Shown in pieces: positions 1-39,743 of a stretch of DNA of 39,743 nt. The position numbers were made by a program, and so were the translations under genes. Under the pieces are notes generated by a model, which ran no database searches, was not told the DNA's origin, and saw only the letters and a list, made by a program, of their open reading frames with translations. Source of the stretch: Elusimicrobiota bacterium (lineage in GTDB: Bacteria > Elusimicrobiota > Elusimicrobia > UBA1565 > UBA9628); the NCBI GenBank assembly GCA_026388095.1, contig JAPLKL010000042.1, positions 1 through 39,743 on the forward strand, in the 5' to 3' direction. How positions within the stretch are numbered: the first letter of the stretch is position 1; each line of letters begins with the position of its first letter.

Positions 1-58
1 GGCCGGCAAACACGAGGTCCGCCCCAGATGCATTTCCGCCGGCCTTCGGCCGTCGGTT

Positions 59-83
59 CCGCGCGACTCTGCGAGTCGCGCGG
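59..83. repeat. GC-rich perfect hairpin downstream of the phospholipase D-like gene
   Basis: An 11-bp perfect inverted repeat (CCGCGCGACTC / GAGTCGCGCGG) with a 3-nt loop TGC. It lies about 100 bp beyond the stop of the minus-strand phospholipase D-like gene. No T-run follows on either strand, so it is not a standard intrinsic terminator. I see no gene in positions 1-178. Confidence 0.5.
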
Positions 84-132
84 CCGGTTTATGAACCCAA
101 GCCCATGCGGCCGGGACTTTTTACGAGAGGCT

Positions 133-160
133 CAATACTTAATTCGAAAGATAAGTATTG
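133..160. repeat. AT-rich inverted repeat after the phospholipase D-like gene
   Basis: A perfect 9-bp inverted repeat, CAATACTTA at 133-141 and TAAGTATTG at 152-160, separated by 10 nt. It is conspicuously AT-rich against the local GC background and sits 19 bp past the stop of the minus-strand gene. It could form a 3'-end RNA hairpin or be a protein-binding site; there is no T-run to call it a terminator. Confidence 0.4.
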
Positions 161-178
161 TGTCCCCGAATTCCCCCG

Positions 179-1459
179 CTACTGCCGGGCCAGCTCGCGC
201 AGCTCGCTCTTAAAGCCCTGCTCGAAGCGCTCCACGTCGGCGATGACCCGGTTGACGGCCGTGAAGGTCCCGTTCTCCAGATGCTGCACCGCTGTGAAGT
301 GGAGCGTCTCGGCCGTGATCGGCTCCGAGGCGGCGAAGTCCGCCGCGAAGAGCTTGCTCTCGAGCTCGCGGGCCAGCTCGCCGCCCGTGAACTCCATGGA
401 GATCTCGTCCTGGGCCTCCTCGAGCATGGGCATCATGTTGGCCGAGCCCACGCTGGCCCAGGCCCCGTCCACGGACAGGGCCTTGGTGTGGGACATGCCG
501 GGCCGCTCGTAGACCTTGACCCCGGCGGCCAGCAGCCGCGCGTAGTGGTGCCGGGCGCCGGCCTGCGCGGAGAGGTGGACGTTGTTCTTGGAGAAGACCA
601 CGCGCACGTCCACGCCCCGGGCCGCGGCGCGCTCCAGGGCGGCGAAGACCCTGGAGTCCGTGAAGAAGGCGTTCTCCACGTAGACGTGGCCGCGGGCCGA
701 GTCGATCCGTGCGATGTTGGTGTCGCGGATGCCGTGGCTCTCGCCCCGGCTCGGGTCGGTGAGGTTGAGCCGCGCCACGGTCCCGGTCCAGCCCTCGCCG
801 CTGGCGGCCGGCGGCGAGGCCGGGCCGGGCCTGCCGTCCGACTCTTCCCAGCTGCCCGCGAAGGCCTGCTCCAGCAAGGAGACGATCTCCGGCCCCTCGA
901 CCACGATGCCAACGTCGTGCCAGCCGTACTGGGTGTCCCCGGGTTGATAGCCGGTGATGATGCCCTTGCGGCCGTCCGCGGCCACCAGCTTGCGATGGTC
1001 CCTCTGGATGGGACCGTTGCCGTGGCGGAAGCGGTTGGAGGGCAGGACCTGGACCCCGGCGGCGCGCATCGCGTCGATCATCCCGGGACCGTACGGGTCT
1101 GCGGGGGCGGAGCGGTTGGAGCTGGTGTGATAATAGAGGCTGTCGATGAGGACTCGGACCGCGACGCCGCGTTGGGCCGCTTCGCCGAGCGCCTGCGCGA
1201 CCTTCCAGCCCTGCTCGTCCCCGTAGAAGGACAGGAACTCGACGCTCAGGCTGCTGCGGGCCTCCCGGGCCAGCCCGATGAGCTGGTCCTGGAGCTGCGG
1301 GCCGTCGATGAACACCTCGGCCGAGCGCAGCGGCACATAGGGGGTGGCCCCGGCCAGCAGCGCCCCTGAAGCCCAAGCCCCTGAGAGCCCGGCGGCCAAG
1401 AGCCCGGCCCAGACGGCGCACAGCCTGGTCACGGAACCCGTCTTCTGATTGGCGGACAT
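179..1459 (-). CDS. exported phospholipase D-like protein (two HKD motifs)
   Basis: A 426-residue member of the phospholipase D superfamily, probably a phosphodiesterase or phosphatidyltransferase acting outside the cytoplasm. Two HKD motifs are visible: HRKLVAAD at about residues 155-162 (H155, K157, D162) and HTKALSVD at 324-331 (H324, K326, D331), the second followed by GSAN, as expected for the paired half-sites that form one PLD active site. Residues 1-40 hold a hydrophobic stretch that looks like a signal peptide or anchor. The start is set by AGGAGG just upstream of the ATG at 1459. The upstream M48 protease gene ends 15 bp away on the same strand, so the two are probably co-transcribed from the R1 leader. 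Substrate (cardiolipin synthesis, lipid or nucleic acid cleavage) cannot be told from sequence. Confidence 0.88.
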   Translation of the reverse strand: MSANQKTGSVTRLCAVWAGLLAAGLSGAWASGALLAGATPYVPLRSAEVFIDGPQLQDQLIGLAREARSSLSVEFLSFYGDEQGWKVAQALGEAAQRGVAVRVLIDSLYYHTSSNRSAPADPYGPGMIDAMRAAGVQVLPSNRFRHGNGPIQRDHRKLVAADGRKGIITGYQPGDTQYGWHDVGIVVEGPEIVSLLEQAFAGSWEESDGRPGPASPPAASGEGWTGTVARLNLTDPSRGESHGIRDTNIARIDSARGHVYVENAFFTDSRVFAALERAAARGVDVRVVFSKNNVHLSAQAGARHHYARLLAAGVKVYERPGMSHTKALSVDGAWASVGSANMMPMLEEAQDEISMEFTGGELARELESKLFAADFAASEPITAETLHFTAVQHLENGTFTAVNRVIADVERFEQGFKSELRELARQ

Positions 1460-1473
1460 GATGAGCCTCCTGT

Positions 1474-2514
1474 TCAGCGAGCCTGGGACGCTTCGGGCCG
1501 GTAGTACTGCTCCCGTATCCCGGGAAGCCAGCCTTGCATCTTCTCGATCCTGCGGGCCGTGATGGGATGGACCTGGAGGTGCTTCTCGATCCTGCCCATC
1601 AAGCCTGGCGGCACGGGACGGGAGGTCTCCTGGAGCAGCCGGCTCCAGAACTCGACCCCCCGGGCCGGGTCATAGCCGGCCTTGGCCATCAAGACCAGGC
1701 CGATGCGGTCCGCCTCCTCCTCCTGCAGCCTGCTAAAGCCCGCCAGCAGCGCGCTCTTGCCCTGACCGGTGCCGATGCCGTAGATGGACTGGGCCACGGT
1801 GACGATGCGCGCCGCGTTGATAGCGGCCGGGACCACGGCCGGGATGACCACGGCCAGCGCGGGGGGGACGACCGCTCCGGCCGCGCTGAGCCCGCTTTCG
1901 ACGAGGATCAGCTCGGTGATGCGCTCGCCCAGGTGGCGGGCGACGGCATGGGCCATCTCATGGCCCAGGATGGCGGCCAGGCCGTCGTCGCCTTCGCTGA
2001 TGGTGAGCATCCCGGAGAGGATCCCGACCTTGCCGCCGGGCAGGGCGAAGGCCTGGTCCTGGTCTCCGGCCACGCCGTAGGCGCTGGTCGGACCCACATC
2101 GACGAGCTGGACCTCCCAGGTCCAATCCGGCCGGCCGGCGGCCGCGATCATCCGGGCGCTCACGCGCTGGACCATGGCCAGGCGGTCGGGGTCCTGCGAG
2201 AGCTTGGAGCCGGAGAGGAGGCGCTGATAGAGGAGACGGCCGATGTCCTCTTCCCATTTCTCCCTGAGCAGGAGGGGGCGATGGCGGCCGGTATAGGGCG
2301 CGCCCAAAGTGTGCTGATGCCACCACTGCTCGAGCTCCCGGCGCCGCTGGCCTTCGGCATGGGCTCCGGCCAGGGCGGTCCGGATCCTGGCGCCGAAGTC
2401 GGCCTCTCCCAGCGCCCGGGCGGCTTCCAGCGGCTGGGCCCGGAGCCCGGGCAGGGCCGCGGCCAGCAGGCAGGCCGCCAGCAGACCGGCGTTCCTTCTT
2501 CTCGACTCTCTCAT
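1474..2514 (-). CDS. exported M48-family zinc metalloprotease
   Basis: A 346-residue M48 peptidase. The zinc motif HEMAH is at residues 185-189 and the third-ligand region EEEADR at about 265-270, the standard M48 arrangement. The N-terminus (residues 1-26, RRR then a Leu/Ala-rich core ending LRAQ) is a signal peptide, so the enzyme should act in the periplasm, in the style of BepA/LoiP-like proteases that handle outer-membrane proteins. I chose the ATG at 2514 because GGAGG lies 6 nt upstream and the signal peptide begins there; reading further upstream (to 2604) would run through a transcription terminator. The gene is directly preceded by the R1 leader RNA, whose terminator ends about 30 nt before the start codon, so expression is probably controlled by attenuation. 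The PLD-like gene follows 15 bp downstream. Confidence 0.88.
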   Translation of the reverse strand: MRESRRRNAGLLAACLLAAALPGLRAQPLEAARALGEADFGARIRTALAGAHAEGQRRRELEQWWHQHTLGAPYTGRHRPLLLREKWEEDIGRLLYQRLLSGSKLSQDPDRLAMVQRVSARMIAAAGRPDWTWEVQLVDVGPTSAYGVAGDQDQAFALPGGKVGILSGMLTISEGDDGLAAILGHEMAHAVARHLGERITELILVESGLSAAGAVVPPALAVVIPAVVPAAINAARIVTVAQSIYGIGTGQGKSALLAGFSRLQEEEADRIGLVLMAKAGYDPARGVEFWSRLLQETSRPVPPGLMGRIEKHLQVHPITARRIEKMQGWLPGIREQYYRPEASQAR

Positions 2515-2544
2515 CCTTGCCTCCATGCGGCTGATCCGGACAAC

Positions 2545-2595
2545 AAAAAACGGGCTCCGCGGGATCAGGACGATATCCTGATTCCGCAAAGCCCG
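2545..2595 (-). terminator. intrinsic terminator inside the R1 leader
   Basis: Read on the minus strand, a stem of about 20 bp (base CGGGCT/AGCCCG, upper part TCAGGA/TCCTGA, one A-C mismatch and two wobble pairs) is followed by TTTTTTG. It lies between the R1 promoter and the M48 start codon, so it must be bypassed for the protease to be expressed. The first bases of the 5' arm are shared with the closing stem of the upstream RNA domain (2593-2597). Confidence 0.85.
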
Positions 2596-2702
2596 TGGGT
2601 TCATCCCGATATGGCGGGATCGCGTTTCACCCCGGGGCCGATCCCCCAGGTTACACGGTGCTGCCTGTCAAACTGCTGCCGACAGGGTCACGCCAAAGAA
2701 CT
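2545..2702 (-). ncRNA. R1: riboswitch-like structured leader RNA, copy 1
   Basis: A structured 5' leader of the M48 gene, matched by a second copy at 16881-17016. On the minus strand: a variable hairpin, then CACCGTG, a hairpin with a CCUGGGG/CCCCGGG stem and loop GAUCGG, the linker UGAAACGCG, a hairpin AUCCCG/CGGGAU with loop CCAUAU, then GAACCCACGGGC leading into a strong terminator. CCGUG (2654-2658) can pair with CACGG (2593-2597), closing both hairpins into one domain. That 3' strand overlaps the terminator base, so the two folds compete. The second copy differs by stem-preserving changes. I could not match it to cores I know (c-di-GMP-I/II, SAM, TPP, FMN, cobalamin, glycine, fluoride, T-box). 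Ligand unknown; a stand-alone RNA is the alternative. Confidence 0.65.
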
Positions 2703-2708
2703 GTCATG

Positions 2709-2737
2709 AGTGTAGCCCAAGGCCCTGAACAGGCCAA
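2709..2737 (-). promoter_or_regulatory. promoter of the R1 leader
   Basis: On the minus strand, TTGGCC (2732-2737), a 17-nt spacer and TACACT (2709-2714), placing the transcription start near 2702. The same TACACT box followed by CAGYTCTTT is found at the equivalent place before R2, which supports both as real promoters. Confidence 0.55.
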
Positions 2738-2759
2738 GGGCCGTCGGGCCCAGCCTGTC

Positions 2760-4271
2760 CTAGGTCTTTGGGCCCAGACCAGGCGCAAGAGCGCCGCCCA
2801 GCATGACCCGCGCGTTGTGGACGCAGTGGGGACAAGGCAGCATGAAGGCGGGAAACCGTCTGGTCCCGTACTGGTTGCGCTGCGGGTCGCCCCGCCAGAG
2901 CATGGCCCATTGCGAGACCTCGTCGCGCAGCGCGGGATGCTCCCGCAGGACCGCCAAGAGTTTCTTTTCCGCGCAGAATCTGTTGTCCGCGGAGCGCGCC
3001 TCGGAATCCGGCACGCGCTCCAGGCCTTCGGGGAGCGGGGTATCGGCCGGCAGGACTCGGAAGCGGCGCCCGCCTGCGGCATTGAGCCGCGCCTCCAGGC
3101 TGGCCTCAGCGCCCCCGATCACGGCCCGCAGCGTCTCGGGCACGCCGGAGAAGGCCACATACACGGTCCCATCCTTCATGACGAGAACTCCGATTATGCG
3201 CGCCACGCCCTCGAATTCGGGCTTGGTGATGTGGGGGATCTCCGCCTGGAGGGCGTCGCGGACCGCGAGCGCGGCTTGCCGCGCCGCAAGGCCGAACCGG
3301 AACGGGAAGGCCTTGCCGCCGCCGGAGCGGTGCAGGCGGGAGCTCCACTCCAGGCTCGCGGCGAATGCCTCGGCGGAAGAGAAGTCGAGCTTCTCGCCTG
3401 CAGGCAGGCTGGCATCATAGCGCGCCAACAGCTCTCGAGCGGCCTGGAGCACGCGGTCTTGCGCGGGGTCGGAGGCAGCCTGCTCCCGGACCGATCGGGC
3501 GGCCTCGGCAGGGCTCAGGCCCGGCTGATCGCGGAGCAGTCCGGCGTGCAGCCGTTCGCGCGCGGCCCGGAGTTCTTGGAATCCAGACTGGATATCCCGG
3601 CGCAGGTCCGCCAGAGGCCCCGGGGTTTCAAGAAGCTCTCGCGGGACCATGGCTTCGAGCTTGGCGAGTTGCCCGCGGAAATCAGAGGCCAGGATGATGT
3701 CTGAGGCGATCCCCGGGCTCGCTCTCCGCGGCGCGCCGACCGCGACGGCCTCCCGGCGTGGAGTCCCGTCGAAGAGCGCGGCGCCGGCGTCGGCCGCGTG
3801 CTCAAGGACCTTGTCCTCATCCGCCTTGCCGGCACCGGGCTTTTGAACACTGTCCTGGCCTGAAAAGTCCGCCTCGGTCAGGCCTGGAGTGAGTTCCGGC
3901 GCGCCGGCCGGCCCCGGCTTGGCCAAGACCTGCGCTTCGGCCGGCGGAGCGGACAAGACCGGGACCAAGCTCGGCGGCAAGACCGGGACATCCGTTTGCG
4001 CCGCCGCAGGCGTCAGCGGCTTGGGCGTCTGGGGCAAGGGCGAAGGGGTCGCCAGCGTCGGAGCCAGAAGTCCCGGCGACTTCAGGTCCAGCGAGCCGAT
4101 GGTCGTTGCCGAGCCGGAGACGTTGCTTCCGGCGCCGAGGCCCGGCGCCCCGACCGGATTCTGGAGGACCGGCACTTCGGCCACTTTCGGCCCGGCATAG
4201 GCCGGGCCGACGAGCCAGAGCGCGGCCCCGGCCAGCAGGCACGATCGCAAAGACATGATGGCGCGGCGCAT
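2760..4271 (-). CDS. exported protein with a C-terminal deaminase-like domain
   Basis: A 503-residue protein with a signal peptide (cut near AYA-GPK, residue 27), a long Pro/Ala/Leu low-complexity stretch to about residue 130, a helical, charged middle (190-320) and a C-terminal domain (about 320-503). That domain has a beta hairpin (GVLVMKDGTVYVAFSG, about 361-376), then FCAEKK (C433, E435) and LPCPHC (C480, C483). The CxE plus PCxxC pattern is the zinc and catalytic signature of the cytidine deaminase-like superfamily, to which many secreted bacterial deaminase toxins belong. I infer a zinc-binding deaminase fold; substrate is unknown. No immunity gene can be named next to it. The start may be the ATG at 4271 or 4256; a TATACT box ends 7 nt before 4271, so the mRNA may be leaderless. 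Confidence 0.6.
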   Translation of the reverse strand: MRRAIMSLRSCLLAGAALWLVGPAYAGPKVAEVPVLQNPVGAPGLGAGSNVSGSATTIGSLDLKSPGLLAPTLATPSPLPQTPKPLTPAAAQTDVPVLPPSLVPVLSAPPAEAQVLAKPGPAGAPELTPGLTEADFSGQDSVQKPGAGKADEDKVLEHAADAGAALFDGTPRREAVAVGAPRRASPGIASDIILASDFRGQLAKLEAMVPRELLETPGPLADLRRDIQSGFQELRAARERLHAGLLRDQPGLSPAEAARSVREQAASDPAQDRVLQAARELLARYDASLPAGEKLDFSSAEAFAASLEWSSRLHRSGGGKAFPFRFGLAARQAALAVRDALQAEIPHITKPEFEGVARIIGVLVMKDGTVYVAFSGVPETLRAVIGGAEASLEARLNAAGGRRFRVLPADTPLPEGLERVPDSEARSADNRFCAEKKLLAVLREHPALRDEVSQWAMLWRGDPQRNQYGTRRFPAFMLPCPHCVHNARVMLGGALAPGLGPKT

Positions 4272-4278
4272 CTTCGCT

Positions 4279-4284
4279 AGTATA
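4279..4284 (-). promoter_or_regulatory. -10 box immediately upstream of the 503-residue exported protein
   Basis: TATACT on the minus strand ends 7 nt before the ATG at 4271, so transcription should begin at or next to the start codon. No convincing -35 hexamer is visible and there is no ribosome binding site. Confidence 0.4.
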
Positions 4285-4404
4285 ACAGGAGACGCTGTAT
4301 TCTGCTACTGCCGGCCCGCCATCTTGACGGGGGGCGGGTTCCCTGCTGCACTTGTTAGGAATACTCAACAACTGTAAGGTGTGAATAAGAACAGCGTCTC
4401 TGAA

Positions 4405-4436
4405 TCGTCAGTGCTTGTCCGCGGAAATCTCTGTCA
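4405..4436 (+). repeat. short fragment shared with 11074-11105
   Basis: The stretch beginning CGTCAGTGCTTGTCCGCGG is found again at 11074 with one internal difference over roughly 28 bases. In both places it lies next to a copy of the dispersed repeat, but in a different order relative to it, so the surrounding non-coding DNA looks like shuffled or decayed duplicates. In one frame both copies read RQCLSAEIS, which could be the remains of a coding segment. Positions 4285-4511 hold nothing else that I can support. Confidence 0.55.
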
Positions 4437-4511
4437 CGGAGACGGAAGGCCGGGGCGCGGAGAAGCTCGCTCGGCGGTTCCTGGAGTGGGCGCAGTCGCG
4501 CTTGGCTTGAT

Positions 4512-4742
4512 GCCAGTCGACGTTCCCCCGGCTGATGAGTTCCACTCCGCCTAGCCGCGGCTCTGCCTCGACGTCTCTCTCCTGAAGTGACCCACCCGGT
4601 ACTGACGCACACTCCGGCGGCGTTTTGGCATTATAGCTCGAATCTCGGCCTTTGCCAGGCCCCCGCGGGGGCCTGGTCGGGGAAGTCGCTTACGATAAGG
4701 CCCATTCTGTTTGGAAACCAGCTTATTAGGACTACAATCCTG
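4512..4742 (+). repeat. dispersed repeat copy A, long form
   Basis: The core (4512-4626) starts GCCAGTCGACGTTCCCCCGG and matches copies B, C and D nearly base for base. The extension (to about 4742) carries ATTATA, a perfect palindromic hairpin, CGCTTACGATAAGGCCC and GACTACAATCCT, all of which recur after copy C. Within the core, the two halves (TCGACGTTCC... and TCGACGTCTC...) resemble each other, suggesting an old internal duplication. On the minus strand the core begins about 7 nt after a TATAAT box (4630-4635), so it may be transcribed as a leader towards the 503-residue protein gene. Confidence 0.8.
4655..4676. repeat. palindromic GC hairpin in repeat copy A
   Basis: A perfect 22-bp palindrome of the form CCAGGCCCCCG/CGGGGGCCTGG. 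The matching hairpin after copy C (10991-11014) has a different loop but the same stem, so the structure is conserved in the long form of the repeat. It may act as a terminator, though no long T-run follows. Confidence 0.5.
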
Positions 4743-4764
4743 GGATTGCCTTAGGCCGGGTTGC

Positions 4765-4794
4765 TTGACTTTCGAGCACAGGTCAGGCTACTCT
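4765..4794 (+). promoter_or_regulatory. promoter of the FlgO-like/CHAT operon, leaderless arrangement
   Basis: TTGACT (4765-4770), an 18-nt spacer and TACTCT (4789-4794). The ATG at 4802 begins 7 nt after the -10 box, so the transcript should start at or one base before the start codon. There is no ribosome binding site, consistent with a leaderless mRNA. Confidence 0.6.
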
Positions 4795-4801
4795 TGTCCA
4801 T

Positions 4802-5953
4802 ATGATTAGTATCGGACCTTTTATTCTCGCTTTGCTAGGTGCGGCTGCTCCCGCTCATGCCCGCGACAATGCCGGGATTCGAAGCCTTGAAAAGGCGCTC
4901 AAGAATCCGGTTGCGACCTTGGTCGGGAAACTTCACGGCAAGGTCTGCGTCATGGACTTCTCCGATCTTGCGCAGAAAGGCTACACATCGGAGTTCGGGC
5001 AAAAGGTCGCGGATTTGCTCTCCAATCATCTCGTCAACAGGAACAGGGGCGGCTACATGGTGATGGAGCGTCGTGAATTGGTCAAGATCACCCATGATTC
5101 CATCCTGATGATCGGCGACGATGAGGCGGCGATATCAGACCTGCAGAAGCAGGGCGGCATGGATGTGCTGGTCTCCGGCACCTACAGCGTGGCCGAGCCG
5201 GAGGTTTCCATCGACATCAAGGCCGTGGACGCTCACGGCGGCGGCCTGCTCGCTTCGGGAACGGCACGATTCAAGGTGGCCGAAGGCCTTAAGAGCATGC
5301 TGTCGCACCGCTTCAGGGAGTTGGGACCCGCCGAGCCGGAGGGGGCGCCTCCCGGCGCTGGAGGCCAGTCGGCGGCAATCCGGGAAACTGCCCCCAAACC
5401 GGCTCAGGATGCGACTGATGCGCATCCTGGCGTGGATGTCCTGGAACTGGAAACCGGGGTATTCTACGAGGGCGGAGATGGGAAACTCTACCCCCTGCGT
5501 GAGGGGATGGTGCTCAACGCCAAGGACAACTACGCCATCTACCTCAAGCCGCGCCAGCCCTGCTACGTCTATGTCTATCAGGTGGATTCCACAAGGAAGG
5601 CCTTCCGGCTCTTCCCCAACCCGGAATACTCCTCCGCATCCGGGCCTCTCGTGGAAGGCAAGGAGTACTGGATTCCGGAGGGGCGCGATTATCTGTATCT
5701 TGACGAAACCCGCGGCATCGAGGACCTCTACGTCTTCGCCACGCGCGCGCCAGCCCCGGCGCTCGAGGGCATCAAGGAAGCCAACAACGACTCCATCAAA
5801 GGAGTCATCCGCACCATGGGGGTGGCCGGCAGAAGGGGTGGCGAAGCGCCGGTCCGCACACGCGGCGCCCGCGGGGAGTCCATGGATCTTGTCACTCGCA
5901 AGCTCGCCGCCCAGGGCGACTTCTTCTACAAGGTCTCCTTCGTCCATCAGTAG
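4802..5953 (+). CDS. exported FlgO-like/DUF4384 protein
   Basis: A 383-residue exported protein. Residues 1-20 form a signal peptide (ends AHA). Residues 40-170 (CVMDFSDLAQ, LSNHLV, GGYMVMERRELVKI, DVLVSGTYSV) resemble the FlgO/CsgG-type fold that is common in outer-membrane or periplasmic assembly proteins. Residues 215-315 (YPLREGMVLNAKDNYAIYLK, CYVYVYQVD, RLFPNPEYSS, YLYLDETRGIEDLYVFAT) match DUF4384, a beta-rich domain often found beside peptidase or kinase signalling modules. It is the first gene of a two-gene operon: the CHAT protein begins 4 bp after its stop, so the pair probably works together, perhaps as a surface or periplasmic sensor and its protease effector. Partner and ligand are unknown. 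Confidence 0.75.
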   Translation: MISIGPFILALLGAAAPAHARDNAGIRSLEKALKNPVATLVGKLHGKVCVMDFSDLAQKGYTSEFGQKVADLLSNHLVNRNRGGYMVMERRELVKITHDSILMIGDDEAAISDLQKQGGMDVLVSGTYSVAEPEVSIDIKAVDAHGGGLLASGTARFKVAEGLKSMLSHRFRELGPAEPEGAPPGAGGQSAAIRETAPKPAQDATDAHPGVDVLELETGVFYEGGDGKLYPLREGMVLNAKDNYAIYLKPRQPCYVYVYQVDSTRKAFRLFPNPEYSSASGPLVEGKEYWIPEGRDYLYLDETRGIEDLYVFATRAPAPALEGIKEANNDSIKGVIRTMGVAGRRGGEAPVRTRGARGESMDLVTRKLAAQGDFFYKVSFVHQ

Positions 5954-5957
5954 CGCC

Positions 5958-8900
5958 ATGACCTGCCTGCTCGCGCTCGTCCTCGCAATGCCGGCGATCG
6001 CAGCAGAGCCAGCCGCTGATATCAGCTGTGCCGAGGCGCGTGCTCATGAGCGGGACTATTACGCCGCTCTCCCCGGCATTGTAGGGAAATTTGAAGAGGC
6101 CCAGAAGCGCGGCGACCAGAGGGCCCTTATGGCTTTGGGCCGCGAGGCGGGCGACCTTGGATGGCTCCTGCATGATGAGACCAAGTACGCCTATGAAAAC
6201 TACGGCGCGGCTCGTCTGGCGGCTCACGCGCTGGGAGATCGTAGGACCGAAGCCGACGTGGTGGGCAACATGGCCCGGATCGAGGTCCTGCGGGGCAACT
6301 TCGAAGCGGCTGCGCAACTCTACGAAGATTCCGCGGCTTTCGCATCCGATGCCATGGGCCGCGCGCGCTTCCTGCGATCCGGCGCCGACCTGAAGAAAGC
6401 CGCCGATCGCATGCGTGAGGGCGATTATCGTGGCGTCATCGCTGCGCTCATGCCGAGCCTGGACGAGGCCCGGCGGAACGGCGCCCATAGGGACATCCAG
6501 GTCTATAGCCGCAAGATCGGGGAGGTCTACTGGCTGCTGCTCGACGACCCGGCGAAGGCCTATGAGCTTTACACGGAGGCGCGCGGCGCGGCTCACGCCT
6601 GCGGCGGCGGTAGGACCGAGGCCGAGATCATACGCAACCTCGCGTTGCTGTCGGTCTTCTTTGGCCGATATGCCAAGGCCGCGCGGCTCTATGAGGATGC
6701 CACAGCCCCTCTGGTTCTGGATGCCTGGGGCCACCGCACCATCATGGACATGCCGGGCCAGCGTTACCAGAGGTTGAGCGGGATGCTCAGGCAACGCCTT
6801 AGCGCAACGGCGGGTGAGAGCCGCGGTCCGCGGCACGGCGCCGCCCTCAACGACGAGGCGAAGGCTGCCCTCAAGACGGCCGAGGAGCGCATGCGCACGC
6901 AGGACTTTCGCGGCGCGGTGGCCGTCCTGGTGCCAGCCCTGGAGGACGCCCGGAAGACCCGCGACCGGGCGAGCGTGGAGATTCTCTCCCGCAGAATCGG
7001 CGACCTGTATTGGGAGCCGGTACCCGAAAAGGCTCTTGAGTTCTATGACGAGGCCGGCGCCGCAGCTCACGCACTCGGTGACCGCAAGACCGCACTTGAG
7101 ATCGCAGACAAACTAGCCGCACGCGCCATCGGCCACTTGGGCGAGCCAGCTGGGGCCGAACTCTACGAAGAGGCGGCCGCGATAGCGCCTGACGAGGCCG
7201 CCCGTAAACGGTATGTGCGATTGAGCGCGACTCTCAAGATCCTACGAAACCTCGTGGACTACACGCGCTATCGCGATATCGTCGGCATCCTGATGCCGGC
7301 CATTCAGGAGGCGCGGAGGACCGGCGATTTTAAGAGCCTGCAGGTCCTCTGCGCATTCGTCGCTCCTATCCGCTGGCATTATCTGGGGGATGCCGCTGCA
7401 GCCTACAATCTCCTCATCGAGGCGCGGACGGCCGCCCATGCTTTGGGCGACCGTAATGCCGAGGCCGCTGCGACCCACAACCTCGCCTATTTCGCCGGCT
7501 GGTCTGGGGATATGGCAAGGTCCAGGGAACTCGCTGAAGAGGCTGCTACCCTGACGCTCGACGAGGCGGCGCGCAAGCAGTATGAGCAGACCGGCGCTCT
7601 AGCCATGCAGTGGCTTGACCAGGCCGAGGGAGACGAATCCGAGCTGGCAGCTAAGGCCTATCCTTTCGGCCTGCCGTTGGATTCCTCCTTGGCGAATGAA
7701 CTGCTCAGGCAAGGCGACACCAAGACCGCCCGCTCCATTTTCGAACGCATGGGGGTCCAATTGCCTTCCTCACGCGCCCGGGCCAGGGAACGGGAGGGAG
7801 ACTATAAGCAGGCTTCTCTCTTGTATCGGCAGGATTGGGAAGCAATGGAGCGCAGGCGTGCCGGCCCCGATGAGCGCGGCAAAGAAGCCTATGTGTCCTG
7901 GACCACGTGGGGCCTCGAGGCCATCGAAGGTCTGGTGCGCGTCTCCAGTGATGAAGATGCTTTCTATTACGCGGAGACCGCCCGTGCGCGCATACTGACC
8001 AAGTCTCTGGGAGAGAGACGGAGTGCGGAGGTGGCGCCATTGGCGCCTGAGTCGTCCAAGCGCGAAACGGCACTCCAGGCCCGTCAGGCAGAATATGAGC
8101 GCCGACGCGATTCCGCCAGAGAATTGAGCCGCGGCCGCATAGACGTGGACCGTTTCGCCGGTGCGGCCGATCGAAGCCTGGACCGGGACCGCGAGGAGTT
8201 CCTGACGGAACTGCGCCGGACCCGCCCTGACTACGCGGCGGCACACTACCCCGAGCCTCTGCACGCCGCAGACATCCCCCTTCGGCAGGATGAAGTCCTC
8301 CTTGAATACGCCGTCACCGAGCCGTCCACAAAGGTCTTCGTGGTCAAGGGCGGCAAGGTCGCGGCTGCGAGGACGATCCCGATCAGTCGACGTGAGTTGG
8401 TGCGGCTCGTGCGCAGGTTCCGGGCCTTCTTTGACGGCGTCGAGCGTTCCCGGGATCTGGCGCGATTCGACGCTTCGGTGGGTCTGCGCTTGGCCGATCT
8501 GCTGCTGCGTCCGGTGCTCGGTCATATTCCGCCGGGCTCGAAGGTCGTGATCTCGCCGGACGGCGTGCTGGATCTCCTGCCGTTCGAGGCCTTGGTCCTT
8601 TCCACATCCGGTCCTGTCCAGATGCCGGCGGGCCGCTACGGCCCTGCTCCGGCGGGAGTGCGCTACGCGGGCGACGACTACGACATCGCCTATACCCCTT
8701 CGGGCACGGCGCTGGCCTCGCAGCGTCTATTGCGACGCCGCACCCGCAGCCCTGAGGAGATATTCGTGGTCGCGGACCCCATCTTCGGACCATCCGACCC
8801 GCGCTGGCGCGGCGGCATCCCGAGATCCGCTTTCCAAGCCGAGGTCCAAAGCTCCGTACTCAAGAGCATGGGGCTCGGCGGCAAGCGGAGCGGCCTGTCG

Positions 8901-9500
8901 GGAACGAAGACCACGGCCTCGGAGGCGGGGTTCCCTCGGCTGGATAAGACCTCCCTGCTGGCCGAGTCGCTGCGGAATGATATCTTCGGGCAGAAGAGCA
9001 CTCTCGTACTGCAAGGGCCGGAAGCTACCGAGGCGCGCGTAAAGACCGCTGATCTGTCCCGCTACCGCTACCTGGTCTTCGCCACTCATGGCATACTCGA
9101 CGGGGACGTGCCGTATCTGAAGGAGCCGGCCCTGGTGCTTGGGCAGATGGATGCCGGAGGGGAGGACGGCTTCTTGACCATGGGTGAAGTGGCGCAGCTC
9201 AAGCTCAATGCGGACCTTGTCGCGCTGACCGCCTGCCAGACCGGCGTCGGACGTCCCATACCAGGGGAAGGGACCCTTGGCTTGGTGAGGGCTTTCCAAC
9301 TGGCTGGGGCGGACTCGGTGCTGGTCAGCCTCTGGGGTGTGGCCGAGGATTCCACCACCGATCTGGCGCGCGTCTTCTTCGCCGGCCTGAAGCAGGGCCT
9401 GCCTCCTCGGACGGCCCTCCGGAAGGCTCGGGCCGAGGTCCGCAGGCAGGGATACGAGCACCCCTTCTATTGGGCGCCGTTCATCTTGGTGACGGACTGA
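5958..9500 (+). CDS. exported TPR-CHAT caspase-like protease
   Basis: A 1180-residue protein: signal peptide (ends AIAA-EP, about residue 16), a long array of TPR-like helical repeats (about 40-700; YEDSAAFASD, YEDATAPL, YEEAAAIAPDEAA and the recurrent GDRxTE motif recur every 160-180 residues), and a C-terminal CHAT domain (about 790-1180). The CHAT catalytic pair is visible: His1044 in FATHG and Cys1093 in TACQTG, about 50 residues apart, then SLWGVAEDSTTDL and HPFYWAPFILV at the end, all typical. CHAT proteases are clan CD peptidases that cut a partner after activation. The ATG at 5958 was chosen because it lies 4 bp after the upstream stop and begins a signal peptide; the reading frame stays open further upstream only as an overlap. 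The target is unknown; the upstream FlgO/DUF4384 protein and convergent FGE protein are candidates. Confidence 0.85.
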   Translation: MTCLLALVLAMPAIAAEPAADISCAEARAHERDYYAALPGIVGKFEEAQKRGDQRALMALGREAGDLGWLLHDETKYAYENYGAARLAAHALGDRRTEADVVGNMARIEVLRGNFEAAAQLYEDSAAFASDAMGRARFLRSGADLKKAADRMREGDYRGVIAALMPSLDEARRNGAHRDIQVYSRKIGEVYWLLLDDPAKAYELYTEARGAAHACGGGRTEAEIIRNLALLSVFFGRYAKAARLYEDATAPLVLDAWGHRTIMDMPGQRYQRLSGMLRQRLSATAGESRGPRHGAALNDEAKAALKTAEERMRTQDFRGAVAVLVPALEDARKTRDRASVEILSRRIGDLYWEPVPEKALEFYDEAGAAAHALGDRKTALEIADKLAARAIGHLGEPAGAELYEEAAAIAPDEAARKRYVRLSATLKILRNLVDYTRYRDIVGILMPAIQEARRTGDFKSLQVLCAFVAPIRWHYLGDAAAAYNLLIEARTAAHALGDRNAEAAATHNLAYFAGWSGDMARSRELAEEAATLTLDEAARKQYEQTGALAMQWLDQAEGDESELAAKAYPFGLPLDSSLANELLRQGDTKTARSIFERMGVQLPSSRARAREREGDYKQASLLYRQDWEAMERRRAGPDERGKEAYVSWTTWGLEAIEGLVRVSSDEDAFYYAETARARILTKSLGERRSAEVAPLAPESSKRETALQARQAEYERRRDSARELSRGRIDVDRFAGAADRSLDRDREEFLTELRRTRPDYAAAHYPEPLHAADIPLRQDEVLLEYAVTEPSTKVFVVKGGKVAAARTIPISRRELVRLVRRFRAFFDGVERSRDLARFDASVGLRLADLLLRPVLGHIPPGSKVVISPDGVLDLLPFEALVLSTSGPVQMPAGRYGPAPAGVRYAGDDYDIAYTPSGTALASQRLLRRRTRSPEEIFVVADPIFGPSDPRWRGGIPRSAFQAEVQSSVLKSMGLGGKRSGLSGTKTTASEAGFPRLDKTSLLAESLRNDIFGQKSTLVLQGPEATEARVKTADLSRYRYLVFATHGILDGDVPYLKEPALVLGQMDAGGEDGFLTMGEVAQLKLNADLVALTACQTGVGRPIPGEGTLGLVRAFQLAGADSVLVSLWGVAEDSTTDLARVFFAGLKQGLPPRTALRKARAEVRRQGYEHPFYWAPFILVTD

Positions 9501-9531
9501 GCAACGTCCGCGCCCCGGCTCCTTCCAAGCT

Positions 9532-10749
9532 TCAGCGGGCGGGTCGGAATCCTACGAAACGCTCGCCTCGTCCCGGGGCATTATAGAGGCGATAAGTCGT
9601 TCGCACGCTGTCCGGGATGTTCATCCAAGAACCGCCGCGCATCACGCGGAATTGGCCCGCTGGCTTCTCCCATGCCGTGCCGTCTGAAGGCGCGCCGTGG
9701 TAGGAATAGTGATACCAGTCCTGGACCCATTCCCAGGCATTGCCCGACATGTCGCAAAGTCCCTGCCGGGTGTTCCCCGCCCGTCTAGAGCAGACAGTCG
9801 CTGTGGCGGATCCGCAGCCGGAGATGACGGCCCTCTTGCAGGTCGCTTCCTCTGTGCCCCACGGATACCGCCACTCCTGTCCTGCGCTGCGAGCTGCATA
9901 CTCCCACTCGGCCTCGCTCGGGAGTCTGCCGCCGACCCACCTGGAGAAGGCCTCTGCCTGGTCCCAGGTAAGGCCGACCGCCGGCTGGTCCTCTCCCGCA
10001 AGCTCGTCCTCGTAACGGGGGAGCGGCGTGCAGGCGCCGGCCGCGAGGCATATCTCGTACTGCATGTTCGTCACCAGGGTCTTGGCCAAGTTAAAAGGCT
10101 TGATCGTGACGCGATGCGCCGGCCCCGCTTCAGCGTCGCCGGAGCCCATGATGAAGCTCCCACCTGGCATCGTGACCCATTCCACGCCCGCCGTCGCAGG
10201 GGGCAGGTGCGGCGCCAACCCCTTGGCCATCTCCTGTCCCAGGGGGAACCACCTCCAGTAGGCCTTCAGGAACTGCACGGACCAGGCGACCTTGCGGGCC
10301 TCGGGAACCTGGCCCAGTGTCAAGAGGTGTCTGAGCTTATCCCAGTCCTTCTCCCTCATGGCCCACGCAGCAGCGACAACCTCCCGCTCGGCGACGGAGC
10401 GGTCCCAATCCTGGGCCCGCTTGATGGCCAGATTTGCGAGCTTCGGCACGTCCCTGGCCAACTGTCGCCAGCTTGCGGCATGGGTCTCCTCTGTAGAACT
10501 TTCCTGTTCGCGCCCGATTGCCGCGTAATAGCTCTTCAGATCGTGTTCGTTCAGGTCTCGGATATCGCGGACCGCATCAGCCCAGTCAGGCGGCCCCGGT
10601 GTCACTCGCGACGGCGGTTTGGGGAGCGGGAGAACGGACACCTTGAAAGCGTCTTCTTGGATTGCGTGTCCTGGATCGGTTCGCTGAATCTCAGCCATTC
10701 CGGATGTGGCCAGGAAGATGATTCCTGAAATTGTCAATAACTTTGTCAT
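9532..10749 (-). CDS. exported formylglycine-generating-enzyme-fold (SUMF1-like) protein
   Basis: A 405-residue protein with a signal peptide (residues 1-19), a helical region (50-180) and a C-terminal FGE-sulfatase domain (about 188-405). Recognisable FGE motifs include VTMPGGSFIMGS, QPAVGLTWDQAEAFSRWVGG, LPSEAEWEYAAR, YPWG, GLCDMSGNAWEWVQDWY, RVMRGGSW and FVGFRPAR. Most bacterial members of this fold are not true formylglycine makers but protein- or ligand-binding modules, and they often occur beside caspase-like, CHAT or kinase genes. It converges on the CHAT gene with a 31-bp gap. The ATG at 10749 begins the signal peptide; reading upstream would translate repeat copy B. No clear ribosome binding site is visible; upstream lie two tandem repeats and a TATAAT box (10979-10984). 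Confidence 0.8.
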   Translation of the reverse strand: MTKLLTISGIIFLATSGMAEIQRTDPGHAIQEDAFKVSVLPLPKPPSRVTPGPPDWADAVRDIRDLNEHDLKSYYAAIGREQESSTEETHAASWRQLARDVPKLANLAIKRAQDWDRSVAEREVVAAAWAMREKDWDKLRHLLTLGQVPEARKVAWSVQFLKAYWRWFPLGQEMAKGLAPHLPPATAGVEWVTMPGGSFIMGSGDAEAGPAHRVTIKPFNLAKTLVTNMQYEICLAAGACTPLPRYEDELAGEDQPAVGLTWDQAEAFSRWVGGRLPSEAEWEYAARSAGQEWRYPWGTEEATCKRAVISGCGSATATVCSRRAGNTRQGLCDMSGNAWEWVQDWYHYSYHGAPSDGTAWEKPAGQFRVMRGGSWMNIPDSVRTTYRLYNAPGRGERFVGFRPAR

Positions 10750-10756
10750 CGTGCAG

Positions 10757-10861
10757 GCCAGTCGACGTTCCCCCGGCTGATGAGTCCCACTCCGCCTAGC
10801 CACGGATCTGACTCGACGTCTCTCTCCTGAAGTGACCCACCCGATCCTGACGCACATCCCG
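10757..10861 (+). repeat. dispersed repeat copy B
   Basis: About 105 bp matching copies A, C and D, placed 7 bp upstream of the minus-strand FGE gene and directly joined to copy C. It reads VDVPPADESHSA-stop in one plus-strand frame, the same short tail seen in the other copies. Confidence 0.8.
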
Positions 10862-11072
10862 GCAGTCGACGTTCCTCCGGCTGATGAATTCCACTCCGCC
10901 TAGCCACGGCTCTGCCTCGACGCTGCCAGCCTGACGAATCCCACCCGATTCTGACGCTCACTCCGGCGGCGTTTTTGTATTATAACCGAATCCAGGCCCC
11001 CTCGGGGGCCTGGATTGGATGATCGCTTACGATAAGGCCCAGCGAGTTTATCGGGACTACAATCCTCTGGAT
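10862..11072 (+). repeat. dispersed repeat copy C, long form
   Basis: The core (10862-10976) matches A, B and D, with a diverged second half (GCTGCCAGCCTGACGAATCC). The extension repeats the copy A extension: TATAAT on the minus strand at 10979-10984, a GC hairpin at 10991-11014, CGCTTACGATAAGGCCC and GACTACAATCCT. B and C are in tandem and would form the 5' leader of the FGE mRNA if the TATAAT box is used. Hairpin GAATC-GGGTGG-GATTC and several stem-like segments can be drawn on the minus strand. Positions 11073-11203 hold a shared fragment (see 4405) and an unsupported short reading frame. Confidence 0.8.
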
Positions 11073-11073
11073 C

Positions 11074-11105
11074 GTCAGTGCTTGTCCGCGGAGATCTCTG
11101 CGGCG
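11074..11105 (+). repeat. second copy of the fragment at 4405-4436
   Basis: It begins CGTCAGTGCTTGTCCGCGG and follows copy C directly. A 62-codon plus-strand frame (11019-11207) runs through it (…RQCLSAEISAADALLGYYGG…), ending at a TAG that abuts the HEAT gene. It has no ribosome binding site or recognisable fold, so I treat it as a remnant rather than a gene. Confidence 0.5.
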
Positions 11106-11203
11106 GACGCGCTTCTGGGCTACTACGGCGGCGTCCGATCGACCGGAGACTCCCATCATGACGTCGCCGGACTTTTGCAGCAGGACTACAATCTGATTCC
11201 GAG

Positions 11204-11833
11204 CTAGGGGACATTGGCGGCGTTGATGGATGTGATGGACCCTTTGGCCAGGCCGCGCAGCGTCGGGTCCTTGTCCTCCGACAGCCGTTCCAGCGCCTGC
11301 AGGGCTTTCTTGCTGCCGAGCTTGCCCAGCGAGATGACGGCGCAGTTGCGCACGAATCGATTCTCGTCGCCGAGCGCGGCCTTGATTAGCGGGTCCAGCC
11401 CGGCGGGGCTCTTCATGCGGCCCAACGACAGAGCGGCCTGTTTGCGCATCCTCGGCTCAGGGTCGCTGCCCAGCACCCGGATCATCAGTCTCGCCGCAGC
11501 CGGGTTCGCCACCCACGCCATGAGAAGGCCCGGCCCCTTGTCCTGATTGAGATCGTCGCGGGCGGCGGCTTCTATGATGCGGCTCACCGCGCCAGGCTTC
11601 ACCTCGGCAAGGCATTTGTTCATGACCGGCGAGGTGTCCAGCACCCATGCCAACTCCTTGCCCAGAGTGAGCATGGCGGCCATGCGCTTGTCGTCGGACG
11701 TGCTGTGGAGATCGGCGCAGGCTTTGGCCACGACGGCCGCAGGAGTCTTGCCGGTCTCCGCCTCGGCAGACACGGTCTGCGTCAGCGCGGACGCGCAGAT
11801 CCAACACGCAAGAAAGACGGTAGCCCGGTTCAT
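11204..11833 (-). CDS. exported HEAT-repeat protein
   Basis: A 209-residue protein with a signal peptide (MNRATVFLACWICAS…VSA, residues 1-23) followed by HEAT/PBS-lyase type repeats (ARLMIRVLGSDPEPRMRKQA, ALSLGRMKSPAGLDPLIKAA, NRFVRNCAVISLGKLGSKKA, LQALERLSEDKDPTLRGLAK). Each repeat has the alternating helices and conserved Asp/Arg of the family. Such proteins bind partner proteins and have no catalytic residues. The ATG at 11833 is supported by GGAGG about 6 nt upstream. A partial copy (E) of the dispersed repeat lies just upstream at 11853-11890. It is probably a scaffold or binding partner within the exported conflict-type set of this island, but that role is inferred. Confidence 0.75.
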   Translation of the reverse strand: MNRATVFLACWICASALTQTVSAEAETGKTPAAVVAKACADLHSTSDDKRMAAMLTLGKELAWVLDTSPVMNKCLAEVKPGAVSRIIEAAARDDLNQDKGPGLLMAWVANPAAARLMIRVLGSDPEPRMRKQAALSLGRMKSPAGLDPLIKAALGDENRFVRNCAVISLGKLGSKKALQALERLSEDKDPTLRGLAKGSITSINAANVP

Positions 11834-11852
11834 GGTCCCTCCTCTCCCTGCA

Positions 11853-11890
11853 GGCCGGTAGATGTTCCTCCGGCTGATGATTTCCACCTT
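11853..11890 (+). repeat. dispersed repeat copy E, short partial form
   Basis: The stretch GTAGATGTTCCTCCGGCTG continuing to GATGATTTCCACC matches the first 35 bp of the repeat with several changes. It overlaps the 5' flank of the HEAT gene and lies 2 bp beyond the Fic stop codon. It is the most diverged copy. Confidence 0.6.
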
Positions 11891-11891
11891 A

Positions 11892-12998
11892 TCAAGACAA
11901 TCTGAGCGAGTAGCTGGTGCTTCTTCCCCCCGCGCTATCTTTGACGAGAATCCCCTTCTCGATGAGACCGATGATGTCTCGTTGCGCCGTGTCCTGGGAG
12001 CACTTGGCGAGGGTCGCCCACTTCGTCGAGGTCAGCTTGCCTTCAAATCCGTCGAGCAGCTTGTTGAGCATCAAGCGCTGGCGGTCATTGAGCGATAGGC
12101 CGGCATGTGTCTTCCAGAAGCCGTCCTTCTGGAAGACCGTCGCCAGGGAATTCTCCGTGCCCTCGATGGCCCGGTCAAGACAGCCGAGGAACCATCGCAT
12201 CCACTCCGTGATATCGAGCGGACCTTTCTGCGTCTTCTCCAGGATGTCGTAGTACGCCTTGCGCTCTTTGACGATCTGCGCCGACATGCTGTAGAAGCGC
12301 TGGGACGTCTTCTCCGACCGCGTCAGCGCCCAATCCGCGATGGCGCGCGCGATGCGGCCGTTGCCGTCGTCGAATGGATGGATGGTGACGAACCAAAGAT
12401 GAGCGACCGCGGCCTTCAGGACCAGGTCCAGCTCGTCGGCGCGGTTCGCCCAATCCAAGAAGGCCGTCATCTCAGCCGGTATGCGCTCAGCCGGGGGAGC
12501 CTCATAATGGACGCGCTCTCTGCCCAGCGGCCCCGAGACGACTTGCATCGGTCCCTGGGCATCATCACGCCAGGCGCCGACCTTGATCTTGCAGGCTCGG
12601 TCCTCCTGAGCGGGAAAGAGCGACTTGTGCCAGCCCAGCATGCGGTCAACGGTCAGCGGCTCGGCATAGTTCTGAGTCGCTTCAAGCGTCATGGCGACCA
12701 CGCCATCGACATGGCGGTCCGCGGGGACCAAGCCGGCGATGTCCAGGCCCAGTCGCCGCGCTATCGAGGACCTGACTTGGTCGGCATCGAGGATCTCCCC
12801 TTCGATCTCGCTGGACTTAAGGACATCCAGCGTGAAGGTCTGCAGCAAGGCCTCGTCTCTTTGCGGGAACCCGAGGCTCTCCATCCTGCCCAGGAGGCGC
12901 CCTTGCCGATGGCGCACCGATGCTAGTTGCCCGGCAAGGGTTTCCCTATCCCAGTCGAACTTCGGCCAACTCTGGCGTTGATGTATGTATGTTGCCAT
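11892..12998 (-). CDS. Fic-domain protein with N-terminal inhibitory helix and winged-helix C-terminus
   Basis: A 368-residue Fic protein (AMP transferase, or de-AMPylase). The N-terminal part (1-90; WPKFDWDRETLAGQLASVRH) resembles DUF4172; SSEIEG (62-67) fits the inhibitory-helix motif (S/T)xxxE(G/N), which blocks ATP binding in class II Fic proteins. The catalytic loop HPFDDGNGR is at 207-215. Residues 300-368 (LNDRQRLMLNKLLDGF, LAKCSQDTAQRDIIGLIEKG, GRSTSYSL) form a winged helix, suggesting DNA binding and autoregulation. I chose the ATG at 12998; a GTG at 13007 is an alternative. A perfect TTGACA-17-TATAAT promoter with flanking half-sites lies just upstream. The gene diverges from the HipBST operon. 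It may be a toxin, or a housekeeping-type transcriptional regulator with Fic activity. Confidence 0.88.
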   Translation of the reverse strand: MATYIHQRQSWPKFDWDRETLAGQLASVRHRQGRLLGRMESLGFPQRDEALLQTFTLDVLKSSEIEGEILDADQVRSSIARRLGLDIAGLVPADRHVDGVVAMTLEATQNYAEPLTVDRMLGWHKSLFPAQEDRACKIKVGAWRDDAQGPMQVVSGPLGRERVHYEAPPAERIPAEMTAFLDWANRADELDLVLKAAVAHLWFVTIHPFDDGNGRIARAIADWALTRSEKTSQRFYSMSAQIVKERKAYYDILEKTQKGPLDITEWMRWFLGCLDRAIEGTENSLATVFQKDGFWKTHAGLSLNDRQRLMLNKLLDGFEGKLTSTKWATLAKCSQDTAQRDIIGLIEKGILVKDSAGGRSTSYSLRLS

Positions 12999-13010
12999 TC
13001 TCCGCACCTT

Positions 13011-13056
13011 ATGCGTATATTATAACAGGCATTATCACCACTGTCAATATACGCAT
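13011..13056 (-). promoter_or_regulatory. fic promoter with inverted operator half-sites
   Basis: On the minus strand TTGACA (13042-13047), 17-nt spacer, TATAAT (13019-13024): exact consensus at both boxes. A perfect 11-bp inverted repeat, ATGCGTATATT at 13011-13021 and AATATACGCAT at 13046-13056, brackets the core promoter and overlaps its boxes. A dimeric repressor bound there would occlude RNA polymerase; the Fic protein's own winged helix is the obvious candidate. Transcription should start near 13012, 14 nt before the ATG. Confidence 0.75.
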
Positions 13057-13061
13057 ATAAT

Positions 13062-13088
13062 GCGGAGATTAACCATATTAATCTCCGC
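13062..13088. repeat. perfect 11-bp inverted repeat between fic and hipB
   Basis: GCGGAGATTAA (13062-13072) and TTAATCTCCGC (13078-13088) with loop CCATA. It lies between the two divergent promoters. No T-run follows, so an operator or boundary hairpin is more likely than a terminator. Its end TGCGGAGA is also present just before the fic start codon. Confidence 0.5.
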
Positions 13089-13111
13089 GCAATATATGCC
13101 AGCATGCGGCT

Positions 13112-13189
13112 CTATCGGGTATAGAAACAGCTACGTCATTGACAAAACGGCGTTATCGGGTATAATATTTACAGAGTTATACCCGATAA
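13112..13189 (+). promoter_or_regulatory. hipBST promoter and HipB-type operators
   Basis: TTGACA (13139-13144), a 16-nt spacer and TATAAT (13161-13166) form a consensus promoter. A 13-bp site TTATCGGGTATAA (13153-13165) overlaps the -10 box and is repeated as a perfect inverted copy TTATACCCGATAA at 13177-13189. A third copy, CTATCGGGTATAG, lies at 13112-13124, and a degraded fourth (TCGGGTATAG) at 13228-13237. This is the layout of an autorepressed toxin-antitoxin operon, with HipB as the likely DNA-binding partner. Confidence 0.8.
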
Positions 13190-13248
13190 AGCCTAATATC
13201 TTTAAATCTGCATAGGCACCGGCCTCCTCGGGTATAGCCAATCACACA

Positions 13249-13458
13249 ATGAAAAAAAATCCCATCGCTACCTTCGTCCGAGAGAAGCGCCGCGAGGCCA
13301 AGTTGACCCAAGCCGAACTGGCGTCAAAGGCCGGCGTCGGACTGCGCTTCATCCGGAATGTCGAGCAGGGCAAGACATCCCTGCGCACCGACACGGTCAA
13401 CAAGCTGCTCTTCCTCTTCGGCCGGTGCTTGGGCCCGGTGGACCTGCCCCGCGAATAA
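13249..13458 (+). CDS. hipB: HipB-like XRE-family antitoxin/repressor
   Basis: A 69-residue helix-turn-helix protein (FVREKRREAKLTQAELASKA, then VGLRFIRNVEQGKTSLRTDT and a hydrophobic tail), a single XRE/Cro-type domain of the HipB kind. In HipBST systems HipB binds the operator and joins the HipS-HipT complex. Four copies of a TATCGGGTATA-type site lie upstream, and the -10 box is embedded in one of them. No good ribosome binding site is visible before the ATG. HipS begins 3 bp after the stop. Confidence 0.85.
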   Translation: MKKNPIATFVREKRREAKLTQAELASKAGVGLRFIRNVEQGKTSLRTDTVNKLLFLFGRCLGPVDLPRE

Positions 13459-13461
13459 CAC

Positions 13462-13803
13462 ATGGACCAGACACAACGCGCCGTCGTCTTTTGCAAAGAC
13501 AAACGGGCTGGACTGCTAACCAAGAAGGTCGAGGGCTATGAATTCAGCTATGACGCCTCATACCTGTCCGACCCTCTCGCAGTGCCGATCAGCCTAGCGA
13601 TGCCGTTGCGCGCGGAGAAATATGAGTCGCAAGCGCTCTTCCCATTTTTCGACGGCCTGCTGCCAGAGGGCTGGCTCCTCGACCTCACGTGCGCCGCAGC
13701 CAAGATCGACAAGGACGACAAGTTCCGCCTCTTGTTGCAGACGGGGCAAGACCCGGTCGGAGCCGTCAGCGTCCGCCCGTTGGAGGATGAACGGCATGGC
13801 TAG
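13462..13803 (+). CDS. hipS: HipS: separate N-subdomain-1 of HipA, likely antitoxin
   Basis: A 113-residue protein matching the N-terminal subdomain of HipA (VFCKDKRAGLLTKK, FSYDASYLSDPLAVPISLAM, ALFPFFDGLLPEGWLLDL, LLLQTGQDPVGAVSV). In ordinary HipA this is part of the kinase; here it is its own gene, as in HipBST, where HipS neutralises the kinase. It begins 3 bp after hipB, and its last 8 bases overlap the HipT start, so synthesis of the two is probably coupled. Family membership is clear; the antitoxin role is by analogy with the described HipBST system of enteropathogenic E. coli. Confidence 0.82.
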   Translation: MDQTQRAVVFCKDKRAGLLTKKVEGYEFSYDASYLSDPLAVPISLAMPLRAEKYESQALFPFFDGLLPEGWLLDLTCAAAKIDKDDKFRLLLQTGQDPVGAVSVRPLEDERHG

Positions 13804-14761
13804 CTGCCTCTGTTGCACGAAGCCCATCGCTGAGGAGGGACGCTACCACCCACGCTGCCTCAAGGAGCTCTTCGGTTCGACGCGTGTTCCGGCCATCCCC
13901 TTCGGCTTGGCGGACCTGCCGGCCCAAGTCCTTAAGACCGGGGCGCGCATGTCGATTTCAGGCGTGCAGATCAAGGCCTCGGTCCGGCTCAATCCCGAGA
14001 AATTCCAACTTGAAGTCGTCGCGGCCGGCGGGACTTATGTCCTCAAGCCGGAACCTCAGCAGTTCCCAGCGCTTCCGCAGAACGAGAACCTCTGCATGAG
14101 CATGGCCGCTGATTTGGGCCTGCCCGTCCCTGCGCATGGCCTTTTCCCGATGGCCGACGGCGGGCTCTGCTACCTCGTCGCCAGGTTCGACCGGGTCGGT
14201 GATGAAAGACTGCAAAACGAGACGCTGTTCCAGATCCTCCAGGCGACCGAGAAATACGAGGGCTCGCTTGAGCGGATCGGCAAGGCGATCCGGACACACG
14301 CAGCCAACATCGGGCTCGACACGATAGACTTTTTTGAGCGTGTGCTGTTCTGCTTCCTGACCGGCAACGGCGACATGCATCTGAAGAACTGGGCCCTGCT
14401 CATCCGCGACAAAAAGGTCGGGCTTGCGCCCTGCTACGACCTGATCTGCTCAAAGGTCTATCTCCCCAGCGAGACTGATTCCGCGCTGACGCTCGGCGGC
14501 AAGAACGACAAGCTCAAGCGGTCGGACTTCGAGGCTATGGCCGCCTACCTCCAGATCGATTCAAAGGCGGCGGGCGACATCTTCGAGAAGTTTTGCCGCG
14601 CGCAGGAGCAGATGAGGGAGGCGGTCGGCAGGGCCGAGCTGCCTTTCCACCTGAAGCAGAAGTTGGACGACGTCATCAAGGCGCGCTACAAGCGGCTCTA
14701 CGGGGGACCAGCGGCCATCTCAGTCGACGTTCCTCCGGCTGATGAGTCCCACTCCGCCTAG
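13796..14761 (+). CDS. hipT: HipT-like serine/threonine kinase toxin
   Basis: A 321-residue HipA-type kinase lacking N-subdomain 1. Visible: an N-terminal zinc-knuckle-like stretch (CLCC, residues 4-7, then H18 and C21); a Gly-rich loop with the SIS motif (SISGVQIK, 53-60), the phospho-regulated sequence of HipT; a probable ATP-binding Lys in YVLKP (84); catalytic NGDMHLKN (191-198, Asp193); and APCYD (Asp215, metal binding). HipT of E. coli phosphorylates TrpS; the substrate here is unknown. The ATG at 13796 has GGAGG 9 nt upstream and overlaps hipS by 8 bp. The last ~13 codons (SVDVPPADESHSA) and the stop come from repeat copy D, so the native C-terminus was probably replaced by the repeat insertion. 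Confidence 0.85.
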   Translation: MASCLCCTKPIAEEGRYHPRCLKELFGSTRVPAIPFGLADLPAQVLKTGARMSISGVQIKASVRLNPEKFQLEVVAAGGTYVLKPEPQQFPALPQNENLCMSMAADLGLPVPAHGLFPMADGGLCYLVARFDRVGDERLQNETLFQILQATEKYEGSLERIGKAIRTHAANIGLDTIDFFERVLFCFLTGNGDMHLKNWALLIRDKKVGLAPCYDLICSKVYLPSETDSALTLGGKNDKLKRSDFEAMAAYLQIDSKAAGDIFEKFCRAQEQMREAVGRAELPFHLKQKLDDVIKARYKRLYGGPAAISVDVPPADESHSA

Positions 14762-14819
14762 CCACGGCTCTGCCTCGGCGTCTCTCTCCTGAAGTGCCCC
14801 GCCCGATACTGCCCCCGCG
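14721..14819 (+). repeat. dispersed repeat copy D, fused to the hipT 3' end
   Basis: Nearly identical to copies A-C over 99 bp, in the same orientation. It encodes the last 13 residues and the stop codon of HipT, and marks the right edge of the 10-kb accessory region that begins at copy A. Positions 14820-14938 hold only a short GC-rich hairpin-like stretch and the ribosome binding site of the next gene. Confidence 0.8.
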
Positions 14820-14938
14820 TAAGCCTTAAGCCCCGCTCGCGGGTAGGCCCTAATCCATGCCCATGTTGGCCCTTTGGGCTCATCCTGCCTGAGCCGGGTT
14901 TGCGGTATCATGGGCTCCTGATGCCTCAGGAGAAATCT

Positions 14939-16348
14939 ATGCGAACCTTGCGCACGGCTCTGGCAGCGACCATCTTCCTCCTTTCCCCGGGTCTCGCCGG
15001 CTACGCGGCCGCAGGCCAGGTCATCTCGTCCCAGGTCACCGGCGTCTCAGCCGTGGGCGTGCCGGGCAGCCTCCCGGTCATGACCGGCGGCTCTTTCTCC
15101 CATTCCGGCGTCTCCTTGGCTCCCGCCAGCCTCCTGGCCGCTCCCATGGCCGCGCCTGCTCCGACCGTGAAGGACGCCGGGACCGGCCTGGCGCTCCAGA
15201 CCGTTTTAGCCGCTCCTGTGCTCACCGCCGAGACCCGCGTGCTCCTGCCGCTGGCCGCTTCCGGACAGACCGTCGAACCAGCCAAGACCCAAGCCGTGCC
15301 GACCGCCATGGCCGCCCTCAGGCAGGGCGCTCCGGCCGAGACCTCCAAGACCGAAGCCGTGGAGGTCTCCGCTCAGCGCATGGGCGGCCTCATGGACGGC
15401 ATGACGCCCAAACGCGCCGATGACTCGGCGCCGGTGGCGGCCGGGCAGGCTCTCTTGAGCCAGGCGGCCCCTTTGGCGAAGGCCCAGGCCGCAGCTCCGG
15501 ACGCCAAGCCTTCTTTGCCCTCTCCCGAGCGCAGCGCCGCCCGGCGCGCGCTGGCCGTCAAGCTTTTGGTCACCGCCGTGGTCGCCGGGCTCGTCCTGCT
15601 GATGCCCGTCGCGGCCCTGGCCGCCGGAGTCCCGGGCGTCGGGGCGCTGTCCTTCGCCACGGCCATGGGCTACATGAACCCGACGGCCAGCGTGGTGGCC
15701 GCGGTCGTGGGCTCGGTCTACGGCGCTATAGCCGCGAAGGGCAAGGACGGCAAGGGCGCGAGCACCGGGGAAGTGTTCGGCTCGGTGCTGCGCTACGGCA
15801 TCCTGGCGGGAGCCGGGGTCTACGCCTGCATGGACATCGCGTCCTTGGTCTTCCTGGGCACGCGCGGCATCATCAGCCCCCTGCCCACCGCGCTGGCCAC
15901 CGCGGCCTTGGGCCAGGGCGCCTTCCAGGGCAAGTTCAAGGAGGCCGAGACCTCCTCGGCGGACCGCATCATGGCCGTGTTCCCGGCCGTGGCCGCGGCC
16001 TTGGGCCTGAGCATCGTGGAAAAGGCCCTGCCCGGGGCGAGCCTGCTCTACACCTTGGGCGTCAAGGCCATGATGCTGACCGGCACGGCCAGCGCGCTCT
16101 TCGCCGCGGTCTACGACCCGGCCAAGTCTCCGGCCGACGGCCCGGACCGCATGGCGCGCGGCTACGTGCTGCAGGCGCTCATGACCGGCCTGGCTTTGGC
16201 CGTAGGCAACCCGTATCTCACCGCGCTGTTCGCGGCCCTGGCGGTCTGGGGCTTCGCTGACGTGGCCTGGGCGTCCAGCCGCACCATCGGGAAGTTCGTG
16301 CTGGACCTGTACCACAAGTACTTCCCGCCCGCGCCGAAGAAGAGCTAG
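14939..16348 (+). CDS. membrane protein with signal peptide and Ala/Pro-rich exported segment
   Basis: A 469-residue protein. Residues 1-26 are a signal sequence (ending GYAAAG), residues 27-200 an Ala/Val/Pro/Thr-rich low-complexity region, and residues 205-469 carry about seven or eight hydrophobic segments (LLVTAVVAGLVLLMPVAALA, ASVVAAVVGSVYGAIAA, YGILAGAGVYACMDIASLVF, the last being FVLDLYHKYFPP). I do not recognise a family; the segment pattern could be a transporter-like or scaffold membrane domain. The ATG at 14939 is supported by AGGAG 6 nt upstream and the start of the signal peptide. The same style of secreted N-terminus occurs in the 503-residue deaminase-like protein. It ends 3 bp before the convergent small exported protein. 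Confidence 0.7.
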   Translation: MRTLRTALAATIFLLSPGLAGYAAAGQVISSQVTGVSAVGVPGSLPVMTGGSFSHSGVSLAPASLLAAPMAAPAPTVKDAGTGLALQTVLAAPVLTAETRVLLPLAASGQTVEPAKTQAVPTAMAALRQGAPAETSKTEAVEVSAQRMGGLMDGMTPKRADDSAPVAAGQALLSQAAPLAKAQAAAPDAKPSLPSPERSAARRALAVKLLVTAVVAGLVLLMPVAALAAGVPGVGALSFATAMGYMNPTASVVAAVVGSVYGAIAAKGKDGKGASTGEVFGSVLRYGILAGAGVYACMDIASLVFLGTRGIISPLPTALATAALGQGAFQGKFKEAETSSADRIMAVFPAVAAALGLSIVEKALPGASLLYTLGVKAMMLTGTASALFAAVYDPAKSPADGPDRMARGYVLQALMTGLALAVGNPYLTALFAALAVWGFADVAWASSRTIGKFVLDLYHKYFPPAPKKS

Positions 16349-16351
16349 GTC

Positions 16352-16849
16352 TTAGCCTTGCGCTGAGGGCAGGACCAAAGCGGCGCTGCGTCCGCCCCGC
16401 TGGACCTCTTCCGTGGAAACCGGCCCCTGCCGCTGGAAGCTCCACACCGCGTAGTACTTCCCGCCGGGGCGCAGCTTGTGCTGGACGTCCTTGAACGTGA
16501 ACTCGTAGAACGGACCGACCGGCTGGGCGATGTCGATGTCGAAGATGACCGGGTCGGGGCGCAGGCCGCGGTCTTCCTTGACCGCGATGATGAGCCGCGT
16601 CGCGCCGCCGGTATACTTGCTCGCCCGCTGGTCCTGGAAGGCCAAGGTCACGCCATCGGCCTCTTCACGGAACATGACCAGCTCCAGACCCGCGGGCGCG
16701 GGTGCGGGGGGGAGGCCGTCCATGACCGCGCGCATGTCGATGCCGCGGTCGAAGTCCTGCCCGGACGGCGGCTGGGCCGACGACGGGGCGGCCAGCAGTG
16801 CGGCGATGGCGGCTGAGCATACGGCGGCGGCTCTCCCGAGCTTTTTCAT
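16352..16849 (-). CDS. small exported beta-rich protein downstream of R2
   Basis: A 165-residue protein: signal peptide (ends APSSAQ, about residue 27), then beta-rich sequence (GLELVMFREEADGVTLAFQD, LIIAVKEDRGLRPDPVIFDI, YEFTFKDVQHKLRPGGKYYA, VWSFQRQG) with the spacing of an immunoglobulin-like or fibronectin-type fold. No catalytic residues are evident and I cannot name a family. Two ATGs 6 nt apart exist; AAGGAG fits the second (16849) best. It is preceded by the R2 leader and its terminator, the same arrangement as for the M48 protease, so both should be in one regulon. It converges with the membrane protein gene (3-bp gap). Confidence 0.7.
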   Translation of the reverse strand: MKKLGRAAAVCSAAIAALLAAPSSAQPPSGQDFDRGIDMRAVMDGLPPAPAPAGLELVMFREEADGVTLAFQDQRASKYTGGATRLIIAVKEDRGLRPDPVIFDIDIAQPVGPFYEFTFKDVQHKLRPGGKYYAVWSFQRQGPVSTEEVQRGGRSAALVLPSAQG

Positions 16850-16880
16850 CCTCATCTCCTTGCGGCTTGGTCTTGGACAA

Positions 16881-16931
16881 ATAAAAGAGGGCTCCCTAGG
16901 ATCAGGACGAAATCCTGATCCTACGAAGCCC
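16881..16931 (-). terminator. intrinsic terminator inside the R2 leader
   Basis: On the minus strand a 19-position stem with one mismatch (base GGGCTTC/GGGAGCCC side, top GGATCAGGA/TCCTGATCC) followed by TCTTTTATTT. Relative to R1, several stem bases change on both arms (GCGG/CCGC to GTAG/CTAG), keeping the pairing. Confidence 0.85.
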
Positions 16932-17016
16932 GTGGGTTCATCCCGTTATGGCGGGATCGCATTTCAGCCCGGGGCCGATCCCCCGGGTCGCACGGTGAGA
17001 CTGATCCGAAAGAGCT
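16881..17016 (-). ncRNA. R2: riboswitch-like structured leader RNA, copy 2
   Basis: Second copy of the R1 leader, before the 165-residue exported protein. Shared core: CAGCTCTTT near the start, CACCGTG, hairpin CCCGGGG/CCCCGGG with loop GAUCGG, UGAAAUGCG, hairpin AUCCCG/CGGGAU with loop CCAUAA, GAACCCACGGGC and the terminator. The region before CACCGTG is shorter than in R1 and forms its own hairpin (GATCC/GGATC). CCGUG (16991-16995) pairs with CACGG (16930-16934), overlapping the terminator base at 16930-16931. The 5' arm of the first hairpin (GGGAUCG) can also pair with CGAUCCC in the next one, so alternate folds are possible. Confidence 0.65.
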
Positions 17017-17022
17017 GGGATC

Positions 17023-17028
17023 AGTGTA
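17023..17028 (-). promoter_or_regulatory. -10 box of the R2 leader
   Basis: TACACT on the minus strand, identical to the -10 box of R1 and at the same distance from the shared CAGYTCTTT. The -35 region is poor (TGGCAG at a 17-nt spacing). Confidence 0.5.
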
Positions 17029-17104
17029 GTGCGGAGGGCCCAGGACTGCCAGGGACTTCGGGCCCACGGGGCGATGGGTCCAAGGGCCTAGGGCCACCCC
17101 CAAA

Positions 17105-17169
17105 AAGCAAGCCCGTCCCCCCTCATAGGGGGGGACGGGCTGCTTCGCGTCGCTGCGCGACGCGAAGTC
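17105..17169 (-). terminator. double-hairpin terminator of fba
   Basis: On the minus strand, directly after the fba stop: first a perfect hairpin CTTCGCGTCGC-GCA-GCGACGCGAAG, then a long stem AGCCCGTCCCCCC/GGGGGGACGGGCT followed by TGCTTTTTGG. The second element is a classical intrinsic terminator, separating fba from the R2 unit downstream. Confidence 0.85.
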
Positions 17170-18168
17170 TTAACAGCGGCCGGCGGAGCCGAGGACCTTC
17201 TCGTTCTTGTCCATGTACATCTTGACCAGCGCCTCGCGGGCCGGGCCGAGGTACTTGCGCGGGTCGAACTCGCCGGGCTTCTCCGCGAAGACCTTGCGGA
17301 TCGCAGCGGTCATGACCAGGCGGCCGTCCGAGTCGATGTTGATCTTGCACACCGCGGACTTGGCGGCCTTGCGCAGCTGCTCTTCCGGTATGCCGGCGGT
17401 CCCGTCCATCTTGCCGCCGTACTTGTTGATCAGCGCGATGGATTCAGGAGGGACCGAGGAGGAGCCGTGCAGGACGATGGGGAAGCCCGGGATGCGCTTC
17501 TCGCAGGCTTCCAGGATGTCGAAGCGCAGGGGCGGCACGGACTCGCCCGGCTTGAGCTTGAACTTGTAGGCCCCGTGGCTGGTGCCGATGGAGATGGCCA
17601 GCGAGTCCACGCCGGTCTGCTTGACGAAGTCCTCCACGTCCTTGGGGTCGGTGTAGTGCGACTTCTCGGCCGAGACCTCGTCCTCGATGCCGGCCAGCAC
17701 GCCCAGCTCGCCTTCTACGGTCACGTCGCGCGGGTGCGCGTACTCCACGACCTTCTTGGTCAGGGCCACGTTCTCCGCGAAGGGCTTGGAGGAGGCGTCG
17801 ATCATGACCGAGGAGAAGCCCATGTCGATGCAGGACTTGCAGAGCTCGAAGCTGTCGCCGTGGTCGAGGTGCAGGGCCACGGGCACGGGCGCCCCCATCT
17901 CCTTCATCATCTCGATGGCGCCGCGGCCCATCCAGCGCAGCAGCGTGGCGTTGGCGTAGTCGCGCGCGCCCTTGGAGACCTGCAGGATGACCGGCGAGCG
18001 GCTCTTCTGGCAGGCGGTGATGATGGCCTGGAGCTGCTCCATGTTGTTGAAGTTGTAGGCGGGGACCGCGTAGCCTTTCTGCATCGCGTCCTTGAACATC
18101 TCCCGCGTGTTGACGAAGCCCAGCTCCTTGTAAGAGACCGTCTTGGCGTCGGCGACCATGTTGGCCAT
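17170..18168 (-). CDS. fba: class II fructose-bisphosphate aldolase
   Basis: A 332-residue zinc-dependent aldolase that interconverts fructose 1,6-bisphosphate with glyceraldehyde 3-phosphate and dihydroxyacetone phosphate in glycolysis and gluconeogenesis. Typical motifs: VPAYNFNNMEQLQAI near the N-terminus, HLDHGD (100-105; Asp102 catalytic, His103 zinc), VTVEGELGVLAGIEDEV (149-165), IGTSHGAYK (His198) and LHGSSSVP (His234), then the phosphate-binding KINIDSDGRL. Length is normal for the long class II type. The ATG at 18168 has AGGAGG 5 nt upstream. It is transcribed divergently from the SseB-like gene and ends in a strong terminator, so it is monocistronic. Confidence 0.95.
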   Translation of the reverse strand: MANMVADAKTVSYKELGFVNTREMFKDAMQKGYAVPAYNFNNMEQLQAIITACQKSRSPVILQVSKGARDYANATLLRWMGRGAIEMMKEMGAPVPVALHLDHGDSFELCKSCIDMGFSSVMIDASSKPFAENVALTKKVVEYAHPRDVTVEGELGVLAGIEDEVSAEKSHYTDPKDVEDFVKQTGVDSLAISIGTSHGAYKFKLKPGESVPPLRFDILEACEKRIPGFPIVLHGSSSVPPESIALINKYGGKMDGTAGIPEEQLRKAAKSAVCKINIDSDGRLVMTAAIRKVFAEKPGEFDPRKYLGPAREALVKMYMDKNEKVLGSAGRC

Positions 18169-18218
18169 GATTTCCTCCTGGATGACGGGGACATTCTACA
18201 ATATTGAAGCCCGCCGGC

Positions 18219-18247
18219 TTGACAACGCGTTCCCAAGAGGCTAACTT
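18219..18247 (+). promoter_or_regulatory. promoter of the SseB-like gene, leaderless arrangement
   Basis: TTGACA (18219-18224), 17-nt spacer, TAACTT (18242-18247). The GTG start codon at 18254 follows the -10 box by 6 nt, so the transcript should begin about at the start codon; no ribosome binding site is present. The same TTGACA-17-TAACTT pair occurs at 37093-37121. Confidence 0.6.
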
Positions 18248-18253
18248 GGGACT

Positions 18254-19303
18254 GTGGTGGAAACGTTGGAGGTCCTCATCCAGCAGGCCGCGGACCATCC
18301 GCGCCGTCCCCGCGGCGGCCTCTACCGGGAACTGCTGCGCTCGCAGACCTTCCTGCTCGGCGTGGACGAGCCGCTGCCGGAGGGCTCCGAGGTGAAGGTG
18401 AGCCGCAAGGCCCAGGACTTCGCGGCCTGGGCCGACCGCGATCCGGAGCTGGGCGGGGTCTGGGTCCCGCTCTTCCCGGCCCGGGACGACGTGGGCGAGT
18501 TCGTGCGCGCGCGCCGCCTGCGCGCGCCCCGGGGCAAGGATTTCGTCTGGATGGAGCACCAGCCCGGAGAGGTCTTCCGCCTCCTGCGCGGGGTGCGCTA
18601 CTTCGCGGGCCTGCGGCTCACCCTCGAGACGGACACCCAGGTGCCGGTCCCCTGGACGCTGGTGCGCTCGCTCTGCGCGGGCCGCGTCCCGGACGACGCC
18701 CCCGAGCTCTACGAGCTTCCAGTGGCGCGCCTCGCCATCCCGGAAGGGGTGCGCATCGCCTACGGCCGCGTGGACCTGGGCGGCCGGGAAGGCGAGGGCA
18801 AGCTCCTCTGCCTGCCGGCCGCCGGGCACTTCGCGGCCGAGGACTTGCGCAAGCTCGTGCGGCTCGACCTGGGCCGCAACGGGGTGGTCTGGATGGTGTG
18901 CCGCCATTTCCTGCAGGTCCTGCGCTACGTGCAGAGCTTGGGGGGGGGAGCCGGCGGCCACCTTCAGGACATCCTGCGCTCTTTGATCGGCTTCGAGATG
19001 TACGGGGAGGCTGAGTCCCTCTGCGACTGGCTCGCGCGCAAGGGCGACGAGACCTTCGCCTGGGTGTGCCAGGCCGCCATCCTCGGCAAGACCGGCAGGG
19101 TGCGCGAATGCGCGGAATTCTGCCGCAAGGCCGCGGCCAAGTACCCGGCGGAGGTCTCCTTCCGCGTCAACGGCGCGCGGGCCCTCGCCGCCTCGGGCCA
19201 GACCGAGGAAGCCCGGACAATGGCGGCCGAAGGGCTCAAGGACTTCCCCGGCAACGGGGCGCTGGCGGCTTTGCTCAAGGAACTGGAGGAACGCAATGAA
19301 TAG
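18254..19303 (+). CDS. SseB-like N-terminal domain fused to TPR-like repeats
   Basis: A 349-residue cytoplasmic protein. The N-terminal part (about 15-250; LYRELLRSQTFLLGVDEP, GGVWVPLFPARDDV, FVWMEHQPGEVFRLLRG, RIAYGRVDLGG) resembles SseB-family domains, which appear as paired copies in other bacteria. The C-terminus (about 255-349; YGEAESLCDWLARKG, AWVCQAAILGKTGRVRECAE, VNGARALAASGQTEEARTMA) is a short TPR-like array. The function of stand-alone SseB proteins is poorly defined. The GTG at 18254 is preferred because it follows the promoter by 6 nt. The LPP20-like gene overlaps its 3' end by 8 bp, so the two are one operon. Confidence 0.6.
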   Translation: MVETLEVLIQQAADHPRRPRGGLYRELLRSQTFLLGVDEPLPEGSEVKVSRKAQDFAAWADRDPELGGVWVPLFPARDDVGEFVRARRLRAPRGKDFVWMEHQPGEVFRLLRGVRYFAGLRLTLETDTQVPVPWTLVRSLCAGRVPDDAPELYELPVARLAIPEGVRIAYGRVDLGGREGEGKLLCLPAAGHFAAEDLRKLVRLDLGRNGVVWMVCRHFLQVLRYVQSLGGGAGGHLQDILRSLIGFEMYGEAESLCDWLARKGDETFAWVCQAAILGKTGRVRECAEFCRKAAAKYPAEVSFRVNGARALAASGQTEEARTMAAEGLKDFPGNGALAALLKELEERNE

Positions 19304-20111
19304 GGGACTTCCGTCGGCGGCCTGGGCCGTCCTGCTTGCGGGGCTTGCCGCCGCGCCGGCCCGCCTGTGCGCCCAGGCTCCCGCCTGGGTCAACGATCCT
19401 TGCGGCGGCATCGATTGCGCGGCGATCGTGGCCGGGGTGGGCCGGGCGGATTTCCTTCCGGAGATGCGCATCTCGAGCGCCGTGGCCTACGCGCAGGCCG
19501 TCAAGAACCTCTCCTCCTCCCTGGCGGAGACCATCTCGCTCAACGAGCGGACCTACTACAGCGATAACCGGGGGCAGTCGCTCGACAGCGCGATCAAGGA
19601 CCTGGCGGAGTCGCCGCTCGGGACCTCCCTGATGAAGATCTACGGCGGGAGCAATTCCGACACGGTCTCCGTCACGATACAGCTGCGCCCCCTTCCGGAC
19701 GGGGAGGCCAAGGTCTACGCGCAGGAATACGCGGACGCGGCCGCGCGGACCCTGTACGTCCGGCTGTTGATGGGGCGGCGCACGGTCGAGTATCTCCGCG
19801 CCGCGGGCCGCCCGGCCGCCGCCCGCGCTTGCGCCGCGCGCGGCGAAGCCGACCTTGAGAAGAGCCTGGAGGGGGGCTTCTCCCTGTATCCGGGCCGGCG
19901 CATCCGCATGTCCTCCCAGGACATCCGGGTCGGCCGCCGCAACGAGTTCACGCTGTGGGTCCAGGACGACGACTCGGGCCTGACCTGGGTCGAGCAATGG
20001 CCCGCGGGCGGGGCTGACCTGCTCCAGGGCGGGCAGCTCGCGGCGAAGTACGTCTTCGACCGGCGGCTGAAGGAATGGGCCCTGGCGCGCCGCGCGGGCG
20101 CCTCCGATTAG
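19296..20111 (+). CDS. exported LPP20-like protein
   Basis: A 271-residue protein with a signal peptide (ends LCAQAPA, about residue 28) and the N-terminal motif APAWVNDP that is typical of LPP20-type exported proteins, followed by VAGVGRADFLPEMRISSAVA (a long helix with Ala) and a strand-rich C-terminus (DTVSVTIQLRPL, YVRLLMGRRTVEYLRAA, FTLWVQDDDSGLTWVEQW). No lipobox is present. GGAGG lies 6 nt before the ATG at 19296, inside the end of the SseB-like gene. LPP20 proteins have no established enzymatic role. Confidence 0.6.
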   Translation: MNRGLPSAAWAVLLAGLAAAPARLCAQAPAWVNDPCGGIDCAAIVAGVGRADFLPEMRISSAVAYAQAVKNLSSSLAETISLNERTYYSDNRGQSLDSAIKDLAESPLGTSLMKIYGGSNSDTVSVTIQLRPLPDGEAKVYAQEYADAAARTLYVRLLMGRRTVEYLRAAGRPAAARACAARGEADLEKSLEGGFSLYPGRRIRMSSQDIRVGRRNEFTLWVQDDDSGLTWVEQWPAGGADLLQGGQLAAKYVFDRRLKEWALARRAGASD

Positions 20112-20146
20112 CGCAGGACCCGGCCGCCGCTTCTTTTCGAAAGAGA

Positions 20147-20152
20147 TATAAT
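20147..20152 (+). promoter_or_regulatory. -10 box upstream of livK
   Basis: A perfect TATAAT preceded by the palindrome TTTCGAAA (20136-20143) and with no good -35 hexamer. Transcription would start near 20159, 22 nt before the ATG. An activator-dependent promoter is possible. Confidence 0.5.
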
Positions 20153-20180
20153 CTCCTCCCGCTTCCCAAAGGAGAACATC

Positions 20181-21382
20181 ATGAGGAGACTTCCCCTGTC
20201 CCTGGCCTGCCTCGCAGCCGCCGCGGTTCTGCTCGCGGGCTGCGGCCGGCGTTCCGGGGACACCATCCGCATCGGCGTGATCGCCGAGCTGACCGGGTCC
20301 ATCCCCGCGTGATCGCCGAGCTGACCGGGTCCATCCCCGCGGTCGGAGCCTCCTGCCGCAACGCCGCGCAGCTTGCCGCCAAAGAGATCAACGACGCGGG
20401 CGGCATCGAGATGGAAGGCGGGAAGAAGAAGATGATCGAGCTGGTCATCGAGGACACCGCGGCCAAGGCGGACCAGGCCGCGGCCGCGGCCCAGAAGGCG
20501 ATCACCCGTGACGACGTGGCCGCTATCGTGGGCCCCAATTCCAGCAGCAACGCGCTGCCCGCGGCCGAGATCGCCGAGAAGGCGGGCGTGGTCATGATCG
20601 CGCCTTGGTCCACCAACCCCAAGACCACTCTGGACGCCCAGACCAACCAGCCCAAGCAGTTCGTGTTCCGGGCCTGCTTCACGGACACCTTCCAGGGGCA
20701 TGTGCTTGGGAAATTCGCCGCCGAGATCCTCAAGGCCAAGAAGGCCGCCATTCTCTATGACGTGGCCTCCGAGGTGCTCAAGAGCCAGTCCGAGCTCTTC
20801 AAGCAGAGCTTCGAGGCTGGAGGCGGGAAGGTGGTGGCCGCGGAGACCTACACGACCGGCGACAAGGATTTCTCCGCCCAGCTCACCAAGATCAAGCAGG
20901 CGGGCCCCGACATCGTCTTTTTGCCCAGCTACTACACGGACGTGCCGCTGCAGGTGCAGCAGGCGCATCGCCTCGGCCTGAAGGTCCCATTCCTCGGCAG
21001 CGACGCCTGGAGCACGGAAGAGCTGATCAAGATGTGCGGCAAGGACTGCGACGGCTTCTACCTTTCCAACCACTACTCTCCCCAGACCACCAACCCGGTG
21101 ACGCGCAGATTCATCGCCAGCTACCAGGCCGCCTACGGCAGCGTCCCCGACGACGTGGCGGCGCTCACCTACGACTCGTTCGGCCTGCTGAAGGCGGCGC
21201 TGGCCGCCGCGAAGACGACGGACCGCCGCGCCATCCGCGACGCCCTCTCGCGGACCACGGACTACAAGGGAGTCACCGGGGACATGAGGTTCACCCCCGG
21301 CTCCGGCGACCCGGTGAAGGGAGCGGTCATCCTGCAGATCAAGGACGACAAGTTCGTCTGGGTCACGGACGTGCGGCCGTAG
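20181..21382 (+). pseudogene. livK: livK-like branched-chain amino-acid binding lipoprotein, frameshifted
   Basis: Substrate-binding lipoprotein of an ABC importer (Peripla_BP_6 family). The ATG at 20181 has AAGGAG upstream; the lipobox LLAGC gives an acylated Cys. The frame reads MRRLPLSL…LAGCGRRSGDTIRIGVIAEL and then stops at a TGA after SIPA, because 32 bp are tandemly duplicated (20277-20308 and 20309-20340). Removing one copy gives a normal 389-residue protein (GSIPAVGASCRNAAQLAAKE, then the usual domain to the TAG at 21382). The rest is intact: IVGPNSSSNALPAAEIAEKA, DFSAQLTKIKQAGPDIVFLP, GVTGDMRFTPGSGDPVKGAV. The lesion is therefore recent, or an assembly error, or a slippage switch. 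Confidence 0.85.
20275..20341 (+). repeat. 32-bp perfect tandem duplication inside livK
   Basis: Two perfect 32-bp copies in direct tandem, period 32, with 3 further matching bases at the edges. As 32 is not a multiple of three, the duplication shifts the livK frame and creates an early TGA. Confidence 0.95.
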
Positions 21383-21385
21383 CCG

Positions 21386-22261
21386 GTGACCTACTTCCTC
21401 CAGCAGGCCCTCAACGCCCTGCAGCTGGGCAGCGTGTACGCGCTCATCGCCCTGGGCTATACCATGGTCTACGGCGTGCTGACCATGATCAATTTCGCCC
21501 ACGGCGATTTCTTCATGGTCGGGGCCTTCCTCTGCTTCATCTGCGTGGCGCGCCTGCACCTGGGTTTCGTGCCCACGCTCCTGGTCTCCATGGCCGGCGT
21601 GGCCCTGCTGGCCGCGGCAGTCGAGTTCTCCGCCTACCGGCCGCTGCGCCGGGCGCCCCGCGTGTCCGCCATCATCACCTCCTTGGGCGTGGGCATCTTC
21701 CTTGAGCATCTCACCTTGGCCCTGAGCCCGTACCCGCAGCACATCCCGCCCGCCTTCACGAACCTGAACTGGAGCGCGGGAGGGCTGGCCGTCTCTTCCC
21801 TGCAGGTCGTCACGGTCCTGTTGTCCGTGGGTCTCATGGCCGCGCTCCAGTTCGTCGTGGCGCGCACCCCGCTGGGCATCGCCATGCGCGCCGTGTCCTG
21901 GGACCGTGAGACCGCGGCCCTGCTGGGCGTGCCGGTGGACCGCGTCATCTCCGCGACCTTCGCCATCGGCGGCGCGCTGGGCGGGGCCGCGGGCATGCTC
22001 TATGCTCTGTCCTATCCGGTGATCGACCCGTACATGGGCGTGCTGGTGGGCTGGAAGGCCTTCATCTCCGCCGTGGTGGGAGGCATCGGCGACATCCGGG
22101 GGGCCATGCTGGGGGGCTACATCCTGGCCGCCGTGGAGATCGCGGTCGCTGTCGCCCTGCCGTCCACCTACAGGGATTTCGTGGCTTTCTCTTTGCTGAT
22201 CGTGCTGCTGATCTTCAGGCCGTACGGGATCTTCGGCCGCCCTCGGCCGCAGAAGCTCTAA
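21386..22261 (+). CDS. livH: LivH-type ABC permease
   Basis: A 291-residue inner-membrane permease of the branched-chain amino-acid family. Typical LivH features: LQLGSVYALIALGYTMVYGV and LTMINFAHGDFFMVGAFLCF in the first 50 residues, RPLRRAPRVSAIITSLGVGI, and GWKAFISAVVGGIGDIRGAM near the C-terminus; about eight hydrophobic segments. GTG start at 21386, 3 bp after the livK stop. The next gene starts in the stop codon (TAATG). With LivM it forms the membrane channel. Confidence 0.92.
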   Translation: MTYFLQQALNALQLGSVYALIALGYTMVYGVLTMINFAHGDFFMVGAFLCFICVARLHLGFVPTLLVSMAGVALLAAAVEFSAYRPLRRAPRVSAIITSLGVGIFLEHLTLALSPYPQHIPPAFTNLNWSAGGLAVSSLQVVTVLLSVGLMAALQFVVARTPLGIAMRAVSWDRETAALLGVPVDRVISATFAIGGALGGAAGMLYALSYPVIDPYMGVLVGWKAFISAVVGGIGDIRGAMLGGYILAAVEIAVAVALPSTYRDFVAFSLLIVLLIFRPYGIFGRPRPQKL

Positions 22262-24045
22262 TGAACAGGAATGCGGTAGCGGCTGTCTTTCGGGACCGGC
22301 GCACGCTCTACGTGCTGACGGTGACGGGCTTTTTTCTGTCCTGGGCCATCCCCCGATTCGGGCTGCTCGACCCCTATGTCCAGCTCATCCTCATGTACGT
22401 GGGCATCAACGCCATCCTCTGCCTGAGCCTCAACCTCATCAACGGCTTCATGGGGGAGTTCTCCGTGGGCCATGCGGGATTCATGTCGGCCGGCGCCTAC
22501 GCCGCCTCCTTGCTGACCGTGCGGGTCTTCCCGCACGGCGCGGCCTGGGCCTTCCCGGCCGCGACCCTGGCCGGAGGCTGCGCGGCGGCGCTCCTGGGCC
22601 TGCTCGTGGCCCTGCCCTCTTTCAAGACGCGGGGGGACTATCTCGCCATCGTGACGCTGGCCTTCATCTTCATCGTGAAGTCGGCCATCGAGAACATCGA
22701 CGCGGTGGGGGGGCCTCGGGGCCTGCTGGGCATGGACCGGCTCACCACGCTGCCCTGGGTCTTCGGCTGGACCGTCCTGACGGTCTTCGTCATCCGGAAC
22801 TTCATCTACTCCCGGTACGGCCGCGGCGTGCTGGCGGTACGGGAGGACGAGACCGCCGCGGAGTTCATGGGCGTGGACACCCGCCAGGTGAAGGTGCTGA
22901 CCTTCGTCGTGGCCTCCTTCTTCGCCGGCGCGGCAGGCGCCCTGTTCGCGCACCTGCTGCAGTACATCAGCCCCGGGATGTTCGACATCGTGAAATCCAC
23001 GGACATGCTGGTCATGGTCTACCTCGGCGGCGTGGGCTCCATCGGAGGCTCGCTGCTCGGCGCCACCATCTACACGGTGCTGCTGGAAGCCCTGCGGCCG
23101 CTGGAGATGTGGCGCATGGTGCTCATGCCCCTGCTGCTCGTCCTGCTCATGATCTTCCGGCCGCGCGGCATCATGGGGCTGCGCGAGTTCCCGTGGTTCC
23201 GGCGGCGGCCCGAGCCGCGGGGCGGCGCCGGGCGGCCTGCCCGCGCCGAGGCCGCGGCCTCACCCCGGGCCCAGGCCCCTCTTCTGGAGGTCTCCGGCCT
23301 CACCCACCGCTTCGGCGGTCTCACCGCCGTGTCCGGCTTCGGCCTGCGCCTGGGCGAGGGGGAGTTGGTCGGCATCATCGGGCCCAACGGCGCGGGTAAG
23401 ACCACGGTCTTCAACCTCATCACCGGCGCGTACCGCCCGGACGAGGGCCGCATCCTCTTCGCCGGCCAGGACATCACGGGCCGGCGGCCCGGCGAGATCA
23501 ACGCCGCGGGCATCGCCCGGACGTTCCAGAACATCCGGCTCTTCAAGGACCTGTCCGTGCTCGACAATATCATGACCGCGCACTATGCGCGCTCGGCTTG
23601 CGGCGTGGCCGAGGCCCTGTCGCACGCCGGGGGCTACCGGGCTGATGAGGCCCGCGTACGGGACCATGCGCTGGACCTGCTGGCCTTCTTCGATCTGGAG
23701 GGGCAGTCCGCGACCTGCGCGGGCAGCCTTCCCTACGGCCTGCAGCGCAGGCTGGAGATCGTGCGGGCGCTGGCCACGAGGCCGCGCCTGCTCCTGCTCG
23801 ACGAGCCCGCGGCGGGCATGCATCCCCATGAGGTGGACCGGCTCAGGGAGCTCATCAGGCGGGTGCGCGCGGAGTTCGCGGTCAGCATCCTGCTCATCGA
23901 GCACCAGATGCGGCTGGTCATGTCCGTGTGCGAGCGGGTGGAAGTGCTCGATTTCGGCACCACCATCGCGGCCGGCACCCCGTCCCAGATCCAGAGCGAC
24001 CCGCGGGTCCTGGAAGCGTACCTCGGCCAGGAGGCGGCGTCATGA
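22261..24045 (+). CDS. livMG: LivM permease fused to LivG ATPase
   Basis: A 594-residue fusion. Residues 1-300 are LivM (LCLSLNLINGFMGEFSVGHA, FMSAGAYAASLL, VRPL-like RGDYLAIVTLAF, VYLGGVGSIGGSLLGATIYT). A Pro/Arg/Ala-rich linker (about 305-340) joins residues 341-594, LivG (Walker A GPNGAGKTT at about 374-382, IARTFQNIRLFKDLSVLDNI, signature LPYGLQRRLEIVRALA, Walker B LLLLDEPAAG, switch His in IEHQMRL). These are separate genes in E. coli; fusions occur in other bacteria. It couples transport and ATP hydrolysis in one chain. The livF start overlaps its stop by 4 bp. Confidence 0.92.
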   Translation: MNRNAVAAVFRDRRTLYVLTVTGFFLSWAIPRFGLLDPYVQLILMYVGINAILCLSLNLINGFMGEFSVGHAGFMSAGAYAASLLTVRVFPHGAAWAFPAATLAGGCAAALLGLLVALPSFKTRGDYLAIVTLAFIFIVKSAIENIDAVGGPRGLLGMDRLTTLPWVFGWTVLTVFVIRNFIYSRYGRGVLAVREDETAAEFMGVDTRQVKVLTFVVASFFAGAAGALFAHLLQYISPGMFDIVKSTDMLVMVYLGGVGSIGGSLLGATIYTVLLEALRPLEMWRMVLMPLLLVLLMIFRPRGIMGLREFPWFRRRPEPRGGAGRPARAEAAASPRAQAPLLEVSGLTHRFGGLTAVSGFGLRLGEGELVGIIGPNGAGKTTVFNLITGAYRPDEGRILFAGQDITGRRPGEINAAGIARTFQNIRLFKDLSVLDNIMTAHYARSACGVAEALSHAGGYRADEARVRDHALDLLAFFDLEGQSATCAGSLPYGLQRRLEIVRALATRPRLLLLDEPAAGMHPHEVDRLRELIRRVRAEFAVSILLIEHQMRLVMSVCERVEVLDFGTTIAAGTPSQIQSDPRVLEAYLGQEAAS

Positions 24046-24761
24046 GCGCGGGGCAGGTCCTGCTCGAGATCAAAGGCCTCTCGGTGCACTACGGAGGCAT
24101 CCAGGCCGTCAAGGGGGTCTCGCTCGAGGTGCGCCGAGGCGAGATCGTGGCCTTGGTCGGAGCCAACGGGGCGGGCAAGTCCACCACTCTGCGCGCCATC
24201 TCGGGGCTCCTGCGCTACTCGGGAGAGATCCGGCACGAGGGGGTCGACCTGCGCGGGCTGCCGCCGCATCGGATCGCGGCGCGCGGCATCGCGCACGTGC
24301 CCGAAGGGCGCGGCATCTTCGCCAATCTCACGGTGGGGGAGAACCTCCGGCTCTCGGCTTGGCCGTGCCGCAGCCGCGCGGAGCGGGACCGCGGCTTCGC
24401 GCGCGTCTTCGCCCTCTTCCCCAGGCTGAAGGAGCGCAGCAACCAGCCGGGCGGCACGCTGTCGGGGGGGGAGCAGCAGATGCTGGCCCTGGGGCGGGCG
24501 CTCATGGGCGGCGCCGGGCTGCTGCTCCTCGACGAGCCCTCGATGGGACTGTCGCCTCTGCTCGTCAAGGAGATCCTCGCCATGCTGGCGGACATCAACC
24601 GGCAGGGAGTCACCATCCTGCTGGTCGAGCAGAACGCCAACAGCGCCCTGCGCATGGCCTCGCGGGGATATGTGTTCGAATCCGGCCGGCTGGAGCTCTC
24701 CGGCACGGGGCCGGAGTTGCTCGGCGACCCGCGAGTCAGGGAGGCGTACCTGGGGACGTGA
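24042..24761 (+). CDS. livF: LivF-type ABC ATPase
   Basis: A 239-residue ATPase, the second nucleotide-binding subunit of the branched-chain amino-acid importer. Walker A GANGAGKST (about 38-46), VPEGRGIFANLTVGENLRL, signature LSGGEQQMLALGRALM, Walker B LLLLDEPSMGLSP, and the switch His replaced by the LivF-type VEQNAN. GGAGG precedes the ATG, which overlaps the livM-livG stop (ATGA). Last gene of the operon; the next gene converges after 12 bp. Confidence 0.93.
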   Translation: MSAGQVLLEIKGLSVHYGGIQAVKGVSLEVRRGEIVALVGANGAGKSTTLRAISGLLRYSGEIRHEGVDLRGLPPHRIAARGIAHVPEGRGIFANLTVGENLRLSAWPCRSRAERDRGFARVFALFPRLKERSNQPGGTLSGGEQQMLALGRALMGGAGLLLLDEPSMGLSPLLVKEILAMLADINRQGVTILLVEQNANSALRMASRGYVFESGRLELSGTGPELLGDPRVREAYLGT

Positions 24762-24773
24762 GGCCGGCGCCCC

Positions 24774-25970
24774 TCAGGGAGCCGGGTTTTCCTGCCGCTT
24801 GCCCGGCGGGCCGGCGTAGATGGGCTGGTTGTTGTGGCGCAGGGCGGACCATGTGTAGCGGTTCTGCGGATTCCACAGGATCCAGTTGGTCACGCCCTGG
24901 CGGGACGCCGCCAGGATCTGGGCGCGCACCTGCTCGGCATTGTAGCGGAAGCCCAATGAGAAGTCCTGGAAATAAGGCCGCAGCCGCCAGGCGTCCGCTC
25001 CCAGGCGCGCGACCGCGTCGCGGGTCCCGAATTCGATCGTCTTGTAGGGCTCCCGGTTCGGGTTCTTGAGGCCGTAGATGCCCTTGTGATAGTGAGAGGG
25101 GTACATCATGGGCGAGATGAAGTCCACCTGCCGGGTCAGGGCGGAGATGTGCTGGCCGATGCCCATGCCGCTGTCGTCGGTCGTAGTCATGCCGAACACG
25201 CAGATGGAGAGCTTGACCCCCAGCGGCTTGAGGCGCTCCTGGGCCGCGGTCAGAAAAGCCGCCAGGTTCTCTCTGGCCGTGCGGTCGCTGTGGTCCGGGC
25301 GGGAGTAGCGGCATAGCCGCGTGTTGCCGTCCGAGGGGAAGCGCAGGTAGTCGAACTGGATCTCGTCGAAGCCCGCGGCCACGGCCCGGGAGGCGATGTC
25401 CAGGTTGTAGTCCCAGATCACCCGGCGATAGGGGTCCACCCAGGCCACGCCCTTGGCGTTGGCCCAGATTCCTCCGCCCGGCGTGCGCACGGCCAGGTCC
25501 GGCCGGTGGCGGGCCAGATAGTTGTCCTTGAAGAGGACGATCCGGCCGATGGTGTAGATGCCGGCGTCCTTGAACTCGCGCACGCAGGCATCCAGGTCCG
25601 GGATGGCGTTGACGTAGGAGCGGGTCTCATGGGCGAGGGGCACGCCGCGCACGAACATGTAGCCGTCGTACTCCTTGAGCGCGATGACCACGGCGTTGAG
25701 GCCCGCGGCCTTCATATCGCGGATGAGGGCCCGGCGGGCCTTGGGGGCGCCCGCGCCCCAGCCGGTCATGTGCACTCCGTGCAGGGGTTTGGACCAAGAC
25801 GGAGGCTTGAGGCTCCGGGGCGGCGGCGCCACCACCGGCGTCACCGCGGCTGCGGTGGCGGTGGCGACGCCGGAAGAGACGATGACGGCCGGCGGCGCGG
25901 GGATGGGTCCTCCGGCCTGGACGACGGCGGCCAGCAGGAGGGACGCGCAGAAAGGCGACAGCATCCCCAT
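24774..25970 (-). CDS. exported DUF4015 glycoside-hydrolase-like protein
   Basis: A 398-residue exported protein: signal peptide (1-19), a Pro/Ala/Val linker (20-55), and a DUF4015 (putative glycosidase, TIM-barrel-like) domain (60-398). Family motifs: VHMTGWGAGAPKARRALIRD, LNAVVIALKEYDGYMF, YTIGRIVLFKDNYLARHRPD, VAWVDPYRRVIWDYNLDIAS, GFDEIQFDYLRFPSDG, DFISPMMYPSHYHKGIYGL, and RPYFQDFSLG. The Asp/Glu in DEIQFDYLRFPSDG is the likely active-site strand. Substrate unknown, probably a polysaccharide or cell-wall polymer. Start may be ATG 25970 or 25964. It follows the zinc-ribbon membrane protein by 18 bp on the same strand, so the two are probably co-transcribed. Confidence 0.8.
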   Translation of the reverse strand: MGMLSPFCASLLLAAVVQAGGPIPAPPAVIVSSGVATATAAAVTPVVAPPPRSLKPPSWSKPLHGVHMTGWGAGAPKARRALIRDMKAAGLNAVVIALKEYDGYMFVRGVPLAHETRSYVNAIPDLDACVREFKDAGIYTIGRIVLFKDNYLARHRPDLAVRTPGGGIWANAKGVAWVDPYRRVIWDYNLDIASRAVAAGFDEIQFDYLRFPSDGNTRLCRYSRPDHSDRTARENLAAFLTAAQERLKPLGVKLSICVFGMTTTDDSGMGIGQHISALTRQVDFISPMMYPSHYHKGIYGLKNPNREPYKTIEFGTRDAVARLGADAWRLRPYFQDFSLGFRYNAEQVRAQILAASRQGVTNWILWNPQNRYTWSALRHNNQPIYAGPPGKRQENPAP

Positions 25971-25988
25971 CAGGATACCAAAATCGAA

Positions 25989-26813
25989 CTACCGGGGCAT
26001 GAGGACCAGGTCCAGCCAGGGGCGGTCCTCGTCGAACGGCGGCAGGAAGGGCACGTGCAGGACGTCGGATTGCAGGAACAAGGTCCCCGCGTCCTTGCGC
26101 CGCTCCAGGCCCAACTGCCGGTAGGGGGGATCGTTCTCATCGAGATAATTGTCATGGTAGCGCGGGTGCCGGATCGTGACGTCGTAGCCCCCTGAGCTGA
26201 GCCGGGACGCCTTGAGCGAGTAGTGGCCGGTGCGGTCCGTGGAGGCGAGCAGCTTCTCTCCTGTGGAGTGCGAAACGAAGCTCACCTGCGCCCCGGAGAC
26301 CGGCTTGAGGCTGTAGAGGTCATAGACCAAGCCGCGGATCAGCCAGTAGTCGGGCCGGGGGGGCTTGGCGGCCGGCGCCGCAGGGCCCGTGCTCGCGGCT
26401 ACGGCGGGGAGCGGCGCCGCCGCAGGGGCAGCGGAAACCAAAGAGAGAGGTTCAGCCGCAGCCGGCGTGGCCGCAGGCTGGGCTTGCGGCTGGCTCTGGA
26501 GGACCGCGTCGAGCCCCAGCCATTCCACGGCGAAAGACATGCCGGACCGGCAGGAGACGGCCAGGTCTCGGCGCTGCCGCCAGAACAGGAGGGCTCCTTC
26601 GATGACGAGGACCGCCAGCAAGGCCCATTGCAGGATGCGGCGTGTGGACGGGGCCAACGCCGGCCGCGCCTGCTGCGCCTGCTGCGCCTGCCGCAGCCCC
26701 ATGAGGCAGCGGGCGATCTCGTCCTGGTCGCGGGGCCGCATGCACCTCGGGCAGGACGCGGCGGAGGCTTCGACCTCGCCGTGGCACCGCGGGCATCGGA
26801 CCGTCTCTGACAC
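25989..26813 (-). CDS. zinc-ribbon membrane protein with carboxypeptidase-regulatory-like domain
   Basis: A 274-residue protein. An N-terminal zinc ribbon (CPRCHGEVEASAASCPRC, about residues 8-25), a predicted transmembrane helix (ILQWALLAVLVIEGALLFW, about 60-78), a Pro/Ala linker (about 110-150) and a C-terminal beta-sandwich (about 155-274; LIRGLVYDLYSLKPVSGAQV, TDRTGHYSLKASRLSSGGYD, VTIRHPRYHDNYLD) that resembles the carboxypeptidase regulatory-like or CnaB fold. Topology would place the zinc ribbon in the cytoplasm and the beta domain outside. GTG start at 26813. The function is not known. Confidence 0.65.
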   Translation of the reverse strand: MSETVRCPRCHGEVEASAASCPRCMRPRDQDEIARCLMGLRQAQQAQQARPALAPSTRRILQWALLAVLVIEGALLFWRQRRDLAVSCRSGMSFAVEWLGLDAVLQSQPQAQPAATPAAAEPLSLVSAAPAAAPLPAVAASTGPAAPAAKPPRPDYWLIRGLVYDLYSLKPVSGAQVSFVSHSTGEKLLASTDRTGHYSLKASRLSSGGYDVTIRHPRYHDNYLDENDPPYRQLGLERRKDAGTLFLQSDVLHVPFLPPFDEDRPWLDLVLMPR

Positions 26814-26913
26814 ACCGAAATCATACTAGAAAATCCGTCCGCCGGCCAGACTCCGGAGTCCAGAATTGATAGAATAGGATGGCAGCCGCGGATTGCGCAA
26901 CGGAGGTCGGCAA

Positions 26914-27141
26914 ATGTTCAAAGAAAAGGTCTTGAAGGCCCTGGAGAAGATCCGCCCCAACCTGCAGGCGGATGGCGGCGACATCGAGCTGGTGAGCGTG
27001 GACGAGAAGAAGGGCTTGGTCAAGGTCTCCCTGCGCGGAGCCTGCGGCTGCTGCCCGCACGCGGCCATGACCCTCAAGGGCGGCGTGGAGCGGATGCTCA
27101 AGCAGGACGTCCCCGAGGTCAAAGAGGTCGTCGCCGTCTGA
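26914..27141 (+). CDS. NifU-type C-terminal domain Fe-S carrier
   Basis: A 75-residue protein consisting only of the NifU C-terminal (Nfu) domain: EKIRPNLQADGGDIELVSVD, then GACGCCPHAAMTLKGGVERM with the Cys-x-x-Cys pair that holds a bridging [4Fe-4S] cluster for transfer to apo-proteins. GGAGG lies 7 nt before the ATG at 26914. It heads an operon that ends with NadA, an Fe-S enzyme, so cluster delivery to NadA is a fair inference. Its stop codon overlaps the CTG start of the PHP gene. Confidence 0.88.
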   Translation: MFKEKVLKALEKIRPNLQADGGDIELVSVDEKKGLVKVSLRGACGCCPHAAMTLKGGVERMLKQDVPEVKEVVAV

Positions 27142-27953
27142 AGATCGACCTGCACACGCATTCCACCTATTCGGACGGCACGGCCACTCCCGCCGAGGTC
27201 GTGGCGCGCGCCGAGAAGGCCGGGGTCTCTCTGCTCGCGCTCAGCGACCACGACAGCGTCTCGGGCTTCTCCGAGGCTCAGGCGGCGGCCCAGGGGCGGC
27301 CTCTGGACCTGCGCTGCGGCGTGGAGATCAACACCAGGCATGGGGAGAACGTCCATATCCTGGGCTACGGCATCCGCTGGCAGGACTCTGGGCTCCTCGC
27401 GGCCCTGGCCGAGTTCCGCGAGCGCCGGCTCCGGAGGCTTGAGGGCATGCTCGAGAAGCTCGGGGCCCTGGGGGTGGAGCTGACCTGCGAGGAGGTGCGC
27501 GGGGATTGCCGGGAGACCTTGGGCCGGGCCCATGTGGCCGATGCTCTCAAGCGCAAGGGCGTGGTGCCGACCCGCGCGGAGGCTTTCCGCCGGTTCTTGG
27601 CGCAAGGGCGTCCCGCGTATGTCGAATCTCTGGGGCCTTCGGTCGCGGAGGCGATCGCGCTGATCCGCGCCGCGGGGGGCTTCGCGGCCGTCGCGCACCC
27701 GGGGACGGTCGCGGACAAGGAGGATATCGAGGCCTGGGTCCAGTCGGGCCTGGAAGGCATCGAAGTCTACTACGCCGGCCACTCGCCCTCGGACATCATC
27801 CGCTTCCAGGATCTGGCCGACCGTTTCGATCTGGTCGTGACCGGCGGCAGCGATTATCATGGACGGGGCAGCGGCCGCGAAGGCCCCATGGGCGTCGAGG
27901 TGCCGGAGGAGATCGGACGGAGCTTTCTGCGGAGGTTGGCGCGATGCGGCTGA
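27138..27953 (+). CDS. PHP-domain phosphoesterase, apparent CTG start
   Basis: A 271-residue PHP-family metal-dependent phosphoesterase in the style of YciV/RNase AM. Metal-binding motifs DLHTHSTYSDG (His6, His8), ALSDHDSVSG (Asp37, His38), EINTRHGENVHILGYG, and later VAHPGTV and GGSDYHGRG with His near the C-terminus. The expected family start MKIDLHTHS corresponds to a CTG codon at 27138 whose last two bases overlap the NifU stop (CTGA). No ATG, GTG or TTG lies in frame between the nearest upstream stop region and this point, and the next in-frame start (GTG 27201) would remove the metal ligands. Its 3' end overlaps GDPD by 10 bp. The substrate (nucleoside bisphosphate or RNA end) is inferred. 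Confidence 0.75.
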   Translation: MKIDLHTHSTYSDGTATPAEVVARAEKAGVSLLALSDHDSVSGFSEAQAAAQGRPLDLRCGVEINTRHGENVHILGYGIRWQDSGLLAALAEFRERRLRRLEGMLEKLGALGVELTCEEVRGDCRETLGRAHVADALKRKGVVPTRAEAFRRFLAQGRPAYVESLGPSVAEAIALIRAAGGFAAVAHPGTVADKEDIEAWVQSGLEGIEVYYAGHSPSDIIRFQDLADRFDLVVTGGSDYHGRGSGREGPMGVEVPEEIGRSFLRRLARCG

Positions 27954-28653
27954 TCGCCCATCGCGGCGCCAGCGGCCTGGCCCCGGAGAATACCCTGGCG
28001 TCGTTCCGGCTGGCTATGGAGCTGGGGGCCCAGGCGGTGGAGTTCGACGTGCACCAGGCCGCGGACAAGGAGTTGGTGGTCATCCACGACGAAAGCCTGC
28101 GCCGCACGGCCGGCTGGCCCGAGCACATCCGGGACCTCACTTGGCAGGAGCTCCGCCGGTTCGACGTGGGCTCCTGGTTCGACCGGCGCTTCTCCGGGGA
28201 GCGCATCCCCCGGCTCGACGAGGTCCTGGACGTCGTGGGCAAGAAGGCCGAGGTGCATCTGGAGCTCAAGCGCGGCTCGGCCTGCTATCCCGGCATCGAG
28301 GGCCGCGTGGTCGAGCTCCTGCGCCGGCGGCGGGCGCTCAAGACCTGCGTCGTGTCGAGCTTCGATCACCAGGCCCTGCGCGCCGTGCGCGCGCTGGAGC
28401 CCAAGGCGCGTCTGGGCTATCTGCTGGGCGAGACCCCGATCGAGACCGCCTGGGAGGAGATCCAATCGCTGCGGGCCGAGAGCCTGCACCTGAGCCTGCG
28501 GCAGGTCGACGCCGCCCGGGTGTCGGGCGGACACCGCAGACGCCTGCGGGTGCTGGTCTATACGGTCAACGACGAGGCCCAGGCTCGTCGCCTGCTCAAG
28601 ATGGGGGTCGACGGGGTGTTCACGAATTTCCCCCGGCTGCTGGAGAAGACCGC

Positions 28654-28657
<4 letters not shown>
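27944..28657 (+). CDS. glycerophosphodiester phosphodiesterase
   Basis: A 237-residue GDPD-family enzyme that hydrolyses glycerophosphodiesters to glycerol 3-phosphate and an alcohol. Motifs: HRGASGLAPENT (6-17), VEFDVH (32-37; Glu33, Asp35), IHDESLRRT (His48), HLELKRG, SFDHQALRAV, YTVND and GVDGVFTNFP at the C-terminus, all standard for the TIM-barrel. No signal peptide, so it is cytoplasmic. Starts inside the PHP gene, 10 bp before its stop, and overlaps nadA by 4 bp (ATGA); the genes are translationally coupled. Confidence 0.92.
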
Positions 28658-29709
<1,052 letters not shown>

Positions 29710-29742
29710 CCGGCTGAGTCGAGCCCTCTGCGAGCGGGGCGG

Positions 29743-31029
29743 TCAAGGATTGGCGGAGGCGGGATTCCCCTTGATCGGAACCGCGGCCAGCGGGCTCGGT
29801 CCAGCCAAGGTCGCGGGGGCAGGCGTAGCGGCATCGGCTGACTGCGGAGGGTAAGGATCCAGGCGCTGGGGGACGTAGATGTGGACCAAGCCGGCGTTGG
29901 CCGCCTTGGCGAGGCAGTCGAGCTTGACCTCGTGGAACTTGTAGCTGGAGGCGCGCAGGGGCTCGATCGAGGAGATCACCTCGATATGGCCGGAGCGGTT
30001 GTTGAAGCCGCAGGCCTTGCGGTCGAAGACCACGATGCTGCCCTTGACCAGGGGGTCCACGCGCAGGTCGAGCCGCCGCAGGGGCGCCTGGCGGCCGAGG
30101 AAAGGATCCCGCTGCCAGCGTGACTCGAGCTTGTTCATGGCCCAGGCGAAGCTGTAGGCCCGGCGCGGCCGCCGCCAGTCGCCTTTGGCCGTGACTTCGG
30201 TGCGATAGTCGTCGGTCCAGAGGTCGGTCTTCTGGAGCGCCATGCGCACCCACTCGTAGCAGCGCCCGCGCCGGCGGCGGCGCGTGTGCCGGTTCCAGCC
30301 GTCGGCGCCCTCGGCTGCCGCCGAGGCCAGTTCGTCGGCGCGCTTCCAGTCGATGGCGTCGAGCACGCTCTGGGACGGCCCTGGCGGCTCGGGCGGCGCG
30401 GTCACCACGGCGCGTCCGCGGCGCCGTTTGCGCCCCGGGCGCGCGGCCTTCTGGGGCTGCGGGCCCGCGGCCAAGGCCGGCTTGCCGAAGATGTCGGCCA
30501 CATAGAGGCAGCGCTTCTGAGAGTTCGGCGCGCGCACGGCCTCGGTGAGCTCGGAGAAACCCTGCTCCTGCTGGGGCGTCAGGCCCTGGTCCCGGAGCCT
30601 GAGCCGGTCGCGGTATTTCGGCAGGGCCGATTCCGGAGGTTCGATGCCCAGGCGCGCGGCCACGTGCACGACCATGTCGGCGTAGACGGACATGTCCTCC
30701 GGGCCGCGCCCCAGCGTCAGATAGGCGATCTGCGACGCCAGAGACTTGAGGTCTGCGATGTCCTTGGCGAAGACGTCGACGAAGTTCTTCGGGAAAGGGG
30801 TGCCGGTCTGGGGCGGCGGCGTGCGGCCGCTCGGGTCCAGGAAGCAGGCCCGGGCCTGGGAGAGGAATTCCCGGCGGAACGAGGCCATGACGCCGGGGTC
30901 CGGGGCCCACGCGACGGCCGGCGCTTCGGGGTTCTGTTCGTCGCCCTTGACCTGGGCCGAGACGGTGCCCGCAAACGCCAAGCTGAAGGCGCAGGCCAGG
31001 AGCTGACGGCTCCACCGATGTTCCGGCAT
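29743..31029 (-). CDS. exported protein with C-terminal NlpC/P60- or CHAP-like domain
   Basis: A 428-residue exported protein. Signal peptide (ends TVSAQ, about residue 26). A helical middle (40-180) and a basic, proline-rich linker (190-225; RKRRRGRAVVT). The C-terminal region (225-390) contains GRCYEWVRMAL (Cys257), VKGSIVVFDRK, and SGHIEVISS (His348), in the order and spacing of the Cys/His pair of NlpC/P60 or CHAP amidases. I infer a peptidoglycan-acting hydrolase, but the helical N-terminal half has no match I know. TTGACT-17-TACAAT ends 7 nt before the ATG at 31029 (4 nt before an ATG at 31032), so the mRNA is probably leaderless. Confidence 0.6.
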   Translation of the reverse strand: MPEHRWSRQLLACAFSLAFAGTVSAQVKGDEQNPEAPAVAWAPDPGVMASFRREFLSQARACFLDPSGRTPPPQTGTPFPKNFVDVFAKDIADLKSLASQIAYLTLGRGPEDMSVYADMVVHVAARLGIEPPESALPKYRDRLRLRDQGLTPQQEQGFSELTEAVRAPNSQKRCLYVADIFGKPALAAGPQPQKAARPGRKRRRGRAVVTAPPEPPGPSQSVLDAIDWKRADELASAAAEGADGWNRHTRRRRRGRCYEWVRMALQKTDLWTDDYRTEVTAKGDWRRPRRAYSFAWAMNKLESRWQRDPFLGRQAPLRRLDLRVDPLVKGSIVVFDRKACGFNNRSGHIEVISSIEPLRASSYKFHEVKLDCLAKAANAGLVHIYVPQRLDPYPPQSADAATPAPATLAGPSPLAAVPIKGNPASANP

Positions 31030-31036
31030 CATGAAG

Positions 31037-31065
31037 ATTGTAGTTTCCCTCGCCGATGAAGTCAA
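31037..31065 (-). promoter_or_regulatory. promoter of the NlpC/P60-like gene, leaderless arrangement
   Basis: On the minus strand TTGACT (31060-31065), 17-nt spacer, TACAAT (31037-31042). The ATG at 31029 begins 7 nt after the -10 box, so transcription starts at or next to the start codon. No ribosome binding site. Confidence 0.65.
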
Positions 31066-31118
31066 GGCGGACTCAGTGAAAACGTAATATCTTTCGATTA
31101 ATGACGCTCCCGAGCGGA

Positions 31119-31124
31119 TATAAT
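31119..31124 (+). promoter_or_regulatory. -10 box upstream of the U32 gene
   Basis: A perfect TATAAT 18 nt before the ATG at 31143, giving a predicted leader of about 12 nt without a ribosome binding site. No consensus -35 is visible. Confidence 0.5.
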
Positions 31125-31142
31125 ATCATGGCAGCCTAATCC

Positions 31143-32951
31143 ATGGACAAGACCTTCGAACTGCTGGCTCCAGCCAAGGACCTCGCCTGCGGGCTCGCGG
31201 CCTTGGAATGCGGCGCGGACGCGGTCTATATCGGCCCGGAGCGCTTCAGCGCGCGCCAAGCGGCGGCCAATCCGCGCTCCGTCGTGGCCAAGCTCATCGC
31301 CCGGGCGCACCTTTTCCGCGCCAAAGTCTATGCCGCGGTCAACACCATCCTGCGCGACGATGAGCTGGAGCCCGCCCGCCGGCTCATCGGCCAGCTCTGG
31401 GAGGATGGGGTGGACGCGGTCATCATCCAGGACTTCGGCCTCCTGGAGCTGGACTTGCCGCCCGTGCCGCTCATCGCCAGCACGCAGATGCACACCGCCG
31501 CTCCGGAGCGCGTGCGGTTCCTGCGGGATGTCGGTTTCCAGCGCGCGATCCTGGCGCGCGAGCTGTCGCTCGAAGAGATCCGGAAGGTCGCCGCGGAGGC
31601 GCCGGGCATCGAGCTGGAAGCCTTCGTGCATGGCGCGCTCTGCGTCTCTTACAGCGGCCGCTGCTACCTGAGCTACGCCTTGGGCGGCCGCAGCGCCAAC
31701 CGCGGCGAATGCGCCCAGCCCTGCCGCAAGCCGTACCGGGTGACGGACGGCACAGGCCTGATCATCGCGGAGAACTGCCACGCCTTGTGCCTGAAGGACC
31801 TCAACCTTTCGAGCCAGCTCGAAGCGCTCATCGCGGCGGGCGTCACATCGTTCAAGATCGAGGGGCGCCTCAAGGACGCGGCCTACGTGAAGAACACGGT
31901 CCTCTGGTACCGCCGCGCGCTCGATTCGGCCCTGGCCAAGTCCGGCGGGAGGAAAGCCTCTTCCGGCACGGTGAGCGCCGATTTCGCGCCGGACTTGGCC
32001 AAGACCTTCAACCGGGGCTATACCACGTATTTCCTCAAGGGGCGCGACCCGGCGCTGCATGACCATGCCGCACCCAAGTTCACGGGCGCGGCGGTGGGGG
32101 TGGTGCGCTCGGTGCGCGGCAACCGCATCGACCTGGAGGCTCCGGCCGCCCTGCACCCGGGCGACGGGCTGGCGTATTTCGACGAGAAGGGCTGCCTGTG
32201 CGGCACGCCGGTGAACAAGGTGGAGGGGGGGGGGATCTGGGTGGAGTACGCGCGGGGCCTGGTCCGCGGCACGCGGCTGTTCCGCAACCACGACCGGCTG
32301 TGGCTTCGGGCTCTGGAGAGCGCGCGCATCGAGAGGCGCATCGGCGTGGCGCTGGAGCTCAAGGAGACCAAGGCCGGGCTGGAGCTGCTCTTGCGGGATG
32401 AGGACGGCGTGGAGGCTCGCGCCGAGGCCGTCTGCGAGAAGGCCAAGCCGAAGGACGGCGGTCAGGCCTTGGAGACGATGCGGCGTCAGTTGGCGAAGCT
32501 GGGGGGGACCGGGCTGGCGGCGGGCCGCGTCGCGGTCCCGGAGCGCCCGATGTTCGTGCCGGTCTCGGTCTTGAACGAGCTGCGGCGGCAGGCCGCGACG
32601 GCTTTGATCGAGGCCCGTCTGAAGAGCCATCCGCGGGACCTGCGCCGGCCGGCCCAGGCCGACGCCGTCTATCCGGAGAGCGAGCTGGGGTTCGAGGCCA
32701 ATGTCATGAACCGGCTGGCGGAGAAGTTCCTGCGGGCGCACGGAGTGAGATCCGTCCCGCGCGCTTTGGAGGCGGGCCGGGTGCCCAAGGGGACTCGCCT
32801 CATGACCTGCCGGTACTGCCTGCGCCGTGCCCTGAAGTCATGCGGAGGGGGCAAGCCGGTGGCGCCGTTGTTCTTGGCTGACGGGGACGGCGCGCGCCTG
32901 CGCCTGGAGTTCGACTGCGAAGCCTGCCGGATGGAAGTCTACGGATCGTAG
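31143..32951 (+). CDS. U32-family protein, RlhA-like (23S rRNA hydroxylation)
   Basis: A 602-residue U32 'peptidase' family protein. N-terminal TIM-barrel-like part (LLAPAKDLACGLAALECGAD, AVYIGPERFSARQAA, VNTILRDDEL, IASTQMHTA) and Cys167, Cys174, Cys190, Cys194 (HGALCVSYSGRC, NRGECAQPC), which coordinate an iron-sulfur cluster in this family. Family C-terminus TCRYCLRRALKSC and LEFDCEACRMEV is also present. The length and the DUF3656-like middle fit RlhA, which makes 5-hydroxycytidine at C2501 in 23S rRNA; TrhP-type tRNA hydroxylases are shorter. Assignment to RlhA rather than another U32 is moderate. Single gene, convergent with cstA (7 bp gap). Confidence 0.8.
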   Translation: MDKTFELLAPAKDLACGLAALECGADAVYIGPERFSARQAAANPRSVVAKLIARAHLFRAKVYAAVNTILRDDELEPARRLIGQLWEDGVDAVIIQDFGLLELDLPPVPLIASTQMHTAAPERVRFLRDVGFQRAILARELSLEEIRKVAAEAPGIELEAFVHGALCVSYSGRCYLSYALGGRSANRGECAQPCRKPYRVTDGTGLIIAENCHALCLKDLNLSSQLEALIAAGVTSFKIEGRLKDAAYVKNTVLWYRRALDSALAKSGGRKASSGTVSADFAPDLAKTFNRGYTTYFLKGRDPALHDHAAPKFTGAAVGVVRSVRGNRIDLEAPAALHPGDGLAYFDEKGCLCGTPVNKVEGGGIWVEYARGLVRGTRLFRNHDRLWLRALESARIERRIGVALELKETKAGLELLLRDEDGVEARAEAVCEKAKPKDGGQALETMRRQLAKLGGTGLAAGRVAVPERPMFVPVSVLNELRRQAATALIEARLKSHPRDLRRPAQADAVYPESELGFEANVMNRLAEKFLRAHGVRSVPRALEAGRVPKGTRLMTCRYCLRRALKSCGGGKPVAPLFLADGDGARLRLEFDCEACRMEVYGS

Positions 32952-32958
32952 CTGGGAG

Positions 32959-34770
32959 CTACTCCTTTACCAGCTCCAGGACCATATCGCCGTCGGCGTC
33001 CTGCACCCGTCTCTCGACTTTGAGCAGAGCCAGCGCCCGCCGCGTCGCCGCAAGGAAAACGCTGACGATCAGGGCCATGACCCCCAGCGAGAGCGCGGTC
33101 AGAAAGTAATCCCCCTTGGGAAGGTAGTTGGTGGCGATGTTGAGGCAGCCGGCGTAGAGCGCCGTCGCGGCCATCACGGAGCCCGGGACGGCGGTGATCC
33201 AGGCGGACCTCGACTTACCCAGCCGGAGCAGCATGACCGTGGCGATGATCAGAGCGCCCGAGGCCAGGAGCTGGTTGCTCATGCCGTAGAGCGGCCAGAT
33301 GGTCGTGATGTCCCCGGTGTAGACCAGATAGCCCCATGCCGCGGTGAAAAGGGATCCACTCAGGACGATGCCCGGCATCCAGGCCTTCCTCCGGAACTTC
33401 GGGAAGACCCTGCCGAGGGACTCCTGCACCAGGAACCTCCCCACCCGGGTTCCCGTATCGACGGCGGTGAGGATGAACACGGCTTCGAACATGATCGCGA
33501 AGTGATACCAATACGCCATCAGCCCTTTCATGAAGGGGACCTGGGAGAATATGTGCGCCATGCCCACCGCGAGGGAAACGGCTCCGCCCGTGCGGCCTTG
33601 GAGCTGCTCGCCGACCGACTGGGCCAAAGCGGGGAGGTGGACGGGGATTATTCCCAGCTTGGCGTAAGCCGCCGGAGCCGCGTTGATGGCGAAGTAATCG
33701 GCCGGGAGCAGGACGCAGGCCGCCACCAGGGCCATGACGGCCACGAACCCCTCGACCAGCATGGCCCCGTAGCCGATGAACAGGATATCCCGCTCGTCGG
33801 CGATCATCTTCGGGGTCGTCCCGGAGCCGATGATCGCATGGAACCCCGACAGGGCGCCGCAGGCGATGGTGATCATGACGAAGGGATAGACGCGGCCCGG
33901 GATGATCGGCCCGCCGCCGTGGATGAAGGGGGTCAGGGCCGGCATCTGGAAATCCGGCCGGACGATGAAGATGCCGCCGACAAGCATCACGACGGTCCCG
34001 ATCTTCAGGTAGGTGGAAAGGTAATCTCGGGGGCAGAGCAGGACCCAGACCGGCAGCGAGGCGGCGATGAACCCATAGACCGGGATGATGATCGCCAGTT
34101 GGCTGCGCGAGAACGTGAAGCAGGGCGCCCAGAACGGGCTGGCCGCCACATGAGGCCCGGCCCAGATCACCACGGCCAGGAGCGCCACGCCCATCAGGCT
34201 CGCCCCGGCCACGTCCCCCGGACGGAACCTGTGCAGCCAGAGGCCCATGAGCAGGGCGATCGGCATGGTTGCGAAGACGGTGAAGGTCCCCCAGGGGCTG
34301 GCGGCCATGGCGTTGACGACCGCCAGCGAGAGCCCGGCGAGGGTCAAGATGAGGATGGAAAGGACCGCCAAAGATGCGGCCAGCCCCGCGGTCTTGCCGA
34401 TCTCGCTCTCGGCGATCCTGGAGATGCTCTGCCCCTTGTGCCTTACGGAAGCGAAAAGCACGACCATGTCGTGGACGCCTCCCGCCAGCACCGTGCCGAT
34501 GATGATCCACAGCGCCCCGGGCAGGTAGCCGAACTGCGCGGCCAGGACCGGTCCCAACAGCGGCCCGGCCGCGGCGATGGCCGCGAAGTGGTGCCCGAAG
34601 AGGACGTACCGGTTGGTCTTGACATAGTCGTGGCCGTCCGCCAGGGCGACCGCAGGCGTGGCCCGCCGGGACTGCAAGCCCAGGACCTTGTCGGCGATGT
34701 ACAACCCGTAGAACCGGTAGGCGATCGCGAAGGTGCACAGGGTCACGAGGACCAATGTCAGCGCGTTCAT
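32959..34770 (-). CDS. cstA: CstA-family carbon starvation membrane protein
   Basis: A 603-residue multi-spanning protein of the CstA family, which takes up pyruvate or peptides. Signatures: RFYGLYIADKVLGL, GHHFAAIAAAGPLLGPVLAA, ALWIIIGTVLAGGVHDMVVL, SVRHKGQSIS, GFHAIIGSGTTPKMI, GYGAMLVEGFVAVMALVAAC, and SNQLLASGALI. About 14-16 hydrophobic segments. The ATG at 34770 is the first good start after the upstream gene and has only a weak purine-rich site; the 17-bp gap to the ADP-forming ligase suggests one transcript. Pyruvate uptake would feed the upstream acyl-CoA enzyme, an inference from order only. Confidence 0.92.
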   Translation of the reverse strand: MNALTLVLVTLCTFAIAYRFYGLYIADKVLGLQSRRATPAVALADGHDYVKTNRYVLFGHHFAAIAAAGPLLGPVLAAQFGYLPGALWIIIGTVLAGGVHDMVVLFASVRHKGQSISRIAESEIGKTAGLAASLAVLSILILTLAGLSLAVVNAMAASPWGTFTVFATMPIALLMGLWLHRFRPGDVAGASLMGVALLAVVIWAGPHVAASPFWAPCFTFSRSQLAIIIPVYGFIAASLPVWVLLCPRDYLSTYLKIGTVVMLVGGIFIVRPDFQMPALTPFIHGGGPIIPGRVYPFVMITIACGALSGFHAIIGSGTTPKMIADERDILFIGYGAMLVEGFVAVMALVAACVLLPADYFAINAAPAAYAKLGIIPVHLPALAQSVGEQLQGRTGGAVSLAVGMAHIFSQVPFMKGLMAYWYHFAIMFEAVFILTAVDTGTRVGRFLVQESLGRVFPKFRRKAWMPGIVLSGSLFTAAWGYLVYTGDITTIWPLYGMSNQLLASGALIIATVMLLRLGKSRSAWITAVPGSVMAATALYAGCLNIATNYLPKGDYFLTALSLGVMALIVSVFLAATRRALALLKVERRVQDADGDMVLELVKE

Positions 34771-34787
34771 CTCTATTGTCGTGCTGG

Positions 34788-37022
34788 CTACCGCTGGCAG
34801 AAGGCGGCCATGGCCCGCAGCGCCCGGTCCGCGGACCTGAACACCGGCAGGCCGTGCTTGCGCGCCTCGGCCACGTACGGCTCGTAGAGCGAGCCGCAGG
34901 CCACGCTGCAGACCACCGGCTTGCCCGAGGCCTTGGCCAGTTCCCCCAGCTTGGCCGGGAAGGATCCCGCCAGGCCTTCCTCCGGCAGGGTCTTCATGGC
35001 CGGCGTCAGGGGGATGCCGGCCGCCACCAGGCCGTCCACCTGCGGCGATTCCAATACGGCGGCCGCGATCTCGATCAGGGCGGCGTCCGTAGCCATGGGC
35101 GTGACGTCCAGGGGGTTGCGTACGTCCACGATGGAGTCGAGCTTGTGCTTCCGGAGTATCTCGGCCAGCCTTCTGCCCAGGGGACCGTCCGTGGCCGCGG
35201 CGCTCACCGGGCCCTGAGGCAGGATGCTGTCGGCCGTGCCCGCGGTCTCGAAGCCCGCGTTGCTCAGGACGAAAAGCCGTCCCTGGCCCGCGGGGCGGCC
35301 GTGGCAGAAGCATGACATCTGCACCAGCTCCTCGAAATGGTCGAAGTTCTCCGCGAACAGGGCGCCCGCGGCGTTGAGCACGGAGCGGGCCACCACGAAA
35401 TCTCCGGCGATGGAGGCCGTATGCCCCATCACCGCCTTGGTCCCGGTCGGAGTGCGGCCGGCTTTGTAAACGATGACGGTCTTGCCCGTGGCCCGGGCCC
35501 GGGCCACGCTGTGCGTGAGCTTGAGGCCGTCCTCCTCCTTCAAGCCCTCCAGATACACCAGGATCACCTTGACCGTCTCGTCCTCCACCAGCTGTTCCAC
35601 GTAGTCGCAGACGGTGACGTCCATCTGGTTGCCCACGGTCACGCAGTAGGCGGGCTTGAGCCACTCCATCTTGCTCACCACGGAGATGACGAAGGCTCCG
35701 CTCTGGCTGACGAAGGCGGTGCGCGCGTGGGCGGGGTTCTCCTCCGCGCCGAGGACGAGCTTCTTCTTGGGGATGAAGAAGGTGTTGACCTTGGCCGGCA
35801 CGGAGACGATGCCCAGGGAGTTTCCGCCCGAGACCGCGAAATCCGGGTTCTTCCTGCGGCCCTCGGCGATCACGTCCAGGACCTCGTTGTGCACCCCTTC
35901 GCTGCCGGATTTCTCGCCCATGCCTCCGGAGATGAGGGCGACTCCGCGGACCTTCCCGGACTCGGCCGAGTCGCGCAGCAGGGCCGGGACCTCGGGCGAG
36001 GGCACGGCCACCACGAACATGTCCACCGGCTCCGGGAAGTCGGCGGGGCTCTTGAAGCACTTGGCGCCGTCGATCTCCCCCGCGTAGTCCTTGAGCACGA
36101 ACAGGCGCTTCTTGTCGAATCCGGCCTCGATCACGTTGCCCAGGATGATGCGGCCCATGTTCATCTTCTTCTCGCTGACTCCGGCCACGGCCACGGTGGC
36201 GGGCTTGAGCAAAGACCAGACGGCCCTGGCCGAGGGGAAGACCCGCGTCCCGGACTGGGCCTTGCGGAAGCGCAGCACGCCGTCCAGGGCCACGATACGC
36301 TCGTCGGATACGGCCAGGGGGTTGACCTCGACTTCCTCGATGGCCCAGGCGCAGCCGCAGCCGTCCGAGAAATGAGCGAGAAGCCTTTGAAAGCCGTCGA
36401 GCCAGCGCAGCATGGCCGCGTCCTCGGCCAGGCGCTGGCCGCCGCGCACGTTGCCGGAGACGTAGCGCCAGATCCAAGCCCGGTCGAGGAAGCGCTGCCA
36501 GCCGCCGCCGTCAGAGACGAGCTTGACCGCGGCGATGGCCGGAGAGAAGCCGGGCTTGAGGGCCGAGGTGAGACCCTCGGCGTCGGTGCCGCCGATGCCC
36601 AAGGTCATGATGGGCCCGAAGGCTTTGTCGGCCCGAGCCCCGAGCATGAGCTCCTGGCCCAATGAGAAGACCGCGTGGGGCACGAACTCGGTGACCAGGA
36701 TCCCGTCGGCGTCCTTGAACTTGGACTTCATCTCCGAGAGCCGGGCCGCGGCGTCGGCCTTGGCGCAGACCTTGACCCCGCCGGCTTCGGTCTTGTGCAG
36801 GGTCTTGTGCGAGGAGACCTTGAGCACGACTTTCTCTCCCGGGAGCGTCGCGAGCAGGGTCTTGAGTCCGGCCTCAGGCAGCGGGATGCGCGAGAGCGCG
36901 ACCAAGTCGCGCTTCGGGGTGTCCAGGCCCAGCCGGTCGAGGACGTCGTAGACTTCGATCTCGGAAAGGGCCCAGCGGCCCTCTTGCGCTGCGTGTGAGA
37001 GCAGGGACTCTATCTCGTTCAT
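34788..37022 (-). CDS. ADP-forming acetate/acyl-CoA ligase
   Basis: A 744-residue acyl-CoA synthetase (NDP-forming). It makes ATP from acyl-CoA, ADP and phosphate, or runs in reverse. The N-terminal ATP-grasp domain comes first (VVLKVSSHKTLHKTEAGGVK, LTLGIGG-type GPIMTLGIGGTD, WAIEEVEVNPLAV), followed by the CoA-binding domain (VAVAGVSEKKMNMGRIILGN, FVVAVPSPEVPALLRDSA), the ligase domain (AFVSQSGAFVISVVSKME, phosphohistidine candidate in MGHTAS at about residue 531) and a succinyl-CoA-ligase-like domain (VDVRNPLDVTPMATDAA). Beta-alpha domain order in one chain. ATG at 37022; possible -10 AATAAT upstream. It probably heads the cstA operon. Confidence 0.9.
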   Translation of the reverse strand: MNEIESLLSHAAQEGRWALSEIEVYDVLDRLGLDTPKRDLVALSRIPLPEAGLKTLLATLPGEKVVLKVSSHKTLHKTEAGGVKVCAKADAAARLSEMKSKFKDADGILVTEFVPHAVFSLGQELMLGARADKAFGPIMTLGIGGTDAEGLTSALKPGFSPAIAAVKLVSDGGGWQRFLDRAWIWRYVSGNVRGGQRLAEDAAMLRWLDGFQRLLAHFSDGCGCAWAIEEVEVNPLAVSDERIVALDGVLRFRKAQSGTRVFPSARAVWSLLKPATVAVAGVSEKKMNMGRIILGNVIEAGFDKKRLFVLKDYAGEIDGAKCFKSPADFPEPVDMFVVAVPSPEVPALLRDSAESGKVRGVALISGGMGEKSGSEGVHNEVLDVIAEGRRKNPDFAVSGGNSLGIVSVPAKVNTFFIPKKKLVLGAEENPAHARTAFVSQSGAFVISVVSKMEWLKPAYCVTVGNQMDVTVCDYVEQLVEDETVKVILVYLEGLKEEDGLKLTHSVARARATGKTVIVYKAGRTPTGTKAVMGHTASIAGDFVVARSVLNAAGALFAENFDHFEELVQMSCFCHGRPAGQGRLFVLSNAGFETAGTADSILPQGPVSAAATDGPLGRRLAEILRKHKLDSIVDVRNPLDVTPMATDAALIEIAAAVLESPQVDGLVAAGIPLTPAMKTLPEEGLAGSFPAKLGELAKASGKPVVCSVACGSLYEPYVAEARKHGLPVFRSADRALRAMAAFCQR

Positions 37023-37092
37023 GGGAGCATCATCCTAGGAAATTATTCCCCATGAAGGCTACTTGGGGCCGGACTCGACGATGCGATGGGTC

Positions 37093-37121
37093 TTGACAAG
37101 GCAATGATAAGGGGTTAACTT
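37093..37121 (+). promoter_or_regulatory. promoter upstream of the small zinc-ribbon protein
   Basis: TTGACA (37093-37098), 17-nt spacer, TAACTT (37116-37121), the same hexamer pair as before the SseB-like gene. Transcription would start near 37128, leaving a leader of about 70-80 nt with AGGAGG at 37181-37186. Confidence 0.6.
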
Positions 37122-37199
37122 ATTAGCGATACCACATTGTCAATACGATAGGGAATCTGGACCGTCCATCGCTCTGCCCAAGGAGGTCGTTCCTGCGAC

Positions 37200-37475
37200 T
37201 TGGTGGCAGCCATGAAACATTGCCCGGTCTGCAACACGATGTTGCCTGACACCAGCGACCAGTGCAACTTCTGCTGGGAGAAGCTGGATGCGGAGTGCTA
37301 TGGCCAGCCGATAGAGCAGAAACCCGTCCGCATACCGTACAAGCTGATCCTGATCTTCCTCATGGCCGCCGCCGCCGGCGCCTATTGGTGGAAGATCCAC
37401 GAGATGTCGCCCGAGGCTGTGCAGGAGAGCAGCGTCCACATCCAAGTCAAGGACGTGCAAAGCACGGTGCCCTGA
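37200..37475 (+). CDS. small zinc-ribbon single-pass membrane protein
   Basis: An 87- to 91-residue protein. N-terminal zinc ribbon MKHCPVCNTMLPD…QCNFCWEKL (two CxxC pairs), then a helix IPYKLILIFLMAAAAGAYWW (about residues 42-61), then a short, charged tail (VQESSVHIQVKDVQSTVP). The start is uncertain: TTG at 37200, GTG at 37203 or ATG at 37212. AGGAGG at 37181-37186 lies 13-25 nt away, so TTG 37200 is the best placed. Similar in plan to the zinc-ribbon membrane protein at 25989-26813. Function unknown. It converges on the transketolase-like gene (10-bp gap). Confidence 0.6.
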   Translation: MVAAMKHCPVCNTMLPDTSDQCNFCWEKLDAECYGQPIEQKPVRIPYKLILIFLMAAAAGAYWWKIHEMSPEAVQESSVHIQVKDVQSTVP

Positions 37476-37485
37476 CCGGGGGCTG

Positions 37486-39743
37486 CTACTTGCCGGTCTT
37501 TCGGCACCACTCCAGCACCGCCTGGAGTTGGGCCGGACCGTCCAAGCCGGCTTCTTCGAGCACCTTTTCCCAGTTGCCGCTGCCCAGGAACCGGTCCTTG
37601 CGGAACGGGTGCCGGGAGCGGCGCAGGCCGTCCTGCGTATGGATCCACCGCGCCATGGTGGGCCAGGTGTAGTCCGTGATGGCCATGGCCTGCCGGGCCA
37701 GCCGCTCCGGGTAGATGGCCTGTTGCTCCTGCGCCGGCAACAGGTCGAAGAGTTCTCCGCTGGAGACGTAGAAGATGTTGACCGGGACTCCCTGCTTATC
37801 GAGCTCGGGCAGCACCTGCCGCGAGAAAAGCAGCGCCACCGCGCAGCCCTGCAGGACCACGGTCGCGTCGGTCTTGTCGCTGCGGCGCCAGGCGTAGAGC
37901 CCTTTGGTCGCGGCGTGCGGGGGCGGAAGCTTCAGGGCCGCGCGGTCGGGTATGGCCTCCGCTGGCCGGGTCACGAAGGGCGCGATGATCGCTGGTCTGG
38001 TCTTAAGGGCGGCGACCAGCAAGGGCCAGACCTCCTGCGGCTCCCAGGGGATCAAGGTGATGAGCGCGCCCTTCGGGAAGTTCCCGGCCAGGAGCTGGAG
38101 GGGCTGGGGGTCCGCGTGGGTGGGACCGTCCTCGCCGGTCATCGGGCCGGCATGGGCGTTGACCATGATCCAGGGCCGGAAAGGCTCGCCCGTGGCATCG
38201 CGCCGGGCCTGCTGGCCGATCGCGTGCAGGCGCGCCGGGATGTGCTCCAGGGCCGCGATGAAGGCGGAGTAGGAGCTGGTCACGCCGATGTGGGCGCCGA
38301 AGCTGGAGACCCCGGCCATGACCCCGCCCATGGCGTCCTCGCAGATGCCGCCGACCGGGACCAGCCTGGAGGCGGGGTTGGTCTTGGCGTTGTAGAAGCC
38401 CTTGGGGAAGCTCCCGCCCACCGCGGAGATGCTGGTGGACTCCAAGAGGTCCGCGGCGCAGGCCAGGAAAGACCCGTGGGTGAGGGTGTTGAGATGACCC
38501 AGGGAATCGCCCAGGGCCGCGCGCAGGGTCATGGCCCGGCCCGGAACGATGCCGAGCTCCGCGGGAGCGCGCTCGGCCGACACCGCGTCCGTGTAGATGA
38601 GGCCGGCCGTGGGCCCGTCCGGCCTGGGGGCGCGGGCCTTGGCCTGCAGGCGCGCGGCCGCGGCCGCGATCTTCTCCGCGGCCCGGGCCGGGATGTCCCG
38701 GCGCTGCTCCAGGGCCTGGCGCAGGCGCAACAGGGTGTCGAAGTAGGTCTGTTCCATCCGCTCGGGAGTCTTTTCGCCCTCGAAGCGGGGGAACTCGACC
38801 TTGAATCTCTTCTCGAAGGGAGCCACGGCCTGGTGGTAGCCTTCGGAGCAGAAAGGATGCCCGGCTCCGTGTGAGGCGCTGCCTTCGATGCCGTAGCGCC
38901 AGCCCTTGGTGGTCCGGTAGACGATGGCCGTGGGCTGGCCGTTGGCCAGGCTTGCGGCCAGCTTCTGAGCGGAGAGCACGCGCCGGAAATCCGACCCGTC
39001 TCCCGCGTCGATGACGTTCCAGTCGTGCAAGGCCAGCAACTCCATGGGGTCCCACTGGACGTAGTCGCCGGGGCATTTGTCCGCGGCGCAGACCGCGTTG
39101 GAGTCGATGGAGGCCTGGTTCCAGTCCACATGCAGGCGCAGGTTCTCCAGTCCGACGGTGCCGGCCATGCCCAGGGCTTCATGCACCCGGCCCGGGGTCA
39201 TGCCGCCCTCGCCTTCAAGCAGATGGATGCGGGGAGCCTCGGGGCCGTAGGCGTCGAGCGCGGCCAGGGCCAGTCCCACGCCTGCGGTCACGCCCACGCC
39301 GCTGGCGCCGGTCGCCAAGGGCACGAAGGGCACGGCCGGGGTGGGATGGCCGTCCAGGGGCTTGGCGCGATGCCGCTTGAAGAGGGGCGTGCTCTGGGTC
39401 GGGTTGCGGCGGAATCCCAGCAGGTCCTCCAGGCGCAGCTGCCGGGCCACCGGCGCCAGCTGCGCGGGGTCGCCGATGCGCACCAGCTCGTTGCGCAGGG
39501 AGTACATGGCGTAGAGCCCCAGCGCCTTGTGTCCGGCCGCGTAGCAGAGCAGGTCCGCATCCATCCGGTCCGGGTGCGGGAAATCATAGTCCAGGCCTTC
39601 AAAGAGCAGGCTCGATACGATGCGCCCCGACGAGATGCTGCCGCCCGGATGCCCGGAGGTCGGCACGAAATTGAACAGGATGGCGCACAAGGTCCGGTAG
39701 CAGAGGTCCACATCTTCGAAGAAGGCCTTGTCGGCGACCGGCT
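37486..39743 (-). CDS. transketolase-family thiamine-diphosphate enzyme, N-terminus beyond the window
   Basis: At least 752 residues are visible and the frame runs past the window edge, so the start is missing. Features: SGHPGGSISSGRI and HKALGLYAMYSL (first domain), GVGVTAGVGLALAALDAY, LLEGEGGMTPGRVHEALGMA with VDWNQASIDSN for thiamine-diphosphate and metal binding, GWRYGIEGSASHGAG, and second-domain motifs GDSLGHLNTLTHGSFLACAA, EDAMGGVMAGVSSFGAHIGV, HAGPMTGEDGPTHADPQPLQ. Domain order is that of transketolase or 2-oxo-acid dehydrogenase E1 (AceE-like). It is longer than a usual transketolase (about 670) and shorter than AceE (about 890), so the precise reaction is open. No neighbouring genes decide it. 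Confidence 0.75.
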   Translation of the reverse strand, partial: PVADKAFFEDVDLCYRTLCAILFNFVPTSGHPGGSISSGRIVSSLLFEGLDYDFPHPDRMDADLLCYAAGHKALGLYAMYSLRNELVRIGDPAQLAPVARQLRLEDLLGFRRNPTQSTPLFKRHRAKPLDGHPTPAVPFVPLATGASGVGVTAGVGLALAALDAYGPEAPRIHLLEGEGGMTPGRVHEALGMAGTVGLENLRLHVDWNQASIDSNAVCAADKCPGDYVQWDPMELLALHDWNVIDAGDGSDFRRVLSAQKLAASLANGQPTAIVYRTTKGWRYGIEGSASHGAGHPFCSEGYHQAVAPFEKRFKVEFPRFEGEKTPERMEQTYFDTLLRLRQALEQRRDIPARAAEKIAAAAARLQAKARAPRPDGPTAGLIYTDAVSAERAPAELGIVPGRAMTLRAALGDSLGHLNTLTHGSFLACAADLLESTSISAVGGSFPKGFYNAKTNPASRLVPVGGICEDAMGGVMAGVSSFGAHIGVTSSYSAFIAALEHIPARLHAIGQQARRDATGEPFRPWIMVNAHAGPMTGEDGPTHADPQPLQLLAGNFPKGALITLIPWEPQEVWPLLVAALKTRPAIIAPFVTRPAEAIPDRAALKLPPPHAATKGLYAWRRSDKTDATVVLQGCAVALLFSRQVLPELDKQGVPVNIFYVSSGELFDLLPAQEQQAIYPERLARQAMAITDYTWPTMARWIHTQDGLRRSRHPFRKDRFLGSGNWEKVLEEAGLDGPAQLQAVLEWCRKTGK

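What the first reader, a model, noticed from the sequence alone, without database searches (positions are those of the whole stretch)
2545..2737. Orphan riboswitch-like leader (R1) in front of an exported M48 protease, with a second copy in the window
Two regions 14 kb apart share a compact RNA plan: same -10 box, CAGYTCTTT, CACCGTG, a hairpin with loop GAUCGG, UGAAAYGCG, a hairpin AUCCCG/CGGGAU, GAACCCACGGGC, and a strong intrinsic terminator before the start codon. Loops and linkers are almost invariant while the upstream hairpin and terminator stem vary with pairing kept, which is how structured RNAs evolve. I cannot match the core to the riboswitch families I know.
Basis: partly seen in the sequence, partly recalled or inferred. 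Interest (0 to 1): 0.85.

Follow-up and report, generated by a model that had tools for sequence, protein, structure and literature searches.

The report
Variant deoxyguanosine-type riboswitch in Elusimicrobiota
Two leader RNAs in this bacterial genome are altered relatives of a known RNA switch that senses 2'-deoxyguanosine, a DNA breakdown product; they carry a rebuilt ligand pocket shared by a small family of such RNAs in one bacterial phylum, and probably turn on exported proteins (in one case a protease and a phospholipase D-like enzyme) when a guanine nucleoside is present.

Summary
Both copies (window 2591-2661 and 16928-16998, minus strand) match Rfam RF03165 (2dG-II purine riboswitch) over the full model at E=1e-11 and 1e-7, but at 49 and 37 bits, under the 60-bit cut-off, so a routine scan misses them. 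They are not canonical 2'-dG-II either. With six more copies found in 341 Elusimicrobiota genomes they form a clade whose J2/3 pocket reads (U)GAAAYGCG instead of AUCCAC: C50A, A52G, U49A, usually one inserted G. C74, the junction-closing G-C pair of P1, J3/1 length and the L2-L3 G-C contacts are kept. The 22-52 pair changes from U-A to U-G or C-G (2'-dG-I has C31/G59). Covariation supports the fold. In 7 of 8 copies the 3' strand of P1 is also the 5' arm of an intrinsic terminator, so ligand binding should switch expression ON. Copy 1 heads an M48 protease plus PLD operon, and PLD is a published 2'-dG-II target; both copies share a tandem palindromic promoter element with canonical 2'-dG-II genes. 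Most likely ligand: 2'-deoxyguanosine or a related guanine nucleoside; changed specificity is not excluded. An unannotated variant of a known riboswitch kind.

The parts
2738..2775 (-). tandem palindromes RGGYCNNNNGNCCY, 24 bp apart, upstream of promoter of copy 1
   Evidence: zero mismatches; 17-fold enriched upstream of own-order 2'-dG-II-type riboswitches
2709..2714 (-). -10 box TACACT of copy 1
   Evidence: sequence, (inferred promoter)
2695..2703 (-). CAGTTCTTT at or next to the expected transcription start, function unknown
2654..2658 (-). P1 5' strand CCGUG (copy 1)
2591..2661 (-). aptamer copy 1: three-way junction, RF03165-related variant
   Evidence: searches (49.2 bits, E 1.3e-11; 98.2 bits with R1), fold
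2631..2650 (-). P2-L2 (CCUGGGG-GAUCGG-CCCCGGG)
2621..2630 (-). J2/3 GUGAAACGCG: altered ligand pocket (A49, A50, C51, G52, inserted G)
2603..2620 (-). P3-L3 (AUCCCG-CCAUAU-CGGGAU); L3 CC contacts L2 GG
2593..2602 (-). J3/1 GAACC (C74 = last C, 2598) and P1 3' strand CACGG (2597-2593)
2545..2596 (-). intrinsic terminator; its 5' arm ACGGGC overlaps the P1 3' strand (switch)
1474..2514 (-). exported M48 metalloprotease gene controlled by copy 1
   Evidence: PF01435, E 4e-27; N-terminal signal-like sequence seen
179..1459 (-). PLD-family protein, second gene of the operon (14-bp gap)
   Evidence: PF13091, E 1.8e-30
17052..17089 (-). tandem palindromes upstream of copy 2
17023..17028 (-). -10 box TACACT of copy 2
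17009..17017 (-). CAGCTCTTT element of copy 2
16928..16998 (-). aptamer copy 2, same variant (C22, U51, G52; J2/3 CUGAAAUGCG 16967-16958)
   Evidence: 37.5 bits, E 9.5e-8; 97.5 bits with R1
16881..16931 (-). terminator of copy 2; 5' arm GGGC overlaps P1 3' strand
16352..16849 (-). small exported protein of unknown family controlled by copy 2; a 74% identical homologue in G001 is also preceded by the variant RNA

Best explanation
A transcription-terminating riboswitch of the purine three-way-junction fold, derived from the 2'-dG-II lineage but with a rebuilt J2/3 pocket. By default the nascent RNA folds the terminator, whose 5' arm uses the 3' strand of P1, and transcription stops. When a guanine nucleoside, most likely 2'-deoxyguanosine released from digested DNA, pairs with C74 and docks against Y51 and the 22-52 pair, P1 is stabilised, the terminator cannot form, and the downstream exported genes are transcribed (copy 1: M48 protease and PLD; copy 2: a small exported protein). 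Shown by computation: fold, covariation, pocket changes, overlap of P1 and terminator, clade, gene neighbourhood. Inferred: ligand identity, direction of switching in vivo, biological role (feedback induction of secreted macromolecule-degrading enzymes).
For: RF03165 is the only meaningful Rfam match and aligns end to end in all eight copies, 37.5-58.7 bits. A model built from four copies recovers eight at 78-98 bits, against 67.5 or less for canonical elements. The clade persists with J2/3 columns left out (8/8 variants together, support 0.88). C74, the G-C junction pair, J3/1 length and L2-L3 G-C contacts are kept. Covariation: 16 of 21 pairs with both-sided changes in 63 sequences, 0/500 shuffles; 3 pairs within the variants alone. 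P1'/terminator overlap in 7/8 variants (0.2 expected) and 37/54 canonical (2.2 expected). PLD, ComEC, endonuclease I and a receiver domain are the published 2'-dG-II targets (PMC8872408); PLD, ComEC-like and receiver-domain genes occur behind canonical elements in this phylum, and PLD is in the copy 1 operon. Canonical and variant promoters share the 24-bp tandem palindrome.
Against: No binding data. The two pocket positions that changed in all copies (50, 52) line the ligand site, so the specificity may have moved. Two of eight copies, window copy 2 among them, have U51; C51U costs 2'-dG-II 18-fold in affinity (PMC8872408). One copy (G044) has no terminator. M48 and the small exported proteins are not classical purine genes.
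Confidence: 0.72

Rival explanations
1. The variant has switched ligand: it senses another guanine-type compound (guanosine, guanine, a nucleotide or a modified deoxyguanosine) while neighbouring canonical copies sense 2'-dG, giving the cell two different readouts in one regulon.
For: Six of seven genomes with the variant also keep at least two canonical elements, so there is room for specialisation; J2/3 changes at 49, 50, 52 and an insertion, the region where xanthine-II, guanine-II and 2'-dG-III differ from guanine-I (PMC9295807); mixed C/U at position 51.
Against: C74 is kept, so the base-pairing face should still be guanine; the C22-G52/C51 combination occurs in validated 2'-dG-I (PMC8872408); the copy 1 operon contains a PLD gene as canonical elements do.
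Confidence: 0.35
2. Plain divergent 2'-dG-II copies with neutral drift in J2/3 and unchanged function, falling below an Rfam threshold only.
For: Same scaffold and similar gene types; significant RF03165 E-values.
Against: The changes are not random: A49, A50 and G52 in 8/8 variants and in none of 54 genuine canonical copies (the single exception is a spurious antisense match), in genomes of three families, with paired change at 22-52.
Confidence: 0.1
3. A decaying or ligand-independent aptamer: G52 could pair with C74 and the leader now acts as a constitutive attenuator or simple terminator.
For: No ligand is demonstrated; the copy 1 leader folds into the terminator state by a wide margin.
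Against: Junction residues are highly conserved across three families while P1, P2 and P3 show compensatory changes, as expected under selection for binding.
Confidence: 0.05

Closest known systems
2'-dG-II riboswitch (Rfam RF03165)
   Same: three-way junction; G-C closing pair of P1; J3/1 of the same length; C74; L2-L3 G-C contacts; C51 in 6/8; ON-type terminator overlap; PLD among target genes
   Different: J2/3 GAAAYGCG instead of AUCCAC (U49A, C50A, A52G, usually +1 nt); 22-52 pair U-G or C-G instead of U-A; scores 37-59 bits, under the 60-bit cut-off
2'-dG-I riboswitch (Mesoplasma florum)
   Same: 22-52 is C-G in 2 of 8 variants (U-G in the rest), C51 in 6/8, C74; compare C31, C58, G59, C80 in 2'-dG-I (PMC8872408)
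   Different: closing pair of P1 is G-C not A-U; lengthened J3/1 present; distant phylum and different target genes
guanine-I / guanine-II riboswitches
   Same: fold, C74; window copy 2 and L098 have U51; guanine-II also has a one-nt J2/3 insertion and is predicted ON (PMC9295807)
   Different: positions 50, 52 and P1 closing pair; Firmicutes; purine salvage genes
2'-dG-III and xanthine-II (PMC9295807)
   Same: natural pocket variants of the same fold, predicted ON switches
   Different: xanthine-II has G51 and a J3/1 insertion relative to guanine-I; both are narrowly Firmicutes with nucleoside hydrolase or purine degradation genes

Membership tests
2'-dG-II (RF03165) | covariance-model score at or above the gathering cut-off (60 bits) | tested here: not met
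   37.5-58.7 bits in all eight copies, though E 1e-7 to 1e-12
2'-dG-II (RF03165) | three-way junction with L2-L3 G-C contacts | tested here: met
   99% of cells paired; GG/CC in 8/8
2'-dG-II (RF03165) | G-C pair closing P1 at the junction and lengthened J3/1 | tested here: met
   definition from PMC8872408
2'-dG-II (RF03165) | C74 that pairs with the guanine base | tested here: met
   C in 8/8
2'-dG-II (RF03165) | C51 (nucleoside selectivity) | tested here: inconclusive
   C in 6/8 (window copy 1), U in window copy 2 and L098
2'-dG-II (RF03165) | J2/3 core AUCCAC with U22-A52 | tested here: not met
   GAAAYGCG (UUAACGCG in L077), 22-52 = U-G or C-G
2'-dG-II (RF03165) | selective binding of 2'-deoxyguanosine | not testable with these tools
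   needs in-line probing or ITC
2'-dG-I | C22, C51, G52, C74 | tested here: inconclusive
   all four together only in L066; win1 has U22; win2 has C22 but U51
2'-dG-I | A-U pair closing P1 at the junction | tested here: not met
   G-C in 8/8
guanine-I | U22, U51, C74 with A52 | tested here: not met
   G52 in 8/8
xanthine-II | G51 and J3/1 insertion relative to guanine-I | tested here: not met
   position 51 is C or U

The most novel reading that the evidence does not exclude
The clade is a new riboswitch class: a 2'-dG-II-derived aptamer whose rebuilt J2/3 gives a ligand other than 2'-dG (for instance guanosine, guanine or a modified or phosphorylated guanine nucleoside), working beside canonical 2'-dG-II switches in one regulon of secreted degradative enzymes.
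Probability: 0.35. Interest if true: 0.7.

Novelty: new variant of a known kind. Interest (0 to 1): 0.52.

Why it matters
Purine riboswitches are the model for how RNA pockets change specificity. Here is a natural, apparently monophyletic pocket variant on a 2'-dG-II scaffold that has acquired a 2'-dG-I-like G at position 52, in genomes that mostly retain canonical paralogues: a ready-made experiment on RNA pocket evolution. It also shows that 2'-dG-II-type switches are common in Elusimicrobiota, and suggests that these bacteria induce exported nucleases, proteases and PLD-family enzymes when they sense products of nucleic-acid digestion.

Tried and rejected
Rfam at gathering threshold finds nothing: misleading, because the hits lie below the cut-off. 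GAACCCACGGGC as a marker: one-mismatch hits elsewhere in the genome look like chance. Variant in other phyla: an exact-pattern scan of 84,980 species gave six stretches, four Elusimicrobiota copies already known and two (L107 rumen MAG, L111 Halobacteriales) that the covariance model does not support; none in viral contigs. Gene-swap test (are homologues of the variant-controlled genes preceded by canonical 2'-dG-II elsewhere?): among 60 loci only the already known G001 copy showed an RNA, so no support either way. The two groups of small exported proteins (win2/L077 and L095-L097) are not convincingly homologous. The founding 2'-dG-II papers (Weinberg 2017; Matyjasik and Batey 2019) are not held, so prior mention of this J2/3 variant there cannot be ruled out.

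Full report
Observation. CAGYTCTTT occurs twice in the window, at the two copies, with 0.26 expected. The window is a whole contig (39,743 bases); the phylum, Elusimicrobiota, is read from the named records that hold the same RNA.

What it is. A gathering-threshold Rfam scan is empty, but a permissive scan of each segment gives one meaningful match, RF03165 2dG-II, full length, 49.2 bits (E 1.3e-11) for copy 1 and 37.5 bits (E 9.5e-8) for copy 2; the cut-off is 60. RF03165 itself is frequent in the relatives: 31 of 57 genomes, and six places in the own genome, three of them at 77-82 bits. So the RNA is a divergent relative of a known family, not an orphan.

The variant clade. Aligning the low-scoring hits showed a second J2/3 type shared by both window copies and copies in G001 and G044. 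A covariance model from these four searched over 341 genomes of the phylum gave eight copies at 78-98 bits; canonical elements reach at most 67.5. The eight lie in seven genomes of three families (G000 twice, G001, G044, G187, G198, G211, G213). In 63 aligned sequences the columns that separate variants from canonical copies are, in xpt numbering, 49 (U to A), 50 (C to A), 52 (A to G) and an inserted G (absent only in G001); position 51 is C in six and U in two. Residues 50-52 contribute to ligand binding in 2'-dG-II (PMC8872408). With J2/3 left out the eight still group together (support 0.88), so this looks like one lineage and not repeated drift; the support is moderate, as expected for 70 nt.

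Structure. In 63 sequences 98.6% of cells pair, 16 of 21 pairs have changes on both sides, and no shuffle reaches the covariation score. Within the eight variants 99.4% pair and three pairs have both-sided changes, in P1, P2 and P3. The tertiary 22-52 pair goes from U-A (54) to U-G (6) or C-G (2). 2'-dG-I has C31, C58, G59, C80 at 22, 51, 52, 74 (PMC8872408), so the variant approaches the 2'-dG-I pocket on a 2'-dG-II scaffold: the G-C closing pair of P1 and the long J3/1 are 2'-dG-II features and are kept. Folding energies of the aptamers alone are unremarkable (z about -1.3), but the three-way junction is the predicted fold.

Switch. In copy 1 the segment ACGGGC is both P1 3' strand and 5' arm of a terminator ending in six U; copy 2 uses GGGC. 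The same overlap is found in 7/8 variants and 37/54 canonical copies, with 0.2 and 2.2 expected when the downstream DNA is shuffled. In L098 a G-to-A change in the P1 3' strand is matched by U both in the P1 5' strand and in the terminator 3' arm. Ligand binding should therefore prevent termination. With the terminator present the minimum-energy fold is the terminated state. This direction is inferred from anatomy, not measured.

Genes. Copy 1 precedes an exported M48 protease and, 14 bp on, a PLD-family protein. Copy 2 precedes a 165-aa exported protein without Pfam match; its 74% identical homologue in G001 also has the variant RNA. [quoted passage not shown] Canonical copies examined here precede PLD, ComEC-like hydrolases, a receiver domain, proteases and many unknown exported proteins. 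In the own order both types share a tandem palindrome RGGYCNNNNGNCCY, 24 bp apart, upstream: 6.6 per kb against 0.38 per kb overall. Genome-wide, clean tandem sites also precede endonuclease I, two subtilases, a peptidoglycan amidase, a barnase-like ribonuclease and another PLD protein. The riboswitch genes thus seem to belong to a regulon of secreted degradative enzymes; sensing a deoxynucleoside from digested DNA would be sensible feedback. That role is inference.

Ligand. C74 argues for a guanine base; C51 and C/U22-G52 for a nucleoside as in 2'-dG-I. U51 in window copy 2, the A50/G52 pocket and coexistence with canonical paralogues in six of seven genomes leave room for a changed or tuned specificity. 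I put about 0.6 on 2'-dG as the main ligand and 0.35 on another guanine compound.

Verdict. Not an orphan class, and not filed as a member of 2'-dG-II (two tested features fail), but an unannotated, covariation-supported, narrowly distributed pocket variant of the 2'-dG-II lineage. The literature search found no description of it, with the caveat that the two founding 2'-dG-II papers could not be read.

Noticed in passing
window 2738-2775 and 17052-17089; own genome, about 20 clean sites: Tandem palindromes RGGYCNNNNGNCCY exactly 24 bp apart upstream of promoters; 17-fold enriched before 2'-dG-II-type riboswitches in the order, also before genes for endonuclease I, subtilases, an amidase, a ribonuclease and a PLD protein: a probable unknown regulator of a secreted-enzyme regulon.
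   Followed up: partly
window 2695-2703 and 17009-17017: CAGYTCTTT at or next to the expected transcription start of both window copies and G001, with similar strings in G044 and G187; canonical copies in this genome lack it. Function unknown.
   Followed up: partly
L058 1491-1560 and 1580-3445: A canonical-type 2'-dG-II element in the same genome precedes an S41 protease that matches the CPAF family model (NF033424, 636 bits).
   Followed up: no
L101, L103, L104, L105 (first gene after the element): Canonical 2'-dG-II elements in another family precede very short (62-66 aa) exported peptides of one related group.
   Followed up: no
relatives: Canonical 2'-dG-II riboswitches are common in Elusimicrobiota (up to nine matches per genome), although a held paper places the class in Bacteroidetes (PMC8872408).
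   Followed up: partly
window 17105-17145: Strong GC-rich hairpin followed by a T-run, probably the terminator of the upstream class II fructose-bisphosphate aldolase gene (17170-18168).
   Followed up: no

Follow-up and report, generated by a model that had tools for sequence, protein, structure and literature searches.

A predicted ON riboswitch variant of the 2'-dG-II class with a rebuilt junction, found ahead of exported-protein genes in Elusimicrobiota

Two RNA leaders, R1 and R2, on a contig of an Elusimicrobiota bacterium (39,743 nt, analyzed whole and referred to here as the window) are predicted riboswitch aptamers of purine-riboswitch architecture and, by sequence comparison, represent a real, conserved, and apparently undescribed variant of the 2'-dG-II class. 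The variant comprises eight copies in seven genomes of three bacterial families, and R1 and R2 quite probably act as ligand-activated (ON) transcription-attenuation riboswitches built on a purine three-way junction. How ligand specificity evolves can be followed in natural variants of a single small RNA scaffold; the specificity changes known so far in the purine family involve a few junction bases, whereas here the whole junction is rebuilt, and the presence of the unchanged parent type in the same genomes makes ligand and mechanism directly testable.

The R1 and R2 leaders and their relatives

The R2 leader is on the minus strand and, read from 17028 to 16881, is organized with a -10-like TACACT, a three-way-junction RNA, and a strong terminator with a U-tract, followed by the gene at 16855-16352. 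A terminator-like hairpin at 17141-17110 lies between the leader and the upstream aldolase gene and separates the two. R1 is a second copy with the same variant aptamer. Their parts are as follows.

17023..17028, minus strand: probable R2 promoter -10 element TACACT (a consensus-like hexamer, enriched upstream of 135 riboswitches)
16927..16998, minus strand: R2 aptamer, a three-way junction (RF03165 37.5 bits, E 9e-8; variant model 98.4 bits)
16995-16991 with 16934-16930 (P1), 16987-16968 (P2), and 16957-16940 (P3), minus strand: R2 stems, from pair counts in the 8 copies
16958..16967, minus strand: R2 junction J2/3, CUGAAAUGCG, the predicted rebuilt part of the ligand pocket (8 variants aligned against 112 canonical RNAs)
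16889..16931, minus strand: intrinsic terminator stem of R2, with G68 and G69 in common with P1 and a U-tract after it (16888-16878)
16352..16855, minus strand: putative R2-controlled gene, coding for an exported protein with a single beta-sandwich (74% identity to the L058 gene product; predicted fold)
2590..2661, minus strand: R1 aptamer (RF03165 49.2 bits, E 4.9e-11; variant model 99.0 bits)
2550..2596, minus strand: intrinsic terminator of R1, with A66-G69 in common with P1 and a U-tract after it
1474..2514, minus strand: putative R1-controlled gene, coding for an exported M48-family metallopeptidase (PF01435, E 4.1e-27)

Several other repeated elements are present near these leaders and elsewhere in the window. 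Arrays of GGCCY-N2..4-GGNCC lie upstream of the promoters (17077-17100 and 2738-2751) and ahead of the 135 riboswitches, with 60 occurrences in the 135 upstream stretches versus 5.0 ± 2.4 in shuffles; they also occur in other parts of the window, with a total of 18, and are possibly operators of an uncharacterized regulator. A CAGYTCTTTSG-like element just past the -10 (17017-17006 and 2703-2692) is also found upstream of the aptamer at L058 and L067, so that all four variants from the window's order have it; variants from the other family showed no such element. An intergenic repeat family of ∼120 nt, with copies 75 to 85% alike, occupies 4507-4704, 10752-11041 (two tandem copies), 11849-11887, and 14714-14842 and has no Rfam match at the gathering threshold, and there is a perfect 32-nt tandem duplication at 20275-20338.

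For all eight variants the best Rfam match is RF03165 (2'-dG-II), at 37.5 to 58.7 bits, and all eight, R1 and R2 included, score under its gathering cut-off of 60 bits. A scan of the window at Rfam's own thresholds gave no match, and the R2 match, which is full-length, is seen with relaxed thresholds. In the genome from which the window comes, RF03165 finds three canonical RNAs over the cut-off (81.7, 81.0, and 76.8 bits), one RNA at 57.2 bits, R1, and R2. The general purine model, RF00167, has no match there at E ≤ 1. The 57.2-bit RNA precedes an S41 protease gene (L039, 290-2155) whose product matches NF033424 (CPAF) with E 6e-191. Among 97 relatives, 42 genomes have an RF03165 match at E 0.001 and 38 have one over the cut-off; among 340 genomes of the phylum, the numbers are 96 (at E 1e-10) and 88. 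All 135 matches of the 97-relative search were extracted, and the 112 of at least 60 bits serve as the canonical set. Folding of the aptamer sequence on its own gives a modest and unexceptional z of -1.5, and the case for the aptamer thus rests on homology rather than energy; the R2 terminator folds at -31.8 kcal/mol, with z -6.45 against shuffles. Pairing of the upstream GGATCAG of R2 with the terminator, considered in view of the identical heptamers, is absent from the fold of the 140-nt leader and was set aside as minor.

The rebuilt junction

R1, R2, L067, and L058 have a common junction that is absent from every one of the 112 canonical RNAs. A model built from these four copies scores them at 90.8 to 99.0 bits in 56 genomes of the order, with the next RNA at 68.5 bits, and in the 340 phylum genomes it finds four further copies in a distant family (77.1 to 94.1 bits). 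With an eight-copy model, the variants score 91.9 to 101.4 bits against 65.4 for the next RNA in 59 genomes of that distant family (f15), in which there are no additional variant copies. Judged by these scores, the variant is a discrete group. A scan for the exact junction pattern, which excludes L058-type junctions, gave 29 loci in genome contigs beyond the phylum, none of them variant by the model (best 17.9 bits), and none in viral contigs.

The J2/3 sequence is GYGAAAYGCG in seven of the eight copies and GUUAACGCG in L058; the former is one base longer than the canonical GYAUCCACG. Purine-riboswitch numbering, transferred from the RF03165 alignment and the available part of the text of PMC8872408, places an A-A-A plus one extra base where A48-U49-C50 stand in canonical RNAs. 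The canonical RNAs are themselves nearly uniform, with AUCCAC in J2/3 in 105 of 112 and UA in J1/2 in 111 of 112, and there are no intermediates between the two junctions among them. None of the variants has the canonical GYAUCCACG with U22-A52. Position 52, an A in canonical RNAs, is G in all eight variants, and position 22 is U in six and C in R2 and L067, so that the U-A contact between them becomes U.G (six copies) or C-G (two). Position 51 is C in six copies and U in R2 and L224. R2 is the most divergent of the eight at 37.5 bits, with U51 replacing C51 and with C22, G23, and C46. Among other 2'-dG-II RNAs, J2/3 is ATCTAC (U51 with A52) in L063 and L075, which lie ahead of similar genes, and AATCAAC in L064; these junctions are candidates for further specificity changes.

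The rest of the aptamer is kept. P1, P2, and P3 are present in all eight variants, with standard pairs in 99.3% of 144 cells and three pairs changed on both sides. The ligand-pairing cytosine C74 (C78 in 2'-dG-II numbering; column 64) and the junction pair G21-C79 (columns 8 and 65), through which 2'-dG-II recognizes guanine, are invariant, as are the GG of L2 (columns 23 and 24) and the CC of L3 (columns 48 and 49) that form the kissing loops. That the variants might be decayed, non-functional 2'-dG-II copies, left before genes that no longer need them, would agree with all eight scoring under the Rfam cut-off and R2 scoring lowest; however, one new junction is held in eight copies of three families with intact stems and compensatory pairs, and the overlap with the terminator is kept in seven of eight, making decay extremely unlikely. 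A ligand-free or protein-operated attenuator with a mere likeness to the purine fold is also very improbable. The ligand is a prediction and an additional 5' leader element is carried by four of the copies, both of which would fit such an attenuator, but what is conserved is the set of core residues of purine riboswitches, and every copy matches RF03165 by itself in the searches made (E 1.2e-12 to 9e-8; R1, 4.9e-11).

Closing stem and terminator

A sequence-only reading of the window had proposed that CCGUG and CACGG close the aptamer, that this stem shares bases with the 5' arm of the terminator, and that its stabilization allows the gene to be read. The stem is present as P1 of R2, on the minus strand, and the terminator does start inside CACGG, taking two of its five bases in R2 and four of five in R1. 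The same competing arrangement is found in most canonical relatives and in seven of the eight variants; the eighth, L067, lacks a U-run. Of 139 leaders examined, 122 have a U-run 12 to 95 nt past the aptamer, and in 105 of these a helix of at least five pairs runs from the last eight bases of the aptamer to the U-run, versus 60.4 ± 5.3 (maximum 76) in 100 dinucleotide shuffles. A laxer first version of this test gave no separation (99 of 122 real leaders; shuffle rate 67%).

Forced folding places the open, terminator-forming state below the closing-stem state by 1.3 kcal/mol in R2 and 3.6 in R1, and by 4.3, 5.6, 3.3, 6.0, and 4.4 kcal/mol in the other five terminator-bearing variants; the folding programs leave out tertiary contacts and ligand. 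Folding of the growing transcript, the co-transcriptional check that had been suggested for this leader, leaves the aptamer 0 to 2.8 kcal/mol from the best fold until formation of the final terminator pairs, and once the terminator is complete the aptamer state is behind by 2.4 (R2) to 10.7 kcal/mol. As modeled, this energy course along the transcript is the one expected of an ON switch under kinetic control. With two bases common to P1 and the terminator and a small calculated bias (1.3 to 2.4 kcal/mol), switching in R2 may be weak.

An alternate fold pairing GGGAUCG of the first hairpin with CGAUCCC of the second, also put forward from the sequence, does not hold up. The complementarity exists in R2 and R1, but the forced fold is 4.2 to 19 kcal/mol worse than the best, and all seven pairs are possible in four of the eight copies only (R2, R1, L058, and L221). 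The calculations favor a different alternative, in which the 5' strand of the closing stem pairs with J2/3 (YGUGY with AYGCG) in the ligand-free fold. This helix arises in the 5' part of the RNA, ahead of any possible formation of the closing stem. It is found in six of eight variants versus 26 of 112 canonical RNAs (Fisher p 0.004, with related sequences treated as independent); in L067 and L224 another fold is better. The G at column 6 that enables it is present in all eight variants versus 18 of 112 canonical RNAs (Fisher p 2e-6, overstated through kinship).

Without ligand, the 5' strand of the closing stem would lie on J2/3 and the terminator would form. With ligand, J2/3 would be taken up by the pocket and the closing stem would form, depriving the terminator of two to four base pairs beside the U-tract and allowing transcription of the exported-protein gene. 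Since the 3' strand of the closing stem is reused by the intrinsic terminator in seven of eight copies, ligand binding should turn transcription ON, and attenuation as the class of mechanism is well supported by the sequence comparison. Guanine riboswitches commonly lower expression when guanine is plentiful, according to the sections of PMC9295807 available, and an OFF switch, with ligand promoting termination, would fit that habit; yet no anti-terminator apart from the closing stem was found in these leaders, and the same sections read one strand common to closing stem and terminator, as is present in seven of eight variants, as the layout of ON switches (xanthine-II and 2'-dG-III). An OFF switch is therefore very unlikely.

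Downstream genes, candidate ligand, and known purine-fold riboswitches

The sequence-only reading had also noted that both downstream genes code for exported proteins and took this as a hint of an envelope-related ligand or a stress regulon. The export stands, with an M48 peptidase after R1 and the one-beta-sandwich protein after R2; the envelope or stress ligand is not indicated, as the RNA is related to the riboswitches for 2'-deoxyguanosine. The M48 protein scores below the cut-offs of the BepA and LoiP models. M48 genes are present in 20 of 56 genomes of the order, and a riboswitch scan of 12 such loci found one at the window's own locus only, so the link between R1 and M48 is based on one case.

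Genes behind the homologous leaders were listed, as had been recommended, and few of the 121 proteins scanned against Pfam could be named. Among the matches listed, which give 25 of 32 families for part of the downstream proteins, are at least five metallo-beta-lactamase/ComEC-like proteins, at least four receiver domains, at least three tyrosine/dual-specificity phosphatases, at least two PLD and at least two M23 peptidase matches, and single S8, M13, S41, and trypsin peptidases. ComEC, PLD, and receiver domains are among the 2'-dG-II partners named in the part of PMC8872408 available. A crude hydrophobic-N-terminus rule, applied without a control set, counts 93 of 132 downstream proteins as exported. 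2'-dG-II RNAs are common in the phylum, being over the cut-off in 88 of 340 genomes, and they lie ahead of genes for exported hydrolases and further exported proteins, a setting that is relevant to their purpose. An ESL-like motif just past the signal peptide in exported proteins of unrelated domains (L048, L159, L153, L150, L142, and L111) and an FD-x-G-(V/I)-(D/S) motif that recurs in others are possible sorting motifs.

The R2 gene product has no match in Pfam or NCBIfam. The proteins encoded behind R2 and L058 are homologous (74% identity over 138 residues), and those behind L221, L222, and L223 form another related set; each set consists of pieces of a single exported two-domain family of ∼305 residues. 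Its N-terminal domain is matched by L221, L223, and L237 (hhalign E 5.7e-32) and its C-terminal domain by the R2 and L058 proteins (hhalign probability 85.7, E 5.5e-6). Pieces of the family follow five of the eight variants versus none of 128 proteins after non-variant RNAs, with L224 left out of the gene association as its open reading frame ends after ∼45 residues near a contig end, and the R2 and L058 proteins alone match the family model among the 132 downstream proteins. The five variant-associated proteins, used as query, have matches in 73 of 340 phylum genomes, and of 20 loci of the two-domain family five have the variant riboswitch and 15 have no riboswitch. The family is predicted to fold as two beta-sandwiches (mean pLDDT 71.9), with the biofilm protein RbmA (4kkr) as best Foldseek match (E 2.3e-5 but TM only 0.20). 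The R2 protein is predicted as one beta-sandwich, most of residues 61-166 having pLDDT values over 90, and matches FnIII-like structures (best E 1.1e-3).

Conservation of C74/C78 suggests a guanine face on the ligand, which would be a guanine compound, possibly one other than 2'-deoxyguanosine. With A48-U49-C50 replaced, the sugar side of the ligand is probably read unlike in canonical 2'-dG-II; in the part of PMC8872408 available, U49 touches the sugar 3'-OH in 2'-dG-II simulations and C51U causes an 18-fold loss. Six of the seven variant genomes also have canonical copies (three in G000, two in G001, and none in G054; G199, G210, G223, and G225 have RF03165 matches with best E of 5.8e-19 to 9.1e-23). 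The kept C74/C78, the replaced U49, and these canonical copies together leave altered specificity evenly balanced.

A further-reaching reading, with a probability a little below even, is a new specificity class in which the rebuilt J2/3 would sense a guanine ligand that is not 2'-deoxyguanosine and would also capture the closing stem, controlling the exported beta-sandwich family. The ligand may be another nucleoside or one that bears a substituent on its sugar, and in the ligand-free state the pocket bases of J2/3 would double as the capture strand, making pocket and switch one element. A serious competitor, to which we give somewhat less than even confidence, is an ordinary 2'-dG-II RNA with cosmetic changes, which would have the same ON mechanism and still sense 2'-deoxyguanosine. 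The retention of C51 in six of eight copies and of C74/C78 and G21-C79 in all eight, the best match to 2'-dG-II within Rfam, and the exported-protein theme of canonical copies are all consistent with it, and R2 (U51, C22) and L058 (C51, U22) precede homologous genes, so the pocket seems tolerant of change at 51. Against retained 2'-deoxyguanosine sensing are the wholly rebuilt J2/3 with no intermediates, the differing gene partners, the reported roles of U49 and C51, and the canonical copies, next to which another 2'-deoxyguanosine pocket would be redundant.

The variant was not found in Rfam 15 or in the titles and abstract starts of the literature searched, a scope outside which the 2017 variant survey and the 2'-dG-II crystal paper fall. 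The portion of PMC9295807 available describes three variants from Firmicutes (xanthine-II, guanine-II, and 2'-dG-III) and predicts that others are still hidden, and its sections on purine variants contain no GYGAAAYGCG-type junction. Compared by those descriptions, guanine-II and xanthine-II of Paenibacillus are like the variant in purine fold, insertion in J2/3, and ON switching with terminator overlap, and the one-base insertion and U51 of guanine-II resemble R2; they are unlike it in being reported only from Firmicutes, adjoining purine enzymes, and xanthine-II further has G51 and an insertion in J3/1. The 2'-dG-III RNAs are likewise rare, bind guanine nucleosides, and have a predicted ON terminator, but are described there solely before purine nucleoside hydrolase genes, of which there are none here. 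The guanine/adenine riboswitch (RF00167) has a similar overall fold, although its model finds nothing in the window's genome. Closest is 2'-dG-II (RF03165): the variant differs in its GY-GAAA-Y-GCG junction, in G52 with U or C at 22, in U51 of R2 and L224, in scoring under the Rfam cut-off in all eight copies, and in its gene partners, and it shares with 2'-dG-II the three-way junction, the GG/CC kissing loops, G21-C79 and C74/C78, the overlapping terminator, the exported proteins downstream, and the same phylum and genome.
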